Part shown: positions 1 to 64,000 of the stretch, piece after piece
Position numbering within the stretch: position 1 is the first letter of the stretch
Layout of the letters: every line of letters starts with the position of its first letter
From: an uncultured Hyphomicrobiales bacterium
GTDB taxonomy: Bacteria; Pseudomonadota; Alphaproteobacteria; Rhizobiales; Beijerinckiaceae
NCBI GenBank assembly: GCA_903847605.1
Contig: CAINED010000003.1
Span: 1 to 64,000 of the forward strand
Direction: 5' to 3'
DNA: 64,000 nt
Notes under the pieces: generated by a model
Seen by the model: the letters and a program-made list of their open reading frames with translations, nothing else
Database searches by the model: none
Told to the model about the DNA's origin: nothing
Translations under genes and position numbers: made by a program

Positions 1-234
1 AATCGCTATCTTCCAGATATCGTCAGGCAGGCGAATGCCCGGCAATACCTCAATATCCACATCAATATGGGGGTTCGACCATTCCATATGAAGAATGCGA
101 CCTTCGATATAATACATGTCCTTGATGTCGAAGCTGCCAAAACCATGGTGCACCAGAAGTCCGCCAGGCCCGGCTACCGCCAGCGCAGGAATCATCAGGC
201 TAGGTCGATCAAAATCGCGGCGGCGGAGCTGCAT
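1..234 (-). CDS. DUF6152 family secreted protein, N-terminal part (cut by left window edge)
   Basis: Reading leftwards from an ATG at 234 gives an open frame to the window edge (78 codons seen). It begins with basic residues RRRDF and a hydrophobic stretch at about residues 11-30, so export is likely, possibly through Tat. After it comes HHGFGSFD, then an EGRILHMEWSNPH stretch. The HH-F-D element followed by EG-x-W-NPH is the pattern of DUF6152 proteins, small periplasmic beta-rich proteins of unknown function common in proteobacteria. No strong ribosome binding site is seen before the ATG, so the start could be a little different. The C-terminal half lies outside the window. Confidence 0.72.
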   Translation of the reverse strand, partial: MQLRRRDFDRPSLMIPALAVAGPGGLLVHHGFGSFDIKDMYYIEGRILHMEWSNPHIDVDIEVLPGIRLPDDIWKIAI

Positions 235-670
235 TGCTGAGTTCCAAGTAGGAATTAGGAACTCTTATGAAATTTCTCTTACAACTGCAACTCTCACAGA
301 AAGCTTGACCCGGACAGAACAGCTCCAGTTCAAATCTGAAGGCAAACCTCGACGCCTAGCGCTAAGCCCTTGCGAGCCTCAGAGCATGAGAAAGTGTTCA
401 GGAGATCGTCTCAGCGGGGCGAAAGCTTACGCGATGGCTTGTGACGCGGTTTAGGCGCGCGCCGAGCTTTATGCTGGCGACGCGACGCCGGCCGACTTCG
501 CGCGCCGCTATAGAATGTCCGAGGCGACCATTTCGAGGCCACACTCGGGGAAAACTCCTCCGCCATGGATTTGTCGCCCCACGCCTAGAGCCAATTTCAA
601 ACCCGTCCGGGAGTTGGCGCGGGGTTGATCGCGGACGATTTCGCTCGCGGGGCGCCACCCCGGCCAAGCC
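235..670. other. Non-coding gap, no gene recognised
   Basis: Between the DUF6152 start and the tRNA fragment no frame looks protein-like. The open frames on both strands are arginine-rich, overlap each other and lack ribosome binding sites. Bases 240-330 are AT-richer than the rest and may hold the promoter of the leftward DUF6152 gene. Confidence 0.6.
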
Positions 671-715
671 CGCACCCAGCACGGTTCGAACGTGCGACCT
701 TTGCCTTCGGAGGGC
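671..715 (-). pseudogene. Truncated tRNA-Arg(CCG) copy, 3' part, inverted
   Basis: Read on the minus strand these 45 bases equal positions 868-912 of the tRNA-Arg gene except for one T/C difference in the T-loop. The match runs from the 3' side of the anticodon stem through the discriminator base. Upstream on the minus strand the sequence no longer pairs as a D-arm or a 7-bp acceptor stem, one base pair of the anticodon stem is lost, and no CCA follows. It is therefore read as a tRNA remnant, in inverted orientation and 152 bases from the intact gene, rather than a working tRNA. Confidence 0.7.
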
Positions 716-838
716 CACGCATCCGCCACTCCGAGCCATGCGGGACAAGCCCGCCGCGCAAGCTGAAGGTCAGCCGCAGCTTGCGCATTGCTGCTGCGGG
801 GCCGATGGGGTAAACAAGTCGCGTCGCGCCACGCGCCG

Positions 839-915
839 GCACCCATAGCTCAGCTGGATAGAGCGTTGCCCTCCGAAGGCAAAGGTCGCACGTTCGAATC
901 GTGCTGGGTGCGCCA
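839..915 (+). tRNA. tRNA-Arg (anticodon CCG)
   Basis: A complete cloverleaf of 77 bases including an encoded CCA at 913-915. The acceptor stem GCACCCA pairs fully with TGGGTGC, the D stem GCTC with GAGC, the anticodon stem TTGCC with GGCAA, and the T stem GCACG with CGTGC. The seven-base anticodon loop CTCCGAA places CCG at positions 34-36, which reads the arginine codon CGG, a frequent codon in GC-rich genomes. The 3' half is duplicated in inverted orientation at 671-715. Confidence 0.96.
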
Positions 916-1125
916 TTCCTGAAATTTGAGAGAATTGCAGGCGTGGGCGAACCGCCATGACGGGTTTTGTCTTTCCAAATCAGTGAAACGCCTATCCGGT
1001 GTCAGCGAAATCGGTAGCTGGCCAGCCCGGCATTCGCGCGCTTGCCAATCCTGCCTAGCTGCGTCAAGTTGTGCGCAAATCGCCGCACAACAGGCAAGCA
1101 TCTGGCGGCCGGAGGGGGGAAGCTA

Positions 1126-1572
1126 ATGGGGGACGCAGGCGCGCCCATGCGCAAATATTGGCCGGGGGTCGTGTGGACCTATCGCGCCTTCGAGCCTTAT
1201 GCCTACGCGATGATGCGGATTTTCGCAGGCGCCATCTTTTTCAGCCATGGCTTCGCGCGCCTGTTCATGACCAATCCGTCCTATGGGTTCAATCCTTCGG
1301 TCGCCTGGCTCACCCCCACCGGCGTCGGGTTGATCGAGTTCGTCGGCGGGGCGTTGCTGACTTTGGGACTGCTGACGCGCCCGGCGGCGTTGATGCTTAT
1401 GCTGCTTTGGGCGCTCTTCGCACTGGGCTTCACACCCGCGAGCAAAGGATCCTGGCTGATGTTCGGCGCCTTCGACCGCTATCCGGTGACGCTGATGCTG
1501 CTGGCTTTCGCCTTTCTGATGCGCGGCGGCGGGCGATATTCGCTCGACCGGCGCGTAGGCCGTGAATTCTAA
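1126..1572 (+). CDS. DoxX family membrane protein (first of two)
   Basis: 148 residues. Four hydrophobic segments (about 25-44, 62-83, 86-104, 118-132) and the layout of DoxX/DoxD-like integral membrane proteins, a family of uncertain biochemical role linked to thiosulfate:quinone oxidation or redox stress in different bacteria. The start at 1126 was chosen because a strong GGAGGGGGGA precedes it; an in-frame ATG further upstream (1042) has no such signal. The C-terminal tail GGGRYSLDRRVGREF is almost repeated in the next gene, so the two are recent relatives. The next start lies 12 bases downstream, so they form an operon. Confidence 0.85.
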   Translation: MGDAGAPMRKYWPGVVWTYRAFEPYAYAMMRIFAGAIFFSHGFARLFMTNPSYGFNPSVAWLTPTGVGLIEFVGGALLTLGLLTRPAALMLMLLWALFALGFTPASKGSWLMFGAFDRYPVTLMLLAFAFLMRGGGRYSLDRRVGREF

Positions 1573-1584
1573 AGGGGATCCACG

Positions 1585-2070
1585 ATGCAAGGCGACACAA
1601 TGATCGACGAAACAGCCGATATCGACGCAAACAAGCTGTTTATCCCCGCGCTCGCTCCGCTCTATCGGGCCCTCGCGCCCTACAGCTACGCATTCATCCG
1701 CATCCTCATGGGATTGGTGTTTCTGCCCTCCGGCATCGACAAGATGTTCATGGGCGGCTATGCGCGCATCGCCGAGGGCAATATCAAAATGCTCGGGCTC
1801 GCCTATCCCTACGCCTGGGCCTGGGCCGTCGCGGCCGTCGAATTCTTCGGCGCGATCCTCATCATTCTCGGGCTGTTCACGCGCGGCGCGGCATTTGCGA
1901 TGGTCGTCATGCTCACGGTGATCACCTTCGGTGTTCAGGCGCGGGCCGGATATCTGTGGGCGTCGCGCGGCTTCGAGGTGGGATTGCTGCTGGAGCTGAT
2001 GTTCATAGCTATCTGCTTTGGCGGCGGCGGACGCTTTTCGCTCGATCGCAAGATCGGCCGGGAGTTTTAG
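1585..2070 (+). CDS. DoxX family membrane protein (second of two)
   Basis: 161 residues, four transmembrane segments after a hydrophilic N-terminus of about 30 residues. It shares with its upstream neighbour the PY-YA-IRI start of the first helix and the ending GGGRFSLDRKIGREF. An AAAGGGG sequence lies about 7 bases before the chosen ATG; an in-frame ATG at 1600 is an alternative. As with other DoxX proteins, a role as a membrane quinone or redox component is possible but nothing in the sequence shows a substrate. The unit appears to end here, because the following 349 bases hold no gene. Confidence 0.85.
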   Translation: MQGDTMIDETADIDANKLFIPALAPLYRALAPYSYAFIRILMGLVFLPSGIDKMFMGGYARIAEGNIKMLGLAYPYAWAWAVAAVEFFGAILIILGLFTRGAAFAMVVMLTVITFGVQARAGYLWASRGFEVGLLLELMFIAICFGGGGRFSLDRKIGREF

Positions 2071-2419
2071 CGCTGCCCTGCGCCCTGAAAAGAGACAAGC
2101 TAAGAGGTTCTCGACAGGCTCTGGCAAGCGGAAGCGCTGATCGCGCATGCCGGCTCTTCGCCTCGTCGCGGCCTGGCGGCTCAAAGCAAAGTTAACGAAT
2201 TGCAAATGCGCTAATGGCGCCCGCAAATGGTTCATAGGACAACGTTTTCTACGTTACTTCGCCATTTTGGCAGGGTTGGCGTTTGGAGAGCGGCCGCTCA
2301 GCGGCCGGCACACGCCGCGGCGATGCCCTCAATCTGTCTCAAGTCTTAACTTTTGCCGCTTAAGCCTTTGCTTCGGAGGAGTGTGTTGTTCTCCAGTGTG
2401 CTTTGGCGGGTTGTGTTTC
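2071..2419 (+). other. Leader/promoter region of the 2420-9462 operon
   Basis: 349 bases without a convincing gene. The frame of the next gene stays open through it, but the implied peptide is rich in cysteine and arginine and looks non-coding. A hairpin with a 7-bp stem CGGCCGC and a TCA loop lies at 2291-2307. A GGAGGA at 2375-2380 stands 40 bases before the chosen start and could serve a GTG or TTG start upstream of 2420. The promoter of the four-gene unit is expected here; no sigma-70 boxes are obvious. Confidence 0.45.
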
Positions 2420-3622
2420 ATGCGTACATCTTCGGTAGCCGTCTCGGGTTTGTCAGAGGCCCCGCGCCCCTCGCGCCGTAGCGGGCGCGTCGACCAGTTG
2501 CAAAAGCAGGTCGAGAAAATGCTGCGCCGTCTGCGGCTGGCGGTGATTTACGGTGGCAACAAGGCGACCGAAGGCGCGGTCATCAATCCTGCTCCTAACG
2601 CCCGCTCGTGGAAGAGCTACGAGGTCGTCGCGCGCGATATCGCAGCTGCGCTCGGCCGGCTCGGCTGCCGCGACGTTTTCGTCATGCCCGAGGACATGAA
2701 TCTCGGCGAGCAGCTTCGCGACGAAAAAATCCACCTCGCCTGGCTGAACAGCGGCGGCGTGCAGGGCTATGGCTCGACGGCGCATGCGCCGGCCATGATG
2801 GAAATGCTGGGCATACCCTATATCGGGCACGATCCGCTGACGGCGGCGCTGCTCGACAACAAGCATGTCTTCAAGCGCCAGCTCAAGGCGCTCGGCATTG
2901 CGACCGCGCCCTTCATCACCTGGCATCCTGCCGAAGGCGCGTTCAATCCCTGGACGCATGCGCGCTTCCAGAACGAATTCCTGGGCTGGCGCGGCGACTA
3001 TGTGGTGAAGCCTGTTTCCGGCAGAGCCTCGCTCAACGTGCATTTCGTCGAGCGGGTCGAGAATGTCGCGGCCATCGCGCAGCATGTCTATGAAGTCACG
3101 CAGAACCAGGTTCTGATCGAGGGCTATCTTCCCGGCCGCGAATATTGCGTCGCCGTCTGCGGCCCGGTCGTGGCGCACGGCAAGCAGCTCGAGAGAAACG
3201 ACGGGCCCTTCACCTTTGCCGAGATCGAGCGCGTGCTCGAGCCGGGCGAGTCGATCTTCACTTCGATGGATGTGAAGCCGATCAGCGGCGCGCGCGTGCG
3301 CCAGCTCGACGACTTCACCGACAGCAAGGTCATCGATCGCCTGCGCGAACTCGGACGCGAAGTCTTTACCGCGCTTTCGCTCGATGCGCTCATCCGCATG
3401 GACGTGCGCGCCGACGCGGACGGCAATCTCTTCGTGCTCGAAGCCAATCCGAAGCCTGATCTGAAGGCGCCGGGCGAAGGCGTTTCAAGCCTCATCTGCG
3501 AAGGTCTGGCGCGCTACGACATGACCTACGACGACCTCATCTATTCGCTACTCGCCGATCGCATCGACGCCGCGCTCAGTCGCGGCCGCGGCGCGCCCGG
3601 CAAACTCATGAACCTCATCTGA
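2420..3622 (+). CDS. D-Ala-D-Ala-ligase-like ATP-grasp enzyme
   Basis: 400 residues. After a basic N-terminal tail of about 35 residues comes LAVIYGGNK, the first strand of a D-alanine ligase N-domain, followed by the ATP-grasp core: VKPVSGRAS (ATP lysine loop), EGYLPGREY (central strand) and VLEANPKPDL near residue 340, the E-x-N magnesium site. The family joins a carboxylate to an amine with ATP. No mur, fts or cell-wall genes are nearby, so a housekeeping role in peptidoglycan synthesis is doubtful. The enzyme is probably a paralogue that makes or modifies a dipeptide-like compound. The start is uncertain: ATG 2420 has only a weak GGCGGG before it, and ATG 2519 would give a protein starting right at the domain. 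First gene of a four-gene unit; the next starts 23 bases later. Confidence 0.8.
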   Translation: MRTSSVAVSGLSEAPRPSRRSGRVDQLQKQVEKMLRRLRLAVIYGGNKATEGAVINPAPNARSWKSYEVVARDIAAALGRLGCRDVFVMPEDMNLGEQLRDEKIHLAWLNSGGVQGYGSTAHAPAMMEMLGIPYIGHDPLTAALLDNKHVFKRQLKALGIATAPFITWHPAEGAFNPWTHARFQNEFLGWRGDYVVKPVSGRASLNVHFVERVENVAAIAQHVYEVTQNQVLIEGYLPGREYCVAVCGPVVAHGKQLERNDGPFTFAEIERVLEPGESIFTSMDVKPISGARVRQLDDFTDSKVIDRLRELGREVFTALSLDALIRMDVRADADGNLFVLEANPKPDLKAPGEGVSSLICEGLARYDMTYDDLIYSLLADRIDAALSRGRGAPGKLMNLI

Positions 3623-3645
3623 CCGGGCGAAGAAGGACCACGCCT

Positions 3646-6039
3646 ATGCAGGCCGCCTATACAATCCACAGACGCATCGTCGAAGGGCTGACCAGCCTCG
3701 TCGTCTGCGGGCTTTCGCTCATACTTCTGCTTTATGTCGGCAACGGCACGGCGAAGCAGAACTACGAGGAAATCTACATCGAGAAACTGCTCTCGCAAGG
3801 CGAGATCATGAAAAGCGCCATCGAGGCGCGACTGAGGTCCGGTCTTCCGCTGCGCCAGTTCGTCGGATTCGCGTCCGCGGCCGAGCCGATCATGACGTCC
3901 GACAACTCGATCGCCGGGATCGCCGCTCTGGACAGCGGCGGACAACGTGTTTTCGCGGCCGGCGACAAGAAGATCGATATTCTCCCGCAGGCCAGCGTAT
4001 TCCGCGACTATCGCGGCGCAGGCGAGCTACGCTCATCGGATCAGTTCTTTCAGCTCGTTCTCCCTCTCGATAATAAGTTCGAAAACGTCGGCAAGCTTCT
4101 GATCACCGTCACGCGCGCGGCGATCGAAAGCCGCGTCGAAAGCGACATCGCATGGCTCGCGAAAATCGGCGCCCTCGCCGCTTTCGCGTTTGGTGCATTT
4201 GTCTTTCTGTTCGGGCCGAAGCTGGCCCATACGCGTACGCCGTGGATAGCGATCTGTTATGGCGCAATCTTTTTGGCGATTTCCGGCTTGCTCGTCAGCA
4301 CGCTGATCACGCTTTACGCTGATGGTGTTCGCGGCAAGGCCGACGCTCTCGCCAATTCGCTGGCCAAACGTCTCGATGACGTGGTGCTCGCGAATATCAA
4401 CTTCGACGACGTGCATGGCCTCGACAAGGTCTTTGTCGAGTATAAGCGGCTCAATCCCGATATTCGCGCTGCGGCTTTGACTGTCGATGCGAAAATTGTC
4501 AGCCACACCGATCCGAACCGCCAGGGCACGCGCTGGATTATTCGCGACGACTACGAATACGCTGTGCGCATCAATCCTGAAAACGCCTCCTCGGAAGTCA
4601 AGGTGATCGTCGCCCTGCCAAAAGAGGTCGTCTATCGCCGCGTTGTGCGATCGGTGAAAAACTTCGCGGCATTGTTCGTTGCGTCGGGCTTCTTTGCTCT
4701 GCTCTTCATGGACCTTGCCAAGTCCGTGCAGATGGTCTCGGCACGCAACGTGGCGCGGAAAGAAAACGAGGTTGAGGGCGAAAGCGCGCTCAATCTCGTC
4801 AAACCCGTCTATTTCCTCGCGGTCTTCGTCGAGAACCTCTCTTACGCGTTCCTGCCGCAATATGTGAAAGGCGTGGTCGATTCCGCCGGCATGTCAGCGA
4901 ACTTTGCTTCGACGCCGTTCATAGCCTTCTATCTCTGCTTCGCTCTGGCCTTGCTGCCGGCAGCCCGCGTTGAAAGAAAGTTTGGCGCACGGGCGCTCAT
5001 CTCGACCGGCTTGTTGCTGTCCTGTGTGGGCCTGCTGACGATGTTCGCCAGCGCCGATTACTATCACATCCTAGCAGCGCGCATCATCTCGGGCATCGGT
5101 CAGGGCGTCCTCTTCATCGGCGTACAGTCCTACATCCTCGCGGTGACGACCCATGAGAACAGGACGCGCGGCGCCGGTATCATCGTGTTCGGCTTCCAGG
5201 CCGGCATGATATCCGGCATGGCGATCGGTTCGCTGCTTGTGCGCAATCTTCTGCCTTCGGGCGTCTTTGCGATGGGCGCGGCGATAGCTTTTGCAGCGCT
5301 CGTCTTCCTGCTCGCCTTCGTGCCGAGGATTCACCTCGTCGAAACCGCGCAGCGGAACATCGTCAGCCTGCGCGAAACCTGGAGCGACCTGAAGATCGTC
5401 CTGACCGATGGCCGCTTCCTCAAGACGATGCTTTTCGTCGGCGTGCCTGCCAAGGCCGTGATGACCGGCGTCATCCTGTTCGCCCTGCCCCTTCTTCTCG
5501 CCAAGCAGAACTATCTGCAGGAAGACATCGGTCAGATCACGATGATCTATGCGATCTGCGTCATCGTGGCGAGCAACTATCTCTCGAAACTGTCCGACCT
5601 CAGGGGCAACACCGAGTCAATCCTCTTCTGGGGCACCATCCTCAGCGGCATCGGCCTTGTGATCATCGCAGCCTTTACCTGGGATCAACTCGCCAAGCCG
5701 CTCGAATTCGGGTCCTGGATGACCATTGTGGTGATCGCGGGCGTCGCCATCGTCGGCATCGCGCATGGCTTCATCAATGCGCCTATCATCACCCACGTCA
5801 GCGACTCCGATCCTGCCGCTCGCATCGGCGCAGGAACGGTCGCCGCCATGTACCGCTTCCTCGAGCGTATCGGCCACAGCGTCGGACCGCTGATTGTCGG
5901 ACAACTCTTAATTCACTGGAACTTCAAGGCGGATGTGCTCGGCTGGATCGGCCTTGCCATCATCCTCTTCGGTTTCATGTTCCTGATCAAGAAAAGCCCG
6001 GCCAAAGCGAGCCACATCGAAATGAAGGGAGCTGCATAA
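3646..6039 (+). CDS. Sensor-MFS chimera: two extracytoplasmic sensor-like domains fused to a major facilitator transporter
   Basis: 797 residues, about twice a normal MFS protein. Order: a first helix (about 12-31), an extracytoplasmic region (32-168) looking like a Cache or PAS-type sensor, two helices (169-190, 200-222), a second extracytoplasmic region (223-335) containing the Cache-like stretch AAALTVDAKIVSHTD, a helix (338-356), a charged linker, and from about 385 an MFS fold. The MFS part has around 12 helices and the loop RIISGIGQGVLFIG. The domain architecture is seen directly as hydropathy and motifs; the sensor assignment is inferred from layout and short motifs. The stop codon overlaps the next start by one base (TAATG), so it is translationally coupled to the secreted binding protein. 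A transporter gated by, or signalling about, a periplasmic ligand would fit. Confidence 0.8.
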   Translation: MQAAYTIHRRIVEGLTSLVVCGLSLILLLYVGNGTAKQNYEEIYIEKLLSQGEIMKSAIEARLRSGLPLRQFVGFASAAEPIMTSDNSIAGIAALDSGGQRVFAAGDKKIDILPQASVFRDYRGAGELRSSDQFFQLVLPLDNKFENVGKLLITVTRAAIESRVESDIAWLAKIGALAAFAFGAFVFLFGPKLAHTRTPWIAICYGAIFLAISGLLVSTLITLYADGVRGKADALANSLAKRLDDVVLANINFDDVHGLDKVFVEYKRLNPDIRAAALTVDAKIVSHTDPNRQGTRWIIRDDYEYAVRINPENASSEVKVIVALPKEVVYRRVVRSVKNFAALFVASGFFALLFMDLAKSVQMVSARNVARKENEVEGESALNLVKPVYFLAVFVENLSYAFLPQYVKGVVDSAGMSANFASTPFIAFYLCFALALLPAARVERKFGARALISTGLLLSCVGLLTMFASADYYHILAARIISGIGQGVLFIGVQSYILAVTTHENRTRGAGIIVFGFQAGMISGMAIGSLLVRNLLPSGVFAMGAAIAFAALVFLLAFVPRIHLVETAQRNIVSLRETWSDLKIVLTDGRFLKTMLFVGVPAKAVMTGVILFALPLLLAKQNYLQEDIGQITMIYAICVIVASNYLSKLSDLRGNTESILFWGTILSGIGLVIIAAFTWDQLAKPLEFGSWMTIVVIAGVAIVGIAHGFINAPIITHVSDSDPAARIGAGTVAAMYRFLERIGHSVGPLIVGQLLIHWNFKADVLGWIGLAIILFGFMFLIKKSPAKASHIEMKGAA

Positions 6040-7241
6040 TGTTCAGCCCATCCGCATCCGGCTTTCGCGGCGCTGCTTTCGCCTGTGCACTCGCACTTGC
6101 CATCATTCCCGGCATCGCCCGCGCGAATGACGAGTTTCGCTCCGAGTGGTTCGGCTTCGGCAGCGAGGTGAAGGCGAGCTGGCGCATCGAAGCCATGCCC
6201 AATGACAACATGCGTGTCATCGTTCGCCCGAAATGGCTGGCGGAGGAACATGTCAAACGCCGGATCGTCGTACTCTATCCGCGCGCTTCGTCCGCCTACA
6301 ATGTGGCGATCACGGAAATCCTGCACGTCTTCGAAGACAAGCAGGTCGATGTCGAGTTCCACGTTATCAACTTCGATCGCAAGGACGACAAGGGCAAGGC
6401 GAGTATTCGCGAAGCCGAGGCGATGAACGCCAACATGATCATTTCCATGGGTTCTGAGTCGACAGCATGGCTCTGGGACAATTATCGCGGCGGCAAGCTT
6501 CCGGTTGTGACGGTCTGCTCGAAAGATCCGGTGACGCTCGGGCAGGCGAACAATTACGAAAGCGGTTCGGGAACGAACTTTGCCTTCACGTCTCTGAACA
6601 TGCCTATCGACAGCCAGATGACCTACATCATCGATCTGATGCCGGAATTGAAGAATATCGGCATTCTCGTCGACAAGACGAACGTCAGCGCGATGGAAAC
6701 GCAAGCCAAGCCCATCGCCGATTATGCGCGCAAGAAAGGTCTTCGTCCTTTCATGCTTGCCATTTCAAGGCCCGAGAACGCGGCCGCCGAGCTTCGTACG
6801 CTCGTTCGTGAAGCCACGGCCTCCATGCAGAAGTCGGATGTCGATCTTACGCAGAGCATGTTCGTCGTGACCGGCAGCACCAGCGTCTTCAACGAGATCA
6901 GGACGATCAATCGCGAGGCCTCGCGCATTCCCGTGTTGAGTCTTGTGCCGGAAATCGTTCAGGCCGGCGACGACAGTGCTGCGATCTCCATCGGCATCAG
7001 CTTCGAGTCGAATGCGCATCTCGCAGCGGTTTATGCGTCGGAAATCCTGACCAATGCGGCGGCAGTCAAGGCGCTCAAGGTCGGCATCGTCTCGCCGCCG
7101 GATATCGCGATCAATTTCAAGCGCACGCGCGCGATCGGGTTGAAAGTGCCTTTCAGTTTCTTCGAAGCAGCGTCGACGATCTACGACCCGGCCGGCAAGC
7201 TCATCCGCTCGCCGAGCGTCGTCGTGTCGGCCAAACAGTAA
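6039..7241 (+). CDS. Secreted ABC_sub_bind (TrpX-like) periplasmic binding protein
   Basis: 400 residues with a signal peptide (about 1-29, cleavage near ARA-ND). The body has the features of the ABC_sub_bind family (PF04392): a Rossmann-like lobe, an IISMGSEST stretch, AFTSLNMPID, NIGILVDKTN in the hinge region, and NEIRTINREASRIPVLS in the second lobe. Members bind small ligands such as tryptophan and are often encoded beside sensors instead of ABC permeases. No ABC permease or ATPase is adjacent here. Its start overlaps the stop of the sensor-MFS gene, and a c-di-GMP gene follows, so it may present a ligand to the sensor-like region of the transporter. Confidence 0.82.
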   Translation: MFSPSASGFRGAAFACALALAIIPGIARANDEFRSEWFGFGSEVKASWRIEAMPNDNMRVIVRPKWLAEEHVKRRIVVLYPRASSAYNVAITEILHVFEDKQVDVEFHVINFDRKDDKGKASIREAEAMNANMIISMGSESTAWLWDNYRGGKLPVVTVCSKDPVTLGQANNYESGSGTNFAFTSLNMPIDSQMTYIIDLMPELKNIGILVDKTNVSAMETQAKPIADYARKKGLRPFMLAISRPENAAAELRTLVREATASMQKSDVDLTQSMFVVTGSTSVFNEIRTINREASRIPVLSLVPEIVQAGDDSAAISIGISFESNAHLAAVYASEILTNAAAVKALKVGIVSPPDIAINFKRTRAIGLKVPFSFFEAASTIYDPAGKLIRSPSVVVSAKQ

Positions 7242-7260
7242 TTTGCGTGGGGCAATAAAA

Positions 7261-9462
7261 ATGACAACGAATGGCAATCTTGCATTGAAAGAGAGCGCAG
7301 GAAGCCCGGCTGGCGCGGCCGCCTTGCGGCGCGACAGCGATCGCATGATTTCGGCGATCGGGCGCCTTGCCGAGATTCAATCGGCCAGCGAAAGCTTCGA
7401 CAGTCTCGCCTCGACATTGCCCGGCGTTGTGTATCAGCGTCTGGTAAGTCCGGAAGGCGATATCAGATACACCTACATCAGCGAGGGGGTGCGCGAATAT
7501 TTCGGCCTCTCACCGGAGCAGGTGCTCGAGAACTCCGAGGTGATGTTCTCGACTTATACGCCCGAGTATCGCGAGAACTTCCGCAAGAAGCTCGTCGAGG
7601 CCGGCAAGCAGCTCAAGACCTGGGACGTGGAAGCTTCGATCGTCGGCCCGGACGGACGCACGCGCTACACCCACGCCATCGCGCGCCCCTCCGCGCAGCC
7701 GGACGGTTCCGTGCTTTGGACCGGCGTCATTCTCGATGCGACGCGGATCAAGGAAGCCGAAGGCGCTCTTGCCGCAGCCGAGGCGAAGACGCGCACCGCG
7801 ATCATCGAATCCCTTTCGCAGGGTTTCATAATGTTCGGCGCCGATGGCGTGCTCGTCATGGCCAACACGCATGTCGGCGAAATGCTGCCGGGTATGGCGA
7901 ATGCAACTGCGCCAGGCGTGAGCTACAGTGACATCGTGCGTTGCGAAGTAGCGCAACATTGCGATCCGGCATTCGACACAGAAGTTTTCGAGGCAAAAGT
8001 TGCGGAACGACTCATGCTTTCCGCCGAAGGCAAGGGCGTCTTCGAGTGCAAGCTTTTCTCGGGCACGCATATTCTCGTCAACGAGCATAAGACCGAGAAC
8101 GGCGATACGGTTATTATCTACACCGATATCAGCCAGCTCAAGCAGCGCGAGGAAGAGATTGCGCATCTCGCCTATCACGACGTGCTGACGGGCTTGCCCA
8201 ACCGCGTCCTGCTGCACAAGCGCATGGAAGAAGCGCTTGCGGCCGCGGAACGCGAAGGCAAGAGCGCCGCGCTCGTCTATCTCGATCTCGACCGGTTCAA
8301 ATCCGTCAACGATACGCTCGGCCATCCTGCTGGCGACGCCTTGCTCGTCGCGGTCGGCGAAAAGCTCAAGCAAAATATCCGCGAACGCGATACGGCGGCG
8401 CGCCTCGGCGGCGACGAATTTGCGGTTCTCCTGACCGACATTCCCGAACCCGATGTCGTTCCGAAGCTTGCGCGTCGCCTGCTCGAAGCGATCTCGCAGC
8501 CGATCGATTATAACGGTCAGCAGATTTTCAGCACGGTCAGCATCGGCATCGCTTTCTCGGGTTCGGACGGGTCTGACCCCGATCAGCTCGCGCGTTGCGC
8601 CGATCTTGCGCTATACAAGGCCAAGGCCGATGGCCGCGCTACCTTCCGCTTCTTCGAAGCGGAGATGAATGCGCGCGCGCAGGAGCGCCGCAATCTCGAA
8701 ATCGATCTGCGCCGCGCGCTGGCAGACGAGGATCTGCAGATTCATTACCAGCCGCTGGTCGATGCTTTCACGGACGAGATTGTCGGCTTCGAGGCGCTGG
8801 TGCGCTGGACCCATCCGGTTCGCGGCGAGGTGACGCCTGTCGAATTCATTCCACTCGCGGAAGAAACCGGCGTCATCGTCAAGCTCGGCGAATATGTGTT
8901 GCGCAAGGCCTGCGTCGATGCGGCGGGGTGGCCCGAGCCAGTGCGCGTTGCCGTCAATCTTTCGCCCGCGCAGTTCCAGAACCACGATTTCGCGGATCTG
9001 GTGAAACTGATTCTCGAGGAAACAGGCCTCGAGGCGGGACGCCTGGAACTTGAGATCACGGAGTCCTTGCTGCTGCGCGACACCGCGAGCAATCTCGCAA
9101 CCCTGCGCGAGTTGAAAACTCTCGGCGTGCGAATCTCGATGGACGATTTCGGAACCGGTTATTCGTCGCTCGCGAATCTCCTGAGTTTCCCCTTCGACAA
9201 GATCAAGATCGATCGGTCTTTCGTTTCGGGTCTCGAAGGCAGCCCGGACTCGGCGGCGATCATCCGCGCGGTTCTGAGCCTCGGCAAGAGCCTGGGCATG
9301 ACGACCACGGCCGAGGGCGTCGAGACGCGCGACCAGCTCGCCTACTTGCGCTCGGAAGGTTGCATCGAAGTACAGGGCTTCTTCTACAGCAAGCCGACAG
9401 CCGCGGAAAACGTGGCCAACATGCTGGAGAAGGGCGTCGGCCGAAAGGGCGGCAGGCGTTAG
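7261..9462 (+). CDS. PAS-PAS-GGDEF-EAL c-di-GMP turnover protein
   Basis: 733 residues from ATG 7261, preceded by GTGGGG; an in-frame TTG at 7243 is possible. No signal peptide or membrane segment is seen, so it is cytoplasmic. A PAS domain (about 55-180) and a second PAS-like domain (about 195-300) precede a GGDEF domain whose catalytic signature is intact at residues 383-387, with an RERD inhibitory site five residues before it. The EAL domain has the EAL signature at 511-513 and DDFGTGYSSL at 628-637. Both catalytic halves look active, so it may both make and degrade cyclic di-GMP. It follows the binding protein by 19 bases, and the unit ends in a terminator. Confidence 0.92.
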   Translation: MTTNGNLALKESAGSPAGAAALRRDSDRMISAIGRLAEIQSASESFDSLASTLPGVVYQRLVSPEGDIRYTYISEGVREYFGLSPEQVLENSEVMFSTYTPEYRENFRKKLVEAGKQLKTWDVEASIVGPDGRTRYTHAIARPSAQPDGSVLWTGVILDATRIKEAEGALAAAEAKTRTAIIESLSQGFIMFGADGVLVMANTHVGEMLPGMANATAPGVSYSDIVRCEVAQHCDPAFDTEVFEAKVAERLMLSAEGKGVFECKLFSGTHILVNEHKTENGDTVIIYTDISQLKQREEEIAHLAYHDVLTGLPNRVLLHKRMEEALAAAEREGKSAALVYLDLDRFKSVNDTLGHPAGDALLVAVGEKLKQNIRERDTAARLGGDEFAVLLTDIPEPDVVPKLARRLLEAISQPIDYNGQQIFSTVSIGIAFSGSDGSDPDQLARCADLALYKAKADGRATFRFFEAEMNARAQERRNLEIDLRRALADEDLQIHYQPLVDAFTDEIVGFEALVRWTHPVRGEVTPVEFIPLAEETGVIVKLGEYVLRKACVDAAGWPEPVRVAVNLSPAQFQNHDFADLVKLILEETGLEAGRLELEITESLLLRDTASNLATLRELKTLGVRISMDDFGTGYSSLANLLSFPFDKIKIDRSFVSGLEGSPDSAAIIRAVLSLGKSLGMTTTAEGVETRDQLAYLRSEGCIEVQGFFYSKPTAAENVANMLEKGVGRKGGRR

Positions 9463-9492
9463 AATCCATCCGTTTCATGCGGCGGATTGCTG

Positions 9493-9513
9493 AGGGGCCT
9501 TCGGGCCCCTTTT
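9493..9513 (+). terminator. Rho-independent terminator of the 2420-9462 operon
   Basis: A perfect 7-bp stem AGGGGCC/GGCCCCT closed by a TTCG tetraloop and followed by TTT, 30 bases after the stop of the GGDEF-EAL gene. It separates that operon from the UbiD gene. Confidence 0.88.
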
Positions 9514-9601
9514 GCATTGCGGCCGTCTTGGCTAAAAGGAAACAAAGGTTCGTGGCGCACAACCCGCTGCAAACCTCGCGAGGAAGCACCCGGAGAATCA
9601 A

Positions 9602-11245
9602 ATGAACAAGCGCGTACCGCCGCCGCTCGCCAACCATCCCATTCAGGATTTGCGTGAGTGGCTGAAGCGTTCGGAAGATATCGGCGAACTCGTCACGGTC
9701 GACCAGCCTGTCGACGTCGAGGAGGAGATGAGCGCGATCGGCTATCTCGTCGCCAAGCAGAAGCCCTCGCCTGCCGTTCTGTTCAACACGCCCAAGGGTT
9801 TCGAGAAGAGCCCCATCGGCGCGCGCCACCTGTGGAACGTCTATGGTCCCAGCGTGCGTCGCATCGCGCTTTCGCTGGAGGAACATCCGGATACGCCGAC
9901 GGTCGAACTCATCCGCCGTACCAAGGACAAGATGAAGAAGCGCACGCTGCCGAATGAAGTTCCGGCTAGCGAAGCTGGATGCTTTGCTAATACGCTGACC
10001 GGCAAGAACATCGATCTTACCCAGCTGCCGATACCTCGCCACTGGCCGCTCGATGGCGGCAATTACGCCGGCACCTGCGACGCCGTGATCACGCGCGACC
10101 CGGATACGGGCTATCTCAACGTCGGCACCTACAGGATGATGGTGCAGGACAAGAACCACACCGGCCTCTATCTCTCGCCCGGCAAGGATGCGCGCCTGCA
10201 CATCACCCGCGCCTGGGCGATGGGCAAATCCGTGCCGGTCGTCGCCTGCTGGGGCATCGATCCCTTGTTCATGCTGGTGGGATCGCAGTCGTTTCCGAAG
10301 ACAGTGTCGGAATACGAATATGCGGGCGGCATAAAGGGTGAGCCGATCAAGGTCGTGAAGGCGAAGACCTCCGACCTCTTGTTCCCCGCCAGCGCCGAGT
10401 TCGTCGTCGAAGGCATTATCCGTCCGCAGGCGATGGCGCCGGAAGGCCCGTTCGGCGAATTCACCGGTTATTACGGCAAGCCCGAAGCCGCTGCTCCGCT
10501 CGTCGAGATCACGGCGATCCACTATCGCGACAAGCCGATCCTCACCAATGCGCTGATGGCCGATTACCCCTCCTGCGAGCAGAGCGGCTTCTTTTCGATC
10601 TTGCGCGGCGCGAAGATATGGGACGATCTCGACAAGCTCGGCGTGCCCGGCATCACGGGCGTCTATTCGCATCCTGCCGCCGCCGGCGGTTTCGGCATGA
10701 CCATCCTGTCGCTGGAGCAGAAATATGCGGGCCATGCCGCGCAGGCTCTGGCGCTAGCGGCGCAGGTGCCGGGAGGCTCCTATTATACGAAGTGGATCAT
10801 TGCGGTGGACGAGGACGTCGATCCCACCGACATGGATCAGGTGCTCTGGGCCATGGGCAGCCGTTGTAATCCGCTCGACGACATCGACATCCTCCGCAAC
10901 ACTTGGTCGACCGGGCTCGATCCGAGCCAGAACCCGCCGGAAGTGCGGCCCTATGGCTCCAAGGCTTTGATCAACGCCTGCAAGCAGCATCGGTATCTGC
11001 CGACATTCTCCAAGCGCACGAAATTGCGCAAGTCGATTTACGATCAGGTCGGCGATCGCTGGAGCGAGTTGGGCTTGCCCGGCACGATCCCCAACATTCT
11101 TGCCTTCGAGGCCGAACAGGCAGACGCGATAGCGGGTGCGGGCGTCTATCACGACGAGAAGGCGATGCGCTCTGCGCACGATATGGCCGCGCCGAAAGCG
11201 CAAGCGAAGAAGCCCGCGAAGAAGGCCGCTGCGAAGAAGAAGTAA
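9602..11245 (+). CDS. UbiD family decarboxylase
   Basis: 547 residues; GGAGAATCAA precedes the ATG. UbiD enzymes reversibly decarboxylate aromatic or alpha,beta-unsaturated acids using prenylated FMN. The family signature PEGPFGEFTGYYG gives glutamates 281 and 286 with the five-residue spacing of the catalytic E-x4-E pair, and the prFMN-binding region around ITRAWAMGK is present. The length exceeds the usual 490-500 residues because of a lysine/alanine-rich tail (PAKKAAAKKK) that is probably disordered. No UbiX prenyltransferase is in the window. The gene is convergent with the catabolic block on the minus strand, whose decarboxylase-type amidohydrolases suggest aromatic acid substrates. Confidence 0.93.
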   Translation: MNKRVPPPLANHPIQDLREWLKRSEDIGELVTVDQPVDVEEEMSAIGYLVAKQKPSPAVLFNTPKGFEKSPIGARHLWNVYGPSVRRIALSLEEHPDTPTVELIRRTKDKMKKRTLPNEVPASEAGCFANTLTGKNIDLTQLPIPRHWPLDGGNYAGTCDAVITRDPDTGYLNVGTYRMMVQDKNHTGLYLSPGKDARLHITRAWAMGKSVPVVACWGIDPLFMLVGSQSFPKTVSEYEYAGGIKGEPIKVVKAKTSDLLFPASAEFVVEGIIRPQAMAPEGPFGEFTGYYGKPEAAAPLVEITAIHYRDKPILTNALMADYPSCEQSGFFSILRGAKIWDDLDKLGVPGITGVYSHPAAAGGFGMTILSLEQKYAGHAAQALALAAQVPGGSYYTKWIIAVDEDVDPTDMDQVLWAMGSRCNPLDDIDILRNTWSTGLDPSQNPPEVRPYGSKALINACKQHRYLPTFSKRTKLRKSIYDQVGDRWSELGLPGTIPNILAFEAEQADAIAGAGVYHDEKAMRSAHDMAAPKAQAKKPAKKAAAKKK

Positions 11246-11260
11246 GGCGCGTCCGCCAAT

Positions 11261-11300
11261 GTCATTCCGGCCCGGTTTCGAAACAATCGGGCCGGGATCC
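11261..11300. repeat. Palindromic intergenic element between convergent genes
   Basis: GTCATTCCGG followed by an 8-bp stem CCGGCCCG (11267-11274) and CGGGCCGG (11288-11295) and then GATCC. It resembles the GTCATCCCGG element found twice elsewhere in the window. Lying between the ends of the UbiD and LLM genes, it may also end transcription from either side, though no long T-run follows. Confidence 0.55.
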
Positions 11301-11363
11301 AAACGCTGGACGGGTTCGCGCTGCGCGCGCCCCGGAGATGTGACCGGTCCCCTGTGCTGCTTT

Positions 11364-12470
11364 CTACGCCGACTTTTCCCGCAATCCCGCTCGCTCCATG
11401 CGCGGCAAGACTTCATCGCGAATGGTGGGAAAATCTCTTACGTAATTGATCATGTCCATTGCGACGCCATCGATGCCCAGCGCTCGCAATTTTGTGAATT
11501 CGTCGACTACATCGTCATAGCTGCCGATGACAGGCAAACTGGAGCCGGTCATCAGGCGAATCCTGAGATCGGCCTGCTGGCTCATCCAGCTGTTGGGCCG
11601 GCCGCCGCGCAGGTTCGCGGCATATTCGGCGGCTTCCCAATCGCCATGCTCGTGCACGATGTAATGGTGATAATCCTGCGCTTCCTTTCGCGTCGCGCGG
11701 CACATCAGATGTACGGCTGAAAAAATATTTCTGACATGCCCCTCCGGCGCCAGCGCGCGAAACGCAGAGAACTTGCCCGGCAGCTCCGCGGGATTGCCGA
11801 TGGCGGTGAACAGGCAATCTGCATTGTTCGCTGCAAAGGCGCGGCCTGCCGGCGAATTGCCCGCGCTCACCAGCACCGGACGGCTGCCCCAATATGGCTT
11901 CGGCTTGGCCAGCACGCCTTTCAATTTGTAGAAGCGCCCCTCGTGATCAAAGGGCTCGCTCTCGCTCCAGATGCGGCGCACGATTTCGATCCATTCGGCC
12001 GAATAGGCGTAGCGGTCATCGTGGTCATTCAGCGCCACGCCGAACATGTTGAACTCGCCGGGGTTCCAGCCCGAGACGATGTTGAGCCCGAAACGGCCAT
12101 GACCGATATGATCGGCGGTCACCATCTGCTTGGCGGCAAAGACCGGATTGACGAAAGCCACATGCAGCGTGCCGAAGACATTGATGCCGCGCGTGGCGGC
12201 CAGCAGGCCGCAGGCCCAGGTCAGAGTCTCGAAGGTCGTGCCCTGCGTATCCATCTCGCCGCGATAGCCATGCCAGCGGCCGATCGGCAGCAGGAATTCG
12301 ATGCCGGCTTCGTCAGCCATCTTCGCGGCGCGAACATTATTGTCCCACGAGGCGTCCCAGCGTTCAGGCGCTTTCGTCAGGCTCAGGCCGCCGGAACAAT
12401 TCATGCCGAAGAGACCGAGCTTGAACTGATTACAATTATGGATGCGCGTGCTCTCGCGGCCGGACGCCAT
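11364..12470 (-). CDS. LLM-class flavin-dependent monooxygenase
   Basis: 368 residues. A luciferase-like TIM barrel of the alkanesulfonate monooxygenase/RutA branch: FKLGLFGMNCSGG near the N-terminus, IEFLLPIGRWHGY, then SGWNPGEFNMFG, all typical of this group. These enzymes use reduced FMN from a separate reductase to oxygenate sulfonates, pyrimidines, amines or similar small molecules. It is the last gene of a minus-strand series, 21 bases after the upstream TctC-like receptor, so co-transcription is likely. No flavin reductase gene lies next to it. The substrate cannot be told; neighbouring amidase and decarboxylase genes point to a nitrogenous or aromatic compound. Confidence 0.87.
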   Translation of the reverse strand: MASGRESTRIHNCNQFKLGLFGMNCSGGLSLTKAPERWDASWDNNVRAAKMADEAGIEFLLPIGRWHGYRGEMDTQGTTFETLTWACGLLAATRGINVFGTLHVAFVNPVFAAKQMVTADHIGHGRFGLNIVSGWNPGEFNMFGVALNDHDDRYAYSAEWIEIVRRIWSESEPFDHEGRFYKLKGVLAKPKPYWGSRPVLVSAGNSPAGRAFAANNADCLFTAIGNPAELPGKFSAFRALAPEGHVRNIFSAVHLMCRATRKEAQDYHHYIVHEHGDWEAAEYAANLRGGRPNSWMSQQADLRIRLMTGSSLPVIGSYDDVVDEFTKLRALGIDGVAMDMINYVRDFPTIRDEVLPRMERAGLREKSA

Positions 12471-12491
12471 GCCCTGAAATTCCCGAGTTGA

Positions 12492-13517
12492 TTATTTCAG
12501 CATGTCGCCAAGCAGTTCGCGGGCGCGGGCTATTACTTCCGGCCGCGTGTTCACGATGGATTCCGCGATCTTTTGCGACTCCTCGCCAGACAGGGGACTG
12601 ATGTCCATCTGCGTCTTTGCGGCTTCAGCAAGGAATTCGCTGTCCTTCACCGTGGCGTCGAAGGCGCGGCGCAAGGACTGAATGCGTTCCGGCGGCGTTT
12701 CCTCGGTCACCACGACAGCCCGCGCGACGGCCGTGTCGGCGGAAATGAAACGCGCGACTTCCTTGTCGAGATCGTTTTGAGCGAGTTCGATCATAGTGGG
12801 AACATCGGGCAGGTCGGCCGCACGCTGCAGGGCTACCTGTACGATGATGATGAGTTTCTTATCCGCGAGCCACTGCGGCCGGGTCGATTTCCACGACGCC
12901 CATGAATTCGAGCCGCGACCCTGAATCTCGCCGCGCTCCAGCGCCAAATTGAGTTCGTTGCCGCCGGGATAGCCGGTGACAAGCTTGAATTTCGTGCCGA
13001 TCAGCTTGTTGATCAGCACCGGGTAAACAGCGCTTGCAGAACCGATGGAGCCGCCGAGGACAAGTTCTTTCGTCTTGGCGTCCTCCACCGATTTCACCTC
13101 GGCCGTATGCCAGGAGTTGATGACATTCGGCGTCTGCGACGTGTTGCCGATCCAGAAGAACTTTCGTGCATCGAAAGCGACGCCCTGCGTGCCCAGCGCC
13201 TGTGCTGACATCATGTTGGACTGGATCATCATCAGCGATGTGCCATCGCGCGGCGCCAGTTTGGCGAACCAGTTTGTGGCGACGATGCCGCCGCCGCCGG
13301 GCATGTTGCGCGAGAGAATCTGGGGATTGCCCGGAATATACTTAGGCATATGGCGCGCAAGGAGTCGGGCGCGAAAATCATAGTCGTTGCCGGCCGATGT
13401 CGCGATGGTCATCGACAATTGCTTGCCGCGATAAAAATCCTCGATGCTGTCTGCGCTCCCCTGCGTCGAGAAGGTTGTGATGAGAATGGCGAGAGTTCCG
13501 ATTCTTCCATTCATCAT
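12492..13517 (-). CDS. TctC-like (tripartite tricarboxylate family) periplasmic receptor, copy A
   Basis: 341 residues starting at the ATG pair at 13517, with GGAGG just upstream; longer upstream frames run into the neighbouring gene's antisense reading. The signal peptide ends near QGSA. The mature part opens with DFYRGKQLSM, then GNDYDFRARLLARHMPKYIPG and NMPGGGGIV, which place it in the TctC/Bug superfamily but in a divergent branch. Such receptors capture organic acids for TctAB permeases; no TctA or TctB is in the window. The GSNSWASWKSTRPQWL stretch is shared with the next gene, its tandem paralogue. Confidence 0.85.
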   Translation of the reverse strand: MMNGRIGTLAILITTFSTQGSADSIEDFYRGKQLSMTIATSAGNDYDFRARLLARHMPKYIPGNPQILSRNMPGGGGIVATNWFAKLAPRDGTSLMMIQSNMMSAQALGTQGVAFDARKFFWIGNTSQTPNVINSWHTAEVKSVEDAKTKELVLGGSIGSASAVYPVLINKLIGTKFKLVTGYPGGNELNLALERGEIQGRGSNSWASWKSTRPQWLADKKLIIIVQVALQRAADLPDVPTMIELAQNDLDKEVARFISADTAVARAVVVTEETPPERIQSLRRAFDATVKDSEFLAEAAKTQMDISPLSGEESQKIAESIVNTRPEVIARARELLGDMLK

Positions 13518-13540
13518 CGCTGCCTCCGTGTTGCGATAAA

Positions 13541-14569
13541 CTATTTGGCGTGTCCGCCGATCAGGCTTTTGGCGCGCTCGATCACTTTGGGATCGGCATT
13601 GACGATCGCAGCGGCGATTTTCGCGCTTTCCTCGCCGGACAGCACGCTCACATCCATCTGGATCTTTTCGGCCTCTTCGAGCACGTCCTTGCGTTTCAAG
13701 GTTTCCTCGAAGGCCTTGCGCAGCGCCGCAAGTCTTTCTGCGGGGACGCCGGGCGTCGTTACGACGGCGCGCGCGATGGCCGTATCGGCAGAGAGGAAGG
13801 TCAGAACCTGCTTGTCGAAATCGTTCCTGGCGAGTTCGAGCATCAGCGGCACGTCTGGCAAGTCGGGAGCGCGTTTCAGTGCGACCTGCACGATATTGAA
13901 GATCTTGTTCTCTTTCAGCCATTGCGGGCGCGTCGACTTCCACGACGACCACGAGTTGGAGCCGCGGCCCTGCACTTCGCCTGACTCCATGGCGAGGTTG
14001 ATCTGGTTGCCGCCGGGATAACCAGTGACGACCTTGAACTTCGTCCCGGCGAGTTCATTCAGCACCATCGGGTAGATGACCGACGCCGTTCCGACAGTGC
14101 CACCGAGAACGAGTTCCTTCTGGCGCGCGTCCTCGACCGTGCGGACGCCCGAGGTATGCCATGACGTGATGACGCTCGGCGTATCCGACGTATTGCCAAT
14201 CCAGCCAAAGTTGCGCACGTCATATTCGATCGCGCCGAGACCGAGCGCCTGATTCATCGCAGAGGGCTGCATGATCATCATCATGGCTGTGCCATCGCGC
14301 GGGGCGATCTTGGTCATCCAGTTTGCGCCGACGATGCCGCCGCCGCCGGGCATGTTGCGCACGACGATGCTCGGCTTGCCCGGGATCGAGTCGCCCATGT
14401 GCCGCGCCAGCAGGCGGCCCCTGTTGTCGTAATCGTTGCCGGTCGTCGTCGCGACGATCATCGTCATCTGCTTGCCGCGATAGAAATCGGCGACGGGGTC
14501 TGCGGTAGCTTGGCCGCAACTTGCTGCAACCGCAATCAGTGCAAACAGGCCTGCACGAGCAGGTGTCAT
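13541..14569 (-). CDS. TctC-like periplasmic receptor, copy B
   Basis: 342 residues with a signal peptide (cleavage near ATA-DP) and an excellent GGGAGAGGG ribosome site before ATG 14569. It is a close paralogue of the gene 23 bases downstream: both carry DFYRGKQ, ARHM with IPGKP or IPGNP, NMPGGGGIVG, WIGNTS-TP and SWKSTRPQWL in the same order. The divergence is moderate, so the duplication is not very recent and the two may bind different acids. It sits between the amidohydrolase pair and the LLM gene in one transcription unit. Confidence 0.86.
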   Translation of the reverse strand: MTPARAGLFALIAVAASCGQATADPVADFYRGKQMTMIVATTTGNDYDNRGRLLARHMGDSIPGKPSIVVRNMPGGGGIVGANWMTKIAPRDGTAMMMIMQPSAMNQALGLGAIEYDVRNFGWIGNTSDTPSVITSWHTSGVRTVEDARQKELVLGGTVGTASVIYPMVLNELAGTKFKVVTGYPGGNQINLAMESGEVQGRGSNSWSSWKSTRPQWLKENKIFNIVQVALKRAPDLPDVPLMLELARNDFDKQVLTFLSADTAIARAVVTTPGVPAERLAALRKAFEETLKRKDVLEEAEKIQMDVSVLSGEESAKIAAAIVNADPKVIERAKSLIGGHAK

Positions 14570-14613
14570 GATCCCTCTCCCTTCCGGGTGTGCCGGAGCG
14601 CGTTGTCGTTAAT

Positions 14614-15573
14614 TCACAATTTCAGAAGCCGCGCGGCATTTCCACCCAGAAATTTGCGAAGATCGCTCTCGTTCATTTGCAACGTGCCGATCCAGTCCAT
14701 GCCATCCTCGTTGGCGACGTAGGGCCAGTCGACCGAGAACATGAGCTTGTCCATTCCCATCTCCTGCGCGCAGCACAGAAGGCCCGGTGTCGAGAAATTG
14801 CCGCTGCTGGTCAGCCAGAAGTTGTTGCAGAAAGTTTCGCGAAACTTCACGCCTTCCTGTCCCGGCCGCGACAGCGCCTGATCGATGCGCCAGAGCAGAA
14901 ACGGAATGCTCTCGCCGAAATGGCCGAGAACGATCTTCGTCTTCGGATACTTGCCGAACATGCCCGAGAGTATGAGACGGATCGCCGTCGTCGCCGTCTC
15001 GACCGTAAAGCCCCAGCCCGCACTGATGACGGTCGGAAAGGCCTTCATGTAATCCTTGTAGTAAGCGTCGACAACGCTGCGCAAAGGTGTCGCCGGATGC
15101 AGATATATTGGCACGTCCAGTTGTTCCGCGGTCGCGAAGATCGGCCAGAACTCCTGCCCGTCGATGAACTTCTCGCCCGTCGGCCCGTGGATCATCGCGC
15201 CTTTCATGCCCAGTTGCGTGACGCAGCGTTCCAGCTCCTTCGCAGCCGCCTGCGGATCGGCAGTCGGCAGCGCCGCGAAAGCGCCGAGGCGATCTGGCCT
15301 GCGCGCAACGCCTTCAGCGAGACGGTCGTTCACACGGCGCAGGAGATCGGGAGCGTCGGCGCCGAACACATACTGGCCGGACGGCGCAGCATGCGAAAGC
15401 ACCTGATAGTCGATACCTGCGCGATCCATGTGTTCGACGCGGACCGTGTCGAAATCCTGCAACTGGCGGCGCATTTCACCATCGCGCGACAGAGCGCGAT
15501 CCTTTGTGCGCTCGATCAGTTCGGCATCCCAGTAATGTTCTTCGAGCGCAACGACCTTCATGCCGCGAAACAT
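14614..15573 (-). CDS. Amidohydrolase of the gamma-resorcylate decarboxylase/ACMSD type, copy 1
   Basis: 319 residues. Opens with VVALEEHY, the E-x-H metal site (E11, H13) of amidohydrolase-2 decarboxylases such as gamma-resorcylate and 2,3-dihydroxybenzoate decarboxylase. Further metal and catalytic residues follow in order: H159 in IYLHP, H218 in LGHFGE and D282 in VDWPY. Such enzymes are cytoplasmic, divalent-metal dependent, and decarboxylate aromatic acids or hydrolyse related rings. AGGAG precedes the ATG. The upstream paralogue stops 3 bases before this start, so the pair is tightly coupled. The exact reaction cannot be told from sequence. Confidence 0.88.
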   Translation of the reverse strand: MFRGMKVVALEEHYWDAELIERTKDRALSRDGEMRRQLQDFDTVRVEHMDRAGIDYQVLSHAAPSGQYVFGADAPDLLRRVNDRLAEGVARRPDRLGAFAALPTADPQAAAKELERCVTQLGMKGAMIHGPTGEKFIDGQEFWPIFATAEQLDVPIYLHPATPLRSVVDAYYKDYMKAFPTVISAGWGFTVETATTAIRLILSGMFGKYPKTKIVLGHFGESIPFLLWRIDQALSRPGQEGVKFRETFCNNFWLTSSGNFSTPGLLCCAQEMGMDKLMFSVDWPYVANEDGMDWIGTLQMNESDLRKFLGGNAARLLKL

Positions 15574-15576
15574 CGC

Positions 15577-16539
15577 TCAGGCTCCTGTCACGGGCAACTT
15601 CAGAAGTTCGGCGGCATTGCCATACATGAATTTGCGCAAGTCGGATTCGTTGACCTGCAGCGTCTTCACCCAGTCGATGCCATCCTCGTTCTTCACATAG
15701 GGATAGTCGAGCGAGAACATCAGCCGGTCCATGCCCAGCTCCTGCATGCAGCACAGGAGGGCGGGCGTCGAGAAATTGCCGCTGCACGTCAGCCAGAAAT
15801 TGTTGCAGAAGACCTCGCGGAATTTGATGCCCTCCTGTCCGGGACGCGACAGGGCTTGATCGATACGCCACAGCAGGAACGGCAGTCCTTCGCCGAAATG
15901 GCCGACGATGATTTTCGTCTTTGGATATTTCGCGAACATGCCGGAAAGAATGAGACGGATGACGGCCGTCGCGGTTTCCACCGTGAATCCCCAGCCCGCA
16001 TTCAGGATGGAGGGAAAGGCCTTCGCGTAGTCGGCGTAATAGGCGTCCACCACCGTCTTCATCGGATAGGAAGGATGCATGTAGATCGGCACGTCGAGCG
16101 CCTGTGCGCGTTCGAAAATGCCCCAGCAGGATTTGTCATCGATGAACTGTGTGCCAGTCGGGCCATGCAGCATCGCGCCGACGAAACCGAGTTCGTTCAC
16201 GCAGCGTTCGAGTTCGCGCGCCGCCCCGTCGGGATCGGCAGTCGCGAGCGCTGCGAAACCATAGAAACGCTTGGGATGTTTGGCGCAGAGTTCGGCAAGA
16301 CGGTCGTTGACGCGGCGGATGAGATCGCCGCCATCGGCGCCGACGCCCTGCCCGGACGGCGCGTTGTGCGAGAGCACCTGAACATCGATGCCCGCGCGGT
16401 CCATCGCCTCGATACGTTCCTGTTCGAGATCGTAGAGCAGTTTGGCGATCGGCGGCGGCGCGCCGAAGCCTGGCAGAGCGGCGAGTTCCTTGTCGAAATA
16501 ATGCTCTTCGAGCGCGATGACAGGCATTCCCTTGTACAT
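15577..16539 (-). CDS. Amidohydrolase of the gamma-resorcylate decarboxylase/ACMSD type, copy 2
   Basis: 320 residues, a tandem paralogue of the following gene. Same start (VIALEEHY: E11, H13) and same later ligands: H155 in IYMHP, H214 in VGHFGE and D278 in LDYPY. Long identical stretches around GWGFTVETAT and WRIDQALSRPGQEG show common origin. GGGAGA precedes the ATG. Differences near residues 22-35 and 60-70, around the expected active-site entrance, suggest that the two enzymes act on different but related compounds, or form a mixed oligomer. Confidence 0.88.
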   Translation of the reverse strand: MYKGMPVIALEEHYFDKELAALPGFGAPPPIAKLLYDLEQERIEAMDRAGIDVQVLSHNAPSGQGVGADGGDLIRRVNDRLAELCAKHPKRFYGFAALATADPDGAARELERCVNELGFVGAMLHGPTGTQFIDDKSCWGIFERAQALDVPIYMHPSYPMKTVVDAYYADYAKAFPSILNAGWGFTVETATAVIRLILSGMFAKYPKTKIIVGHFGEGLPFLLWRIDQALSRPGQEGIKFREVFCNNFWLTCSGNFSTPALLCCMQELGMDRLMFSLDYPYVKNEDGIDWVKTLQVNESDLRKFMYGNAAELLKLPVTGA

Positions 16540-16574
16540 GTGGTTCTCCCGATGAAACGTGGTTTGCGAATGTT

Positions 16575-17981
16575 CTAGAGGACGGACGCAGGCGCGCGCG
16601 GACCGGGCCAGCCGGTTGCCTTTTCAAGCGCCGCCGCGACACGCAGCACGGTCGGTTCGTCGAAATGCTTGCCGATGATTTGCACCGATAGCGGCAAGCC
16701 CGATTTCGAAAGTCCTGTCGGCATGGATATCGCGGGATGCCCTGTCACATTGAAGGGCATGGACTGGATCGGCGATTCCGTCGGCGCATGCCAGTCGCCG
16801 CTGCCGCCGAAGGCGGGCGCGGGTCCGAGAGCGCAGGCGCATAAGAGAACGTCATGGCTTTCGAGCGCGTGGCTCACGGCATGGGTCAGCTCGCGACGCA
16901 GACGATGCGCCTGAATGATATCCGGCGCGGTCACGAATGCGCCGAGCATCATGCGCATCCATGTATTCTCGCCGAAGTCGAGCGGCCGTTCGCGAAAATC
17001 CTTTTCATGAATCGCGAAGGCCTCGCAGAACATGATGACGCGACCGCAGGTCGAGAAATCCGCATAATCAGGCAGGGTCACGTCTTCGACATGCGCGCCG
17101 AGTTTTGCAAGCGTCTGCGCCGTTGCCTCGATGCCCGCAACAGTCTCGGATGAAATACCCCTAGCCTGCTCGTAAAATCCGCGGATGAGGCCGATGCGCA
17201 AACCCTTTACACCGGACTGCATCAGGCCGCGAAAATTGGGCTTGGCGACGCGCGCGCTGCCGGGATCTTTCTGGTCATGCCCCGCGAGCACATCGAGCAC
17301 GATGGCAGCGTCTTCCACGCTCCATGTGAGTGGGCCGATGTGATCGAGCGAATAGGAGAGCGGGAAGACGCCGCGCCGCGAGATCAGCCCGAACGTCGGC
17401 TTGATGCCGACGATGCCGCAGTAGGCCGCCGGCCCGCGAATGGAACCGCCGGTGTCCGAACCCATGGCGACACGCATGAGACCTGCAGCTACAGCTGCGC
17501 CCGATCCCGAAGACGAACCGCCAGGGGCGTGATCGAGATTCCACGGATTGCGCGCGGGTGGGAACGGCAGATCGAAACTCGGTCCGCCCAGCGCAAATTC
17601 ATGCGTCGCGAGCTTGCCAAGCAGCACTGCGCGTTGTGCGCGAAATTTTTCTTCAACCGCACTGTCATGCGTCGGGATGTTGTGCTCGCGCAATTTCGAA
17701 TGGCAGGTCGTGCGTATGCCGGCCGTGTCGTAAATGTCCTTCAATCCGTAGGGAATGCCCTGCATGGGTCCCTTGTCCATCCCGCGCGCGAAGTCCGCAT
17801 CCGCCTGTTGCGCATCGCTCATCGCGCGCTCGGCCGTCAGCGTGATGAACGCGTTGATCTTCGGGTCGATAGCTTTGATGCGCGCGAGCGCATCCTGCGT
17901 GAGGGCGACTGATGTCAGGGAGCCCGAGCGCAGGGCTGCGCCGGCTTCCGCAATCGAAAGTTCATGCAGCGGCTTGCTCAT
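16575..17981 (-). CDS. Amidase signature (GatA/AtzE-type) hydrolase
   Basis: 468 residues. An amidase-signature enzyme with the Ser-cisSer-Lys triad placed as in GatA: K81 in YGLKDIYD, S156 in GGSSSGSG and S180 in DTGGSIRGPA. These enzymes cleave carboxamides to acid and ammonia. The gene overlaps the small upstream gene by four bases (ATGA), so the two products are made together. In AtzE/AtzG the small protein is needed to form the active heterotetramer, and this pair looks like that arrangement. The window has no gatB, so it is not the tRNA-dependent amidotransferase. Confidence 0.92.
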   Translation of the reverse strand: MSKPLHELSIAEAGAALRSGSLTSVALTQDALARIKAIDPKINAFITLTAERAMSDAQQADADFARGMDKGPMQGIPYGLKDIYDTAGIRTTCHSKLREHNIPTHDSAVEEKFRAQRAVLLGKLATHEFALGGPSFDLPFPPARNPWNLDHAPGGSSSGSGAAVAAGLMRVAMGSDTGGSIRGPAAYCGIVGIKPTFGLISRRGVFPLSYSLDHIGPLTWSVEDAAIVLDVLAGHDQKDPGSARVAKPNFRGLMQSGVKGLRIGLIRGFYEQARGISSETVAGIEATAQTLAKLGAHVEDVTLPDYADFSTCGRVIMFCEAFAIHEKDFRERPLDFGENTWMRMMLGAFVTAPDIIQAHRLRRELTHAVSHALESHDVLLCACALGPAPAFGGSGDWHAPTESPIQSMPFNVTGHPAISMPTGLSKSGLPLSVQIIGKHFDEPTVLRVAAALEKATGWPGPRAPASVL

Positions 17982-18187
17982 CCTTCGCCCCGCCGCACGC
18001 CCTCGATGGAAAAGACGCTCGCGACTTCGACAGCCGCATCGCGCGGGCGATGCAGCCGTTCGAGCACACTGCGAAAATCCTTGAAAGCGGCGAAGAACGC
18101 CTGTTGCCGCTCTGCGGGGATGACGAGCCCGGCGCGCTTCGCCAGCGCTTCGAACTCGGTTCGCAACTGCGCGTCGTTGTCGCTCAT
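17978..18187 (-). CDS. AtzG/GatC-like small amidase partner (DUF4089-type)
   Basis: 69 residues. A short, mostly helical protein whose size, position and pattern (two helices, about 8-20 and 25-46, then an RPRDAAVEVASVF stretch) match the AtzG/DUF4089 group, which wraps around an amidase in the way GatC wraps GatA. It overlaps the amidase start by four bases and follows the ABC substrate-binding gene by 13. The AtzG call rests on context and length more than on conserved residues, because the family is short and variable. Confidence 0.72.
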   Translation of the reverse strand: MSDNDAQLRTEFEALAKRAGLVIPAERQQAFFAAFKDFRSVLERLHRPRDAAVEVASVFSIEGVRRGEG

Positions 18188-18200
18188 GGAGAAAGTCCGC

Positions 18201-19175
18201 CTATTTCTGCTTCGCCTTCTCGGCCCATGAGAAATCGACGTAACGGTCGAGATTGGTCAGCGGGGGCTCGCCCGTATAGGTCGAGCGCAGCTTGAAGACA
18301 TTTTCGATGCCCTTCTTGCTGAGCGCAGCATCCGGGAAGAAGCCGTGCGGACCGCGCATGCGCGCGACGAGCGCAATGGCGTCCTTCTCCGGCATGTCCT
18401 TGACGCGCGCGCGCAGAACTTCGAGCGCCAGCTTGTCGTCCGCGCGCAGCATGTTGTGCGCATTCATGATCGCGCGTGCGAAGGCGATCACGATCTGCGG
18501 ATTTTGGTGCGCATAGCTGCGGCGCACCGCATAGGCGCTGCCCTGATAGTCGCCGATCTCGCTCGCGGCGTCGCCGAGAATATTGAAGCCGTCGCGTTGC
18601 AGAAAAATATCTTCGGGTGAGGAGATCACCGCCATTTGCGCGCGGCCGTCGCGCAAGGTCTTCATGCGTTCCTGCGTGCTGCCGACGGCGACGATGTTGA
18701 ATTCGCTCCGCTTGACCCCTTTGTTTTCCAGTATCTGGTAAAGCACTGTCGCGTAGCCGGAGCCGACAGCGTCCACGGAAATGGTCTTGCCGCGGATATC
18801 GGTCCAGTTCTTAAGCGCGGGCGCAGAGACGACGGTGTTCATGCCGGAATGCACGCCGAGAATGCCGACGATGTCGAAATTCTCGAACTTCGTCGCGCCC
18901 TTGCCTTCGGCATAGGCGACGATGTTATCGAAGGCCGTGGACGCAAACTGGAATTTCCCGGCCATCAGATCCTGAAACTGCTGCGTCGAGCCGCGCGTCG
19001 TGACGCGCTCCACCTTCAGGCCCTCTTTCTCGAACAGGCCCTTGTCCTGCGCGATCCAGATCGGCAGGTTGCTGGCGCTGCCGAAGGTGATCATCTTGAT
19101 TTCGGTCAGCGCCTGTGCGGCATTCGCGCCGAGAAACAAGGCGGCTGCGGCGACTAGAAACCTGGCTTTTGTCAT
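18201..19175 (-). CDS. ABC transporter substrate-binding protein (NMT1/SsuA-like)
   Basis: 324 residues with a signal peptide (AQA-LT near residue 22) and GGGAGGG before the ATG. The body has the NMT1/THI5-SsuA fold: FGSASNLPIWIAQDKGLFEKEGL at the start is a hallmark of aromatic sulfonate, taurine or pyrimidine binding components, followed by a hinge stretch with GKTISVDAVGSGYA. No permease or ATPase is adjacent. It lies immediately upstream of the amidase pair in the same orientation, so its ligand may be the amide degraded by the unit. Confidence 0.85.
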   Translation of the reverse strand: MTKARFLVAAAALFLGANAAQALTEIKMITFGSASNLPIWIAQDKGLFEKEGLKVERVTTRGSTQQFQDLMAGKFQFASTAFDNIVAYAEGKGATKFENFDIVGILGVHSGMNTVVSAPALKNWTDIRGKTISVDAVGSGYATVLYQILENKGVKRSEFNIVAVGSTQERMKTLRDGRAQMAVISSPEDIFLQRDGFNILGDAASEIGDYQGSAYAVRRSYAHQNPQIVIAFARAIMNAHNMLRADDKLALEVLRARVKDMPEKDAIALVARMRGPHGFFPDAALSKKGIENVFKLRSTYTGEPPLTNLDRYVDFSWAEKAKQK

Positions 19176-19213
19176 ATATCCCTCCCGTTATTCAAGATAC
19201 TTAGCGCTGTGTT

Positions 19214-19308
19214 GTCATCCCGGCCGAAGCGAAGCGCAGAGCCGGGATCGCATGGTGATTCAATCCCAGCCGGTCCCGGATAACGCCTGCGGCGTTTTCC
19301 GGGATGGC
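19214..19308. repeat. GTCATCCCGG intergenic palindromic repeat, copy 1
   Basis: About 95 bases starting GTCATCCCGGCCGA and ending TTTTCCGGGATGGC, with internal inverted arms CCCGGCC.../GAGCCGGGA and GGTCCCGGA/TTCCGGGA. It shares both ends and the centre with 57104-57204. It fills the gap between the FAH gene and the substrate-binding gene, and its folded RNA could attenuate or stabilise the transcript. Confidence 0.8.
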
Positions 19309-19318
19309 TGTTTGCGCG

Positions 19319-20176
19319 TCAGGGCTGTGCGATCGCCTGTATCTTCAACTCGCCGATGGCAGGGCAGGCCGAAGATACCCAATCGCCGGGATTGACCGGC
19401 GCAACGCCCTGCGGCGTGCCGGTGAAGTAATAATCGCCGGGATAGATTGTGTAATATTCGGTCGCGAATTCGATCAGCTTGCGGCAGTCGTAGATCAGAT
19501 TGTTCGTATTGGTTTTCTGTTTGGTGACGCCGTTGACCTTGAGTTCGAGATCGAGCTTGTCCGGATCGGGAATCTCGTCCGCCGTCACCATCCACGGACC
19601 AACCGGCGAATAGCCGTCGATGGACTTGCGGAAGCTGCGGTCTTCCTTGCCGCGCACGGTCATGTCGATGCCCATGCAATAGCCGGCGACATAATCCAGC
19701 GCCTTGTCGTAAGGAATCTTCGTGCCCTGCTTGCCGATGATCATCACGAGTTCGAGTTCGTGCTCGTTGAGCCGCTCGGGGAATCGCAGCTTGATGTTGC
19801 CGCTGGCCCCGACAATGGATGAATTCGCCTTGAGGAAGATGCCGGCGGCCTGAATGCCGCGATGAGCTTCCGGCGCCGTGTTCTGGCGCGCGGCCATCTC
19901 TTCGATATGCGCCTTGTAGTTGGTCGGCGCGGCCATCACCTTGGTGTAGCGCGCGACCGGCGGCAGGAATTTCACTTCGGATATCGGGCGGCCGGGCGAT
20001 TTTTTCGCCATCTCCTCGAGCTTGCCGCGCCACTGCGGCAGGGCGGCGATCACGCAATCGCCCATCATGTCGTAAGCGGCCTGCTTGCGGATTTCCTCCT
20101 GCGCGGCGCTGACGTCATGCACCTGGCCGTCGATGACGAGCCCAAGGCGATCATTGTCGTATCTGCAGATTCTCAT
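19319..20176 (-). CDS. Fumarylacetoacetate hydrolase family protein
   Basis: 285 residues; GGAGAAAGAC precedes ATG 20176, chosen over an upstream frame that is arginine/serine-rich. The C-terminal FAH domain has the acidic metal site (LNEHELELVMIIGK, then GIDMTVRG), KSIDGYSPVGPW and TGTPQGVAPVNPGD, typical of hydratases, isomerases and acylpyruvate hydrolases that act late in aromatic meta-cleavage pathways. An N-terminal part of about 75 residues before the core is usual for the longer members. It lies between two substrate-binding protein genes on the same strand. Substrate unknown. Confidence 0.9.
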   Translation of the reverse strand: MRICRYDNDRLGLVIDGQVHDVSAAQEEIRKQAAYDMMGDCVIAALPQWRGKLEEMAKKSPGRPISEVKFLPPVARYTKVMAAPTNYKAHIEEMAARQNTAPEAHRGIQAAGIFLKANSSIVGASGNIKLRFPERLNEHELELVMIIGKQGTKIPYDKALDYVAGYCMGIDMTVRGKEDRSFRKSIDGYSPVGPWMVTADEIPDPDKLDLELKVNGVTKQKTNTNNLIYDCRKLIEFATEYYTIYPGDYYFTGTPQGVAPVNPGDWVSSACPAIGELKIQAIAQP

Positions 20177-20222
20177 GTCTTTCTCCAGTTCGTTTTCTTG
20201 GTTGGGTATTGCTTGGAATCGC

Positions 20223-21257
20223 TCAGCGCCCGAGGAGCTGCTGCGTGATGGCCTTCCATTTCTTCTCATCGTCCGGCGAGAATGTGACCGTGATGATCGG
20301 CGCTTTGCCGAAGCGCTCATAGAGGTTGGCCGGGTTGGGAGTCACATCCTTGCGCACGGGAATCCGGCCGGCTTTCGTCAATTGCGTCTGCGCTTCCCTG
20401 CTCAGCGCGAAATTCGCGGCGAGCAGCGCGGCATTGGGATGCGGCGCCGTTTCGCTGATGCCGACCTGTCCGAAGAAGACGGCGATGGGCTCGATCACCC
20501 ACCAGTCCGTCGGATTGCCGGCCATGCCGACATTGATCGTGAGGTTGGTGTAGTTATTCGGCGTCGCCGCATATTCGCCAAGGCCGATGGCGCGCGCGAG
20601 CGCCAGATGCCCGTCGAGTTTGACGATCTTCAGATTGGTCATCATGTCGGTAATGAGCTTGCGCGCTTTCGCCTCGCCATAGTGCTGGAACATCGCATAG
20701 ACCCACTGGGAATCGTTGGGGTCGATGGCGACTTTGCCGGCGAAATCGGTGCGCGCCGCGAATTCCTCGAAGGTCTTTGGCGCGTTCTTGAGGTCCACAA
20801 GCTTCGTGTTGATCGCGGGCGTGTTGTAATTGGCATAGACGCCATACCAACGCCGGTTTTTGTCGATGGCCTGCGGAATGATCGTATTGGCTTCCTTGAG
20901 GTCGAACTGTTTCAGCAGACGGTCCGGCAGCTTGCTGACGGCAGTCGTCATGATCACGTCGAAAACCGATTTGCCTGCGCGCGACTCGATGGCGATGCGG
21001 CTGAGAAGGCCCGTGTCGGACGAGCGGACGTAATCGACCTTGATTCCCGTCGCGTCGGAGAAGAGCTTCCAGTAGGGCTGCGCCTCCTGCTCGTTCATCG
21101 AGCCGTAGACAGTCAGCGTACCCTCTGCCCTGCCCTTGGCCAGCAACTCCGGGTCGGCCCATGACGGCGCTTGCGCGACCGCCTGCGGCATCGAAGTCAG
21201 CGATATGGCAAACGCCGCAAAAGCCGCCGGCAGCCATGATTTGACGGACCCGAACAT
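20223..21257 (-). CDS. ABC transporter substrate-binding protein (iron(III)/polyamine-type fold)
   Basis: 344 residues starting at ATG 21257 after GAGGGAGGAAG. Signal peptide to about AVAQA. The mature part begins with LTVYGSMNEQEAQPYWKLF, as in the Fe3+/AfuA and PotD-like group of extracellular binding proteins, and has YGVYANYNTPAINT, DFAGKVAIDPND and the C-terminal NFALSREAQT. No permease or ATPase is nearby. In catabolic neighbourhoods such proteins often bind organic anions, not iron. It is the first gene of the minus-strand block, and its promoter should lie between it and the divergent prmB. Confidence 0.82.
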   Translation of the reverse strand: MFGSVKSWLPAAFAAFAISLTSMPQAVAQAPSWADPELLAKGRAEGTLTVYGSMNEQEAQPYWKLFSDATGIKVDYVRSSDTGLLSRIAIESRAGKSVFDVIMTTAVSKLPDRLLKQFDLKEANTIIPQAIDKNRRWYGVYANYNTPAINTKLVDLKNAPKTFEEFAARTDFAGKVAIDPNDSQWVYAMFQHYGEAKARKLITDMMTNLKIVKLDGHLALARAIGLGEYAATPNNYTNLTINVGMAGNPTDWWVIEPIAVFFGQVGISETAPHPNAALLAANFALSREAQTQLTKAGRIPVRKDVTPNPANLYERFGKAPIITVTFSPDDEKKWKAITQQLLGR

Positions 21258-21385
21258 CGCTTCCTCCCTCCCATTATTAAGAGACGTTCTAGCCCGCTGT
21301 CCGGAACCTGACAACATACGTCCGCCCGCTTGCGTCAGCCTCGGTCGCGTGGCTTAAGGGCGCTCCGGCAGAACAGGACAGGCGG

Positions 21386-22306
21386 ATGCAGGACAGCGAC
21401 GCGGTTTCACACCTTTTCACCCTTCGCGATTTCCTGCGCTATGCGATTTCGCGGTTCGAAGAAGCCGGCGTCGCCTACGGTCACGGCACGACCAATGCGC
21501 TTGATGAGGCCGCTTTCATCGTTCTGGAAGCGCTGCATCTGCCGATCGACCGGCTCGATCCATTTTTGGACGCGCGGCTACTGCCCAAAGAGCGCGAGCG
21601 CCTCACGGGCCTGATCGACGCCCGCGTGACGACGCGCAAGCCCGCCGCCTATCTGCTGGGGAAGGCCTATATCAAGGGCGTGCCGTTCCACGTCGACGAG
21701 CGTGTGATCGTGCCGCGCTCCTTCATCGGCGAACTCCTGTTTTCCGGCCTGTTCGACGAGGGCGGGCAGGGCCAGCTGATGGATGCCGAGGGCGTCGGCC
21801 GGGTACTCGATCTCTGCACCGGCTCCGGCGCGCTCGCCATCATCGCCGCGCAGGTTTTCCCGCAGGCCGAAGTCGATGCCGTCGATCTCTCGAAAGATGC
21901 GCTGGACGTCGCGAAACGCAACGTCGCCGAATGTCCCGCGAGGGAGCGCATCGAATTACTACAGGGTGATCTCTTCGCGCCGGTGAAGGGCCGCCGTTAC
22001 GACCTCATCATCACCAACCCGCCCTATGTCGACGCGCAGGCGATGGCGGACCTGCCGCCGGAATACCGGCACGAACCGGTAATGGCGCTCGCCGGCGGCG
22101 ACGACGGGCTCGACATCGTTCGCAAAATTCTGCGCGAAGCGTCGGACTATTTGAATGCCGGCGGCGGGGTACTCTGCGAAATCGGAACAGGCCGGGAAAT
22201 CCTCGACGAGGAGTTTCCCGACCTGCCCTTGCTTTGGCTCGACACTGAAGAGAGCAGCGCCGAGGTCTTCTGGATCAGCGCCGCCGACCTGATGCGGAAG
22301 GCCTGA
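21386..22306 (+). CDS. prmB: Ribosomal protein L3 glutamine methyltransferase PrmB
   Basis: 306 residues. An N-terminal helical domain (about 1-95) of the PrmB/PrmC type precedes a Rossmann methyltransferase. Seen are LGKAYIKGVPFHVDERVIVPRS, the SAM loop LDLCTGSGALAI (about 141-152), and the catalytic NPPY at 211-214. Both PrmB and PrmC methylate glutamine side chains. The PFHVDE-VIVPRSFI element and the length favour PrmB (ribosomal protein L3) over PrmC (release factors). It is a housekeeping gene standing alone and divergent from the catabolic block. Confidence 0.9.
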   Translation: MQDSDAVSHLFTLRDFLRYAISRFEEAGVAYGHGTTNALDEAAFIVLEALHLPIDRLDPFLDARLLPKERERLTGLIDARVTTRKPAAYLLGKAYIKGVPFHVDERVIVPRSFIGELLFSGLFDEGGQGQLMDAEGVGRVLDLCTGSGALAIIAAQVFPQAEVDAVDLSKDALDVAKRNVAECPARERIELLQGDLFAPVKGRRYDLIITNPPYVDAQAMADLPPEYRHEPVMALAGGDDGLDIVRKILREASDYLNAGGGVLCEIGTGREILDEEFPDLPLLWLDTEESSAEVFWISAADLMRKA

Positions 22307-22327
22307 AGCGCATGACCGGAAGCGGAG

Positions 22328-22459
22328 TTACCTCCGCCCGCCGAAGCTTCGCGACATCGCGATGCGGGAACCGCTGGACATACGCGGCGCGACGCCCATC
22401 CCTCGCGGCGCCATATTGCCGCGCGGCACGTTCATGCGCGGCTGCTGCATTTGCCGCAC
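22328..22459 (-). pseudogene. In-frame continuation of the FecR-domain gene after an amber codon
   Basis: Directly after the TAG at 22460-22462 the same frame stays open for 43 codons to TAA at 22328. The implied peptide is rich in methionine, arginine, glutamine and proline (VRQMQQPRMNVPRG and onwards), like the end of the gene before the TAG, and it ends RSFGGRR. A single CAG to TAG change would explain it. No ribosome site or independent start is seen, so this is either the severed tail of the gene or part of it through readthrough. Confidence 0.6.
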
Positions 22460-23647
22460 CTACATGCCCGAGTTGAAGCGCTGCGCCTGTGTCATGCGCG
22501 TCGTCTGCTGGAAGCGATGAGGCGCGTTCCAGCGCGATACGAGCGGGCCGCGCGTCTGGCCGTAGCGCAGGATCGGCCCGTTGTTCGGCTTGCCGCCGTT
22601 GGGGCGTCCCTCGACCGGCGGGCGCGTATTTCCCGGCCGGCCCGGATAGGGCTTGCCCTCCTGCTGCGGCTTGCCGGTCTCGGGCTTGCCGTTGTTCGGC
22701 TTGCCTTCCTGCGGCGGGCGCGGCGGGTAGGGATAGCGCGGCGGACGCGGATAGATGTGCGGGGGGCGGCCCGGCGGCGTCCAGACCGGCGGTACGTAAA
22801 CCGGCGGATCGATGGTCGCGACCGGCGGCCGGCCCGGGCCGCGCGGCGGGATATAGACCGGCGGCTGGCCATTGCCCGAAGGCGGGAGCGTTGCGACGCG
22901 TGTCGGCGGGTTCAGGTTCGGTCCCGTGGGCGGACGATAGCCGCCACCCGACGGAGGCGGCGGGGGAGGCGTCGTGTTCATGGCGAATTGGGTCTTGCGG
23001 CAAAGGTCGCTCGCGCCGCCCGTGCAGAGACTGCCGAAATCGAAGGTCCGGCCGTTCGAGGGGAAGGGCCCCTGGATGCTCGTGTCGTTGACGACAAGAT
23101 AGTCGCCGGGACGGTCGAGATCGCGGCAGGCTGTACCGACGCGCACGCAGGCGGTGACCGCGCCGTCCTGCAGCTTGATGTAGGTCTGGCCGTTGGCGAT
23201 GAACACGTCATAGGTCGTGCCGCGCACGCCGATCACCGCCTGCGGCGTCGTCACCTTGTAGGCGCGATGCTCGGAAGCGCCGGAAAAGAAGCGGAACGCG
23301 CCCTTGGTGGCGTTGATCGAAACCGTCTGCGCCGTGCCGTTGCCGTTGTAGACGAACTGGTCGAGCTTCACGATGCTGTCGGGCCCGACCGACATGTTCG
23401 TCGTGTCGAGGAACACCACCTTGGCCCGGCTGTTCGAGGCCGTCTGCACCAGCTGCTCGAGGATAACCTGGTCGCCCTGGCTGATGCGGAAGATTTCGCC
23501 GCCGGTGTGGCCGCGAACGTCGTTCTGCACCACGGTTGCGCTGCCGATCGGCGTTTGCGCCATCGCGCCGCCGGAAAGGATCGCCACGCCTGCGCCAATC
23601 ACACCCGCGATGCGGGCAGGCGATACAGGAAACGGGATCGTGAACAT
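22460..23647 (-). CDS. FecR-domain secreted protein with proline-rich tail
   Basis: 395 residues from ATG 23647 (GGGAGAG upstream). A signal peptide (cleavage near AMAQT) precedes a FecR-type beta domain (about 40-165): LDTTNMSVGPDSIVKLDQFVY and TPQAVIGVRGTTYDVF are the hallmarks of FecR/LysM-associated perception domains. After about residue 205 the protein is low-complexity, rich in proline and glycine (PPPPPPSGGGYRPP, then repeated EGKP/NNGKP units). Stand-alone FecR proteins of this sort are surface or periplasmic proteins of unknown role. The reading frame continues beyond the stop codon (see 22328-22459), so the gene may be truncated. The AT-rich 23740-23800 stretch is the likely promoter. 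Confidence 0.82.
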   Translation of the reverse strand: MFTIPFPVSPARIAGVIGAGVAILSGGAMAQTPIGSATVVQNDVRGHTGGEIFRISQGDQVILEQLVQTASNSRAKVVFLDTTNMSVGPDSIVKLDQFVYNGNGTAQTVSINATKGAFRFFSGASEHRAYKVTTPQAVIGVRGTTYDVFIANGQTYIKLQDGAVTACVRVGTACRDLDRPGDYLVVNDTSIQGPFPSNGRTFDFGSLCTGGASDLCRKTQFAMNTTPPPPPPSGGGYRPPTGPNLNPPTRVATLPPSGNGQPPVYIPPRGPGRPPVATIDPPVYVPPVWTPPGRPPHIYPRPPRYPYPPRPPQEGKPNNGKPETGKPQQEGKPYPGRPGNTRPPVEGRPNGGKPNNGPILRYGQTRGPLVSRWNAPHRFQQTTRMTQAQRFNSGM

Positions 23648-23802
23648 CTTGCTCTCCCATGCCGCCGGATTGCGAAAGCGCTTTCCGGCCATGGGCAATT
23701 GTGGCATCGCGCAAACCCTCCCGCTGTGCGCTCGCGCACATGCGAGACTCGAAATAAATATCGAAAATTCAATAGATTATTTCAATAAATGGACAATGGC
23801 GG

Positions 23803-24831
23803 TCACGGCGCAATCTGAATCGCCTTGCGCGCCTTGGCGATGACCTCCGGCGGCTGGTTGATCGTGTCGTTGACCGCTTTCGTCAATTCTTCCCAGTTGG
23901 TGGGATCGATTTCGAGGCCGAGTTTCTTCGTTTCCTCCAGGAAGGCCGGATCTTTCATCGTCGCGTCGAAAGCCCTGCGCATGGCGGCGACGCGATCCGC
24001 CGGAACGTCCTGCGGCAGGAATACCGGCCGTCCCACCGTCACGGCCGACGACAGCAGGACGAGGATGCCGCGTTCTTCGGGCGTGCGCGCAAGTTCGTGC
24101 ATCAGGGGAACGTCGGGCATTTCCTTGGCGCGCTTCGCGCCGACCTGCACGAGTATGTTTACCTTGTTGTCGCGCAGCCAGTCCGGATGATCGGAACGCA
24201 GGGAGTCATAGGAGTTGCCGCTGCGCGATTCGACTTCGCCGGCTTCGAGCGCGAGATCGATGGAGGCCGCGCTCTTGTAGCCCATGACGATCTTGAACCG
24301 CGTTCCGAGCACATTGTTGAGTATCGTCGGATAAAGCGCCGCCATCGAGCCAGCGCCTGTTGCGCCAGCGACGACCTCATTCTTCATCGCCTCGTGGATC
24401 GTCCGGGTCTTCGACGACGCCCATGTGACCGTGATGAGATTGGGCGAAGCCGTCGAGCCCAGCCAATTAAAGTGCCGCGCGTCGAAGCGCACGCCCGTGC
24501 CGTCGATGACCTGGTGTGTGGGGATCGTGCCGTTCACGGTCGCGATATGCGTGCCGTCGCGCGGGGCGTTGTTGTACATGAAGTTCGTCGCCAGCACGTG
24601 GCCGCCGCCCGGCATGTTCTTGACGATCATCGTGGGGTTGCCGGGAATGTGGCGCGGCATGTGCCGGGACATCGCGCGCGCTGTCGTGTCGTAGGGGCCG
24701 GCGACGCCCGTCGAGGTGATAAAGCTGATCGTTTTTCCGGCGAAGAATTTTTCGACGTCGTCCGCGCTCGCCGCGCTTGTGCCGGCAACCAGACTTGCCG
24801 CGAAGAGTGCACCACAAGGCAATGCGCGCAT
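23803..24831 (-). CDS. TctC-like periplasmic receptor, third of the subgroup
   Basis: 342 residues from ATG 24831 with GGGAGGACGGG upstream; the frame remains open far upstream but overlaps the divergent GMC gene. Signal peptide to about ASADD. The mature start KFFAGKTISFITST replaces the FYRGK motif seen in the two tandem receptors, but ARAMSRHMPRHIPGNP, VKNMPGGG and SGNSYDSLRSDHPDWL align with them. It therefore belongs to the same divergent TctC branch. It is divergent from the GMC oxidoreductase operon at 24994 and may supply its substrate. Confidence 0.84.
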   Translation of the reverse strand: MRALPCGALFAASLVAGTSAASADDVEKFFAGKTISFITSTGVAGPYDTTARAMSRHMPRHIPGNPTMIVKNMPGGGHVLATNFMYNNAPRDGTHIATVNGTIPTHQVIDGTGVRFDARHFNWLGSTASPNLITVTWASSKTRTIHEAMKNEVVAGATGAGSMAALYPTILNNVLGTRFKIVMGYKSAASIDLALEAGEVESRSGNSYDSLRSDHPDWLRDNKVNILVQVGAKRAKEMPDVPLMHELARTPEERGILVLLSSAVTVGRPVFLPQDVPADRVAAMRRAFDATMKDPAFLEETKKLGLEIDPTNWEELTKAVNDTINQPPEVIAKARKAIQIAP

Positions 24832-24993
24832 CCCGTCCTCCCGAAATTCCGCTCCGGCGGTTCTTTTCGGGCACAATAGGGAGGGCAGATTGAGCGCGTC
24901 AAGAAAGCTCGCAGCAGCCCAGCTTATCGCTTGCCTTGCCGCGCCGCAGAGGCTTTGATCGCGCCAACCAAAAATGACAGGGAGGCAAGCGCG

Positions 24994-26610
24994 ATGGCGG
25001 GTGGATTGCAGGAATTGACTTACGATTACGTGATTGTCGGCGCGGGCTCCGCCGGTTGCGTTCTCGCCAACCGCCTGAGCGAAGACGGCCACGCCAGCGT
25101 CCTCCTGCTCGAAGCCGGTCCGCGCGACATCAATCCGTTGATCTCGATTCCGCTGGGTATGGGCAAGATGCATCAATACCAGATGCACGACTGGGGCTAT
25201 CAGACTGACCCCGAGCCCAATCTCAACAACCGTCACCTCGAAGCCATGCGGGGCAAGGTGTTGGGCGGTTCCTCCTCCATCAATGTGATGGCCTACACCC
25301 GCGGTAACCGCAACGATTACGACCGTTGGGCGCGCAATGGCGCGACGGGATGGTCCTACAACGATGTCCTGCCCTATTTCCGCCGATGCGAGACTTTCGA
25401 AGACGGCGATAGCCAGTATCGCGGATCGCATGGCCCGCTCGGCACGCAATGGGCGCGCACGACCGATCCGCTCTACAAGGCTTGGGTGGAAGCCGGCAAA
25501 AGCTGCGGCTGGCCCGCCAATCCCGACTATAATGCCGAAACGCAGGAAGGCTTCGGCAAGGGACAATATACGATCCGCGACGGCAGGCGCTCTTCGACAT
25601 CGCGCGCCTTTCTGCGGCCAGCCCGCGACCGCAAGAACCTCGTCGTTGCTACGGGAGCGCATACCAATCGCGTCATCATGGATGGCACGACGGCAAAGGG
25701 CGTCGAATATGTGAAAGACGGCCTCGTCTTTACGGCGAATGCCTCGCGCGAGGTGATTCTCGCGGCAGGCGCATTCAATTCACCGCAAATTCTCATGCTC
25801 TCCGGCATTGGCCCCGCCGCGCACCTGAAGGAGATGGGCATCAAGGCGATCGCCGATTTGCCCGTTGGCAAATCATTGCAGGATCACCTCGGCATCTGGA
25901 TCACGTTTTCGCGCAAGGAGCCGGGCGCGTTTCACGCTGCCATGCGCTTCGATCGCATGGCGATGAGCATGTTGCAGGCCTACTTCTTCGGCAAAGGTGC
26001 GGGCACCGTTGTTCCCGGCGGATTGCACGCTTTCATCAAGAGCGACCCTTCGCTTGAAGTGCCCGACATCGAATTCATGTTCCACTCGGTGCCGCCTTCG
26101 ACGCGGCTGTGGTTCCCGGGCATTGTCTCGCCCTACAAGGATGGCTACGGCATTCGCCCGACATTGCTGCATCCGGAAAGCCGCGGCGAAATTCTTCTGC
26201 GCTCGGACGATCCGCGCGCGGCGCCGCGCATCCGCTACAATTTCTTCTCCGATCCGCGCGATCTTCCGCGTCTGCGGCACGGGTTCAAGCTGGCGCGCGA
26301 TGTCGCCCACGCCGATGCCATGTCTCCCTATCGCGAGAACGAAATGACGCCGGGCGCGAATGTGAAGAGCGACGACGAGATCGACGCCTATATCCGCCGC
26401 ACGGCGCTGACGGCGCATCATCCCTCGAGCACATGCAAGATGGGCTCGGACGAAACCTGCGTGGTCGACCCGCAGATGCGCGTGCGCGGTATCGAGAAGC
26501 TGCGCATCGTCGACGCCTCGGCTATGCCTGATCTCGTCTCGGCGCATATCAACGCCTGTGTCATCATGATGGCCGACAAGGCCTCGGACATGATAAGGGC
26601 GTCGCACTGA
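24994..26610 (+). CDS. GMC-family FAD-dependent alcohol dehydrogenase/oxidase
   Basis: 538 residues; AGGGAGG lies before ATG 24994. The FAD loop VIVGAGSAGCVLANRL (about 13-28), GMC signature 1 GKVLGGSSSINVM, signature 2 GAFNSPQILMLSGIGP, and the C-terminal catalytic histidines in TAHHPSSTCKMG and SAHINACV are all present. The family oxidises primary or secondary alcohols, as in choline or polyethylene glycol dehydrogenases. No signal peptide is seen, so it is cytoplasmic and probably feeds electrons to the quinone pool. First gene of a five-gene series (24994-29670). Confidence 0.93.
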   Translation: MAGGLQELTYDYVIVGAGSAGCVLANRLSEDGHASVLLLEAGPRDINPLISIPLGMGKMHQYQMHDWGYQTDPEPNLNNRHLEAMRGKVLGGSSSINVMAYTRGNRNDYDRWARNGATGWSYNDVLPYFRRCETFEDGDSQYRGSHGPLGTQWARTTDPLYKAWVEAGKSCGWPANPDYNAETQEGFGKGQYTIRDGRRSSTSRAFLRPARDRKNLVVATGAHTNRVIMDGTTAKGVEYVKDGLVFTANASREVILAAGAFNSPQILMLSGIGPAAHLKEMGIKAIADLPVGKSLQDHLGIWITFSRKEPGAFHAAMRFDRMAMSMLQAYFFGKGAGTVVPGGLHAFIKSDPSLEVPDIEFMFHSVPPSTRLWFPGIVSPYKDGYGIRPTLLHPESRGEILLRSDDPRAAPRIRYNFFSDPRDLPRLRHGFKLARDVAHADAMSPYRENEMTPGANVKSDDEIDAYIRRTALTAHHPSSTCKMGSDETCVVDPQMRVRGIEKLRIVDASAMPDLVSAHINACVIMMADKASDMIRASH

Positions 26611-26628
26611 GAATTTTGGGAGGAAAGC

Positions 26629-27684
26629 ATGAGCAACGAACTGCTTCTCGTCGGCAGCATTCCCTACGACACCGTGCAGGATGTATTCAAAACGTTCGGC
26701 GCAAAGCTCGGCAAATTCGTGATGGCGATGCCCGATGGCGAGGTGGGACCGCGCTCGCACTGGATCAGCCGCGTGCATTACCATGTGCTGGCGCTGCATC
26801 CGGATATCGAAGTCGTGCGCTATCCTGCGTTGGAGAACGGCGCGGACCGGCTCAATCCGCGCAGCGCCACCGATAGCTGGCTTTTCAAGGTGCGCGACGG
26901 GGTGAAGGAAGTGCGCTTCGGCGATCCCGGATGGCGGCTCGGATATGCGCGCGACGCCATCAATTCCTACTTCGTCTACAAGACACTGCAGGAAAAAGGC
27001 ATAACGCCAAAGGGACCGCGCTTTCAGGTCTCAATGCCGATGGTCAACAGCGTGCTGCCGCCGCGCATTTTCCCTAATGTCGAGGACATGTACAAGATCA
27101 GGCCCGGCTTCACCGAGGCGTTGAAAGCCGAAACGATGAAAATCGTCGAAAAGATTCCAAACGACGATCTCGCGATACAATGGGATTGCGCCAGCGAGTT
27201 GCAGGACGCCTACGGCAATTTCAAAGGCTTTCCGGCGGAGACGGCGATCGAGCGCAATATCGGGCAGATCAGGGCCATTTCCCCTCACATTCCCGAAACC
27301 GTCGCGCTTGGCTATCATATGTGTTTCGGGACGCTCGGCGGCTGGCCGCGCTTCGAGCCGCCGGATATCGGCGGGGCCGTGCGCATGGCCAATGCCTTCA
27401 TCGAGAATTCGGGCCGCCGCGTCGACTGGATTCATATCCCCTTGCCGAAGCGCACGGACGACGCATTCTACGCGCCGCTCGCCGATTTGAAGCCGCAGGG
27501 TGCGCGCGTCTTCCTCGGCCTCATTCACAACATGGAGTCGCTGCAGGAGCGTCTCGCCGTCGCGAAGAAATATTGCCCTGTCGATTTCGGCCTTGCGGCC
27601 TATTGCGGCTTCGGACGTATCCCGCAGAACGAACTCGGCGGCATTCTCAACGATCATCTGAAAGCCATCGGTCAGGCCGCATGA
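26629..27684 (+). CDS. MetE/uroporphyrinogen-decarboxylase-like barrel protein of unknown function
   Basis: 351 residues; TTGGGAGG precedes the ATG 18 bases after the GMC stop. It begins LLVGSIPYDTVQDVFKTF and contains AIQWDCASELQD, LGYHMCFGTLGG, HIPLPKRTDD and a C-terminal GLAAYCGFGRIP. The order of barrel strands resembles cobalamin-independent methionine synthase and related UROD/MetE-like proteins. In place of the full MetE zinc set (H, C, E, C) only scattered cysteines and histidines are seen, so a classic methionine synthase is unlikely. Its stop overlaps the next start by four bases (ATGA), tying it to the hydroxyacid dehydrogenase. Function unknown. Confidence 0.65.
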   Translation: MSNELLLVGSIPYDTVQDVFKTFGAKLGKFVMAMPDGEVGPRSHWISRVHYHVLALHPDIEVVRYPALENGADRLNPRSATDSWLFKVRDGVKEVRFGDPGWRLGYARDAINSYFVYKTLQEKGITPKGPRFQVSMPMVNSVLPPRIFPNVEDMYKIRPGFTEALKAETMKIVEKIPNDDLAIQWDCASELQDAYGNFKGFPAETAIERNIGQIRAISPHIPETVALGYHMCFGTLGGWPRFEPPDIGGAVRMANAFIENSGRRVDWIHIPLPKRTDDAFYAPLADLKPQGARVFLGLIHNMESLQERLAVAKKYCPVDFGLAAYCGFGRIPQNELGGILNDHLKAIGQAA

Positions 27685-28676
27685 GCGCGAAAAACATCCG
27701 CATCGCCATTCTCGACGATTACAATCATGCATCGCTGAAAATGGCGGACTGGTCCGCCGTGCAGCAGCGTTGCACGGTGGACGTTCACGATAAGCCCTAT
27801 GCGACTGTCGAGGATGCCGCCGCTGCGCTCGCGCCCTACGACATTCTTTGTCACCTGCGCGAGCGTCAGCCCATGCCCCGCGAACTGATAGAGAAATTGC
27901 CTGATCTCAAGATGATGACGGTGACCGGCGGCACCCATCGCACGATGGATATGCAGGCTGCCGGCGAGCGCGGCATCGTCGTCTCGCATTCCATGGACAG
28001 GCCCGGCGGCAGCCAAGGGACGCCGGAGCTCACCTTCGGATTGATGATCGCTGCGGTGCGCAAGATCGCACTGGAAGACCGGCTCATTCGTACGGGCCAA
28101 TGGCAATCGACCATAGGTTTTTCGCTGACGGGAAAGACTCTCGGCATCATCGGCCTCGGCAAGATCGGCAAGCGTATCTCCACCATTGCCAAGGCGTTCG
28201 GCATGAACGTCATCGCCTGGAGCCCGAACCTCACGGACGAGCGCGCCGCGGAGGCTGGTGTGACGCGGGCGGAGAAGGACGAGTTGTTTCGCACCGCCGA
28301 TATCGTCACGCTGCATATCGTGCTGGGCGAACGCACGAAGGGAATTGTTGGAGCGCGTGAATTTTTGCTGATGAAGCCGACCGCTTACATCATCAACACG
28401 TCGCGTGGGCCGCTGATCGACGAGGCGGCGCTCATCGATACATTGCAGAACAGGCGCATTGCGGGCGCTGGGCTCGATGTCTATCACCGCGAGCCCCTCG
28501 GGCCGGACTATCCGCTCTACAAACTCGACAACGTCGTGCTGACGCCGCATCTCGGCTATGTCGTGGAAGAATCCTTTCGCGCCTTTTACGGCGACACCGT
28601 CGAGAATATTCTCGCATGGCTCGACGGCAAGCCCATCCGCGTCATCAATGCGCAGTATCTGAAGGCATCCGCATGA
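27681..28676 (+). CDS. D-2-hydroxyacid dehydrogenase (NAD-dependent)
   Basis: 331 residues. The classic two-domain D-2-hydroxyacid dehydrogenase: NAD loop LGIIGLGKIGKR, then the catalytic arginine in INTSRGPLIDE, glutamate in YHREPLG and histidine in LTPHLGY. An HRTMDMQAA stretch lies in the substrate domain. It interconverts a 2-hydroxy acid and a 2-oxo acid. Both ends overlap neighbours by ATGA (27681 and 28673), so it is locked into the operon. Its likely role is oxidation or reduction of an intermediate formed after the GMC step. Confidence 0.92.
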   Translation: MSAKNIRIAILDDYNHASLKMADWSAVQQRCTVDVHDKPYATVEDAAAALAPYDILCHLRERQPMPRELIEKLPDLKMMTVTGGTHRTMDMQAAGERGIVVSHSMDRPGGSQGTPELTFGLMIAAVRKIALEDRLIRTGQWQSTIGFSLTGKTLGIIGLGKIGKRISTIAKAFGMNVIAWSPNLTDERAAEAGVTRAEKDELFRTADIVTLHIVLGERTKGIVGAREFLLMKPTAYIINTSRGPLIDEAALIDTLQNRRIAGAGLDVYHREPLGPDYPLYKLDNVVLTPHLGYVVEESFRAFYGDTVENILAWLDGKPIRVINAQYLKASA

Positions 28677-29221
28677 GCCGCCTGCGCGAGCTGAAATATG
28701 AGGAAATGGCTCCGGATCAACGCGCGATTCACGACCGGCTGATCTCGGGCCCGCGCGGACGCATCGCAGGGCCTTACATCGCCTGGTTGCGCAACGCAAA
28801 GCTGGCCGATGTCGCGGAGCAATACGGACGCTTCGTGCGCTACGAAACTTCGCTGCCCGCGCGTCTCTCCGAAATGGCGATCCTTATCGTCGGCCGCCAC
28901 TGGAATGCGCAGGTCGAATGGTGGGCGCATCATCCGCTTGCGTTGAAAGCAGGGCTCGATCCGGCTGTCGCCGACGCCATCGCGAATCGCAAACGTCCCT
29001 TATTCAAGCACGCCGACGAAGAAATCGTCTACGATGTGACGATGGAATTGATCGAGACGAAAAAACTTTCCGACGCAACTTACCGCCGCGCACTCGACAT
29101 GTTTGGTGAGAAAACGCTAATCGAACTGATCGCGATTCTCGGCAATTATTTTGCCGTGGCGCTGGTGCTGAACACATTCGAGATCATGCCGCCGGATGGC
29201 TCAAAGCCCATGCCGGACTGA
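28673..29221 (+). CDS. Carboxymuconolactone decarboxylase family protein
   Basis: 182 residues. The CMD/AhpD-like helical fold is indicated by MAILIVGRHWNAQVEWWAHHPLALKAG and a second helix pair ending LGNYFAVALVLNTF. The CxxC of AhpD is absent, so a peroxidase role is unlikely; the E and paired H in VEWWAHHP fit the decarboxylase-like branch. Overlap of four bases with the preceding dehydrogenase gene. Family members act as decarboxylases or have unknown roles. Confidence 0.85.
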   Translation: MSRLRELKYEEMAPDQRAIHDRLISGPRGRIAGPYIAWLRNAKLADVAEQYGRFVRYETSLPARLSEMAILIVGRHWNAQVEWWAHHPLALKAGLDPAVADAIANRKRPLFKHADEEIVYDVTMELIETKKLSDATYRRALDMFGEKTLIELIAILGNYFAVALVLNTFEIMPPDGSKPMPD

Positions 29222-29241
29222 AGTTCCAACAGGAGAGAAAG

Positions 29242-29670
29242 ATGAGCATTACTTTGCGCGTAGCGAACCGGATCATCGACGCGGCCATCGCCAAAGGTCG
29301 CGAAATGAGTATGAACCCGCTGACAGTCGCTTTGGTCGATGATGGTGGTAATCTCAAGGCGATGAAGCGCGAGGATGGACGTGGCGCGGCGATGCGCCCG
29401 CAGATTGCGCTCGGCAAGGCTTTTGCTGCCGTCGGAATGGGCCGCTCCACGCGCGCGCTGCAGGACATGGCGCAGCAGCGTCCGTGGTTCTCCGCTTCGC
29501 TCGTCAGCGTGGCGCAGGGCGGCTATGTGCCGGTTCCCGGTGGCGTCCTCATCATCGACCGTCGCGGCAATGTCATCGGCGCCGTCGGCGTGACAGGCGA
29601 CACGGCGGATAACGATGAAGTGGCCGCCGTCGCGGGCGTCGAGGCGGCCGGCATGAAGGCGCAGGTCTGA
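29242..29670 (+). CDS. GlcG/HbpS family protein
   Basis: 142 residues; AGGAGAGAAAG before the ATG. Matches the GlcG/HbpS (PF03928) fold by TVALVDDGGNLKAMKREDG, the long amphipathic helix and VPVPGGVLIID followed by IGAVGVTGDTADNDE. Members occur beside glycolate and other 2-hydroxyacid oxidation genes and in heme or cobalamin contexts, often as small accessory proteins. Here it follows a hydroxyacid dehydrogenase and a CMD protein, consistent with that association. No signal peptide, so it is cytoplasmic. Last gene of the operon. Confidence 0.9.
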   Translation: MSITLRVANRIIDAAIAKGREMSMNPLTVALVDDGGNLKAMKREDGRGAAMRPQIALGKAFAAVGMGRSTRALQDMAQQRPWFSASLVSVAQGGYVPVPGGVLIIDRRGNVIGAVGVTGDTADNDEVAAVAGVEAAGMKAQV

Positions 29671-29728
29671 TATCTCTTTTCGCGTCGCCGTCATCGATCT
29701 GTCGTCAAGGCGACGCATCAGGGGCGCG

Positions 29729-30673
29729 ATGAAAGACAGCGATTTACGTCATAACGTAGAGAAGAGTTCCGGCCGCGAGCTTGGCTTAGCGCCTGAACAT
29801 GCCTTCGGCACGCGCGCGCGTTTGACGCGCGCGATCGAGCGACTGTCCGGCCTCCAGCGAATCCGCCCCCAATATGAAATCTGGCGGCGAGATATCGCAG
29901 GCAAGCATCCGCGCATGTTCAACGTCGGTCTCGACATGCTGGGCACGCGACTGAACATCATGGCCTCGCATTGGCCGGGCGCTACGAGCCCCGGCGCGCC
30001 GCTGATGATGATCTGCAATCATCCCTTCGGCATCGGCGACGGGATTGCCGCCCTCGCGCTCGCCGAAGATCTCGGACGTCGCTTCAAAGTTCTTCTCAAC
30101 AAGGAATTTTTGCGCGTTCCGGAAGTTCGGCCCTTCGCATTACCGATCGATTTCGACGAGACGCGCGAGGCTGTGGAGACAAATCTGGCGACACGCAATG
30201 AGGCGCGAAACCTGATGCAACAGGGCGTCACCATGATCGCCTTTCCGGCAGGCGGTGTTGCAACAGCGCGTTATCCCTGGGGCCCGGCGCAGGAACTGCC
30301 GTGGAAGCTTTTCGTGGCGCGTCTCGTACAGGAGAGCCGCGCGTCCGTACTGCCGGTCTGGTTCGAAGGCCAGAACAGCGCGCTCTTTCATGCAGCGAGC
30401 CGACTCGCGCCTTCGCTGCGAATGTCACTGCTCGTCGCGGAATTCCGTCGTTTCGCCGGCCGCGAAATCGGTGTGCGCATCGGATCGGTCACACCCTTCG
30501 AAGAATTACGCAATAGCGACGACCGCAAGCGCCTGCTGGAGGAGCTTTTCGTCATGGTGCACCGGCTCGCGCCGCATCTGGACGCAGTTTCGGATGAAGA
30601 GTTGCGGGCGCAAGCCTCCGCTCCTTCCCCGTCTTTCGACAGGCCGCTTGCACGCCGCCGCGGCGGACAATGA
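29729..30673 (+). CDS. Lysophospholipid acyltransferase (PlsC-like) family protein
   Basis: 314 residues. An acyltransferase core at about residues 70-230: ICNHPFGIGDG carries the catalytic histidine and aspartate, LLNKEFLRVPEVRPF the second block, and MIAFPAGGVAT the glycine-rich acceptor site, followed by VLPVWFEGQ. No clear signal peptide; the enzyme is expected at the inner face of the membrane, adding an acyl chain to a phospholipid or aminolipid precursor (PlsC or OlsA-like). It starts 58 bases after the preceding operon and may have its own promoter. Confidence 0.87.
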   Translation: MKDSDLRHNVEKSSGRELGLAPEHAFGTRARLTRAIERLSGLQRIRPQYEIWRRDIAGKHPRMFNVGLDMLGTRLNIMASHWPGATSPGAPLMMICNHPFGIGDGIAALALAEDLGRRFKVLLNKEFLRVPEVRPFALPIDFDETREAVETNLATRNEARNLMQQGVTMIAFPAGGVATARYPWGPAQELPWKLFVARLVQESRASVLPVWFEGQNSALFHAASRLAPSLRMSLLVAEFRRFAGREIGVRIGSVTPFEELRNSDDRKRLLEELFVMVHRLAPHLDAVSDEELRAQASAPSPSFDRPLARRRGGQ

Positions 30674-30750
30674 ACCGGGTTGCATGTGGCGCTGTATGCC
30701 TTAATCTCCCGCGAAACAAACAAAGCATGATATCCGGCGTGGAGGAACCA

Positions 30751-31806
30751 ATGAGCAGCGAAATGCGGCTCCGTTTGAATCGCACATCGCGTGTGGCCCT
30801 CTGCGGGGTAGCGCTCGCTGTCGCGCATTCGTCCGCCTTCGCGCAGGATGTCGCCAGCTTCTATCGCGGCAAGACCATTCAGGTCATCTGCGGTTTTGCG
30901 CCGGGCGGCGGTTACGACATGTATGCGCGACTCATGGCGCGCCATATCGGCAAGCATGTACCGGGACAGCCCCAGGCTGTCGTGCAGAACATGGTTGGCG
31001 CAGGCACCGTTCGCGCATCCAATCACGTCTATGCCGTCGCGCCTAAGGACGGCACTGTCATCGCCGCCGTCAATCAGAACATGCCCATGTATTCCCTGCT
31101 GGGGGGCAGGGCCGCGCAATTCGATGCGCGCAAGTTTCGCTGGCTCGGCTCGATGGTCGCCTCCAACGGCGTGCTCTACACGTGGCACACGAGTCCAACG
31201 AAAACCATCGCGGAGGCGATGACACGCGAAACGACGCTCGGCGGCACCGGGCCGAATTCGGATTCGCATATCTTCCCGACCGTCATCAACAAGGTGCTCG
31301 GCACGAAGTTCAAGGTCGTCAATGGCTATGCCGGCGGCACCACCGAAATTCATATCGCGATGGAGCGCGGCGAAGTCGAGGGCCGCGGCGGCAGCACCTG
31401 GGCGAGCCTCAAATCCGGCAGCGCGCAATGGGTCGCGGACAAGAAACTGAACTACATCATCCAGATCGGGCTTGAGAAGGATCGGGAACTTGCTTCGCTT
31501 CCGCTGCTGGGCGATCTCGTAAAGGATCCTGCCGATCGCGATGCCGTTGAACTTATCAGCATACCGACGGCGCTCGGCTATGCGCACTGGATGGCGCCTG
31601 ACGTGCCGGACGATCGCTTCGCGGCCATGCGCCGCGCCTATGCGGCGGCGCTCACCGATCCGGATTTGCTCGCCGAAGCGAGAAAGATGCAGGCGCAGAT
31701 CGAGCCGAAGTCGGGAGAATCAATCGAAACGCTGATGCAGCGGGCATTCGCCATGCCCAAGCCGGTCATCGAGCGCACGGCGCAACTTCTCGAATGGAAA
31801 GAATGA
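30751..31806 (+). CDS. TctC-like periplasmic receptor, fourth of the subgroup
   Basis: 351 residues from ATG 30751 (GGAGGAA upstream; an earlier in-frame start at 30670 lacks a ribosome site). Signal peptide ends near AFAQD. The mature start ASFYRGKTIQVICGF, YARLMARHIGKHVPGQP, VVQNMVGAGT and STWASLKSGSAQWV put it in the same branch as 12492-14569. It is the first gene of a receptor-Rieske-amidohydrolase operon, whose substrate it probably captures. No TctA/B genes are present. Confidence 0.87.
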   Translation: MSSEMRLRLNRTSRVALCGVALAVAHSSAFAQDVASFYRGKTIQVICGFAPGGGYDMYARLMARHIGKHVPGQPQAVVQNMVGAGTVRASNHVYAVAPKDGTVIAAVNQNMPMYSLLGGRAAQFDARKFRWLGSMVASNGVLYTWHTSPTKTIAEAMTRETTLGGTGPNSDSHIFPTVINKVLGTKFKVVNGYAGGTTEIHIAMERGEVEGRGGSTWASLKSGSAQWVADKKLNYIIQIGLEKDRELASLPLLGDLVKDPADRDAVELISIPTALGYAHWMAPDVPDDRFAAMRRAYAAALTDPDLLAEARKMQAQIEPKSGESIETLMQRAFAMPKPVIERTAQLLEWKE

Positions 31807-31842
31807 CGCTCTGCGAAAGAGCAAAGGTCAGGAGAGAAACGC

Positions 31843-32205
31843 ATGGCTGAAATTTTCGTCGTCAAGACTTCGGAGTTCGCCGATGGCGACCGGCGCATCG
31901 TGAAGACGCCGCGCGGCGAGATCGGCGTCTTCGCGCACGAAGGCGGCTATTACGCCTATGCCAACACGTGCGCGCATACGGATGGGCCGGTCTGCGAAGG
32001 CCTGCTGATTCCCAAGGTTCTGGAAGTCCTCAACGAGGACAAGACCTATGTCGGCCACACTTTCTCGGACCAGATGAATATCGTGTGTCCCTGGCATGGC
32101 TGGGAATACGATCTGAAAACCGGCGCCTGCATCGGCGCGAAGCAACACAAGCTGAAGAAATTCGACACCGTCGTGCGCAGCGGCGATCTCTACGTCGTAG
32201 CCTGA
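31843..32205 (+). CDS. Rieske [2Fe-2S] protein with an enlarged spacer
   Basis: 120 residues; CAGGAGAGAAACGC before the ATG. Two cluster-binding boxes: CAH (C43, H45) and CPWHGW (C82, H85), followed by EYDLKTGAC. The spacing between boxes is 36 residues, against about 15-17 in common Rieske ferredoxins, because of an insert with VCEGLLIPKVLEVLNEDK. No ring-hydroxylating oxygenase or reductase gene lies in the operon, so it may be an electron carrier for an enzyme elsewhere or a partner of the following hydrolase. Confidence 0.9.
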   Translation: MAEIFVVKTSEFADGDRRIVKTPRGEIGVFAHEGGYYAYANTCAHTDGPVCEGLLIPKVLEVLNEDKTYVGHTFSDQMNIVCPWHGWEYDLKTGACIGAKQHKLKKFDTVVRSGDLYVVA

Positions 32206-32216
32206 AGGAGCGCTCC

Positions 32217-33434
32217 ATGGACATGCAGAACAACGAAGTCCGGCAGCTCCGCTGGGACGAATACGACACGCATCATCATCTGCGGGCCGCCGCCAAGCAG
32301 GCGCGCGATCGTAAGTACAACGACTTCCTCATCGTCGATGTCGACGGTCATCACTACGAGAGCGAGCATTATCGCGAGGTGTTCGAATACATCGAATCGC
32401 CTGTTATGCGCCGTAACGCAATGGAAGGCCTCAAACGCGGCGGCCGCTCCTCGATGCTCAACAGCGAGGTCGGCTATCAGGACATTGGCGGACGCATCAC
32501 GCGCCACTGGTTGCGCGGCAAGGAAAAGACACCGCCCGAAAAACATCGCGACGTCACCACGACGACGCGCTGGATGGATGCGATGGGCGTCGATTATTCC
32601 TGTCTCTTCCCGACACCGATGCTTTTTCTCGGTACGCATCCGCAAGTCGAGGTCGAGGTGCAGCTCGTGCAGGCCTATAATCGCTGGCTCGTCGAACGCA
32701 TCCTCGCGCAGGAGCCGCGCATCATCTCGATGCTCTATCTGCCTTTCAACGATCCGGAAGCCGCCTACAAAACGGTGAAGGAATTCGCCGGCAAGAAAGG
32801 CGTCGTCGGCTTCATGATTACTTCACCGCGCTACAAGCCTGTGCACGACAATGCTTATATGAAAACCTACCGGCTGATCGAGGAGACCGGCATGCCGCTC
32901 TCCTTCCATGCCGCCTATTCATGGGGCGAGCAGTCATTGTCATTGCAGAACCGTTTCATCGGCGTGCATGCGCTGGGCTTCATGTGGTTCAACATGGTGC
33001 ACATGACCAACTGGATCGTGAACGGCCTGCCGGAGCGATTCCCGAAGCTGAAGGTCATGTGGATCGAAAGCGGGCTGACATGGGCCTACAGCCTGATGCA
33101 GCGGCTCGATCATTCCTATCTCATGCGCACATCGGATTGTCCCGCGCTGAAGCGCAAGCCGAGCGAATACATGCAGGAGATGTATTACTCGTCGCAACCC
33201 ATGGAGAAGCCCGACGATCTCTCGATTCTCGAGGCGACCTTCAAGATGATCAAGGCTGAAACGCAGCTCGTCTGGTCGTCGGATTATCCCCATTGGGATT
33301 TCGACCTGCCAAGCGTGATCTACGATCTGCCCTTCCTCAACGAAGCGGCGAAACGAAACATCCTCGGCGGCACGGCGGCGAAGTTGTTCAATCTCGATCC
33401 GAAGCCGGTGAAGAAAATACCGGAAGGGGAGTGA
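32217..33434 (+). CDS. Amidohydrolase-2 family metal-dependent hydrolase
   Basis: 405 residues from ATG 32217 with GAAGGAGCG before it. The N-terminal part has IVDVDGHHYE (metal site), the middle SFHAAYSWGEQSL, and the end VWSSDYPHWDFD, the D-Y-P-H-W-D signature of amidohydrolases related to ACMSD and to 5-carboxyvanillate-type decarboxylases. It is longer than the amidohydrolases at 14614-16539 and not closely related to them. It lies 11 bases after the Rieske gene, so they are co-expressed. Substrate unknown; aromatic acids are typical. Confidence 0.9.
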   Translation: MDMQNNEVRQLRWDEYDTHHHLRAAAKQARDRKYNDFLIVDVDGHHYESEHYREVFEYIESPVMRRNAMEGLKRGGRSSMLNSEVGYQDIGGRITRHWLRGKEKTPPEKHRDVTTTTRWMDAMGVDYSCLFPTPMLFLGTHPQVEVEVQLVQAYNRWLVERILAQEPRIISMLYLPFNDPEAAYKTVKEFAGKKGVVGFMITSPRYKPVHDNAYMKTYRLIEETGMPLSFHAAYSWGEQSLSLQNRFIGVHALGFMWFNMVHMTNWIVNGLPERFPKLKVMWIESGLTWAYSLMQRLDHSYLMRTSDCPALKRKPSEYMQEMYYSSQPMEKPDDLSILEATFKMIKAETQLVWSSDYPHWDFDLPSVIYDLPFLNEAAKRNILGGTAAKLFNLDPKPVKKIPEGE

Positions 33435-33439
33435 GTCTG

Positions 33440-33640
33440 TCACTCGTCGGACAGTAGCTTCCCCTGTTCGGCGTCCCAGTCGACATCCAGTGGCGAGAGT
33501 ATGTCGCCACGGATAGTCACGGTTCCGGCCATCGCTCCAAATATTGAAAAGGGGAGCGCGGTCGCGGATCGTGGTGGTTTCCCGTGCGTGGGCTTTTTGA
33601 AGAGCCTCCGTTTGGCTCCTCGCTTTCGCTTGGCCGCCAT
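33440..33640 (-). CDS. Small basic protein, possibly a Phd-antitoxin-tail relative
   Basis: 66 residues. Very basic N-terminus (MAAKRKRGAKRRLFKK) and an acidic C-terminus. The second half, FGAMAGTVTIRGDILSPLDV followed by DWDAE, resembles the C-terminal toxin-binding tail of Phd/YefM-type antitoxins, but no DNA-binding N-terminal half and no toxin gene are present. The start lies two bases after the stop of the Bug receptor gene on the same strand (TGAGGATG), with GGTGGAG as ribosome site, so it is translationally linked to it. The call as a real gene is reasonable; its function is unknown. Confidence 0.5.
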   Translation of the reverse strand: MAAKRKRGAKRRLFKKPTHGKPPRSATALPFSIFGAMAGTVTIRGDILSPLDVDWDAEQGKLLSDE

Positions 33641-33642
33641 CC

Positions 33643-34623
33643 TCACTCCACCTTGATCTTCGCGCCGTCCACCACCTTCTTCCAGCGCGGGATTTCCTTC
33701 GAAATATGCGCGCGGAATTCGTCCGGCGACATCGGCCAGGGCTCGGCCCCGTCGCGTTCCAGTGCTTCGAGAATTTTCGGATCCTTGAGCGCTGCCCGGA
33801 TTTCCTGATTGAGTTTCTGCACGATGGCGTCGGGCGTGCCAGCCGGAGCGACGACGCCATACCACTGGCTCGCATCGAAGCCGGGCACCGCAACCTCCGC
33901 AATCGTCGGAATGTCCTTCGCGGAAGGAAGGCGCGTGAGGCTGGCCGTACCGAGCGCGCGCAGCTTGCCGCCCTGAACGTGCTGCAGGACTGCGGGCGCG
34001 CCGGTCATCATCATCTGGATCTGGCCGGAGATCAGGTCGCCGACGGCGGGCGCGGTGCCGCGATAGGGAACGTGGGTGAATTTGGTGCCGGTCTCAAGCC
34101 CAAAGGCTTCCGTCGCGATATGCGCCGCGCTGCCGAGACCGCCCGAGCCGTAGTTCAGCTTATCGGGATTGGCCTTCGCATAGGCGATGAATTCTTTCAC
34201 GTCCTTAGCTGGCACAGAGGGATGCACGACGAGGATGTTATGCACCTTCGCGAGCATGCTGACATGGGCAAAGCTCTTGATCGGATCGTAGTTGAGCTTG
34301 GGATAGAGCGAGGGGTTCACGCCGAGCGTGCCGATATGGCCCATGCCGATCGTGTAGCCGTCGGGCTCGGAACGCGCGAGCGTCGTCGAACCCACCCCGC
34401 CGCCGGCGCCCGGCCGGTTCTCGATCACGACGGTCGCCTTCATGCTGTCCTGAAAGCGCTGGCCCAGCAGGCGCGCAAGAATATCGGTCGAGCCGCCCGG
34501 CGTGAACGGCACGATGAAGGTGATGTTGCGCGAGGGATAATTCTGTTGTGCGAACCCGGCGAAGCCGGAAACGCCAGCGCCCGTTGCGCCAAGGCCAAGC
34601 TTGATGAAGGTTCTGCGGTCCAT
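33643..34623 (-). CDS. Bug/TctC family periplasmic receptor
   Basis: 326 residues. MDRRTFIKLGLG is a Tat-type signal (RR-x-F-I/L-K), followed by the mature start YPSRNITFIVPFTPGGSTDILAR, the hallmark of classical Bug proteins. IENRPGAGGGVG, PDGYTIGMGH, VPYRGTAPA and the ending RWKKVVDGAKIKVE complete the family pattern. Such receptors trap carboxylated solutes such as citrate or aromatic acids. GGAAGGGAAA precedes ATG 34623. No TctAB in the window. A small gene follows it by two bases. Confidence 0.92.
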   Translation of the reverse strand: MDRRTFIKLGLGATGAGVSGFAGFAQQNYPSRNITFIVPFTPGGSTDILARLLGQRFQDSMKATVVIENRPGAGGGVGSTTLARSEPDGYTIGMGHIGTLGVNPSLYPKLNYDPIKSFAHVSMLAKVHNILVVHPSVPAKDVKEFIAYAKANPDKLNYGSGGLGSAAHIATEAFGLETGTKFTHVPYRGTAPAVGDLISGQIQMMMTGAPAVLQHVQGGKLRALGTASLTRLPSAKDIPTIAEVAVPGFDASQWYGVVAPAGTPDAIVQKLNQEIRAALKDPKILEALERDGAEPWPMSPDEFRAHISKEIPRWKKVVDGAKIKVE

Positions 34624-34711
34624 GTGATTTCCCTTCCTGATGCGGCCGGGAGAATAGTGGACGTCAGCCTCGCTGCAAGCCGGGAAATTCCGATTTTCCG
34701 GCTGGGATCAA

Positions 34712-34739
34712 ACGAAAACGCGCCGGGAATGCCGGCGCG
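34712..34739 (-). terminator. Rho-independent terminator of the YbjQ-like gene
   Basis: On the minus strand an 8-bp stem CGCGCCGG/CCGGCGCG with a five-base loop is followed by TTTTCGTTT, 25 bases after the stop at 34765. Confidence 0.8.
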
Positions 34740-34764
34740 CCTGTGAAAAGTTATCCGTGGAGCT

Positions 34765-35043
34765 TCAGGCAGCCCTGGCGAGTTTCACAGCTATGCCGCT
34801 GACCTGCACCCGTTGCACCGGCACTTCGCCGATGTCGACAGCCCGCGCACCGTCCACCGAGTAGTCGAGGCCGATGATGGCGTCGGCGTCATATTCCTTG
34901 GCCGCTTCGATCAGGCGCTTCAGCGCCGCTTCGCGCTGGGCCTCGTCGCCCGGTCCGCCGCGCCAGCCCGATGTGGCGGTGATGCGCCCGATCTCGCTGA
35001 TGATCCGGCCATTGGCGATGCGAAGTTCGCTACTCACTTGCAC
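34765..35043 (-). CDS. YbjQ/UPF0145 family putative heavy-metal-binding protein
   Basis: 92 residues with a GTG start at 35043 after CAGGAGACA. The short alpha/beta domain contains LRIANGRIISEIGRI, GDEAQREAALKRLIEAAKEYDADAIIGLDYSV and a final strand VSGIAVKL, the pattern of YbjQ-like homo-pentameric proteins. Their role is unproven and the heavy-metal label comes from the family name only. Single gene with its own terminator. Confidence 0.88.
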   Translation of the reverse strand: MQVSSELRIANGRIISEIGRITATSGWRGGPGDEAQREAALKRLIEAAKEYDADAIIGLDYSVDGARAVDIGEVPVQRVQVSGIAVKLARAA

Positions 35044-35175
35044 GACTGTCTCCTGAAGAAAAACTCGATGTGCCGCTCATAAAGCACATAGCTTCTTTCG
35101 CGGTGCTTAATGGCACATCGGCGGTTTGAATCCGGAGGAGGCCCGACATTTGCGTGGCGAATTTACGATAATTCG

Positions 35176-36495
35176 TTAATCCGGCCCAGACCTTCCGGAT
35201 TCTGCCGCCGCTTCCGCCTTCTCGCTGGCCTCTTCCTGCCGCCGTCCAAGATCGAGGCTCAGCCACACCCAGAGGATCGCCAGGGGTATCGCGCTGGCCG
35301 CGATGACAGGCGCGGCAATCCCGGCCGCCTTCGCCCCGGCATTGAAAAGCCAGGAACTCGCGGCATTGCCGCCGCGGTGCACGAGCGTGTCGATGAAATT
35401 CTGGGCCCGGTATTTATCCTGCGGATCGACGACCGTGTAGAGCACGCGGATCGCCGGGTTTGAGATGCCGTAGCCTATTGCTCGGCTCGCCACCATGATC
35501 GCGGCGATCACCCAAAGTGAGGGGATCAAGAGCAGCGCGGCCAGCGCCAGCGCGACGAAGGCTGGAGCGATTGCGAGTGTCCGTCCCGCCCCCAGTCCCT
35601 TCAGCAGGCGCGCCGTCACGAAGGCCTCGAACAGGATCGTCAGAGCGCTGGTCGCCGTCTCCATGCGGGCGAGGAAGATGATGCGCGCCTCGCGCTCGGG
35701 CAGCAGCGCGCCCAGAATGCGCGCCTGTTCGAGGTAGAAGAAAATCCCGATCATGTTGACCGCGAAAATCCAGATCGCGATGCGGAAGAGGTAGGGCGAT
35801 TTCCAGACGTTGATGGCCCCTGCCAGCACGCTTCCGCCCTCGGGCCGCTCGCCAGCGCTGCCCGGTTCGCGTCCGAGCGCCTCGCGCAAAAAGAGCGAGG
35901 CGACGAGCGCCACGACGAGAAACAGGATCGAGACCAGGAACAGGTGATCGGCGCCGATGAGGCCGATCAGTCCCTGAATCAACAGCGGCCCGGCGAGGGC
36001 GCCGCCCGTACCGCCCAGCGAAATCACGCCGAAGAGGCGCTTGGCCTGCTCCGTCGTCCAGGCGTCGGACATGGCGCTCCAGAACAGGGACACCGTGAAC
36101 AGCGCGAAGATGTTGACGAAAATATAGAAGATGCTGGCTTCCAGCGGGCCGGGCTTGCCGCGCAGGTGGATCAGCCAGAAGGCGGCAAGACAAAGAACGA
36201 AGACGCCATAGACGACGGGAACGATCAGCCGCCGCGGCGTATGCGCGACGATCCAGCCGAAGACGGGGACCGCGGCCAGCATCACGACGAAGACAATAAG
36301 AAACGATTGCTGGATGAAATCGCCGCCGAGCGAAACCGCCATTTCGTCGCGCAGCGGCCGCACGATGTAATAGCTGCAGAGCACGCTGAAGAAGAACACG
36401 AAGGACAGGACGAGAGCCCGCATCTCCCCGGCGCGAATGTCGACGACAGAGCCAAAAAGAGAGCGGGACGGGGCAGGCGTGACGGCTTCGGTCAT
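35176..36495 (-). CDS. ATP/ADP-translocase-like MFS carrier
   Basis: 439 residues with about 12 hydrophobic helices. SYYIVRPLRDEMAVSLGG near residue 45, followed by loops such as SLFWSAMSDAW, resembles the NTP/NDP exchange transporter group (COG3202, Npt/Tlc-like) more than sugar-type MFS proteins. Classical members in Rickettsia and Chlamydia swap host ATP for ADP; free-living relatives have unknown substrates. The start codon lacks a strong ribosome site. The C-terminal tail is charged and low-complexity. A perfect FNR/FixK-type box lies 111 bases upstream, shared with the divergent ligAB. Confidence 0.78.
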   Translation of the reverse strand: MTEAVTPAPSRSLFGSVVDIRAGEMRALVLSFVFFFSVLCSYYIVRPLRDEMAVSLGGDFIQQSFLIVFVVMLAAVPVFGWIVAHTPRRLIVPVVYGVFVLCLAAFWLIHLRGKPGPLEASIFYIFVNIFALFTVSLFWSAMSDAWTTEQAKRLFGVISLGGTGGALAGPLLIQGLIGLIGADHLFLVSILFLVVALVASLFLREALGREPGSAGERPEGGSVLAGAINVWKSPYLFRIAIWIFAVNMIGIFFYLEQARILGALLPEREARIIFLARMETATSALTILFEAFVTARLLKGLGAGRTLAIAPAFVALALAALLLIPSLWVIAAIMVASRAIGYGISNPAIRVLYTVVDPQDKYRAQNFIDTLVHRGGNAASSWLFNAGAKAAGIAAPVIAASAIPLAILWVWLSLDLGRRQEEASEKAEAAAESGRSGPD

Positions 36496-36605
36496 CCGCG
36501 CACACTGCCACAGCCGGACTGCCGGCGCGAGGCTCGACCAACATGCGGCAGCCTGTTCTCCCCTTTGATGGCGGTCAAAAGCATCGTTCTTTCGGCCGTT
36601 TCGGG

Positions 36606-36619
36606 TTGATTGCGATCAA
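36606..36619. promoter_or_regulatory. FNR/FixK-type box between the carrier gene and ligAB
   Basis: TTGATTGCGATCAA, a perfect TTGAT-N4-ATCAA palindrome. It stands 57 bases before the ligA start and 111 before the start of the divergent carrier gene. In alphaproteobacteria this motif is bound by FNR, Anr or FixK-type regulators under low oxygen. Confidence 0.72.
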
Positions 36620-36676
36620 GGACCGGCGCGCACTCTCTCCTCATTCTGCAGGCCTTCGTTGCAGGAGGGCTTTCGC

Positions 36677-37021
36677 ATGGACGATCACTTCAACATTCCG
36701 GGCACACCGGTCTTCACCGGCGCTCAGGCGCGCAAGGGTTATGCGCTCAACAAGATGTGCTTCTCGTTCAACGAGGGCGACAACCGCAAGGCCTTTCTCG
36801 CTGATGAAGAGGCCTACATGGATAAATATCAGCTCAACAGCGCGCAGAAGCAGGCGATCCGCAATCGCAACGTGCTCGAATTGATCGCGGCTGGCGGCAA
36901 CATTTATTACCTCGCCAAATTCGCGGGCATCTTCGGTCTGGGCGTGCAGGATGTCGGCGCGCAGCAAACCGGCATGTCGATAGAGGACTTCAAGGAAATG
37001 CTGGTCGCACACGGCCACTGA
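36677..37021 (+). CDS. ligA: Protocatechuate 4,5-dioxygenase alpha subunit
   Basis: 114 residues from ATG 36677 with GGAGGG upstream; an in-frame TTG at 36659 overlaps that site. The all-helical LigA fold is indicated by FNIPGTPVFTGAQARKGYALN, EAYMDKYQLN and GGNIYYLAKFAGIFGL. LigA has no catalytic residues; it closes the active site of LigB. It lies 29 bases before the beta subunit, as usual for this enzyme. A FixK/FNR-type box stands 57 bases upstream. None of the later steps of the 4,5-cleavage pathway (ligC, ligI, ligJ, ligK) is in the window. Confidence 0.9.
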   Translation: MDDHFNIPGTPVFTGAQARKGYALNKMCFSFNEGDNRKAFLADEEAYMDKYQLNSAQKQAIRNRNVLELIAAGGNIYYLAKFAGIFGLGVQDVGAQQTGMSIEDFKEMLVAHGH

Positions 37022-37050
37022 CAGACATCGGTAATTTCGGAGGAACAACA

Positions 37051-37914
37051 ATGGCCCGTATCATTGGCGCAATCGCCACATCACACGTCCCCTCCATCGG
37101 CGGCGCAATCGCCAAGGGACAGCAAAAAGACCCGTACTGGAAGCCATTCTTCGACGCTTTCGATCCCGTCCACGAATGGCTCGACAGGAACAAGCCCGAT
37201 GTCATCGTCGTGATCTACAACGATCACGGCCTCACCTACTTCCTCGACAAGATGCCGACATTCGGCGTCGGCGCGGCGGATTCCTATACCAACGCCGACG
37301 AAGGCTGGGGCCTGCCGGTGCGTCCGCCCTACAAGGGCGATTCCGAACTCTCGTGGCACATCATCGACAATGTGATGGCCGAAGACTTCGATCTCGTGAC
37401 CTGCCAGGAAATGCAGGTCGATCATGCCTTCGTCGTGCCGATGCAGTTGCTTTGGCCGGATGGCGGCGCAAAGCCTATCCCCGCCGTGCCGATCACCATC
37501 AACTCGATCCAGCATCCGCTGCCGCGCCCTGAACGCTGCTACAAGTTCGGGCAGGCGATCGGCCGCGCCATCGAGAGCTTCCCGCGCGACTGCAAGGTGG
37601 CGCTGCTGGCGACAGGCGGTTTGTCGCATCAACTCGACGGCACGCGCGCCGGCTTCATCAACAAGGAATTCGATCTCTGGTGTATGGACAAGATCGTCAA
37701 CGATCCCGAGGCGCTGGCGAAACTCTCGACGAAGGAAATCATCGAGAAGGCCGGCTCGCAGGGCGTCGAGGTCATGTGCTGGATTGCGATGCGCGGCGCA
37801 ATGCATGGCCTGGTCTCTGCCGCTTTCTCGAAATATCACATCCCCGTTTCCAACACCGGCGGTGCGGTCATGATCTTCGACAATCAGCCCGCGATGGCGT
37901 TGGCTGCGGAATAG
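37051..37914 (+). CDS. ligB: Protocatechuate 4,5-dioxygenase beta subunit (type II extradiol)
   Basis: 287 residues, the normal LigB length. The non-heme Fe(II) ligands of SYK-6 LigB are matched: H12 in TSHVPSIG, H59 in IYNDHGLT and E240 in SQGVEVMCW; the catalytic base H193 lies in GGLSHQLDG. It cleaves a catecholic acid such as protocatechuate between C4 and C5. ATCGGTAATTTCGGAGG precedes the start. Ends in a strong terminator. Relatives use gallate or 3-O-methylgallate, so substrate choice is not settled by sequence. Confidence 0.93.
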   Translation: MARIIGAIATSHVPSIGGAIAKGQQKDPYWKPFFDAFDPVHEWLDRNKPDVIVVIYNDHGLTYFLDKMPTFGVGAADSYTNADEGWGLPVRPPYKGDSELSWHIIDNVMAEDFDLVTCQEMQVDHAFVVPMQLLWPDGGAKPIPAVPITINSIQHPLPRPERCYKFGQAIGRAIESFPRDCKVALLATGGLSHQLDGTRAGFINKEFDLWCMDKIVNDPEALAKLSTKEIIEKAGSQGVEVMCWIAMRGAMHGLVSAAFSKYHIPVSNTGGAVMIFDNQPAMALAAE

Positions 37915-37934
37915 CCGTCGCGGCCGGAATGCAA

Positions 37935-37970
37935 GAGCCCGGAGCGCAGGCTCCGGGCTCTATTTATTTT
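37935..37970 (+). terminator. Rho-independent terminator of ligAB
   Basis: A perfect 11-bp stem GAGCCCGGAGC/GCTCCGGGCTC with a GCAG loop followed by TATTTATTTT, 21 bases after the ligB stop. Confidence 0.92.
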
Positions 37971-37984
37971 CGAACTTGCGAAAC

Positions 37985-38089
37985 TCAGTGCAGCTTCGCG
38001 CTTTGCGCGCTGACCCAGATCATCATCGCGGCGAATGCCGAAAAGGCTGCGAATGCGCCGACAAGATAAAGCGTCTCACCACCGGTCAT
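37985..38089 (-). CDS. 34-residue single-helix membrane protein
   Basis: On the minus strand a strong GGAGGAG site precedes an ATG at 38089, opening 34 codons: MTGGETLYLVGAFAAFSAFA, then a hydrophobic continuation ending WVSAQSAKLH and TGA at 37985. One transmembrane helix spans about residues 7-28. The frame is short, but the ribosome site, the helix and a FixK/FNR-type box about 98 bases upstream support a real gene. Similar tiny proteins are subunits or stabilisers of respiratory and transport complexes; which complex, if any, is unknown. Confidence 0.65.
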   Translation of the reverse strand: MTGGETLYLVGAFAAFSAFAAMMIWVSAQSAKLH

Positions 38090-38186
38090 AACTTCTCCTC
38101 CGGACTGCCTCATCCGCGGCAGATCGAAGGGCGCATCCGTCCTCCCGCGTCGACGTTAGAAATCCCCGGACCGCTGCGCTCTGGCA

Positions 38187-38200
38187 TTGACGTGAATCAA
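38187..38200. promoter_or_regulatory. FixK/FNR-type box between the small membrane gene and cfa
   Basis: TTGACGTGAATCAA, matching TTGA-N6-TCAA with one base off the strict FNR consensus. It lies 81 bases before the cfa start and 98 before the divergent 34-residue gene. Confidence 0.55.
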
Positions 38201-38280
38201 AGCGAAGCTGTCGCGGGGAAAGCGCCGGTCTTCCCCTCCGGAGGTTTGGCGAATAGGTTGCCGGCGCTCAGGAGGCCGGA

Positions 38281-39594
38281 TTGCCCGACACAAACGAAGA
38301 CAGGTTGATCGCGGCGGCGCGCCGCCTCGTGGCGCATTTCGCCGACGTGCTGGACGCCGACCTCAGCATCCGCCTGTGGAACGGCGAGCGCCTGCCGCTG
38401 GGGCGCAATGTGAAGAGCGAACTCGGGTTCGTCATTTCCACGCCCGCAGCCGTGACCAGGCTCGTCCGCCGGCCGAAATTCGACACGCTCGTCGAACTCC
38501 TGGCCTCCGGCGAGATCGACATCGAGGGCGGCACGCTGATCGACCTCGCGCACAAGCGCGGCGAGATGCGCACGAGGGGGCTCTTCAAACGCGTCGACAA
38601 GATGCTGGCGCTCAAAGCGCTGTGGCCTTTCTTCTTGCGGACGCCCTCTGCAAGCCAGTCCCAGGCCTATCAGGGCAAGATCTCGACATCCGTCGAACAG
38701 GGGCGCGACGACAAGGCGCTCATCCACTTCCACTACGATCTCTCGAACGAGTTTTATGCGCTCTTTCTGGATCCGGAGATGGTCTACACCTGCGCCTATT
38801 TTCCCCATTGGGATGCAACGCTGGAAGAGGCGCAACAGGCCAAACTCGACATGATCTGCCGCAAGCTTCGGCTGCAGAAGGACGAAAAATTTCTGGACAT
38901 CGGCTGCGGCTGGGGTGGCCTCGTCTGCCACGCCGCGCAGCATTTTGGCGTCAGGGCGCACGGAGTTACGCTGGCGGAGGAACAATTCGCCTTCGCGCAG
39001 GAGAAAATAAGACGTCTGGGATTGCAGGATCGCGTCACCGTCGAATTGAAGGACTATCGACACATCGACGCCTGGGGTACATTCGACAAGATCGCCTCGA
39101 TCGGCATGTTCGAAGCCGTCGGCATCGACAATCACGACACTTATTTTAAGCAGATGCATCGGCTGCTGCGACCGCGTGGACTCTACCTGCATCACTCTAT
39201 CGCGCGGCCGGGCAAGCACGACATGAAGAAATTCCGCAAGCAACGCGCGGAGTACAAAGCGCTCACGACTTACATTTTTCCGGGCGGCGAGCTCGATACG
39301 GTTGGGATGTCGGCCAATGGCCTCGAACGGCACGGCTTCGAAGTGCATGATGTCGAGGCCTGGCGCGAACACTATCAGCGCACGACGAAACTCTGGACCG
39401 ACCGTCTCTATGCCAATCGGGAGAAAGCGGCGACAATGATCGGCTGGCCGAAGACGCGGCTATGGTTGCTCTATCTCGCGGGCTGTTCGCTGTCCTTCGA
39501 GCGCAGCGCCGTCGGCATCTTCCAGACGCTCGCCTCCAAACGCGCGAAAGGCGCGAGCGGCCTGCCGCCGACCCGCGCCGATCTTTATTCTTGA
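38281..39594 (+). CDS. cfa: Cyclopropane-fatty-acyl-phospholipid synthase
   Basis: 437 residues with a TTG start after CAGGAGGCCGGA. An N-terminal domain (about 1-130, including EIDIEGGTLIDLAHK) precedes a SAM methyltransferase domain: HFHYDLSNEFYALFLDPEM, FLDIGCGWGGLV (SAM loop), SIGMFEAVG and LHHSIARPG. It transfers a methylene group from SAM to unsaturated phospholipid acyl chains in the membrane, altering fluidity and stress tolerance. It is often induced in stationary phase or under low oxygen, which would fit the upstream FixK/FNR-type site. Confidence 0.93.
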   Translation: MPDTNEDRLIAAARRLVAHFADVLDADLSIRLWNGERLPLGRNVKSELGFVISTPAAVTRLVRRPKFDTLVELLASGEIDIEGGTLIDLAHKRGEMRTRGLFKRVDKMLALKALWPFFLRTPSASQSQAYQGKISTSVEQGRDDKALIHFHYDLSNEFYALFLDPEMVYTCAYFPHWDATLEEAQQAKLDMICRKLRLQKDEKFLDIGCGWGGLVCHAAQHFGVRAHGVTLAEEQFAFAQEKIRRLGLQDRVTVELKDYRHIDAWGTFDKIASIGMFEAVGIDNHDTYFKQMHRLLRPRGLYLHHSIARPGKHDMKKFRKQRAEYKALTTYIFPGGELDTVGMSANGLERHGFEVHDVEAWREHYQRTTKLWTDRLYANREKAATMIGWPKTRLWLLYLAGCSLSFERSAVGIFQTLASKRAKGASGLPPTRADLYS

Positions 39595-39606
39595 GACATC
39601 CTTAAA

Positions 39607-40173
39607 TCAGACCGCCAGAACCGCCGTTCCCACGCTGACCCGGTCGAACAGGTCGACGATATCCTCGTTGTACATGCGGATGCAGCCGAAGGACGCCGCC
39701 CGGCCGATCGAGGCGCGCATGGAGCGTGTCGTGCCGTGAATGGCGATCTCGTGACGGTCGAGCGTCAGGGCGCGCGGCCCCATCGGATTGTTTGGCGCGC
39801 CGCCGGGAATGACCTGCGGCAGGCCGCGCACATGAGCGCGAACCACGGCCGGCGGCATCCAGGCGGGATTGACGTGCTTGCCATCCACCCGCGCCCAGCC
39901 TGCCCAGGCCCGGCCGGACATGCCGACCGCCACGGGATAGGAGATCGCCCGACCCTCGCCGGTAGTCAGGAATAGCTGGCGCTGGCGCAGCGAGATGATG
40001 ATCGTGCCCTGCGGATAGTTGCCCGGCATCGGTACGATCCGCGCCGCCGCCATGGCGGGCGAGCCGGCCAGCGCGACCGCGCCAAGTCCAAGACCCGCTG
40101 TCAGGATTTTCCGCCGGGTCGTGAGCCCCGATTGCGCTTCAAATTCAAAAGTTTCCACAGTCGCATCCCGCAT
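39607..40173 (-). CDS. L,D-transpeptidase (YkuD domain), exported
   Basis: 188 residues. LTTRRKILTAGLGLGAVALAG is a Tat-like signal anchor (about 19-42). The YkuD domain spans about 52-188 and has H146 in IHGTT and the catalytic cysteine C164 in SFGCIRM with R166. The usual serine-histidine-glycine-cysteine motif has phenylalanine in the histidine place; glutamine, serine or arginine also occur there in alphaproteobacteria, so activity is still likely. It crosslinks peptidoglycan peptides in the periplasm. Convergent with cfa. Confidence 0.92.
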   Translation of the reverse strand: MRDATVETFEFEAQSGLTTRRKILTAGLGLGAVALAGSPAMAAARIVPMPGNYPQGTIIISLRQRQLFLTTGEGRAISYPVAVGMSGRAWAGWARVDGKHVNPAWMPPAVVRAHVRGLPQVIPGGAPNNPMGPRALTLDRHEIAIHGTTRSMRASIGRAASFGCIRMYNEDIVDLFDRVSVGTAVLAV

Positions 40174-40357
40174 GTGCGAACCCCTGCCTACATGTCGAAG
40201 ACGCGCATTCCCTTCCGCTGGCCCAGCCCGGTTCTGCGCAGGCCGCCATCATAGCAACGAACACTGGTGCATGTGTGCCACACTTGGCAAAAAGGTTGGC
40301 TTAAAGGTGAACCGGGTCTTAAACCTCCTGTGAACGAGAGATCATCGGGAGAGCGAG

Positions 40358-41236
40358 ATGCAGGTAGGGCTTGTGGGACTTGGCCGCATGGGCACGGCCA
40401 TGGCGGCGCGGCTGAAGACATTCGGTATCGAGCCGGCGGCCTGGGACATTTCGCAGGATGCCCGCTACCGCGCCCTGGACGCCGGTCTGCGCGTCCTCGC
40501 TCATCCCCGCGCGGTCGCCGAGGCCTCCGAAATCGTCATCACCACGATCACCGAGGACAATGGCGTGCGCATGCTTTTCACCGGCGCGCATGGCTTTCTG
40601 GAAGGCGATGTGAAGGGCAGGCTCTTCATCGAGATGAGCACGCTGCGGCCCGAGACCGTGCGCGGCCTCGCGGGCGTGCTGGGAATGCGCGGCGCGGCGA
40701 TTGTGGACTCGCCTGTTCTTGGCTCCATCCCCACCGTCCTCGAAGGCAAGCTCCTGTCGCTGGCCGGCGGCGACGCCAAGGATATCGAGCGGGCGCGCCC
40801 GCTTCTGGAAAAGTTGACGCGGGCCATCGTCCACCTCGGCGGTGTCGGAGCGGGCCATACGATGAAGCTCGCCGTCAATCTCGTGATGGCGAACTATTTG
40901 CAGGCGCTCGCCGAAGGACTGGCGATGGGTGTCGAGAACGGCTTGCAACTCGACCAGATGCTGGACGTCTTCGCGAACTCGCCACTTGCCAACGGCATTC
41001 TCGCCAACAAGCTGCCGCGTCTGCGCGGCGGGCCGGAAACGATGACGCTGGATCTGAAAACGCTGCGCAAGGATGTGCAATCGGCTTTGGCGACCGGGGC
41101 AGCTTCCGGCGTACCCATGCCGGCGACGGCGGGCGCGCTCGACGCCCTCGCCTCCGCCAATGCGGCAGGCTGGGGCGAGCGCGACATCGGCGAGATTGTC
41201 GCCTTTCTGCGCGAGCAAATGGTGCAGCGCCTCTGA
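40358..41236 (+). CDS. Beta-hydroxyacid dehydrogenase (3-hydroxyisobutyrate dehydrogenase family)
   Basis: 292 residues; GGGAGAGCGAG before the ATG. The NAD(P) loop VGLVGLGRMGTAMA at the N-terminus, then IVDSPVLGSIPTVLEGKL and VGAGHTMKLAVNLVMANY (catalytic lysine in GHTMKLAVN) are the family signatures. The family oxidises beta-hydroxy acids such as 3-hydroxyisobutyrate, tartronate semialdehyde or glyoxylate-type compounds. Stand-alone, followed by a branched-chain-type ABC operon; a role in valine or aromatic acid breakdown is possible. Confidence 0.9.
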   Translation: MQVGLVGLGRMGTAMAARLKTFGIEPAAWDISQDARYRALDAGLRVLAHPRAVAEASEIVITTITEDNGVRMLFTGAHGFLEGDVKGRLFIEMSTLRPETVRGLAGVLGMRGAAIVDSPVLGSIPTVLEGKLLSLAGGDAKDIERARPLLEKLTRAIVHLGGVGAGHTMKLAVNLVMANYLQALAEGLAMGVENGLQLDQMLDVFANSPLANGILANKLPRLRGGPETMTLDLKTLRKDVQSALATGAASGVPMPATAGALDALASANAAGWGERDIGEIVAFLREQMVQRL

Positions 41237-41348
41237 CAATCATGACGCATCGGCGCTCCCTTGCCGCTCTCTTTGCGCTGGTCCATAACTCCTTTCGGAG
41301 GCGGTTGAGGGACTGTCCGCCGCGTGTAGCGAAGTGAGGGAGGATTTC

Positions 41349-42575
41349 ATGTCGGATCGCGAAATTTCGAAGTCGGGCGTCACACGCCGCGGCGCATTGG
41401 CGGGCGGTATCGCAACGGCCGCCGCCGCATCCCTGCCTGCCGCAATCCCCGCCTTGGCGCAGGGGACCGGTCCGATCCGCATCGGCAGCACGCTGGCGCT
41501 GACGGGCCCGCTCGCCCAGACCGGCATCCTGCACAAGATCGTCGGCGACATCTTCATCGATCAGGCGAACAAGTCTGGCGGGTTGCTGGGCCGCAAGGTC
41601 GAATGGGTGCTGCTCGACGACCAGTCGAAGCCCGATGTCACCCGCACGCTCTATGAGCGTCTCCTCACCGTCGACAAGGTCGACTTGTTGATCGGCCCCT
41701 ATGCGACCGGCTCGATCCTCTCGGCCATGGGCGTTGCCCAACGCTACAACAAGATCCTCGTCCACCACACATTCGGCATTCCGTCGCTTGCCAAATACGA
41801 CATGCATATTCCGGCCTGGCCCATCGGCTTCAATCCGGAAAAGACAGTCACCAACCGCGTGATGGATATGCTCGGCAACAAGGTGAAAACGGTCGCTGTT
41901 GTCACCAGCAAGTTCCCATCGGTGCACTTCCTGACAGTCGGCGCGCGCCCTGTCTTCAAGGAGCGCGGCATACAGGAAGTTCTCTTCCTAGAATTCGAAT
42001 TCGGCGCGAAGGATTTCGGCCCGATCGCTGCGCGTGTGAAGGACGCCAATCCCGACCTGCTCTTCATGGGCGCCATCGGTCTGGAAGGAAATCAGCTTCT
42101 CGAGGCGCTCGAGAAACTGAACTGGACGCCGCGCAATCACTTCTACACCTATCCGACGCCAGGTCCGCTCGCCCTGTCGCCCATGGGCAAGGATGCTTTG
42201 TCCTTCACGGCCTACGAGGACTTGCCGCCGTTGAACAAGGCGCCCGGCGCGGCCGAATTCGGCAAACTCTTCACCGATGCCGCCAAGGCCGCGAACAATC
42301 CCTACCCCTTCGTCGAAACACAGACTGCCGCCAGCTACTCGGCCTGGCAGATCCTCTTCCATGCGGCGAAGGAAACCAATTCGCTCGACGACAGGAAGAT
42401 GGCGGACTTCCTGAAGAAGAACGGCGCACCGACCATCATCGGCAAGGTTCGTTTCGACGGTCCGAACAACTACGGCGAAGACATGATGCGCATCAAGCAG
42501 GTGCAGAACCAGAAATGGGTCATCGTCTATCCCGACGAATTCAAGACCCCGGGTTCGCAGTTGATCATCAAGTAA
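41349..42575 (+). CDS. Branched-chain amino-acid-type ABC substrate-binding protein
   Basis: 408 residues from ATG 41349 after GGGAGG; a GTG at 41334 overlaps the ribosome site. VTRRGALAGG is a Tat-like signal. The mature part (IRIGSTLALTGPLAQTGI, VEWVLLDDQSKPDVTRTLYERL) is the LivK/Peripla_BP_6 type. Such proteins bind amino acids, amides or aromatic acids in the periplasm. First gene of an ABC importer operon with livH, a livM-livG fusion and livF. Confidence 0.92.
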   Translation: MSDREISKSGVTRRGALAGGIATAAAASLPAAIPALAQGTGPIRIGSTLALTGPLAQTGILHKIVGDIFIDQANKSGGLLGRKVEWVLLDDQSKPDVTRTLYERLLTVDKVDLLIGPYATGSILSAMGVAQRYNKILVHHTFGIPSLAKYDMHIPAWPIGFNPEKTVTNRVMDMLGNKVKTVAVVTSKFPSVHFLTVGARPVFKERGIQEVLFLEFEFGAKDFGPIAARVKDANPDLLFMGAIGLEGNQLLEALEKLNWTPRNHFYTYPTPGPLALSPMGKDALSFTAYEDLPPLNKAPGAAEFGKLFTDAAKAANNPYPFVETQTAASYSAWQILFHAAKETNSLDDRKMADFLKKNGAPTIIGKVRFDGPNNYGEDMMRIKQVQNQKWVIVYPDEFKTPGSQLIIK

Positions 42576-42599
42576 TCTGCTGCACTCCGGGTTTCAGTC

Positions 42600-43451
42600 A
42601 TGATCAGCGCAACCCTGCTCGGGCAATCCGTGCTGTCGGGGTTTTTCGCCGGCTGCCTCTACGCCCTGCTCGGGCTGGGGCTGACGCTGACATGGCGCTA
42701 CCTCAAGGTGATCAACCTGGCGCACTTCGCCTTCGTGCTGATCGCCGCCTATCTGACCTTCCAGCTGGTGGGAAAAAACGGGCTGAACCCGCTGCTCGTG
42801 GCCGTGATCCTCATTCCCGTTTTCTTCCTCGCAGGCGTCGCGCAGCAAGCGTTGATCGAACATTACAAGGTCAACGAATTCGCCTCGATCATCCTGACCT
42901 TTGGATTCGCGATGATCGCAGAGGCAGGATTGCAATGGATATGGTCGGCCGACTACCAGAAACTTGAAGCCCATTACATGCGCGGCTCGCTGCAGGTTGC
43001 CGGCCTCTTCCTGCCGATCTCCGACATCGTCATGTCGCTCGTCGCCATCTCGCTTTGCGTCATGGTCTGGGCAGCGATGCGCTACACGTGGCTCGGCAAA
43101 GCCCTGCGCGCGAGCCTCGACAATCCCGGCATCGCCGCAGCCTTCGGCGTGCCGAACCGCAAGCTCTCCTATCTCGTCGCCGGCGCAAGCGGCGCATCGA
43201 CGGCCATTGGCGGCATATTCGTCGCCCTGCTTTCGACGCTCGCGCCGAGCCAGATTTTTTCATGGCTCGGGGTGGTTTTCGCCGCGGCGCTGCTCGGCGG
43301 CCTCGGCAGTCCGATTGGCATTCTGGCAGCGGGCATCCTGCTGGGCGTGAGCGAGCACGTGACGATGGCAATCACCGCGCCGTCCTGGGCGCCTGTCGTG
43401 CCTTTCACCCTTTTGATGGTGATCCTGTTGCTCTGGCCGGAGCGCATCTGA
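42600..43451 (+). CDS. livH: Branched-chain-type ABC permease LivH
   Basis: 283 residues with about eight hydrophobic segments. SGFFAGCLYALLGLGLTLTWRYLKVINLAHFAF near the N-terminus is the LivH hallmark, as is the ILTFGFAMIAEAG stretch. The EAA-like loop ALRASLDNPGIAAAFGVP couples the permease to the ATPase. It lies 24 bases after the binding protein and ends two bases before the next start. Forms the inner-membrane channel with the LivM half of the following protein. Confidence 0.93.
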   Translation: MISATLLGQSVLSGFFAGCLYALLGLGLTLTWRYLKVINLAHFAFVLIAAYLTFQLVGKNGLNPLLVAVILIPVFFLAGVAQQALIEHYKVNEFASIILTFGFAMIAEAGLQWIWSADYQKLEAHYMRGSLQVAGLFLPISDIVMSLVAISLCVMVWAAMRYTWLGKALRASLDNPGIAAAFGVPNRKLSYLVAGASGASTAIGGIFVALLSTLAPSQIFSWLGVVFAAALLGGLGSPIGILAAGILLGVSEHVTMAITAPSWAPVVPFTLLMVILLLWPERI

Positions 43452-43452
43452 C

Positions 43453-45234
43453 ATGGGCGCGCAGACTGCAAGGCTTCGCCGGGACTGGTCGCCCTACGCC
43501 ATAGCCATCGCATTTATCGGCTTTGCGCTGCTGCCGGCGTTCAAGCCGCCGGCATTCGTGGAATCCTTTCTCTATCTGCTCTTTTTCTGGATCGCGCTGG
43601 CAACCTCATGGGCGATCTTCAGCGGTTTCACCGGCTATGTTTCGTTTGGCCATGGCGCATTCTATGGCGCGGGCGTCTATACGCTCGCGAACGTGGCATC
43701 GCATTATTCCTTCTGGTGGGGATTGATTGCGGCAGGCCTCGTCTCGGCGACGCTCGGCGTCGCCATCGCCGCTATCGTCTTTCGCACGCGATTGCGCGGC
43801 GAACTCTTCGCGTTGCTGACACTGGCGCTCGCCATTGTGCTGGCGACGATCATCCTGAACACGCCTGTTGACGGCGGCCCCGGCCTTTATCTCATTGGCG
43901 TCAGCCTGCCGAATTTCTACGGCTCGCCCGCATCGACGCTCTATTTGCTCATCATGTGCGTCGGTATGATGTCGCTGGCGACGGCCTGGTTCGTGCAACA
44001 GTCGAAACTGGGACGCGGCCTCTTCGCCATCAGCGACGACGAGGACGTCGCCGAGATTTTGGGCGTCCCGACCTATGCCTACAAGCTCATCGCCTGCGGC
44101 ATTTCCTCAGCGCTCGCAGGGATCGCCGGCGGCATACACGCGGTCTTCGTGAACTATGTGACGGTCAGCGGCACCTTTAATCTGGAAGTGCCGCTGTTCG
44201 TGCTGCTGATGAGCGTACTCGGCGGCGCCCGCTCGTGGATTGGTCCGGCCATCGGCGCGGTCTTCATCACGCTGCTGAACAATCTTTTCGTCAGCGGCGA
44301 CTATGCATTGCTGATCCGCATCGGCATCGGGCTCACGCTGGTCCTGACGACGCTCTACATGCCCGAAGGCATCGTTGGCCTGTTCCATACATCCTGGCGT
44401 CGAAAAGCCCTGCCGCTGACCGGCTCACAAACGCCTTCCGGGCATGCAGATGCACCCCTTGCCGCAAGCATTGCGCCGGCTCGGCAATACCAGCCGACAG
44501 GCGAAACACTGGTCCGCCTTGAGGATATCAGCCTCGCCTTCAAGGGCGTGCGCGCGCTCGATGGCGTGAACATGGAAGTGCGCAAGGGCGAGATCCTCGG
44601 ACTTGTCGGCCCCAACGGCTCGGGCAAGTCGACGCTCATCAATGTGATGAGCGGTTTCTACAAGCCCGATGGCGGGCGCATCTTCCTCTCCGGCGAGAAT
44701 ATCACCGCGCTTTCAGGCCATCTCGTCGCGCGCAACGGCATCGCGCGCACATTCCAGATTCCCCGGCCCTTCGGCCGCATGAGCGTGCTCGATAACGTCA
44801 TCGTCGCCGCGATGTTTGGTAGCGAACAATTGCCTGAGCGAGCGGCCCGCGAACGCGCCATGCATTATCTCGGCTTCGTCGGCCTTGATACGCGCGCGCA
44901 TGCGCTGCCGTCCGATCTCAATCTGCATCAGCGCAAGTTTCTCGAACTCGCGCGCGCGCTCGCCTCGGGCGCGAAACTCGTGATGCTGGATGAAGTTCTG
45001 GCCGGCCTCACGCCGTCGGAAATCACCAGCGCCATCGCCATGGTTCGCCGCATTCACAGCGCTGATACGACCATCGTCTTCGTCGAGCACAACATGCGCG
45101 CGGTCATGGAACTGACCCATCGTCTTGTCGTCATCAATCAGGGCAAGGTCATCGCAGAGGGCGATCCGCGCAAGGTGATGCAGGACGCCGCCGTCGTCGC
45201 TGCCTATCTGGGGACGTCCGATGCTGAAGATTGA
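43453..45234 (+). CDS. LivM-LivG fusion: ABC permease and ATPase in one chain
   Basis: 593 residues. Residues about 1-310 are the LivM permease (GYVSFGHGAFYGAGVYT, then AISDDEDVAEILGVPTYAYKL as EAA loop). A linker of about 30 residues (QTPSGHADAPLAA region) leads to a LivG-type ATPase (about 345-593): Walker A GPNGSGKST, the Q-loop in TFQIPRPF, a signature NLHQRKFLELARA, Walker B VMLDEV and the H-loop EHN. Separate LivM and LivG chains are the rule; fusions are known but less common. The livF start overlaps its end by 14 bases. Confidence 0.95.
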   Translation: MGAQTARLRRDWSPYAIAIAFIGFALLPAFKPPAFVESFLYLLFFWIALATSWAIFSGFTGYVSFGHGAFYGAGVYTLANVASHYSFWWGLIAAGLVSATLGVAIAAIVFRTRLRGELFALLTLALAIVLATIILNTPVDGGPGLYLIGVSLPNFYGSPASTLYLLIMCVGMMSLATAWFVQQSKLGRGLFAISDDEDVAEILGVPTYAYKLIACGISSALAGIAGGIHAVFVNYVTVSGTFNLEVPLFVLLMSVLGGARSWIGPAIGAVFITLLNNLFVSGDYALLIRIGIGLTLVLTTLYMPEGIVGLFHTSWRRKALPLTGSQTPSGHADAPLAASIAPARQYQPTGETLVRLEDISLAFKGVRALDGVNMEVRKGEILGLVGPNGSGKSTLINVMSGFYKPDGGRIFLSGENITALSGHLVARNGIARTFQIPRPFGRMSVLDNVIVAAMFGSEQLPERAARERAMHYLGFVGLDTRAHALPSDLNLHQRKFLELARALASGAKLVMLDEVLAGLTPSEITSAIAMVRRIHSADTTIVFVEHNMRAVMELTHRLVVINQGKVIAEGDPRKVMQDAAVVAAYLGTSDAED

Positions 45235-45931
45235 AAATCTCCACGTCGGCTATGGCGACGCGACGGCGCTTAGCGATGTGTCGCTGCATCTCGACAAGGG
45301 CGAACTCGCCTGCATGATCGGTCCCAATGGCGCGGGCAAGACGACGCTCGTCAACGCGATCGCGCGCCTGCTGCCGATCCGTTCCGGCTCCATCGCGATC
45401 GAGGGCCGCGATGTATCCAGGCTGACGCCACAAGAGTTATGCGATTACGGCGTAGCCATTATTCCCGAGGGCCGCCGTCTCTTCACCTCGATGACGGTGG
45501 AAGAAAATCTCGAGATCGGTTGCTATCGCCCGGCGGCGCGCGGCCTGAAGCAGCAATCGCTCGCGCGCATTTATGAAATGTTCCCGGTGCTCGGTGAAAG
45601 GCGCTGGCAGCTTGCCGGCACGCTCTCCGGAGGCCAGCAGCAGATGGTTGCCATCGGCCGCGCGCTCATGGCGCAGCCGAAATTGCTGCTGATCGACGAG
45701 CCCTCGCTTGGCCTCGCCCCGGTCATCATCAAACAGGTGTTCGAGACGATTTCAGCGATTCACGCATCGGGTGTTTCGATCCTGCTCATCGAGCAGAATG
45801 CTTCGAAGGCGCTCGCCGTTGCACAGCGCGCCTATGTGCTGGATTGCGGCTCCATCATCGCGCAGGGCACGCCGCAAGAATTACGCCAGCGCAGCGAGAT
45901 CGATGCGGCCTATTTCGGGGCGGGAAATTAG
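45221..45931 (+). CDS. livF: Branched-chain-type ABC ATPase LivF
   Basis: 236 residues. Walker A GPNGAGKTT, signature LSGGQQQMVAIGRAL, Walker B LLLIDEPSLGLAP and the H-loop IEQNASKAL are all intact. PEGRRLFTSMTVEENLEIG is typical of LivF. Its start overlaps the preceding LivM-LivG fusion by 14 bases, and a GGGACG lies upstream. Together with the LivG half it powers import of a ligand, perhaps an aromatic acid or an amino acid. Confidence 0.96.
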   Translation: MLKIENLHVGYGDATALSDVSLHLDKGELACMIGPNGAGKTTLVNAIARLLPIRSGSIAIEGRDVSRLTPQELCDYGVAIIPEGRRLFTSMTVEENLEIGCYRPAARGLKQQSLARIYEMFPVLGERRWQLAGTLSGGQQQMVAIGRALMAQPKLLLIDEPSLGLAPVIIKQVFETISAIHASGVSILLIEQNASKALAVAQRAYVLDCGSIIAQGTPQELRQRSEIDAAYFGAGN

Positions 45932-46117
45932 TGCGAAATTCCACCTTCTCGGTGAATTGCCAGGGGCCATCGGGAAACCGCATTGCGCGGTACTCGGGAA
46001 GCATTGCACGTGATCGGATTCAACAAAAATTCCGCGACTAAACTATTCGAACTATTCCGACGGTTGAATGTAAGCTAATATAATGATTGGAAAATCTCGG
46101 TCAGCCGGTCCAGTCGA

Positions 46118-46933
46118 ATGTTTGGTCAGCATACCCTTGATGCAGAGCTTGGTAGCACCTTCAAGAAGCAGGGATGGGTTGTACTTGATAATTTGTTTTG
46201 TGAAGAGGCGTTGAACGCACTTGATCGCACGAGTCTGCAATTTTGGGAACAGGGTGACATTCGTCTGAAGAAAGAATCTCCAGGTTGGGGGCAGCGTCCA
46301 GCCAATGAACTTCCAGAAGGGGTTCAAGCCAGTGGTTTGTTCCGTGAAGATAAGCGGGTCATATTGCGCCGTTTGTTTGGCAGCAGTGTCGACAACCTAA
46401 AAAAGGGCCTCGAACCACAATACACTTACTCGTTCCCAACCATCGGAGCCCAAGGACTAGGGTTGCACATTGATGGAGACGTCGGTGGCGGAGTGGTAAC
46501 TGTGATGGAAGGTTTGATAGGAGTGCTATTGCACGATGTTTCGGACGCTGATCAGGGCGCCTTTCACCTCATTCCCGAATCCCACAGAAAAAACTTGGAG
46601 TTCCTGCGTAAGCACCGTCGTATGCCGCTAGTCGAGGCTTTTCGGGCGATAGATCAACTATATCCTGATACGTCGCAAGTGACGACTTTCACCGGACGAC
46701 GCGGTCAAGCCATTGTGTGCCATCCATTGCTGAACCATGGGGCCGGGGCAAATCTGGGCACGTCAGTTCGCCGAATGGCCTTCGTACGGGTTAATGCTAG
46801 GATGCTTAACGAGAGCAATAACCCGACTCCGAAGAAGGATTCGTTCACCGCTTTAGAGCTATTGCGCCAAGATTCATACTATAGAAGCCGAGCCAATGCG
46901 CCGTTCAGGATTGCATTGGGCTGTCTTCGATAA
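46118..46933 (+). CDS. PhyH-type Fe(II)/2-oxoglutarate dioxygenase, AT-richer than its surroundings
   Basis: 271 residues. The double-stranded beta-helix markers of phytanoyl-CoA dioxygenases are seen: H117-x-D119 in LHIDGD, H207 in LNHGAGAN and an arginine pair (218, 219) for 2-oxoglutarate. Substrate unknown; relatives hydroxylate fatty acyl-CoA or secondary metabolites. The gene and its flanks differ in base composition: a 60-base sample at 46141 is 43 percent GC, against 63 percent in one inside livF. No strong ribosome site is seen, and no mobile element adjoins it. Confidence 0.8.
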   Translation: MFGQHTLDAELGSTFKKQGWVVLDNLFCEEALNALDRTSLQFWEQGDIRLKKESPGWGQRPANELPEGVQASGLFREDKRVILRRLFGSSVDNLKKGLEPQYTYSFPTIGAQGLGLHIDGDVGGGVVTVMEGLIGVLLHDVSDADQGAFHLIPESHRKNLEFLRKHRRMPLVEAFRAIDQLYPDTSQVTTFTGRRGQAIVCHPLLNHGAGANLGTSVRRMAFVRVNARMLNESNNPTPKKDSFTALELLRQDSYYRSRANAPFRIALGCLR

Positions 46934-47009
46934 ACCCACTGAATTTCGGTGGAATTGAATGATCGAAATCAGGCGTCAGTAGTGCAAGCATCTGCAAAAG
47001 CGCGGCGAT

Positions 47010-47372
47010 TTACCTTGACCAAACCATCCCCAAAAGCGTGGGCACATAAAACGACAATACGATCAGCCCAACGCCCGCGCCGGCGATGACGAGGCCGCGC
47101 GTGATGCTCGATGAAAGTTCGCCACGCACGAAGGAAACGGCGGCCGCCCCTGCATAGGGACCGATGCGTCCAACCAGCTTGTTGCGCACGAAATCGCTTT
47201 TGATCTTCGCGATGGCGGTTTCGACATAGGCCTTGCTCTGGTCGGCCATGTCGCTGGCGAGCGCGCGATCGAAAATCTTGCGCGCGGCGACGAAAGCGGC
47301 GGCATAGCCGAGGCCGAACAGGATCAGGCCGATTCCGGCCAGCGCGACGAGAATGGCAAGCGCAATGCTCAT
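47010..47372 (-). CDS. Small membrane protein of unknown function
   Basis: 120 residues with a strong AAGGAGGCAGG before ATG 47372. A long hydrophobic N-terminal segment (about 4-30), a charged region with KIFDRALASDMADQSKAYVETAI and a second hydrophobic stretch (about 88-113). No recognised family. A competing frame on the same strand (46969-47394) is arginine-rich and lacks a ribosome site. The upstream MFS gene on the same strand ends 31 bases before it, so co-transcription is likely. Confidence 0.7.
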   Translation of the reverse strand: MSIALAILVALAGIGLILFGLGYAAAFVAARKIFDRALASDMADQSKAYVETAIAKIKSDFVRNKLVGRIGPYAGAAAVSFVRGELSSSITRGLVIAGAGVGLIVLSFYVPTLLGMVWSR

Positions 47373-47403
47373 TCCTGCCTCCTTGAGATATCACACGCAG
47401 ATA

Positions 47404-48675
47404 TTACACGGGCGCGTTGCCCCGCACGATGCGATAGCCGAACATGACAAGCGGCGGCACCGCAAGCAAGACTGCAACGGCCCCTGCCGCGTTCAGACCC
47501 CAGAGCTCGATCAGCGGTCCGGTCACCAGCGCCGTCAGTACACTGATGAAGGCGGCGGCGCTGTCGTTGACGCCGATGGCGCGCCCGCGTTCGTTCGTTT
47601 CCACCATGTCGGCGATCAGCGCGGTGGACGCCACATTCGATCCTGCCCAGCCCACGCCGACGAGGAACGTGCCGAGCGTCACGGCCCAAAGTGCGCCGTT
47701 GGTGAAGGACACCAGCGCCGCGCCCAGCAGAGCGACGGCGACGCCCGGATACATGATCCAGCGCCGGCCGAACCTGTCGGCGAGCTTGCCGAGCGGCACA
47801 GTGAAGGCAAACATGCCGATGGAATGGAACATGTGCGAGAAGGCGATGGCCGAGAGCGAATGGCCGTGATGCGACAGCACCAGCGAGGTGAGCACCATAA
47901 CGATGGACATATTGCCCTGTCCCGAACAGTTCGAGACGATGGCGATGCGCGAAGCCGGGTTGCGCCAGAGTTGCATCGGGCGGAAGGCGCTCTCCTTCGC
48001 CTCGGTGCGCGGCGGCGGTTTGTAGCCTGGATAGTAATGCGCGAGATTCATCCCGATCTCCTTGGGATCGGGCCTCACGAAACTGACGAGCACCATGCCG
48101 CTGACGATGAGAATCGGCAGCAGCATCCAGGCAAGGGCCAGCGCGTCCATCCCCAGACGCGGCGCGAGCTTGTCTGCGGCCGTCACGATGATCGGCGTGG
48201 AGACGACGCCGAACAGCGAGCCGAGCGCGACATAGCCGAGCGCCTGCGCCCGCATGCGCGGCGGGGCCATATCGGCGGCGGCGACGCGCAATTGCTGCGA
48301 GGCGTTCATCCCCATGCCGAAGACGAAAAGGCCGCCTATGAACATGGCCGGACTCTTCCAGCCGATCGAAAGCCCCAGCACGAGAGCGCCGACGATGGCG
48401 AGCGCCAGCCCCATCAGCACGCCGGGCTTGCGGCCATAGGTGTCGGTGATCTTGCCTACGGGATAGGCGATGGCGAAACGGCTCAGCGCAATCAGGGCGA
48501 CGGACACGCCTGCGAGCCCGGCCGATTGCGTGAGTTGCACGATCATCAGCGGGCCGAAGCCATAGGCGTATTGCATCCCCGCGCCGCCGAAGGCGAGCGC
48601 CAGCGCCAGCAGGATCATGTTGCGCTTGATGATCCATGGCATGTGAAAGACAGTCGGCGAGGCGGGATGCTGCAT
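47404..48675 (-). CDS. Major facilitator superfamily transporter
   Basis: 423 residues, 12 hydrophobic segments. The loop between helices 2 and 3 reads VGKITDTYGRKPG, and helices 8-9 carry PLGKLADRFGRRWI, both MFS signatures (G-x3-D-x2-GRR/GRK). LSIGWKSPAMFIGG and the duplicated halves are clear. Substrate unknown. A ribosome site AGGAAA lies 13 bases before ATG 48675. The small membrane protein gene follows 31 bases downstream, suggesting a two-gene unit. Confidence 0.9.
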   Translation of the reverse strand: MQHPASPTVFHMPWIIKRNMILLALALAFGGAGMQYAYGFGPLMIVQLTQSAGLAGVSVALIALSRFAIAYPVGKITDTYGRKPGVLMGLALAIVGALVLGLSIGWKSPAMFIGGLFVFGMGMNASQQLRVAAADMAPPRMRAQALGYVALGSLFGVVSTPIIVTAADKLAPRLGMDALALAWMLLPILIVSGMVLVSFVRPDPKEIGMNLAHYYPGYKPPPRTEAKESAFRPMQLWRNPASRIAIVSNCSGQGNMSIVMVLTSLVLSHHGHSLSAIAFSHMFHSIGMFAFTVPLGKLADRFGRRWIMYPGVAVALLGAALVSFTNGALWAVTLGTFLVGVGWAGSNVASTALIADMVETNERGRAIGVNDSAAAFISVLTALVTGPLIELWGLNAAGAVAVLLAVPPLVMFGYRIVRGNAPV

Positions 48676-48816
48676 GTGCGCTAAAATTTCCTGTGACCCC
48701 GGCTGTTCGCGCGCCGGTTGGATATTTCCTTAACCCAGCGAAGCCTCGACGCCAAACCCGCTACTTGTCTTTACAGGCTTGGGTCGTAAACATGCCCGGA
48801 AAATCGGGAGGGAACC

Positions 48817-49797
48817 ATGAACACGCATGTCAGATGCGCAATTGCCGCCGGGCTGCTCGCAGGCGCGACTTTATCGACTTCGCCCGCCAGCGCGCAGGAG
48901 GCTTTTCCCCAGCGCAGCGTGCGCATCATCGTGCCGTTTCCTGCGGGCTCTGCGCTGGATGGCATCACGCGGCTCGTCGCGGAAAATCTCAACAGGACAT
49001 GGGGCGGCAAGGGCGTGATCGTTGAGAATGTCGCGGGCGGCGGCGGCAATGTCGGCACGATGCGCTTCGCCCGCTCCGATCCGGACGGCTACACGCTGCT
49101 GTCCGCGCCGCCCGGCCCCTATGCGCTGAACAAAGCGCTCTACAAGGACACGAATTTCGATGCGGAGAAATTCGTGCCGCTGGCGCTGATGGCCTCCGTG
49201 CCCAATGTGCTGGTCCTGCGCAATGAAGTGCCCGTGAGGGACTTCAAATCCTATATCGACTATGCCCGCGCCAATCCCGGCAAGCTGAACTATGCTTCGC
49301 AAGGTGTCGGCTCGACCGGCTTTCTCACGGCGCGCGCGCTGGAAATCGCAGCGAATGTTCAGATGGTGCATGTGCCCTATCGCGGCGCGGCGCAGATTCT
49401 CACGGACATCGCGGCCGGCCACGTCGATTCCTTCTTCGACACGGCGACAACATCGTTGCCGCTGCAACGTGCGGGCAAGGTTCGGATAATCGCAGTCGCT
49501 GGCGCAACGCGTCTCGAAGCCTTGCCCGATGTTCCCACGGTCGCCGAATTCTATCCCGGCTTCAGCTCGGTGACATGGTTTGCGATGGCCGCCCCGGAGG
49601 GAACGCCCGCCGCGGTGGCGCAGAAAATCGCCAGGGACATCGCTGACGTCATTAAGTCGCCCGAAGTGAACCAGCGCCTGCGCGCCATCGAAATGACGCC
49701 GCGCGGCGATGGTCCCGCCGAAACGCGCAAGTTTCTCGACGAGGAACGCGCGCGCTGGACGAAGCTGATCGCAGAGGTCGGCGTGCAGCCGCAATGA
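48817..49797 (+). CDS. Bug/TctC family periplasmic receptor
   Basis: 326 residues; GGGAGGGAACC before the ATG. Signal peptide to about ASAQE. The mature start FPQRSVRIIVPFPAGSALDGITR, then VENVAGGGGNVGT, PDGYTLLS and VPYRGAAQI, is the classical Bug pattern. It stands alone on the plus strand between the MFS gene and the minus-strand membrane protein; no transporter genes or enzymes adjoin it. Confidence 0.93.
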   Translation: MNTHVRCAIAAGLLAGATLSTSPASAQEAFPQRSVRIIVPFPAGSALDGITRLVAENLNRTWGGKGVIVENVAGGGGNVGTMRFARSDPDGYTLLSAPPGPYALNKALYKDTNFDAEKFVPLALMASVPNVLVLRNEVPVRDFKSYIDYARANPGKLNYASQGVGSTGFLTARALEIAANVQMVHVPYRGAAQILTDIAAGHVDSFFDTATTSLPLQRAGKVRIIAVAGATRLEALPDVPTVAEFYPGFSSVTWFAMAAPEGTPAAVAQKIARDIADVIKSPEVNQRLRAIEMTPRGDGPAETRKFLDEERARWTKLIAEVGVQPQ

Positions 49798-49810
49798 AAG
49801 CGAACAAGAT

Positions 49811-51085
49811 TCAGCGTGGCGCGTCCGGCCAGATTTCCGGTTCATGATAATCGACACGAACATTCGCTCGTCCCGTCGCGGCAAGCTCCTGTTCGATGCG
49901 CTGCGCCAGCGCCCTGCCGCGCGCCTCGAAGTCCGCCCAGCGCTCGCGGCTCCAGTCGGGTTTGCCTGAAAGATATTCGTCGATTGCGGCAGCGAGACGG
50001 GCTTCGTCGTATTCGCTGGACCAGTCGAGCAGATCGTCCTCAAGCTGCATGGAAATGCCGAGATTACCGGGAAATATTCCGTCTTCCGGCGTTGCCGCAT
50101 CTGCCGTTGGCCATTCGCGCAAGCGGGCGCGCATGATCAGACGATCGGGGGAACAGGCCGCCGCCTCTGGCGTCGGTTCGGGCTGGAAGGCGATGCGATC
50201 CTTGCCGACCAATTCCTGCAATCTGTCAAAAAGCCGCTGGCCTTCCGCCTCGATAGCCTTCCGCAAAGTGTCGCTTGCAAATCTGACCCGCCTGGGGTCC
50301 GACTTGTCGAGGGCATCGCGCAGCGAAGTCTGCCAGCGCCGCAGGTCTTCCTTCGTTGCGTAGTCGATTTCCTCGACCGGCAGATCATAGGGCACGACGG
50401 CGCCGGTATCGGCGCGGAAAAGCGCACTTTCGCCGAGCGCCGGACGCAGAACGAATTTCACGCCGCGATAGAATTCCTTTTCGGCCTGCTCTGCCGCGAG
50501 AAACTCTTCGCTGAAAGCCTCGTTGTCACTCGCGACCGAACCAAACGCAGCTGGCTTGCCCAGGCTCGCCTTGCGCAAGGTGAAAAATACGTGGACCGCA
50601 AACAGAAGGATGAAGGCGAGTGCGATCCCGGCGACAACGGGTTTCGTCTGCGCAATGGCGGTCATGCCGCCATTGCGCCAGTGAAGCATCGCCCACAGCG
50701 TAAACAGCAGATAACAAAGCGTCGCGAGCCAACTATTGCGTCGCGCAGCAGGATCAGGTGGCTCGAAGGGATCAACGTATCTCGGCAGCACGTAGGCTAC
50801 ATTGGCGAGGGAGAGTACTGCCGTGAGGGCCAGCAACGGAATCGCGGCGCTCATCATGGCCGCCGCCAGGATCGAAGCAGGGCCGCCGATGAGGAGCAGC
50901 AGCAGCAACGTCTGCCAGCGCAGCCGGTCGGCGCGTCCTTCCGACGAGTCGTCTTTCTTGCCTGAGATGGCTGCGATGGCGTTGTCGAGCAGGCGATCCA
51001 TCGCCAGCCGGCGAATGCCAGCAAGTTGCACGAAAGCATAGAAGACGGCGACGACGCGCAGGGCGATGTCGGTAAATAACTCCAT
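49811..51085 (-). CDS. Multi-spanning membrane protein of unknown function
   Basis: 424 residues from ATG 51085; upstream start codons lie in a non-coding stretch. Four hydrophobic segments at about 8-26, 54-75, 80-100 and 113-131, a fifth near 143-165, then a long soluble tail of about 260 residues rich in charged pairs (AEQAEKEFYRGVKF, RRWQTSLRDALDK, DWSSEYDEARLAAAIDEYL). No catalytic motif or known domain is recognised. The tail faces one side of the membrane and may be regulatory. Convergent with the Bug gene before it. Confidence 0.72.
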   Translation of the reverse strand: MELFTDIALRVVAVFYAFVQLAGIRRLAMDRLLDNAIAAISGKKDDSSEGRADRLRWQTLLLLLLIGGPASILAAAMMSAAIPLLALTAVLSLANVAYVLPRYVDPFEPPDPAARRNSWLATLCYLLFTLWAMLHWRNGGMTAIAQTKPVVAGIALAFILLFAVHVFFTLRKASLGKPAAFGSVASDNEAFSEEFLAAEQAEKEFYRGVKFVLRPALGESALFRADTGAVVPYDLPVEEIDYATKEDLRRWQTSLRDALDKSDPRRVRFASDTLRKAIEAEGQRLFDRLQELVGKDRIAFQPEPTPEAAACSPDRLIMRARLREWPTADAATPEDGIFPGNLGISMQLEDDLLDWSSEYDEARLAAAIDEYLSGKPDWSRERWADFEARGRALAQRIEQELAATGRANVRVDYHEPEIWPDAPR

Positions 51086-51143
51086 CCGCGATTTATACGG
51101 CCACGCGACAGGCTGACAATGCGCGATTGCCGCAACGTTCATG

Positions 51144-51173
51144 CAAAGAAAAGGCGGCCCGAAGCCGCCCTTT
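51144..51173 (-). terminator. Rho-independent terminator of ompW
   Basis: On the minus strand a GC-rich stem AAGGGCGGC/GCCGCCTT with a TTCGG loop runs into TTTTCTTT, 24 bases after the stop of the OmpW-like gene. Confidence 0.86.
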
Positions 51174-51196
51174 CCGGAGTTGGTTCTTCGACGGTG

Positions 51197-51928
51197 TCAG
51201 TATTTCGCGACCACGGTCGAACCGCCGCCGAAGCGATAGGTGAGGCCGACGCCCACGACCCACGGATCGATCTTCACCTTGGCGGTCACATTATTGTTGG
51301 GCAGCAACACAACGCGCGCGCTCGGCTGCATCATGATCTTCTTGACGTCGACGTTGATGCCCCAGTTGTCGTTGAGCATGTAGTCGAAGCCGACCTGACC
51401 GGCGACACCCCAGGAATCGTTGATCCGCAGGTTGGCGAAATTCGCGCCCGAGGAGTCGCGGAAGTAATGCGTGTAGTTCACGCCGACGCCGACATAGGGC
51501 TTGAACGCGCCAAGGCCCGTGAAGTGATATTGCAGCAGAACGGTGGGCGGGAAGACGACGGTCGAGCCGACCTTGCCGAGGCCTGCAATCGCGCCGGCCG
51601 AACGAATCGTGTGGGGCGAGATGCAGCAGATCGCCTCGACGGCGATGTTCTTCGTGAAGAAGTAGCTGATATCGACTTCCGGAACCACGGAGTTCGACAC
51701 CCGCAGGTTCGCGCCGGCGAGAGGCGCGCCGTTGAGATTGACGCTGGCGGACGAGACCGGCAGCACGCCGATGGCGCGCACGCGCACCATCCAGGGATGA
51801 TAGCTGTCGAAGACGACCGGAGCAGGCGCCGGCGCATCCACGCGGACCGGCAGGTCGGCCGACAAAGCAGGAACGGCAAGCGCGCCCAGCAACGCTGCGG
51901 CGAGCGTCGCACGAAGAGACATATTCAT
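51197..51928 (-). CDS. ompW: OmpW family outer membrane protein
   Basis: 243 residues from ATG 51928 after GGGGG; signal peptide to about ALSADLP. The mature chain alternates short beta strands: SYHPWMVRVRAIGVLPVSS at the start, VPEVDISYFFTKNIAVEAI, PTVLLQYHF and PYVGVGVNYTHYF, then a final strand WVVGVGLTYRF, all typical of the eight-stranded OmpW barrel. It forms a narrow channel for small hydrophobic molecules. A perfect FNR/FixK-type box stands 105 bases upstream; ompW of enteric bacteria is also under FNR control, so oxygen regulation is plausible. Confidence 0.9.
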   Translation of the reverse strand: MNMSLRATLAAALLGALAVPALSADLPVRVDAPAPAPVVFDSYHPWMVRVRAIGVLPVSSASVNLNGAPLAGANLRVSNSVVPEVDISYFFTKNIAVEAICCISPHTIRSAGAIAGLGKVGSTVVFPPTVLLQYHFTGLGAFKPYVGVGVNYTHYFRDSSGANFANLRINDSWGVAGQVGFDYMLNDNWGINVDVKKIMMQPSARVVLLPNNNVTAKVKIDPWVVGVGLTYRFGGGSTVVAKY

Positions 51929-52032
51929 TAAAACCCCCAATTGCGGATTTTTATCCGGCATTCGATTATTGACCTGCAACGCCGTGGGCGAACGCGCGTG
52001 CGGTTTTGTGCCTTGCAGAGGGGATTCGAAAC

Positions 52033-52046
52033 TTGATCCCGATCAA
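52033..52046. promoter_or_regulatory. FNR/FixK-type box upstream of ompW
   Basis: TTGATCCCGATCAA, a perfect TTGAT-N4-ATCAA palindrome, 105 bases before the ompW start and 146 bases before the divergent thioesterase start. Confidence 0.75.
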
Positions 52047-52191
52047 GCAAGACGGCTTAGCTTTACGGGCGTGGCAATTGCGTAACATCGGGCGGAATGT
52101 CTCACCCAGATGGGGGATAGTTCATTTCGCGGCATGTTCAATTCAGGCGATCTCGATTAAGCAGCAAAAGCTTACCTGAGGGCAGTTGACG

Positions 52192-52650
52192 ATGGGCGAC
52201 AGGCCGACGCCGCTTCCGCGCAGTCATTTTTTCACATTCGTGCCGATGACGACACGCTGGCACGACAACGATGTCTATGGCCACGTCAACAACGTGATCT
52301 ACTACGCCTTCTTCGATACGGCGGTGAACCGGCTGCTCGTCGAGGCCGGCATACTCGACCCCGTCGCCAATGCCACCGTCGGACTCGTCGTCGAGACGCG
52401 CTGCACCTATTTCGCCAGCATCGCCTTTCCCGATGAAATCGAGGTCGGCGTGCGCGTCGCCCATCTCGGGCGCTCCTCGGTTCGCTACGATCTCGGCGTC
52501 TTTCGCAAGGGCGAGGCGCAGACTTGCGCGCTCGGCGAGTTCACCCATGTCTATGTCGATCGCGCCAGCCAGAAATCCGTGCCGATCCCCGACACTGTCC
52601 GCGTGGTGCTGGTTGCGCTGGCCGATCAGTCCACTGGAGAAAAGAAATGA
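52192..52650 (+). CDS. Acyl-CoA thioesterase (4-hydroxybenzoyl-CoA thioesterase fold)
   Basis: 152 residues from ATG 52192 (GAGGGC upstream; an in-frame TTG at 52186 is an alternative). The hot-dog fold signature [25 protein letters not shown] has the catalytic aspartate (D28 or so) in the D-x-D/N-G-H-V-N-N pattern, followed by [18 protein letters not shown]. It hydrolyses acyl-CoA thioesters. The MOSC gene starts inside its stop codon (ATGA), so the two are coupled. Confidence 0.92.
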
Positions 52651-53189
52651 AGGGCAGCGTCGTCGCGGTCAGCCTCAGTCCGCGCCACAAATTCTCGAAG
52701 GCCAATGCGCTGTCGATCCGTCTTGTTGAAGGGCTCGGCGTCGAGGGAGACGCGCACATGGGCAGCACAGTTAAACACCGCTCGCGGGTCGCCAAGAATC
52801 CCTATGTGCCGAACTTGCGGCAGGTGCATCTCATCCATGCCGAACTTTTTGCAGAACTCGCCGGCCAGGGCTTTCGGGTCGCGCCGGGCGAGATGGGCGA
52901 GAATGTCACAACATCCGGCATCGACCTTCTTGCGCTGCCACAGGGCGCGCGTCTGCGCATCGGCGACAGCGCCATCGTGGAACTGACGGGACTGCGCAAT
53001 CCCTGCGGCCAGATCGACAAGTTTCAGAAGGGCTTGATGAATGCGGTCCTTGATCGCGGCGACGATGGCGAACTCATCCGCAAGTCCGGCGTCATGTCCA
53101 TTGTGATCGCCGGCGGCGATATTCGTCCCGGCGATCCGATTACAGTTGAATTGCCGGCGGGCGCGCCGCGCAAGCTGGAGCCGGTGTGA
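52647..53189 (+). CDS. MOSC domain protein
   Basis: 180 residues. A MOSC (MOCO sulfurase C-terminal) domain: [19 protein letters not shown] at the start, [28 protein letters not shown] in the middle and [15 protein letters not shown] carrying the conserved cysteine. These proteins bind sulfur or molybdenum cofactor-related ligands, as in YiiM-type enzymes. It overlaps the thioesterase by four bases. Its end is followed immediately by a palindrome at 53190-53231. Confidence 0.9.
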
Positions 53190-53231
53190 AGCATGTCCCG
53201 GGAAGTTGCACGACTTCGATCGGGACATGCT
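53190..53231. repeat. Nested palindrome between convergent genes, possible bidirectional terminator
   Basis: An 11-bp outer stem AGCATGTCCCG/CGGGACATGCT surrounds an inner 5-bp stem GAAGT/ACTTC. It sits directly after the MOSC stop and before the end of the convergent membrane gene. No T-run follows on either strand, so termination is only suggested. Confidence 0.6.
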
Positions 53232-53242
53232 CGCAAGATCGT

Positions 53243-53641
53243 TCAGACAGTCACGGGCTGACGGCTTAGCGCGATATATTCAAGCTCGGCAATCCCGGCG
53301 ACCGTCAGCGCTTGGACGATCACGAAGGCAGCGCCGAGCGTATTCGGCTGCAGCCAGCCCGACCACAGCGAGACCACGCTTTCGATCGCCCATAGCGCGT
53401 TGCCCGCGATGACGATCCACACCAACGCACGGGGCGGTTGCTGGCGGCTCGCAAGCCAGCCGATAAAGCCGGCGCAGACAATTAAAAACACGCCTGAAAG
53501 GCGTAGCACGGGCACGGGCAAGGCCAGCCATTGATGCAGGACGTCTGCGCCGGCAAGGCACAGCACGCCGGTGGCGAGCGAAACCGTCGCGTCGAAAGCC
53601 AGGATACGGCGCAGAAGCAGGGTGGCATTGGAAGCGAACAT
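53243..53641 (-). CDS. Four-helix membrane protein of unknown function
   Basis: 132 residues; AAAAGGAGACAGCT before ATG 53641. Four hydrophobic segments (about 8-30, 42-64, 72-92, 101-122) with short loops. The pattern SLATGVLCLAGADVL and ALVWIVIAGNALWAIESV resembles small uncharacterised membrane proteins found beside regulators of the XRE type. Divergent from the XRE gene at 53764, with 122 bases between starts, so that regulator may control it. Confidence 0.8.
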   Translation of the reverse strand: MFASNATLLLRRILAFDATVSLATGVLCLAGADVLHQWLALPVPVLRLSGVFLIVCAGFIGWLASRQQPPRALVWIVIAGNALWAIESVVSLWSGWLQPNTLGAAFVIVQALTVAGIAELEYIALSRQPVTV

Positions 53642-53763
53642 AGCTGTCTCCTTTTCTGCCGCCTGATGTTTGCGGCATGGAGCAAGGCTGACAGGACATG
53701 CGATGCCGGTCGATTACGTGCGAGGTAATGGAAGCGCATCCTTAGCTGCGCTAGCTTGCCTGC

Positions 53764-54555
53764 ATGATCCAGACGCAACACACTTTCGGCGATCACCTGC
53801 GCGATTGGCGCAAGCGCCGCCGTCTCAGCCAGCTCGATCTCGCCCTCGATGCGGAAATATCCGCGCGGCATCTCAGCTTTGTTGAAACCGGACGCGCAAA
53901 ACCTTCGCGCGAAATGGTCCTCCGCCTCGCCGAAAGGCTCGATGTGCCCCTGCGCGAGCGCAACGCCATGCTGCGCGCCGCCGGCTTTGCCGCGATCTAT
54001 TCCCAGCGCGTGCTGGAGGATCCGGCCATGCAGGCAGCGCGCTCGGCCGTCGACATGATCTTGAAGGGACATGAGCCGTGGCCCGCTCTGGCCGTCGATC
54101 GGCACTGGAACCTGATAGCGACGAATGCGGCCGTGCCGCCGTTGCTGGCCGGCGTCGCGGAGAAACTGCTCAAGCCGCCCGTGAACGTCCTGAAACTCAG
54201 CTTCGATCCCGATGGGCTCGCGCCGCGCATCGTCAATCTCGCGGAATGGCGCGCGCATGTGCTGGCGCGTCTCGACCGCCAGATTGAAGTCACCGGCGAT
54301 GCCGAACTTGCCAAGCTGGTTGCGGACCTCAGGGCCTATCCTGCGCCAGCGGGGCCGCCCCCAACCCTTGATGGCGAAGCGCCTGTTGTCTCGACGCTGA
54401 AGCTGGCAACGCCCGCGGGCGTCGTCTCCCTGTTCACGACGACGACGCTCTTCGGCACGCCCGGGGAAGTCACCCTGTCCGAACTCGCCATCGAGGCTTT
54501 TTACCCCGCGGATGAAGCGAGCCGGCGCATCCTGCTTGCCGCTGGCGGAGCGTGA
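53764..54555 (+). CDS. XRE-family regulator with MmyB-like ligand domain
   Basis: 263 residues. A helix-turn-helix of the XRE type at about 8-62 (HLRDWRKRRRLSQLDLALDA, SARHLSFVETGRAKPS) precedes an MmyB-like sensor domain (about 95-263) with LAVDRHWNLIATNAAVPPLL near its start and [28 protein letters not shown] near its end. Such regulators usually control a divergently oriented neighbour; the four-helix membrane gene is in that position. No ribosome site is evident. Its last 55 bases overlap the convergent gene at 54501. Confidence 0.9.
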   Translation: MIQTQHTFGDHLRDWRKRRRLSQLDLALDAEISARHLSFVETGRAKPSREMVLRLAERLDVPLRERNAMLRAAGFAAIYSQRVLEDPAMQAARSAVDMILKGHEPWPALAVDRHWNLIATNAAVPPLLAGVAEKLLKPPVNVLKLSFDPDGLAPRIVNLAEWRAHVLARLDRQIEVTGDAELAKLVADLRAYPAPAGPPPTLDGEAPVVSTLKLATPAGVVSLFTTTTLFGTPGEVTLSELAIEAFYPADEASRRILLAAGGA

Positions 54556-54794
54556 TAGCGTGCAGCAAGCATGGCCCGACCGGCGTCTGTCGGCACGATG
54601 AAAGCCCCTCTTCCCGCGACATGCTGGCGCTCTGCAAGGCCGCGATCGATGCAGTCTTCCCAGACCGTGAGGCGGGGACACGACGTTCGCCAGGCATCCA
54701 TGGCCTCGGCATAGGGCCGCGGCTCGCGCGCGATCCATTCGAGAAAATCGAGGATCAGCGGTGTGAGATCATCGGAACGGCGAAGCCGAGGCAT
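54501..54794 (-). CDS. Small conserved-looking protein of unknown function
   Basis: 97 residues from ATG 54794 with GGAGG five bases upstream; an ATG at 54806 lies inside that site. Contains [39 protein letters not shown] and a PTDAGRAML ending helix, a pattern like small helical, possibly winged-helix proteins seen in alphaproteobacteria. It converges with the XRE gene and overlaps its end by 55 bases, and lies divergent from rlmN. Confidence 0.65.
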
Positions 54795-54858
54795 GTCATC
54801 CTCCAACTATCAGCGGCCATTTCTGGCGATTCCCGCAACGCGCGGCTATATACGCCCG

Positions 54859-56073
54859 ATGCAAACCCCTGTCGCTGACATTTCTGCCGTGGCGGCTACC
54901 GCCGCTGACCCCGCGGCCAAGCCTGCAGCCGCCCCGCGCTCGCTCGTCGGCCTGACCCGCGCCGGTCTTGCGGAGGCGCTGCGCGCCATCGGCGTGCCGG
55001 AGAGAGAAATCCGCATGCGCGCGGGCCAGCTCTGGCACTGGATCTATCACCACGGCGTCAGCGATTTTTCGGCCATGCTGAACATCGCCAAGGGCCTTCG
55101 TGCAATTCTTGCCCAGCACTACACGCTGGAGCGGCCGGAAATCGTCGCCGAGCAGGTCTCGAAGGACGGCACCCGCAAATGGCTGCTGCGCATGCCTGCC
55201 GCCAAACCCGAGGAGAAGGGGGCGGAAGTCGAGTGCGTCTATATCCCCGAGAGCGATCGTGGCACGCTCTGCGTTTCGAGCCAGGTGGGCTGCACGCTCA
55301 CCTGCACCTTCTGTCATACCGGCACGCAGAAACTCGTGCGCAATTTGACGACGCAGGAGATCGTCGCGCAGGTCGTCGTGGCGCGCGACAGGCTCGGTGA
55401 TTTTCCCGGCGGCACGCCACCAGATGACGGCATCGTTCCGCATGGCGAGGGCGTGCGCGCGGTGTCGAACATCGTCTTCATGGGCATGGGCGAGCCACTC
55501 TATAATTTCGACAATGTGAAGGATGCGCTCGGCGTTCTCTCCGATGGCGAGGGCCTCTCGCTTTCAAAACGCCGCATCACCGTCTCGACCGCCGGCGTCG
55601 TGCCGCAGATCGCGCCGCTCGGCGACGAATCCGGCGCGATGCTCGCCATCTCCCTGCACGCCACCAACGACGAGTTGCGCAACAAGCTGGTGCCGCTGAA
55701 CAAGAAATATCCGATCAAGGAGTTGATGGAGGCCTGCCGCACCTATCCCGGCGTCTCCAACGCGCGGCGCATCACCTTTGAATATGTGATGCTGAAAGGC
55801 GTCAACGATTCGCCCGCCGAGGCGCGCGCGCTGGTGAAGCTCCTGAAGGGCATACCCGCCAAGATCAATCTTATTCCGTTCAATCCCTGGCCCGGCACGA
55901 CTTACGAATGCTCGGACTGGGAGACGATCGAGAAATTTTCCGACATCGTCTTCAACGCCGGTTATGCGAGCCCCGTGCGCACGCCGCGCGGCCGCGACAT
56001 CCTCGCCGCCTGCGGGCAGTTGAAGAGCGAGACGGAGAAGCTGAGGGCAAGGGCGCGGCTGGCAAGCGAGTGA
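54859..56073 (+). CDS. rlmN: Dual-specificity RNA methyltransferase RlmN
   Basis: 404 residues. A radical SAM enzyme: the cluster motif is C145-x3-C149-x2-C152 in CTLTCTFC, within [11 protein letters not shown]-terminal [18 protein letters not shown] and C-terminal [15 protein letters not shown] (methyl-carrying cysteine) agree with RlmN, which methylates C2 of adenine 2503 in 23S rRNA and A37 in some tRNAs. The start is chosen at ATG 54859; an earlier frame (54763) adds a basic, unlikely extension. The first 40 residues are alanine and proline-rich. Confidence 0.95.
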
Positions 56074-56136
56074 GTCTCAAGCTTCGAGTAAGCCGGTAAG
56101 AGACGCCCGCGACAAAATCGCATCTCATTTGATCGC

Positions 56137-56150
56137 TTGATCCAGATCAC
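56137..56150. promoter_or_regulatory. Imperfect FNR/FixK-type box before the extradiol dioxygenase
   Basis: TTGATCCAGATCAC, one base off the TTGAT-N4-ATCAA palindrome, 60 bases before the start of the VOC-family dioxygenase and about 70 after the rlmN stop. Confidence 0.5.
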
Positions 56151-56209
56151 GGTGTTCCCCCACGCCTTCGCCATCCTCATTGCCAACGTGCGACAATGAG
56201 GAGGATGCC

Positions 56210-57085
56210 ATGCCAAAGGCGCGCCGGATCGGACATGCGACATTCGAGACGCCCGATCTCGAACGGGAAATAGACCACTGGGTCAACGTCGTCGGCCTCG
56301 TGCTGGCGGGGCGCGACGGGAAGCGCGCCTATCTGGCGACCAAGGTCGGCCAGCTTGTCGTCGAACTCCATGAGGGCTCGCAATCCCATTGCACCGGCCT
56401 CTCCTTCGAGATCTCGCCCAACGCTGATTACAAGGATGTCGTGAAGGAGATAGGCGCGCATGGCCTAACGCCCGCGCTCGCCAACGACACCGCGCCGGGA
56501 CTGCCAGATGCCCTTGTCTTCGAAGACCCCAAAGGCACGAAGCTGCAACTCTTCCGCGAATGGAGATTTTTGGGCGATCATCACACCGTGCCGGGCGTCG
56601 GCCCCATGAAGCTCGGTCATGTCGCCTTCGTCACGCCGGAAGTGCACAAGGTGACGAAATTCTACGAGGACGTGCTGGGATTCAAAGTCTCTGACTGGAT
56701 CGGCGATTACTTCTCCTTCATGCGTTGTGGCGCCGATCATCACACCGTCAACTTCGTGAAGGGCGGCAGGACGCAGCTTGCGCATATCGCCTTCGAGGCG
56801 AAGGACATGTCGCACATTCTCTCGGCCTGCGATCTTCTGGGGCAGAAGAACGTCGATATCGAATGGGGCCCGGTGCGTCACGGCCCGGGCCATAACGTCG
56901 CCGTCTATCACCGCGATCCCGACGGCAACACGATCGAATTTTATATCGATCTCGACCAGATGGTGGACGAGGACCTCGGCTATTTCCAGCCCCGCCCCTG
57001 GCATCGCGACCTTCCGCAGCGCCCAAAGGTGTGGCCGCCAGAAACATCGCAGATCTGGGGCATGAAGAAGCCCGTGGCGGCGTGA
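56210..57085 (+). CDS. Two-domain VOC-family extradiol dioxygenase
   Basis: 291 residues from ATG 56210 after GAGGAGG. Two vicinal-oxygen-chelate domains (about 5-118 and 133-250). The metal triad of type I extradiol dioxygenases is matched: H137 in LGHVAF, H192 in LAHIAF and E243 in NTIEFYID, so it is likely an active Fe or Mn ring-cleaving enzyme acting on a catechol. It is unrelated in fold to LigB. The context gives no substrate. A FixK/FNR-like site lies 60 bases upstream. Confidence 0.9.
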   Translation: MPKARRIGHATFETPDLEREIDHWVNVVGLVLAGRDGKRAYLATKVGQLVVELHEGSQSHCTGLSFEISPNADYKDVVKEIGAHGLTPALANDTAPGLPDALVFEDPKGTKLQLFREWRFLGDHHTVPGVGPMKLGHVAFVTPEVHKVTKFYEDVLGFKVSDWIGDYFSFMRCGADHHTVNFVKGGRTQLAHIAFEAKDMSHILSACDLLGQKNVDIEWGPVRHGPGHNVAVYHRDPDGNTIEFYIDLDQMVDEDLGYFQPRPWHRDLPQRPKVWPPETSQIWGMKKPVAA

Positions 57086-57103
57086 GGTTATTCTGCTCTG
57101 AAA

Positions 57104-57204
57104 GTCATCCCGGCCGAGCGCAGCGAGAGCCGGGACCGCTGCGTGATTGAAGCACGAGTTCGATGCGGTCCCGGACAAAATGCTGCGCATTTTTCCGGGA
57201 TGAC
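57104..57204. repeat. GTCATCCCGG intergenic palindromic repeat, copy 2
   Basis: About 101 bases starting GTCATCCCGGCCGA and ending TTTTCCGGGATGAC, so that the two ends are exact inverted copies of GTCATCCCGG. Internal GAGCCGGGA and GGTCCCGGA arms match those of copy 1 at 19214-19308. It lies between the convergent VOC and LLM genes and could act as a bidirectional terminator. Confidence 0.82.
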
Positions 57205-57224
57205 ATCACGTACAACGTTACCCT

Positions 57225-58577
57225 CTACTCCGCGGCCTTGGCCTGCGCGACGTAGCGGCTGACCGGCTTGGGCAGGCCGAGAACGTCGCGCAGCATCGGT
57301 CCTTCATAGGCCGTGCGGAACAGGCCGCGCCGCTGCAATTCGGGTATGACGAGATCGACGAAATCGTTGAGGCCGATCGGATAGACCGACGGCACGAAGT
57401 TGAAGCCGTCGCAGGCGCCGTTCTCGAACCAGCGCTGCATCTCGTCGACGACTTCCTTCGGCGTGCCGATGATCGAGTAATGGCCGCGCGAGGCGGCGAA
57501 ACGCTGGCAAAGCTGGCGCAATGTCGGCGGCTTGCCGTCGATCAACTCCTTCGACCATGCCTTGATCATGTCCGAGCGGCTGCTGATGACGTTATTCTCA
57601 GGCAGCGGCGGCATGGGCTCGTCGAGCGCATAGGAACTGACGTCATGGCCGAGGCGGCTCGAAAGCAGCGCCAGGCCAAGCGCGGGATGCAATAGTTCCT
57701 GCAATTGTTTGAACTTCGCCTGCGCCTCCGCGTGCGTCGGCGCGACGATGACGGAAAGGCCCGGAAGAATCTTGAGGTGATTAGGCGAGCGCCCGAAAGC
57801 CTGCATGCGGCTTTTCACATCCGCGTAAAATTCCTGCGCGCTTTCGATGCTGTCATGGGCGGCGAAGACCGCTTCCGCCGTTTCCGCCGCAAGCTGGCGT
57901 CCGTCGTCAGAAAGGCCTGCCTGCACGATCACGGGCTGGCCCTGCGGCGTGCGCGCGACATTGAGCGGGCCACGCACGTCGTAATATTCGCCGTGATGAT
58001 CGAGCACATGCATCTTCGAACGGTCGAAGAAGATGCCGCTTTCGCGATCCCGAACGAAGGCGTCGTCGTCCCACGAATCCCACAGCGCCCGCACGACATC
58101 GACGAATTCGCGTCCGCGCCGGTAGCGCTCCTTCTTCGGCAGATGCGGAACCTTGGTAAAATTCTGCGCTTCCGTATCGTTGCCGGATGTGACGACATTC
58201 CAGCCGGCGCGCCCGCCGCTGATGTGATCGAGAGTCGCAAAGCGCCGCGCCACCATGAAGGGCTGCTCGAAGCTCGTCGTCGCCGTGCAGACGAGGCCGA
58301 TATTTTTCGTATATGCGGAGAGCGCCGAGAGCAGCGTATAGGGCTCGAGCCAGGCGGTGTAATGCACGCGGTCGATGGCCGATTCCGCGCCGGTCCAGGC
58401 CGTCTGCGAATCCGCGGAAAAGAGCATGTCGAAGAGGCCGCGCTCTGCCGTCTGCGCCATTTCCACGAAATGCTGAAAGTTGATGCCCGCGTCGGCATGG
58501 GCCTGCGGGTGCCGCCACGAGGCGATGTGATGCCCGCATGGGCGGATGAAGAGGCCAAGGTTCATTTTTCTGGTCAT
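57225..58577 (-). CDS. LLM-class FMN-dependent monooxygenase (NtaA/DszA type)
   Basis: 450 residues, the usual size of the nitrilotriacetate/dibenzothiophene sulfone monooxygenase branch. The N-terminus reads MNLGLFIRPCGHH, and later come FDMLFSADSQTAW, SGGRAGWNVVTSG and DDGRQLAAETAEAVFAAHDS. It uses FMNH2 from a reductase to oxygenate a small or aromatic substrate. ATAGGAGCG precedes the ATG. It is larger than and not closely related to the LLM protein at 11364. Confidence 0.9.
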   Translation of the reverse strand: MTRKMNLGLFIRPCGHHIASWRHPQAHADAGINFQHFVEMAQTAERGLFDMLFSADSQTAWTGAESAIDRVHYTAWLEPYTLLSALSAYTKNIGLVCTATTSFEQPFMVARRFATLDHISGGRAGWNVVTSGNDTEAQNFTKVPHLPKKERYRRGREFVDVVRALWDSWDDDAFVRDRESGIFFDRSKMHVLDHHGEYYDVRGPLNVARTPQGQPVIVQAGLSDDGRQLAAETAEAVFAAHDSIESAQEFYADVKSRMQAFGRSPNHLKILPGLSVIVAPTHAEAQAKFKQLQELLHPALGLALLSSRLGHDVSSYALDEPMPPLPENNVISSRSDMIKAWSKELIDGKPPTLRQLCQRFAASRGHYSIIGTPKEVVDEMQRWFENGACDGFNFVPSVYPIGLNDFVDLVIPELQRRGLFRTAYEGPMLRDVLGLPKPVSRYVAQAKAAE

Positions 58578-58800
58578 GCGGCGCTCCTATGTCCGGTTCT
58601 GCGGCGCTTGTGCGTTTCCCGATGCGCGCCCGTCACGCGGGCAGCGCTTTCTTGCCTGTTTAAGTAGCGCGGAGGATGGGAGCCCGTCCATAGCGGCAGG
58701 CTGGGCAGAGGGCCGCAGGCAAGTCGCAGCGGGAGTTTCAGCCGGGCGCAGCCGGTGCTATGCGAGAGGTAATTCGGTAGGAAACATCCGGGAGCGGAAC

Positions 58801-59970
58801 ATGGCGCGCAGGCTGCGCATCGCGATCATCGGCGGCGGCATTGGCGGATTGACGGCGGCGGCCGCCTTGCGCGCCCGCGGCTTCGAGATCGACGTCTACG
58901 AGCGCGCGAACGCGCTGTCGGAAGTGGGCGCAGGCATACAGATCGGCCCTAATGGCGTGCGCGTGCTTTACGCCATGGGGCTGAAGCCGCAACTTGACAC
59001 TTTCGCCTGCTCGACACCGAAATTCGTTTCCATGACCTTCGACACCGCGCGCTACCGGCTGAAGGAGTCGCTCTCCGAAACATCCATCGTCAGGTACGGA
59101 ATGCCCTATCTCACCATGCATCGCGCCGATCTCTTTGGCGCGCTGGTGCAGGACGTGCCTGCCCGCAACGTGCATCAGGAAGAAAGCTGCACGGGAGCTG
59201 AAACGCATGGCGATGTCGCCGTGGCGCGCTTTGAAGGCGGCAAGGAAATCGAGGCCGATGTCATCATCGGCTCCGATGGCGTGCGTTCCGCCGTTCGCGA
59301 AAGTCTCTTTGGCAAGGATGCGCCGCGCTACACGGGCCAAACCTGCTTCCGGGCCATGGTGCCGATGGATGTCGTGCCTAAAAGCGTCGGTCCAGATGAC
59401 GTCGACATGCATGTCGACAATGTCGGCTGGATCGGGCCTAAGGGCCATGTGATCTGCTATCCCATCCGCGCGGGCAAGATGCTCAATCTTTTCTGCGGTT
59501 TTGTGAACGACGCATGGGCGGAAGAATCCTGGACGGTGCCGACATCGCAGGACGAAATGCAGCAGGTGTTCGAAGGATGGAGCCCAATCCTGCTCGACAT
59601 CCTCAAACATTCGGAAGCCGGCTTCAAATGGGGGCTGCACGATCGCGATCCCATGGCGCAATGGACTGTTGGACGCGTGACTCTGCTCGGCGATGCCGCC
59701 CATCCCATGATGCCGACACTGGCGCAAGGCGGCTGCATGGCGATCGAGGATGGCTGGTCCATCGCGCGCTGTATCGCCGAGCATAGCGACGATATTCCGC
59801 GCGCCCTCGCGACATATGAGGAAGAGCGGCGCCCGCGCACGTCGCGCGTGCAACTGCAGGCGCGCCAGCAATTCCTAAACAATAAGATGCACCCCGCGCC
59901 ACCACCGATCAGCCGCGAATGGATCTTTTCATGGGATGCGACGACGGGGCGGGATTATCAGGCGGCGTGA
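58801..59970 (+). CDS. FAD-dependent aromatic hydroxylase (NicC/salicylate hydroxylase type)
   Basis: 389 residues. The FAD loop IIGGGIGGLTAAAAL at the N-terminus, the DG motif IGSDGVRSAVR in the middle and the GD motif LLGDAAHPMMPTLAQGG are the three signatures of flavoprotein aromatic hydroxylases. The family adds a hydroxyl group to benzoate or pyridine rings, sometimes with loss of a carboxylate, as in salicylate hydroxylase or 6-hydroxynicotinate 3-monooxygenase. GGGAGCGGAAC precedes the ATG. Divergent from the LLM gene; the 223 bases between them should hold both promoters. Confidence 0.92.
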   Translation: MARRLRIAIIGGGIGGLTAAAALRARGFEIDVYERANALSEVGAGIQIGPNGVRVLYAMGLKPQLDTFACSTPKFVSMTFDTARYRLKESLSETSIVRYGMPYLTMHRADLFGALVQDVPARNVHQEESCTGAETHGDVAVARFEGGKEIEADVIIGSDGVRSAVRESLFGKDAPRYTGQTCFRAMVPMDVVPKSVGPDDVDMHVDNVGWIGPKGHVICYPIRAGKMLNLFCGFVNDAWAEESWTVPTSQDEMQQVFEGWSPILLDILKHSEAGFKWGLHDRDPMAQWTVGRVTLLGDAAHPMMPTLAQGGCMAIEDGWSIARCIAEHSDDIPRALATYEEERRPRTSRVQLQARQQFLNNKMHPAPPPISREWIFSWDATTGRDYQAA

Positions 59971-59978
59971 TGAAATTC

Positions 59979-61499
59979 TTACTGCGCCGCCAGCAGTCGC
60001 GGTGGTTCGCTGCGCGAAGCCGCCAGAAGTTGCGATAAAGCTGACGACTCCGGATCGGCCAGCGCCGCCGAGATCGCCTTGCGCAGCCGTTGGGCTTCCA
60101 TCGCCTCGCTGCCGGACTTGATCGCCGGCGCGACGATGCCATCGAACACGGCTCTGTAATTCGCCTTCCCGCGCAGATGCGTTTCGCCGTAACCCTTCAG
60201 CAGCCGCGGCAATTCCGCCAGTGCGCCCGCGAATTCGGGCGAGCGTGCGAGCGCCGTCTTCTTGGCGTCGAGCCAGATTTCGATCTGTTTCTGCTCCTCA
60301 ACGTAGCGCAGCGACCTGCGGCGAATCTTGCGCATGGCCGCCAGCGTGCGCAGCATCAGGTTGCCGGCAATGCTCGTCGTCGCGACATGAATGCCGCGCC
60401 CGAGAAACGGCAGGCTCTTACCGGCTTGCACGCGGCGCATCAGCCTGCGGCCGAGATTTTCCGGCAGCATGTCCGCAAGTTCTTCCGCACCCGGTTTGAG
60501 ATATTCGGTGACCTTTAGAATCTGACCGGGCTTCATTTCCACGTCGGCGCGGATGCGCTCGAAGCGCGAGGCGCGTGTCTTCAGTTGCGCGACACGGGGG
60601 ATGTCCTCATAGGCCATCCAAAGCGCCAGCCGCCGTGCACCTTCCTCCAGCGCATGGGCGACGCGGGGATCGCCCGCATCTCCCGCCGCCTTGATGAGAA
60701 GGCGCACACGCTCGACGTAGAGATCGGCATAGGCTGCATCCTGAAAATCCTTGGTGCGCGCCATGCCATGCGAGACGATTTCGCGCACGGAGGCGGGCAG
60801 AGCGAGGAAATCGGCCGGGAGAGGTTCCGGCAGTTCCGGCTGCGGCGCAGAGGTTTCCGCAACCTTCGGCGCCACGCCATTCACCGCATCGAAAGCCGCA
60901 GCAAAGCCGCGCAAGCTCGCCTCCGCGCCACGCTTGCCGGCGCGGATTACATCCTCGCAAACGTTGCGCGGCCAGGGAAATGCGCCCGCGCCCGCGAGCG
61001 CGCCGAACATCGTCGCGCTGATGACAGTGCCGTTGTCGTTGGCAAGCTTCTCGAGATCGGCCGTGCGATAATCCCTCGCCATCGCCTTCGCTGCATCGTG
61101 GATGCGCTGATCGTCGAAGCGACCATCACCCATCTGCATCTTCTCGACGGTCGTATAGACGCGGCTCGAAGAGGAAATCAGCATGGTGCGATCGGGCGAG
61201 ACAAAACCGCGTTCGAGGATGCGCGCGGTCTCCAGCAATTCGCTGGACGCGACGACATCGACCCGGCCCGCCGAAGGCACGAGCGCGAAGACCGGCTGCA
61301 ATCCTTCAGGCGCAGGCTCGGGCAGCAGTTCGATGTAATAGCTCGTCGCGCCTGTGCGCTGCGCGACGCCGGGAACGGATGTCGCCTGCGCCGGAAAGCC
61401 TGCATGGGCAGCGCATTCGGTGATCCACTCGGAGAGCACGCCGCCGCCTTCGCCGCCGAGTGCGCAGATGAGGATGGTGCGGGGACGCTGGCTCGTCAT
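59979..61499 (-). CDS. iorB: Indolepyruvate:ferredoxin oxidoreductase beta subunit, long form
   Basis: 506 residues, against about 200 for a plain beta subunit. The N-terminal part (about 1-180: ILICALGGEGGGVLSEWI, GVAQRTGATSYYIELLP) is the gamma/beta domain of 2-oxoacid:ferredoxin oxidoreductases. The C-terminal part (about 200-506: PASVREIVSHGMARTKDFQD, RLALWMAYEDIPRVAQLKTR) is of the DUF6537 type often fused to it. It starts one base after the alpha subunit stop, so they are translated as a pair. With IorA it oxidises aryl pyruvates to aryl-acetyl-CoA while reducing ferredoxin. Confidence 0.87.
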   Translation of the reverse strand: MTSQRPRTILICALGGEGGGVLSEWITECAAHAGFPAQATSVPGVAQRTGATSYYIELLPEPAPEGLQPVFALVPSAGRVDVVASSELLETARILERGFVSPDRTMLISSSSRVYTTVEKMQMGDGRFDDQRIHDAAKAMARDYRTADLEKLANDNGTVISATMFGALAGAGAFPWPRNVCEDVIRAGKRGAEASLRGFAAAFDAVNGVAPKVAETSAPQPELPEPLPADFLALPASVREIVSHGMARTKDFQDAAYADLYVERVRLLIKAAGDAGDPRVAHALEEGARRLALWMAYEDIPRVAQLKTRASRFERIRADVEMKPGQILKVTEYLKPGAEELADMLPENLGRRLMRRVQAGKSLPFLGRGIHVATTSIAGNLMLRTLAAMRKIRRRSLRYVEEQKQIEIWLDAKKTALARSPEFAGALAELPRLLKGYGETHLRGKANYRAVFDGIVAPAIKSGSEAMEAQRLRKAISAALADPESSALSQLLAASRSEPPRLLAAQ

Positions 61500-61500
61500 C

Positions 61501-63639
61501 TCACGCCGCTCCCGTAATTGCGCCGCGCAGCTTCGCCATCGCGCGATCCATGACGGACGGGTTTGCGATGATGTCGGCGCGGAAGAACGAGGGACACAAG
61601 GTCGCCGCATGGGCATTCTCGCCGCACAATCCGCAGCCGACGCACCCATTCGTCACATGCGCGACGGGATCGGTCTTCAGCGGATCGGTTGCGGGTTTCA
61701 CCGTCAGCGTCGGGCAACCGGAAAGCCTGATGCAGGAGTGATCGCCCGTGCATGTATCTTCATCGACGCCGTAGCGCGTGCGCACGACGCGGCGGCCCTC
61801 CGACATCGCCTGTGCCCGCATCGGCTTGACGCGGCGCTGGCGTTCGAGTTGGCACTCGCCTTCCGCAACGATGACCTTGAGGCCGCCGGTCTTAGTGGTG
61901 ATCGCTTCTTTCAGGGCTTCGCGCATTTCGCTGACGCGATAGGTGTGCACGCTGCGCAGCCATTTCACGCCAAGGCCCTGCAGCGTGTTCTCGATGGTGC
62001 GTTCGGAGCCTGTCGCGCTCGCGCCTTCCGCGACATTCTTGCTGGCGGAGCGCGGCGAAGACACGACATCCTGCGTGCCGGTCGCGGAGGTATAGCCGTT
62101 CTTCATGATGACGAGCACGCGGTCGCGCTCGTTCAGCATCGCCGATGTCACGCCCGACAAAAGCCCGTTATGCCAGAAGCCGCCATCGCCCATGATCGCG
62201 ACAGGCCGCTTGGCCGAGAAGCCCGCAACGCCCGCCCCGGACGCCAGACTCATGCCATAGCCGAGGATCGAATTGCCGAAGCTGAAGGGTTCGTAGGTCG
62301 CCAAAGCATGGCAGCCGATGTCGGTGGATATGTGCACCTTGCCGATTTCCTGCTGCGCCAGTTTCATCGCGGCGAAGACAGGACGTTCGGGACAGCCGAC
62401 GCAGAAATTCGGCGGGCGCGGCGGCAGCGGTGTCGCCAGAAGTTTCGTCGCCTTCTCGCGGAGGCCGCCGATATCGAGCGCATAGGTTTGCGCGGGCGTA
62501 ACGTCGATGCTGCCAATGTATTTCGGCAGCACTTTCGCAAGACCCGCGAGCATGACTTCCGCCGTATATTCGCCGGCCATCTGGAAGATGTCCTTGCCGT
62601 GCAGCGTGGTGTTGATGTCGGCACGGCGCAGGATCGAGCCGATCTCGTGCTCGATGAATTCCGGCTGTCCCTCTTCGACAATCACCACAGCCTTCTTGCC
62701 CGCCGCGAATTTCACGATCTCGTCGGGCACGAGCGGATAGACGACATTCAGCGCGAGGATCGGAATTTCCGTGCGGCCGAAGGCATCGGCAAGGCCGATC
62801 TCCTGCAGCGCGCGGATCAGCGTGTTGTAGAGCCCGCCCTGCACGATGAGGCCGACATCGCCGTGCCGGCCCTCGAAGATTTCGTTGAGGCCCTGCTCCA
62901 CGATGAACTTGCGCGCGGCGGGCATGCGCACATCGTATTTCAGTTTTTCATGCCGGTATGTAACTGGCGGATGCGCGAGCTTCTCGTAGATGAAGGCGGC
63001 AGGCTCCTGCTGCAATTCGCGCGCGGAAATGCGCGGGGCGATATTGTCCTTCGTCTTGAAGGAGCCGCGCACATGGCAGGCGCGGATGCGCAATTCCATG
63101 ATCACAGGCGAATTCGAAACTTCCGAAAGCTCGAAGCTCTTCTCGACCATGCGCACGATGGTCGGCAGGTTCGGCCTGGGGTCGACGAGCCACATCGCCG
63201 ACTTCATCGCGAAGGCATGGGTGCGCTCCTGAATGACGCTCGCGCCCTCGCCGTAATCCTCGCCGACGACGATCAGTGCGCCGCCCATCACGCCGGGCGA
63301 GGCGAGGTTGGAGAGCGCATCGGACGCGACATTGGTGCCGACGATGCTCTTCCACGTCACCGCGCCGCGCACGGGATACATGATGGACGCGCCGAGCATG
63401 GCGGCAGCGGAAGCTTCATTGGTGCAGGGCTCGACATGGACGCCAAGCTCGCCCATCAGGTCTTTCGCCTGCACCATCACGTCGAGCAGGTGCGATACGG
63501 GCGCGCCCTGGTAGCCGCCCACATAGGTCACACCCGATTGCAGCAAGGCCTTGGTGACGGCGAGAATGCCTTCGCCGTGAAAGACTTCGCCATCGCCAAG
63601 CTTGAGCGATCGAATTTCGTTCGAGAAAGAAACTTCCAC
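61501..63639 (-). CDS. iorA: Indolepyruvate:ferredoxin oxidoreductase alpha subunit (TPP, 4Fe-4S)
   Basis: 712 residues with a GTG start at 63639. An N-terminal pyruvate-binding domain (GEGILAVTKALLQSGVTYVGGYQGAP), a TPP domain with the G-D-G...N motif (IMGDGGFWHNGLL, then VIMKNGYTSATG), and a C-terminal ferredoxin-like part holding CTGDHSCIRLSGC and CVGCGLCGENAHAATLC for iron-sulfur clusters. The domain order matches IorA proteins of aromatic amino acid breakdown. The beta gene follows by one base. A ferredoxin gene is not in the window. Confidence 0.95.
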   Translation of the reverse strand: MEVSFSNEIRSLKLGDGEVFHGEGILAVTKALLQSGVTYVGGYQGAPVSHLLDVMVQAKDLMGELGVHVEPCTNEASAAAMLGASIMYPVRGAVTWKSIVGTNVASDALSNLASPGVMGGALIVVGEDYGEGASVIQERTHAFAMKSAMWLVDPRPNLPTIVRMVEKSFELSEVSNSPVIMELRIRACHVRGSFKTKDNIAPRISARELQQEPAAFIYEKLAHPPVTYRHEKLKYDVRMPAARKFIVEQGLNEIFEGRHGDVGLIVQGGLYNTLIRALQEIGLADAFGRTEIPILALNVVYPLVPDEIVKFAAGKKAVVIVEEGQPEFIEHEIGSILRRADINTTLHGKDIFQMAGEYTAEVMLAGLAKVLPKYIGSIDVTPAQTYALDIGGLREKATKLLATPLPPRPPNFCVGCPERPVFAAMKLAQQEIGKVHISTDIGCHALATYEPFSFGNSILGYGMSLASGAGVAGFSAKRPVAIMGDGGFWHNGLLSGVTSAMLNERDRVLVIMKNGYTSATGTQDVVSSPRSASKNVAEGASATGSERTIENTLQGLGVKWLRSVHTYRVSEMREALKEAITTKTGGLKVIVAEGECQLERQRRVKPMRAQAMSEGRRVVRTRYGVDEDTCTGDHSCIRLSGCPTLTVKPATDPLKTDPVAHVTNGCVGCGLCGENAHAATLCPSFFRADIIANPSVMDRAMAKLRGAITGAA

Positions 63640-63719
63640 CTTTGTCCCCGCCCCGTCTTCAGTGTGGCGGGAGCATGGTCAATCGGCGCGCGCAGGTCAA
63701 TCGGCTGGCGCTTTGTCCC

Positions 63720-64000
63720 TCAACGCACGCGGTCCAGAAACTCGAGCGTTTTCGCGTTGAAAACATCCGCGCATTCGATGTTGCCCATGTGGCCGGCATT
63801 GTCGAAAACATGTAGTTCGCACTGCGGGATATGTGGCACGAAGCCGTCTGTATAGCCGGGATTGCGCAGGGGGTCCTTCGCTCCGGCGAATACCAGTACG
63901 GGAACCTTGATGTTCGAATATTCAATGGTATCGCGCTCGCTGCGGCCGGAAGCGCCCCGGAACGGAGCCTTGAAGCGCGCCGCCGCCGTGGCCTCCCACG
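63720..64000 (-). CDS. Alpha/beta hydrolase, C-terminal part (cut by right window edge)
   Basis: The minus strand is open from the window edge to TGA at 63720-63722 (93 codons plus two bases). The segment KVPVLVFAGAKDPLRNP carries the acidic residue, and VFDNAGHMGNIE the histidine, of a Ser-Asp-His alpha/beta hydrolase; the nucleophile lies outside. The catabolic setting makes an esterase or meta-cleavage product hydrolase plausible, but the fragment does not decide this. Confidence 0.82.
   Translation of the reverse strand, partial: WEATAAARFKAPFRGASGRSERDTIEYSNIKVPVLVFAGAKDPLRNPGYTDGFVPHIPQCELHVFDNAGHMGNIECADVFNAKTLEFLDRVR

Follow-up and report, generated by a model that had tools for sequence, protein, structure and literature searches.

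Three adjacent genes, encoding an ATP-grasp ligase with the D-Ala-D-Ala-ligase fold (A), a sensor-MFS chimera (B), and an exported binding protein (C), form a conserved core, to which a fourth gene (D) is attached as an exchangeable output. The window analyzed, 64,000 nucleotides of an uncultured Hyphomicrobiales bacterium (GCA_903847605.1, contig CAINED010000003.1), carries this core next to a PAS-GGDEF-EAL gene. Because A, B, and C are kept together in many bacteria beside exchangeable signaling genes, they suggest that a small amino-acid-like molecule is made, exported, and sensed by a route not described before. Our preferred reading, held tentatively, is that A-B-C forms a conserved sensory module equipped with a dedicated enzyme, serving a small-molecule signal that the cell itself makes, exports, and senses, or feedback on the release of that molecule.

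The four genes lie on the forward strand between positions 2420 and 9462 (Table 1). The original prediction of this layout agrees with a check of frames, starts, and stops, with gaps of 23 bases between A and B and 19 bases between C and D and a one-base overlap of B and C (TAATG). The TTCG-loop hairpin predicted after the fourth gene is also present: aggggcc-ttcg-ggcccct occupies positions 9493 to 9510, 3' of D, and the region from 9460 to 9530 folds well (-30 kcal/mol; z, -2.64). This hairpin was absent from the list of a simple terminator scan. The products had been described as a D-Ala-D-Ala-ligase-like enzyme, a transporter with two extracytoplasmic sensor-like regions, an exported ABC_sub_bind protein with no ABC partner, and a PAS-GGDEF-EAL protein with catalytic and inhibitory motifs. 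The first is borne out by PF07478 and the Ddl structures, the second by a confident model, the third by Pfam and Foldseek (an amino-acid-type binding protein family), and the fourth by the presence of all motifs; no ABC partner for C was found by Pfam among the seven genes scanned at 1123 to 11245.

Table 1. Features of the A-B-C-D locus
Feature	Position	Strand	Evidence
A, ATP-grasp ligase, D-Ala-D-Ala-ligase fold, 400 aa	2420..3622	+	Pfam PF07478, catalytic residues
B, sensor-MFS chimera, 797 aa	3646..6039	+	MFS_1 match, AlphaFold2 model
B, first extracytoplasmic alpha/beta domain, residues 64-156, Cache-like	3835..4113	+	Model
B, second extracytoplasmic alpha/beta domain, residues 249-326, Cache-like	4390..4623	+	Model
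B, MFS domain, residues 374-780	4765..5985	+	Pfam, Foldseek
C, exported ABC_sub_bind binding protein, class I fold, 400 aa, signal peptide by eye	6039..7241	+	Pfam PF04392
D, PAS_3-PAS_7-GGDEF-EAL protein, output of this copy, 733 aa	7261..9462	+	Pfam, motifs; ATG at 7261, TAG ending 9462
D, PAS pair common to PAS-histidine kinases beside other A-B-C loci	7381..8148	+	31-copy alignment
TTCG-loop hairpin with short T tail, probable terminator	9493..9518	+	Fold of 9460-9530

The three genes of the core co-occur in the same genomes and in the same order rather than being scattered. In the conserved neighborhood search that the original prediction had proposed, 80 loci were picked by C alone; B lies immediately upstream of C in 76 of them, and A precedes B in 66. 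These loci are the best 80 of 134 relatives by alignment of C, and the tallies therefore describe the best-scoring C proteins. Separate searches with A and C in 371 alphaproteobacterial genomes gave 10 matches each, of which 9 were shared (3e-16 if the genomes were independent). Together with the order counts, these searches and this estimate rule out a chance neighborhood. Full-length B was found in 11 of 385 genomes, with C close by in all 11 and A in 9, and the five full-length homologues of B in 60 relatives all lie between A and C. The trees of A, B, and C agree (distance correlations of 0.84 to 0.93, versus at most 0.44 in permutations), as joint vertical inheritance would also produce. 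B is rare in a phylum-wide sample: at 1e-60, it was hit in 4 of 398 genomes, each belonging to the family of the window. A scan of genome contigs with B alone gave no matches.

Several loci depart from the common arrangement. Gene order is rearranged in three (L094, L095, and L111), and A is missing from the stretch covered in two others (L050 and L088), whose bins hold second copies with A (L061 and L092). The contig of L101, called A absent, is short. Spirochaete and Chloroflexi loci (L112, L113, and L117) come from metagenome bins and could be misbinned. One genome (G184) carries A twice, each copy at a contig end; neither B nor C was found, and a cut frame after one copy was not recognized as B. 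In two genomes (G440 and G271), the place of A is taken by a TauD-family dioxygenase, whose role need not be biosynthesis, and this counts against our reading.

A matches Dala_Dala_lig_C (PF07478) at 1e-11, and its closest solved structures are Ddl enzymes. Alignment with DdlB places the ATP-grasp catalytic core in A (in DdlB, two lysines, the E and N of the metal site, R, and D), with K148, K197, E234, E241, E341, and N343 found in 62/62 homologues and R326 and D328 in 61/62. Among the 25 top-scoring of 34 NCBIfam models, A reaches no curated Ddl cut-off (best, 83 bits versus 243). Another gene region of the genome (C62:139-729) matches PF07478 more strongly, so that A is not the housekeeping Ddl. 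By family, A is a ligase-type enzyme, most likely with an amino-acid-derived product.

Residues 389 to 748 of B match MFS_1 at 2e-43, and its first 340 residues matched no Pfam family. In the AlphaFold2 model (mean pLDDT, 86; pTM, 0.84), a helix (residues 7 to 63), an alpha/beta region (75 to 156), helices (157 to 248), a second alpha/beta region (259 to 325), and a further helix (327 to 367) precede the 12-helix MFS part, and about 47% of B (residues 1 to 373) lies outside it. The extracytoplasmic domains are modeled as a long helix and strands, with flanking membrane helices. We call them Cache-like by their modeled secondary-structure order, not by profile or fold match, since none of 58 B proteins matched a Pfam Cache family. 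B carries no output domain, D being a separate protein.

All 50 Foldseek matches listed for whole B are transporters or transporter-containing complexes, and the comparison is therefore silent on the Cache-like domains. VMAT2/VMAT1, MFSD10, NorA, and MdfA lead, followed by FLVCR, a choline/ethanolamine carrier. Among the matches listed, the fold is closest to drug/monoamine antiporters of the MFS exporter branch, which we take to be DHA1, and B shows below-cut-off similarity to efflux models. Because FLVCR is also listed, the fold leaves the direction of transport unsettled; by resemblance, B is a putative exporter, most likely working outwards. Across 58 proteins, 20 positions of the MFS with polar or charged residues reach at least 90% conservation, as expected of a working transporter.

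C combines the ABC_sub_bind family profile (PF04392; 5e-10) with a class I fold (model pLDDT, 90). Its top Foldseek matches are CD0873 (6hnj and 6hni), 3lft, and 3lkv, with 15 to 18% identity in the structural alignments, and these closest solved relatives bind Tyr, Trp, and Phe. CD0873, 3lft, and VC_1101 (3lkv) are aromatic amino-acid binding proteins with the Pfam family and fold of C, and CD0873 is assigned to a tyrosine import system (PMC6816091). C keeps the DP, N, and S of the Tyr/Trp/Phe proteins, and the next D, which follows TS, VS, or LS in CD0873, 3lft, and VC_1101, is replaced by L186 in 75/75. Cultured relatives with homologues of C include Rhabdaerophilum calidifontis and Oceanibacterium hippocampi.

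The predicted four-gene unit stands for A-B-C and fails for D, the unit being three genes plus an output. D itself has PAS_3, PAS_7, GGDEF, and EAL domains and carries RERD-x5-GGDEF, EAL, DDFGTG, and EGVET, which we read as its catalytic and inhibitory motifs. Other A-B-C loci have PAS kinases, dCache-cyclases, or a dCache-kinase as the fourth-gene output. The PAS pair of D (31 copies aligned, with 42 to 54% identity to that of the window) is found on GGDEF-EAL proteins and on kinases, and the same dCache is found on cyclases and on one kinase. Within the best 80 of 134 loci, the PAS-GGDEF type occurs in 15 and the rest have another output or none recognized, which rules out D as a fixed part of the unit. 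Cyclic di-GMP, originally predicted as the end point, is the output in only part of the family; elsewhere a histidine kinase or a class III cyclase is found, and distant relatives have a SpoIIE phosphatase instead. One genome (G352) has a strong PAS-pair kinase although none of A, B, and C lies in the surrounding 18.5 kb.

A signaling gene lies near C in 55 of these best 80 loci. Several observations on the outputs count against our reading: the other 25 loci have no recognized output (11 of them with <1.6 kb after C), in the cyclase loci, intervening genes can separate the cyclase from C by as much as 4 kb (L096), and D shows no membrane segment by eye. All eight dCache partners aligned carry the Y-x4-R-x-W triad, which binds the amino-acid carboxylate (PMC6974571) and which, with the closest relatives of C, speaks for an amino-acid type of ligand. 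The free-amino-acid signature is nevertheless incomplete, which counts against our reading: C has L186 for D, and the dCache partners have no acidic residue at offsets that correspond exactly to PctC Asp149 and Asp176.

In distant sensor-MFS/ABC_sub_bind loci, the outputs are of the SpoIIE type and different amino-acid enzymes are present (ATP-grasp, GCS2-family ligase, and alanine racemases); the distant ATP-grasp matches the model of the dipeptide synthase DdaF below cut-off. Eleven loci related by the MFS half only were inspected; ABC_sub_bind was detected by Pfam in eight and by the weaker C profile only in L038, and none was found in L123 or L140. Two Vibrio A-B-C copies lie inside type VI secretion clusters, and Vibrio A has a below-cut-off RimK-family match. 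Type VI secretion as a general partner is ruled out, as nine genes of the Vibrio cluster had no match in the best 80 of 134 loci.

The ligand, transport direction, and contacts that we infer are as follows. A would spend ATP to couple an amino acid, or an acid of similar kind, to a second molecule. The product would cross the inner membrane through the MFS half of B, most likely outwards, and would be bound by C in the periplasm. C carrying its ligand, the Cache-like domains of B, or both would change the state of B, which would be passed to the output protein, here D, whose PAS pair would set c-di-GMP synthesis against breakdown. In relatives, the output would be a kinase, a cyclic-nucleotide cyclase, or a SpoIIE phosphatase. 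A functional link between neighboring binding protein and sensor genes is not always present (PMC11113362), and this counts against our reading. More doubtful is the wider claim of an undescribed form of chemical signaling, in which a dedicated ligase would produce an amino-acid-derived messenger for a sensor-exporter to release and a binding protein to detect again. Exchangeable outputs (c-di-GMP, cyclic nucleotide, two-component, SpoIIE, and type VI secretion) would plug into the one conserved core.

An unlikely but serious alternative is an environmental sensor with uptake, with no self-made signal. An amino acid or peptide from outside would be sensed by C together with the Cache-like domains of B, taken up through B, and then used or modified by A. 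Studied members of the amino-acid binding family of C serve uptake (PMC6816091), and both binding-protein-linked and dCache sensing of outside amino acids are known (PMC11113362 and PMC6974571). Nevertheless, the MFS of B is closest to exporters among the Foldseek matches listed, no ABC partner was found among the seven genes scanned around C, an ATP-consuming ligase would be an unusual first step of use, and distant relatives adjoin different ligases or amino-acid enzymes.

It is less probable still that A makes a defense compound, or detoxifies a metabolite by ligation, and that B exports the product while C and the output monitor its level and adjust the envelope or secretion, an arrangement comparable to antibiotic operons that encode an exporter and a sensor of their own. 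The exporter-like MFS (among the matches listed) and the Vibrio type VI clusters would fit such efflux with feedback, as would bacilysin, with its ATP-grasp ligase and MFS exporter side by side. Nearly half of B lies outside the MFS, however, signaling genes are frequent near C in the best 80 of 134 loci, and no further biosynthetic gene recurred by eye in 28 gene lists (not counted by family). Very improbably, A acts on a protein by RimK-like modification and the MFS half of B relays a signal without transport: a RimK ATP-grasp is linked to an EAL protein in Pseudomonas, transporter-like sensors such as UhpC exist, and Vibrio A has its RimK-family match, but A fits Ddl models better, and the conserved polar and charged MFS positions are those expected of a working transporter.

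Under the preferred reading of A-B-C as a sensory module with its own enzyme, the locus would be a self-sensing circuit with all components in one operon if A makes the ligand. Since the core stays while outputs are swapped (second messengers and kinases; phosphatases in distant relatives), the input would be one shared physiological question that many bacteria ask. The locus also offers a lead to what several sparsely annotated families do: sensor-MFS proteins, ABC_sub_bind proteins that lack an ABC partner, and Ddl-like ligases with a role other than cell wall synthesis.

A literature search of titles and abstract openings, with subscription journals mostly outside its scope and its negative result correspondingly weak, found no description of a ligase, sensor-MFS, and binding protein combination. 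BacD-BacE (bacilysin) and DdaF (dapdiamide) are systems with ATP-grasp dipeptide synthases, and bacilysin has an MFS exporter gene; to our knowledge, they have no sensor domains, binding protein, or signaling output, and A matches Ddl models best among the models shown. UhpABC and PgtPCBA couple an MFS-type sensor or transporter to a two-component output, Pgt with a periplasmic protein, whereas, as far as we know, they have no ligase or MFS-fused Cache-like domains and one fixed output. LuxPQ pairs a periplasmic binding protein with membrane sensing and a kinase output, and NspS-MbaA has a periplasmic binding protein, membrane sensing, and c-di-GMP output, as in this locus. In both LuxPQ and NspS-MbaA, sensor and output are in one transmembrane protein, whereas this locus joins the membrane sensor to an MFS, encodes the output separately, and includes a ligase in the operon.

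Comparison of the window with related loci establishes a conserved core of three genes with a congruent history, exchangeable outputs and intact catalytic residues. The core comprises a Ddl-like ATP-grasp ligase (A), a fusion of two Cache-like domains to an MFS transporter (B) and an exported ABC_sub_bind protein (C), and the output, a signalling gene near the core, is in the window a fourth gene (D). The original prediction of four same-strand genes at 2420-9462 was borne out, with a gap of 23 bases between A and B, a one-base overlap of B and C and a gap of 19 bases between C and D. The predicted TTCG-loop hairpin after the fourth gene was likewise found (9460-9530 folds at -30 kcal/mol, z -2.64), though it was absent from the output of a consensus terminator scan.

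Features of the window in and around the A-B-C-D gene cluster
Feature	Position	Strand	Remark
tRNA-Arg	839-915		
Two DoxX-family genes	1123-2070		5' of the cluster
A, ligase	2420-3622	+	Frame, start and stop checked
B, sensor-MFS chimera	3646-6039	+	Frame, start and stop checked
C, binding protein	6039-7241	+	Frame, start and stop checked
D, PAS-PAS-GGDEF-EAL protein	7261-9462	+	Frame, start and stop checked
Hairpin, TTCG loop	9493-9510		3' of D
UbiD-family decarboxylase gene	9602-11245		Beyond the hairpin

The neighbourhood is conserved in other Alphaproteobacteria, in keeping with the proposal of a single unit, and the A-B-C order is kept. Full-length B was found in five of 60 relatives, all with A immediately upstream and C immediately downstream (A is split into two frames in one, L036). 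A profile from the C alignment, run against genome contigs, gave 134 relatives; in the best 80 of these 134, B immediately precedes C in 76 loci (the others being three contig ends and one in which B is close but the order has changed), and 66 have A as the next gene before B (the remainder being nine contig ends, two with A nearby and three called absent, one of these a short contig). In an evenly drawn sample of 385 alphaproteobacterial genomes, which overlaps with the loci of the C scan in that several contigs of the two agree in length, full-length B occurs in 11, the window's counted, with C close by in all 11 and A in nine. Two additional B-bearing genomes contain A, B, C and D. In separate searches of 371 genomes at 1e-40, A and C were each detected in 10, nine being common to both (probability 3e-16 under independence, with relatedness of genomes ignored). 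The exceptions are G184, with two A copies, each at a contig end, and G271, with C and B and a TauD-family dioxygenase in A's place. Trees built for the window and 55 other loci (two from Vibrio, the remaining 53 from the best 80) gave distance correlations of 0.91 (A-B), 0.84 (A-C) and 0.93 (B-C), against a permuted maximum of 0.44, and 36, 31 and 32 of 53 splits, respectively, were in common. This agreement indicates that A, B and C travel together, and common vertical descent would yield the same pattern.

Two metagenome bins (L050/L061 and L088/L092) hold two core copies each, one with A and one without A in the available stretch. B reaches about 960-1020 residues in L078, L085, L091 and L093 through an additional C-terminal stretch; for L093, Pfam shows MFS families only. 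At least 80% of B is covered in six Vibrio records, and on two Vibrio plasmids (L121, NZ_AP025494.1 35464-53461; L122, NZ_CP053542.1 207757-225844) A-B-C is embedded in a type VI secretion cluster, with tssH on one side and the FHA, tssJ and tssK genes on the other, and is accompanied there by an SBP_bac_3-like gene. The annotation of the L121 stretch lists no GGDEF, kinase or cyclase gene.

A recognised signalling gene is present in 55 of the best 80 of the 134 loci: PAS-histidine kinases in 25 (14 divergent upstream, nine downstream on the same strand, two otherwise), PAS-PAS-GGDEF(-EAL) proteins in 15, dCache-class III cyclases in nine (six confirmed by Pfam, three by similarity; the distance to C reaches about 4 kb), a PAS_7-GGDEF-EAL gene 5' of A in two, a dCache-kinase in one (L102) and PAS proteins of a type unassigned by script in three (Pfam identifies those of L049 and L056 as kinases; the L046 gene is cut). 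Several of the kinase genes are followed by a CheY-like regulator gene. No output was recognised in 25 loci, 11 of which have <1.6 kb after C and one of which (L112) carries a dCache-HAMP gene. Whether on GGDEF-EAL proteins or on kinases, PAS pairs elsewhere share 42-54% identity with that of the window, and a dCache part is common to the cyclases and the L102 kinase; outputs have thus been exchanged behind a retained sensor. Output type changes six times on the trees over 45 labelled rows (shuffled mean 20, minimum 15) and is therefore passed on by descent, with an occasional exchange. The PAS pair is found almost solely in the A-B-C neighbourhood: of eight strong matches (E <1e-65) in 385 genomes, six adjoin A-B-C, one is at a contig edge in an A-B-C genome and one (G352) is alone, while six weaker matches (E 1e-42 to 1e-48) are in genomes without a full-length B match. 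On the opposite strand beside A-B-C in L098 (7432-13147) are, by eye, genes for peptidase/ABC-exporter-like proteins of the type exporting bacteriocins and for one protein that resembles cyclic-nucleotide-binding proteins.

Long N-terminal parts are likewise present in proteins whose match to B is limited to its MFS half. Among 11 such loci, a handful picked by B match rather than a census, an ABC_sub_bind gene was found by Pfam in eight (L037, L039, L126 to L130 and L141) and by the C profile only in L038; none was found in L123 and L140. All six sensor-like genes scanned near these loci, or near C in L125, encode SpoIIE phosphatases (L037, L039, L125, L129, L130 and L140). The accompanying enzymes include an ATP-grasp protein of unnamed subfamily in L126 (its match to dapdiamide synthase DdaF is sub-cut-off, 220 versus 840 bits), a GCS2-family ligase in L130 and alanine racemases in L039 and L141; small GNAT-like proteins were seen by eye in L038, L039, L126 and L141, the best being a sub-cut-off GNAT match (L141). 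A TauD-family dioxygenase replaces A in L139 (G271; by Pfam) and L124 (G440; by eye), with a homocitrate-synthase-like gene in both; the L139 order is C, SpoIIE (the output), TauD and B, with overlapping frames and the homocitrate-synthase-like gene beyond. Stand-alone B-profile frames too short for a whole B adjoin C homologues at L125:7806-9104 (432 aa) and L139:3026-4153 (375 aa).

A is an ATP-grasp protein with a Ddl fold (Pfam 1e-11; Ddl structures match). Positions aligned with catalytic residues of DdlB are conserved in 62 of 62 sequences (K148, K197, E234, E241, E341 and N343) or 61 of 62 (R326 and D328). Since A scores far under the cut-offs of the Ddl models listed and a stronger PF07478 match sits elsewhere in the same genome, it is unlikely to be the Ddl of cell-wall synthesis. 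The confident model of B (pLDDT 86, pTM 0.84) has two alpha/beta extracytoplasmic domains, each flanked by membrane helices, followed by the MFS part; none of 58 B proteins matches a Pfam Cache profile, and the domains are therefore termed only Cache-like. D has the order PAS_3-PAS_7-GGDEF-EAL, and its I-site, GGDEF, EAL and DDFGTG motifs are intact, as originally predicted for its catalytic and inhibitory sites. C, an exported binding protein of the class I type (model pLDDT 90), is structurally nearest to CD0873, 3lft and 3lkv, whose ligands are Tyr, Trp and Phe, respectively (PMC6816091).

Hints in the sequences point to an amino-acid-like carboxylate as ligand of the system. The motif Y-x4-R-x-W occurs in all eight aligned dCache partners with the spacing of PctA Tyr121, Arg126 and Trp128, which bind the ligand carboxyl group (PMC6974571). 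The amino-group-binding acids described there are absent at equal offsets; acids near those offsets are D/E232 (7/8) and E265 (8/8). C retains the DP, N and S of aromatic amino-acid binding proteins, with the following D replaced by L in 75 of 75. The offset acids and this replacement would both fit a ligand with an amino group blocked, e.g., by ligation, a conjectural reading.

A may produce a compound that B would export and that C and the sensor domains of B would read, with the output protein reacting to this reading. The main rival is uptake and sensing, in which C and B would sense an outside amino acid or peptide, B would import it and A would use or modify it. The nearest structures to the MFS part among the matches listed are VMAT1/2, MFSD10, NorA and MdfA, with FLVCR carriers lower. 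For a self-made, exported and sensed compound, the weakest step is how B would signal to output proteins like D, in which no membrane segment was seen by eye. Neighbouring genes for a binding protein and a kinase need not encode interacting proteins, according to one account (PMC11113362).

Among the papers listed by searches for this gene combination, none deals with a binding protein, a ligase and a transporter fused to sensor domains that together serve exchangeable outputs. Binding-protein-coupled sensing is established in LuxPQ and UhpC/Pgt. NspS-MbaA is described as another example. Each part of the unit belongs to a known kind.
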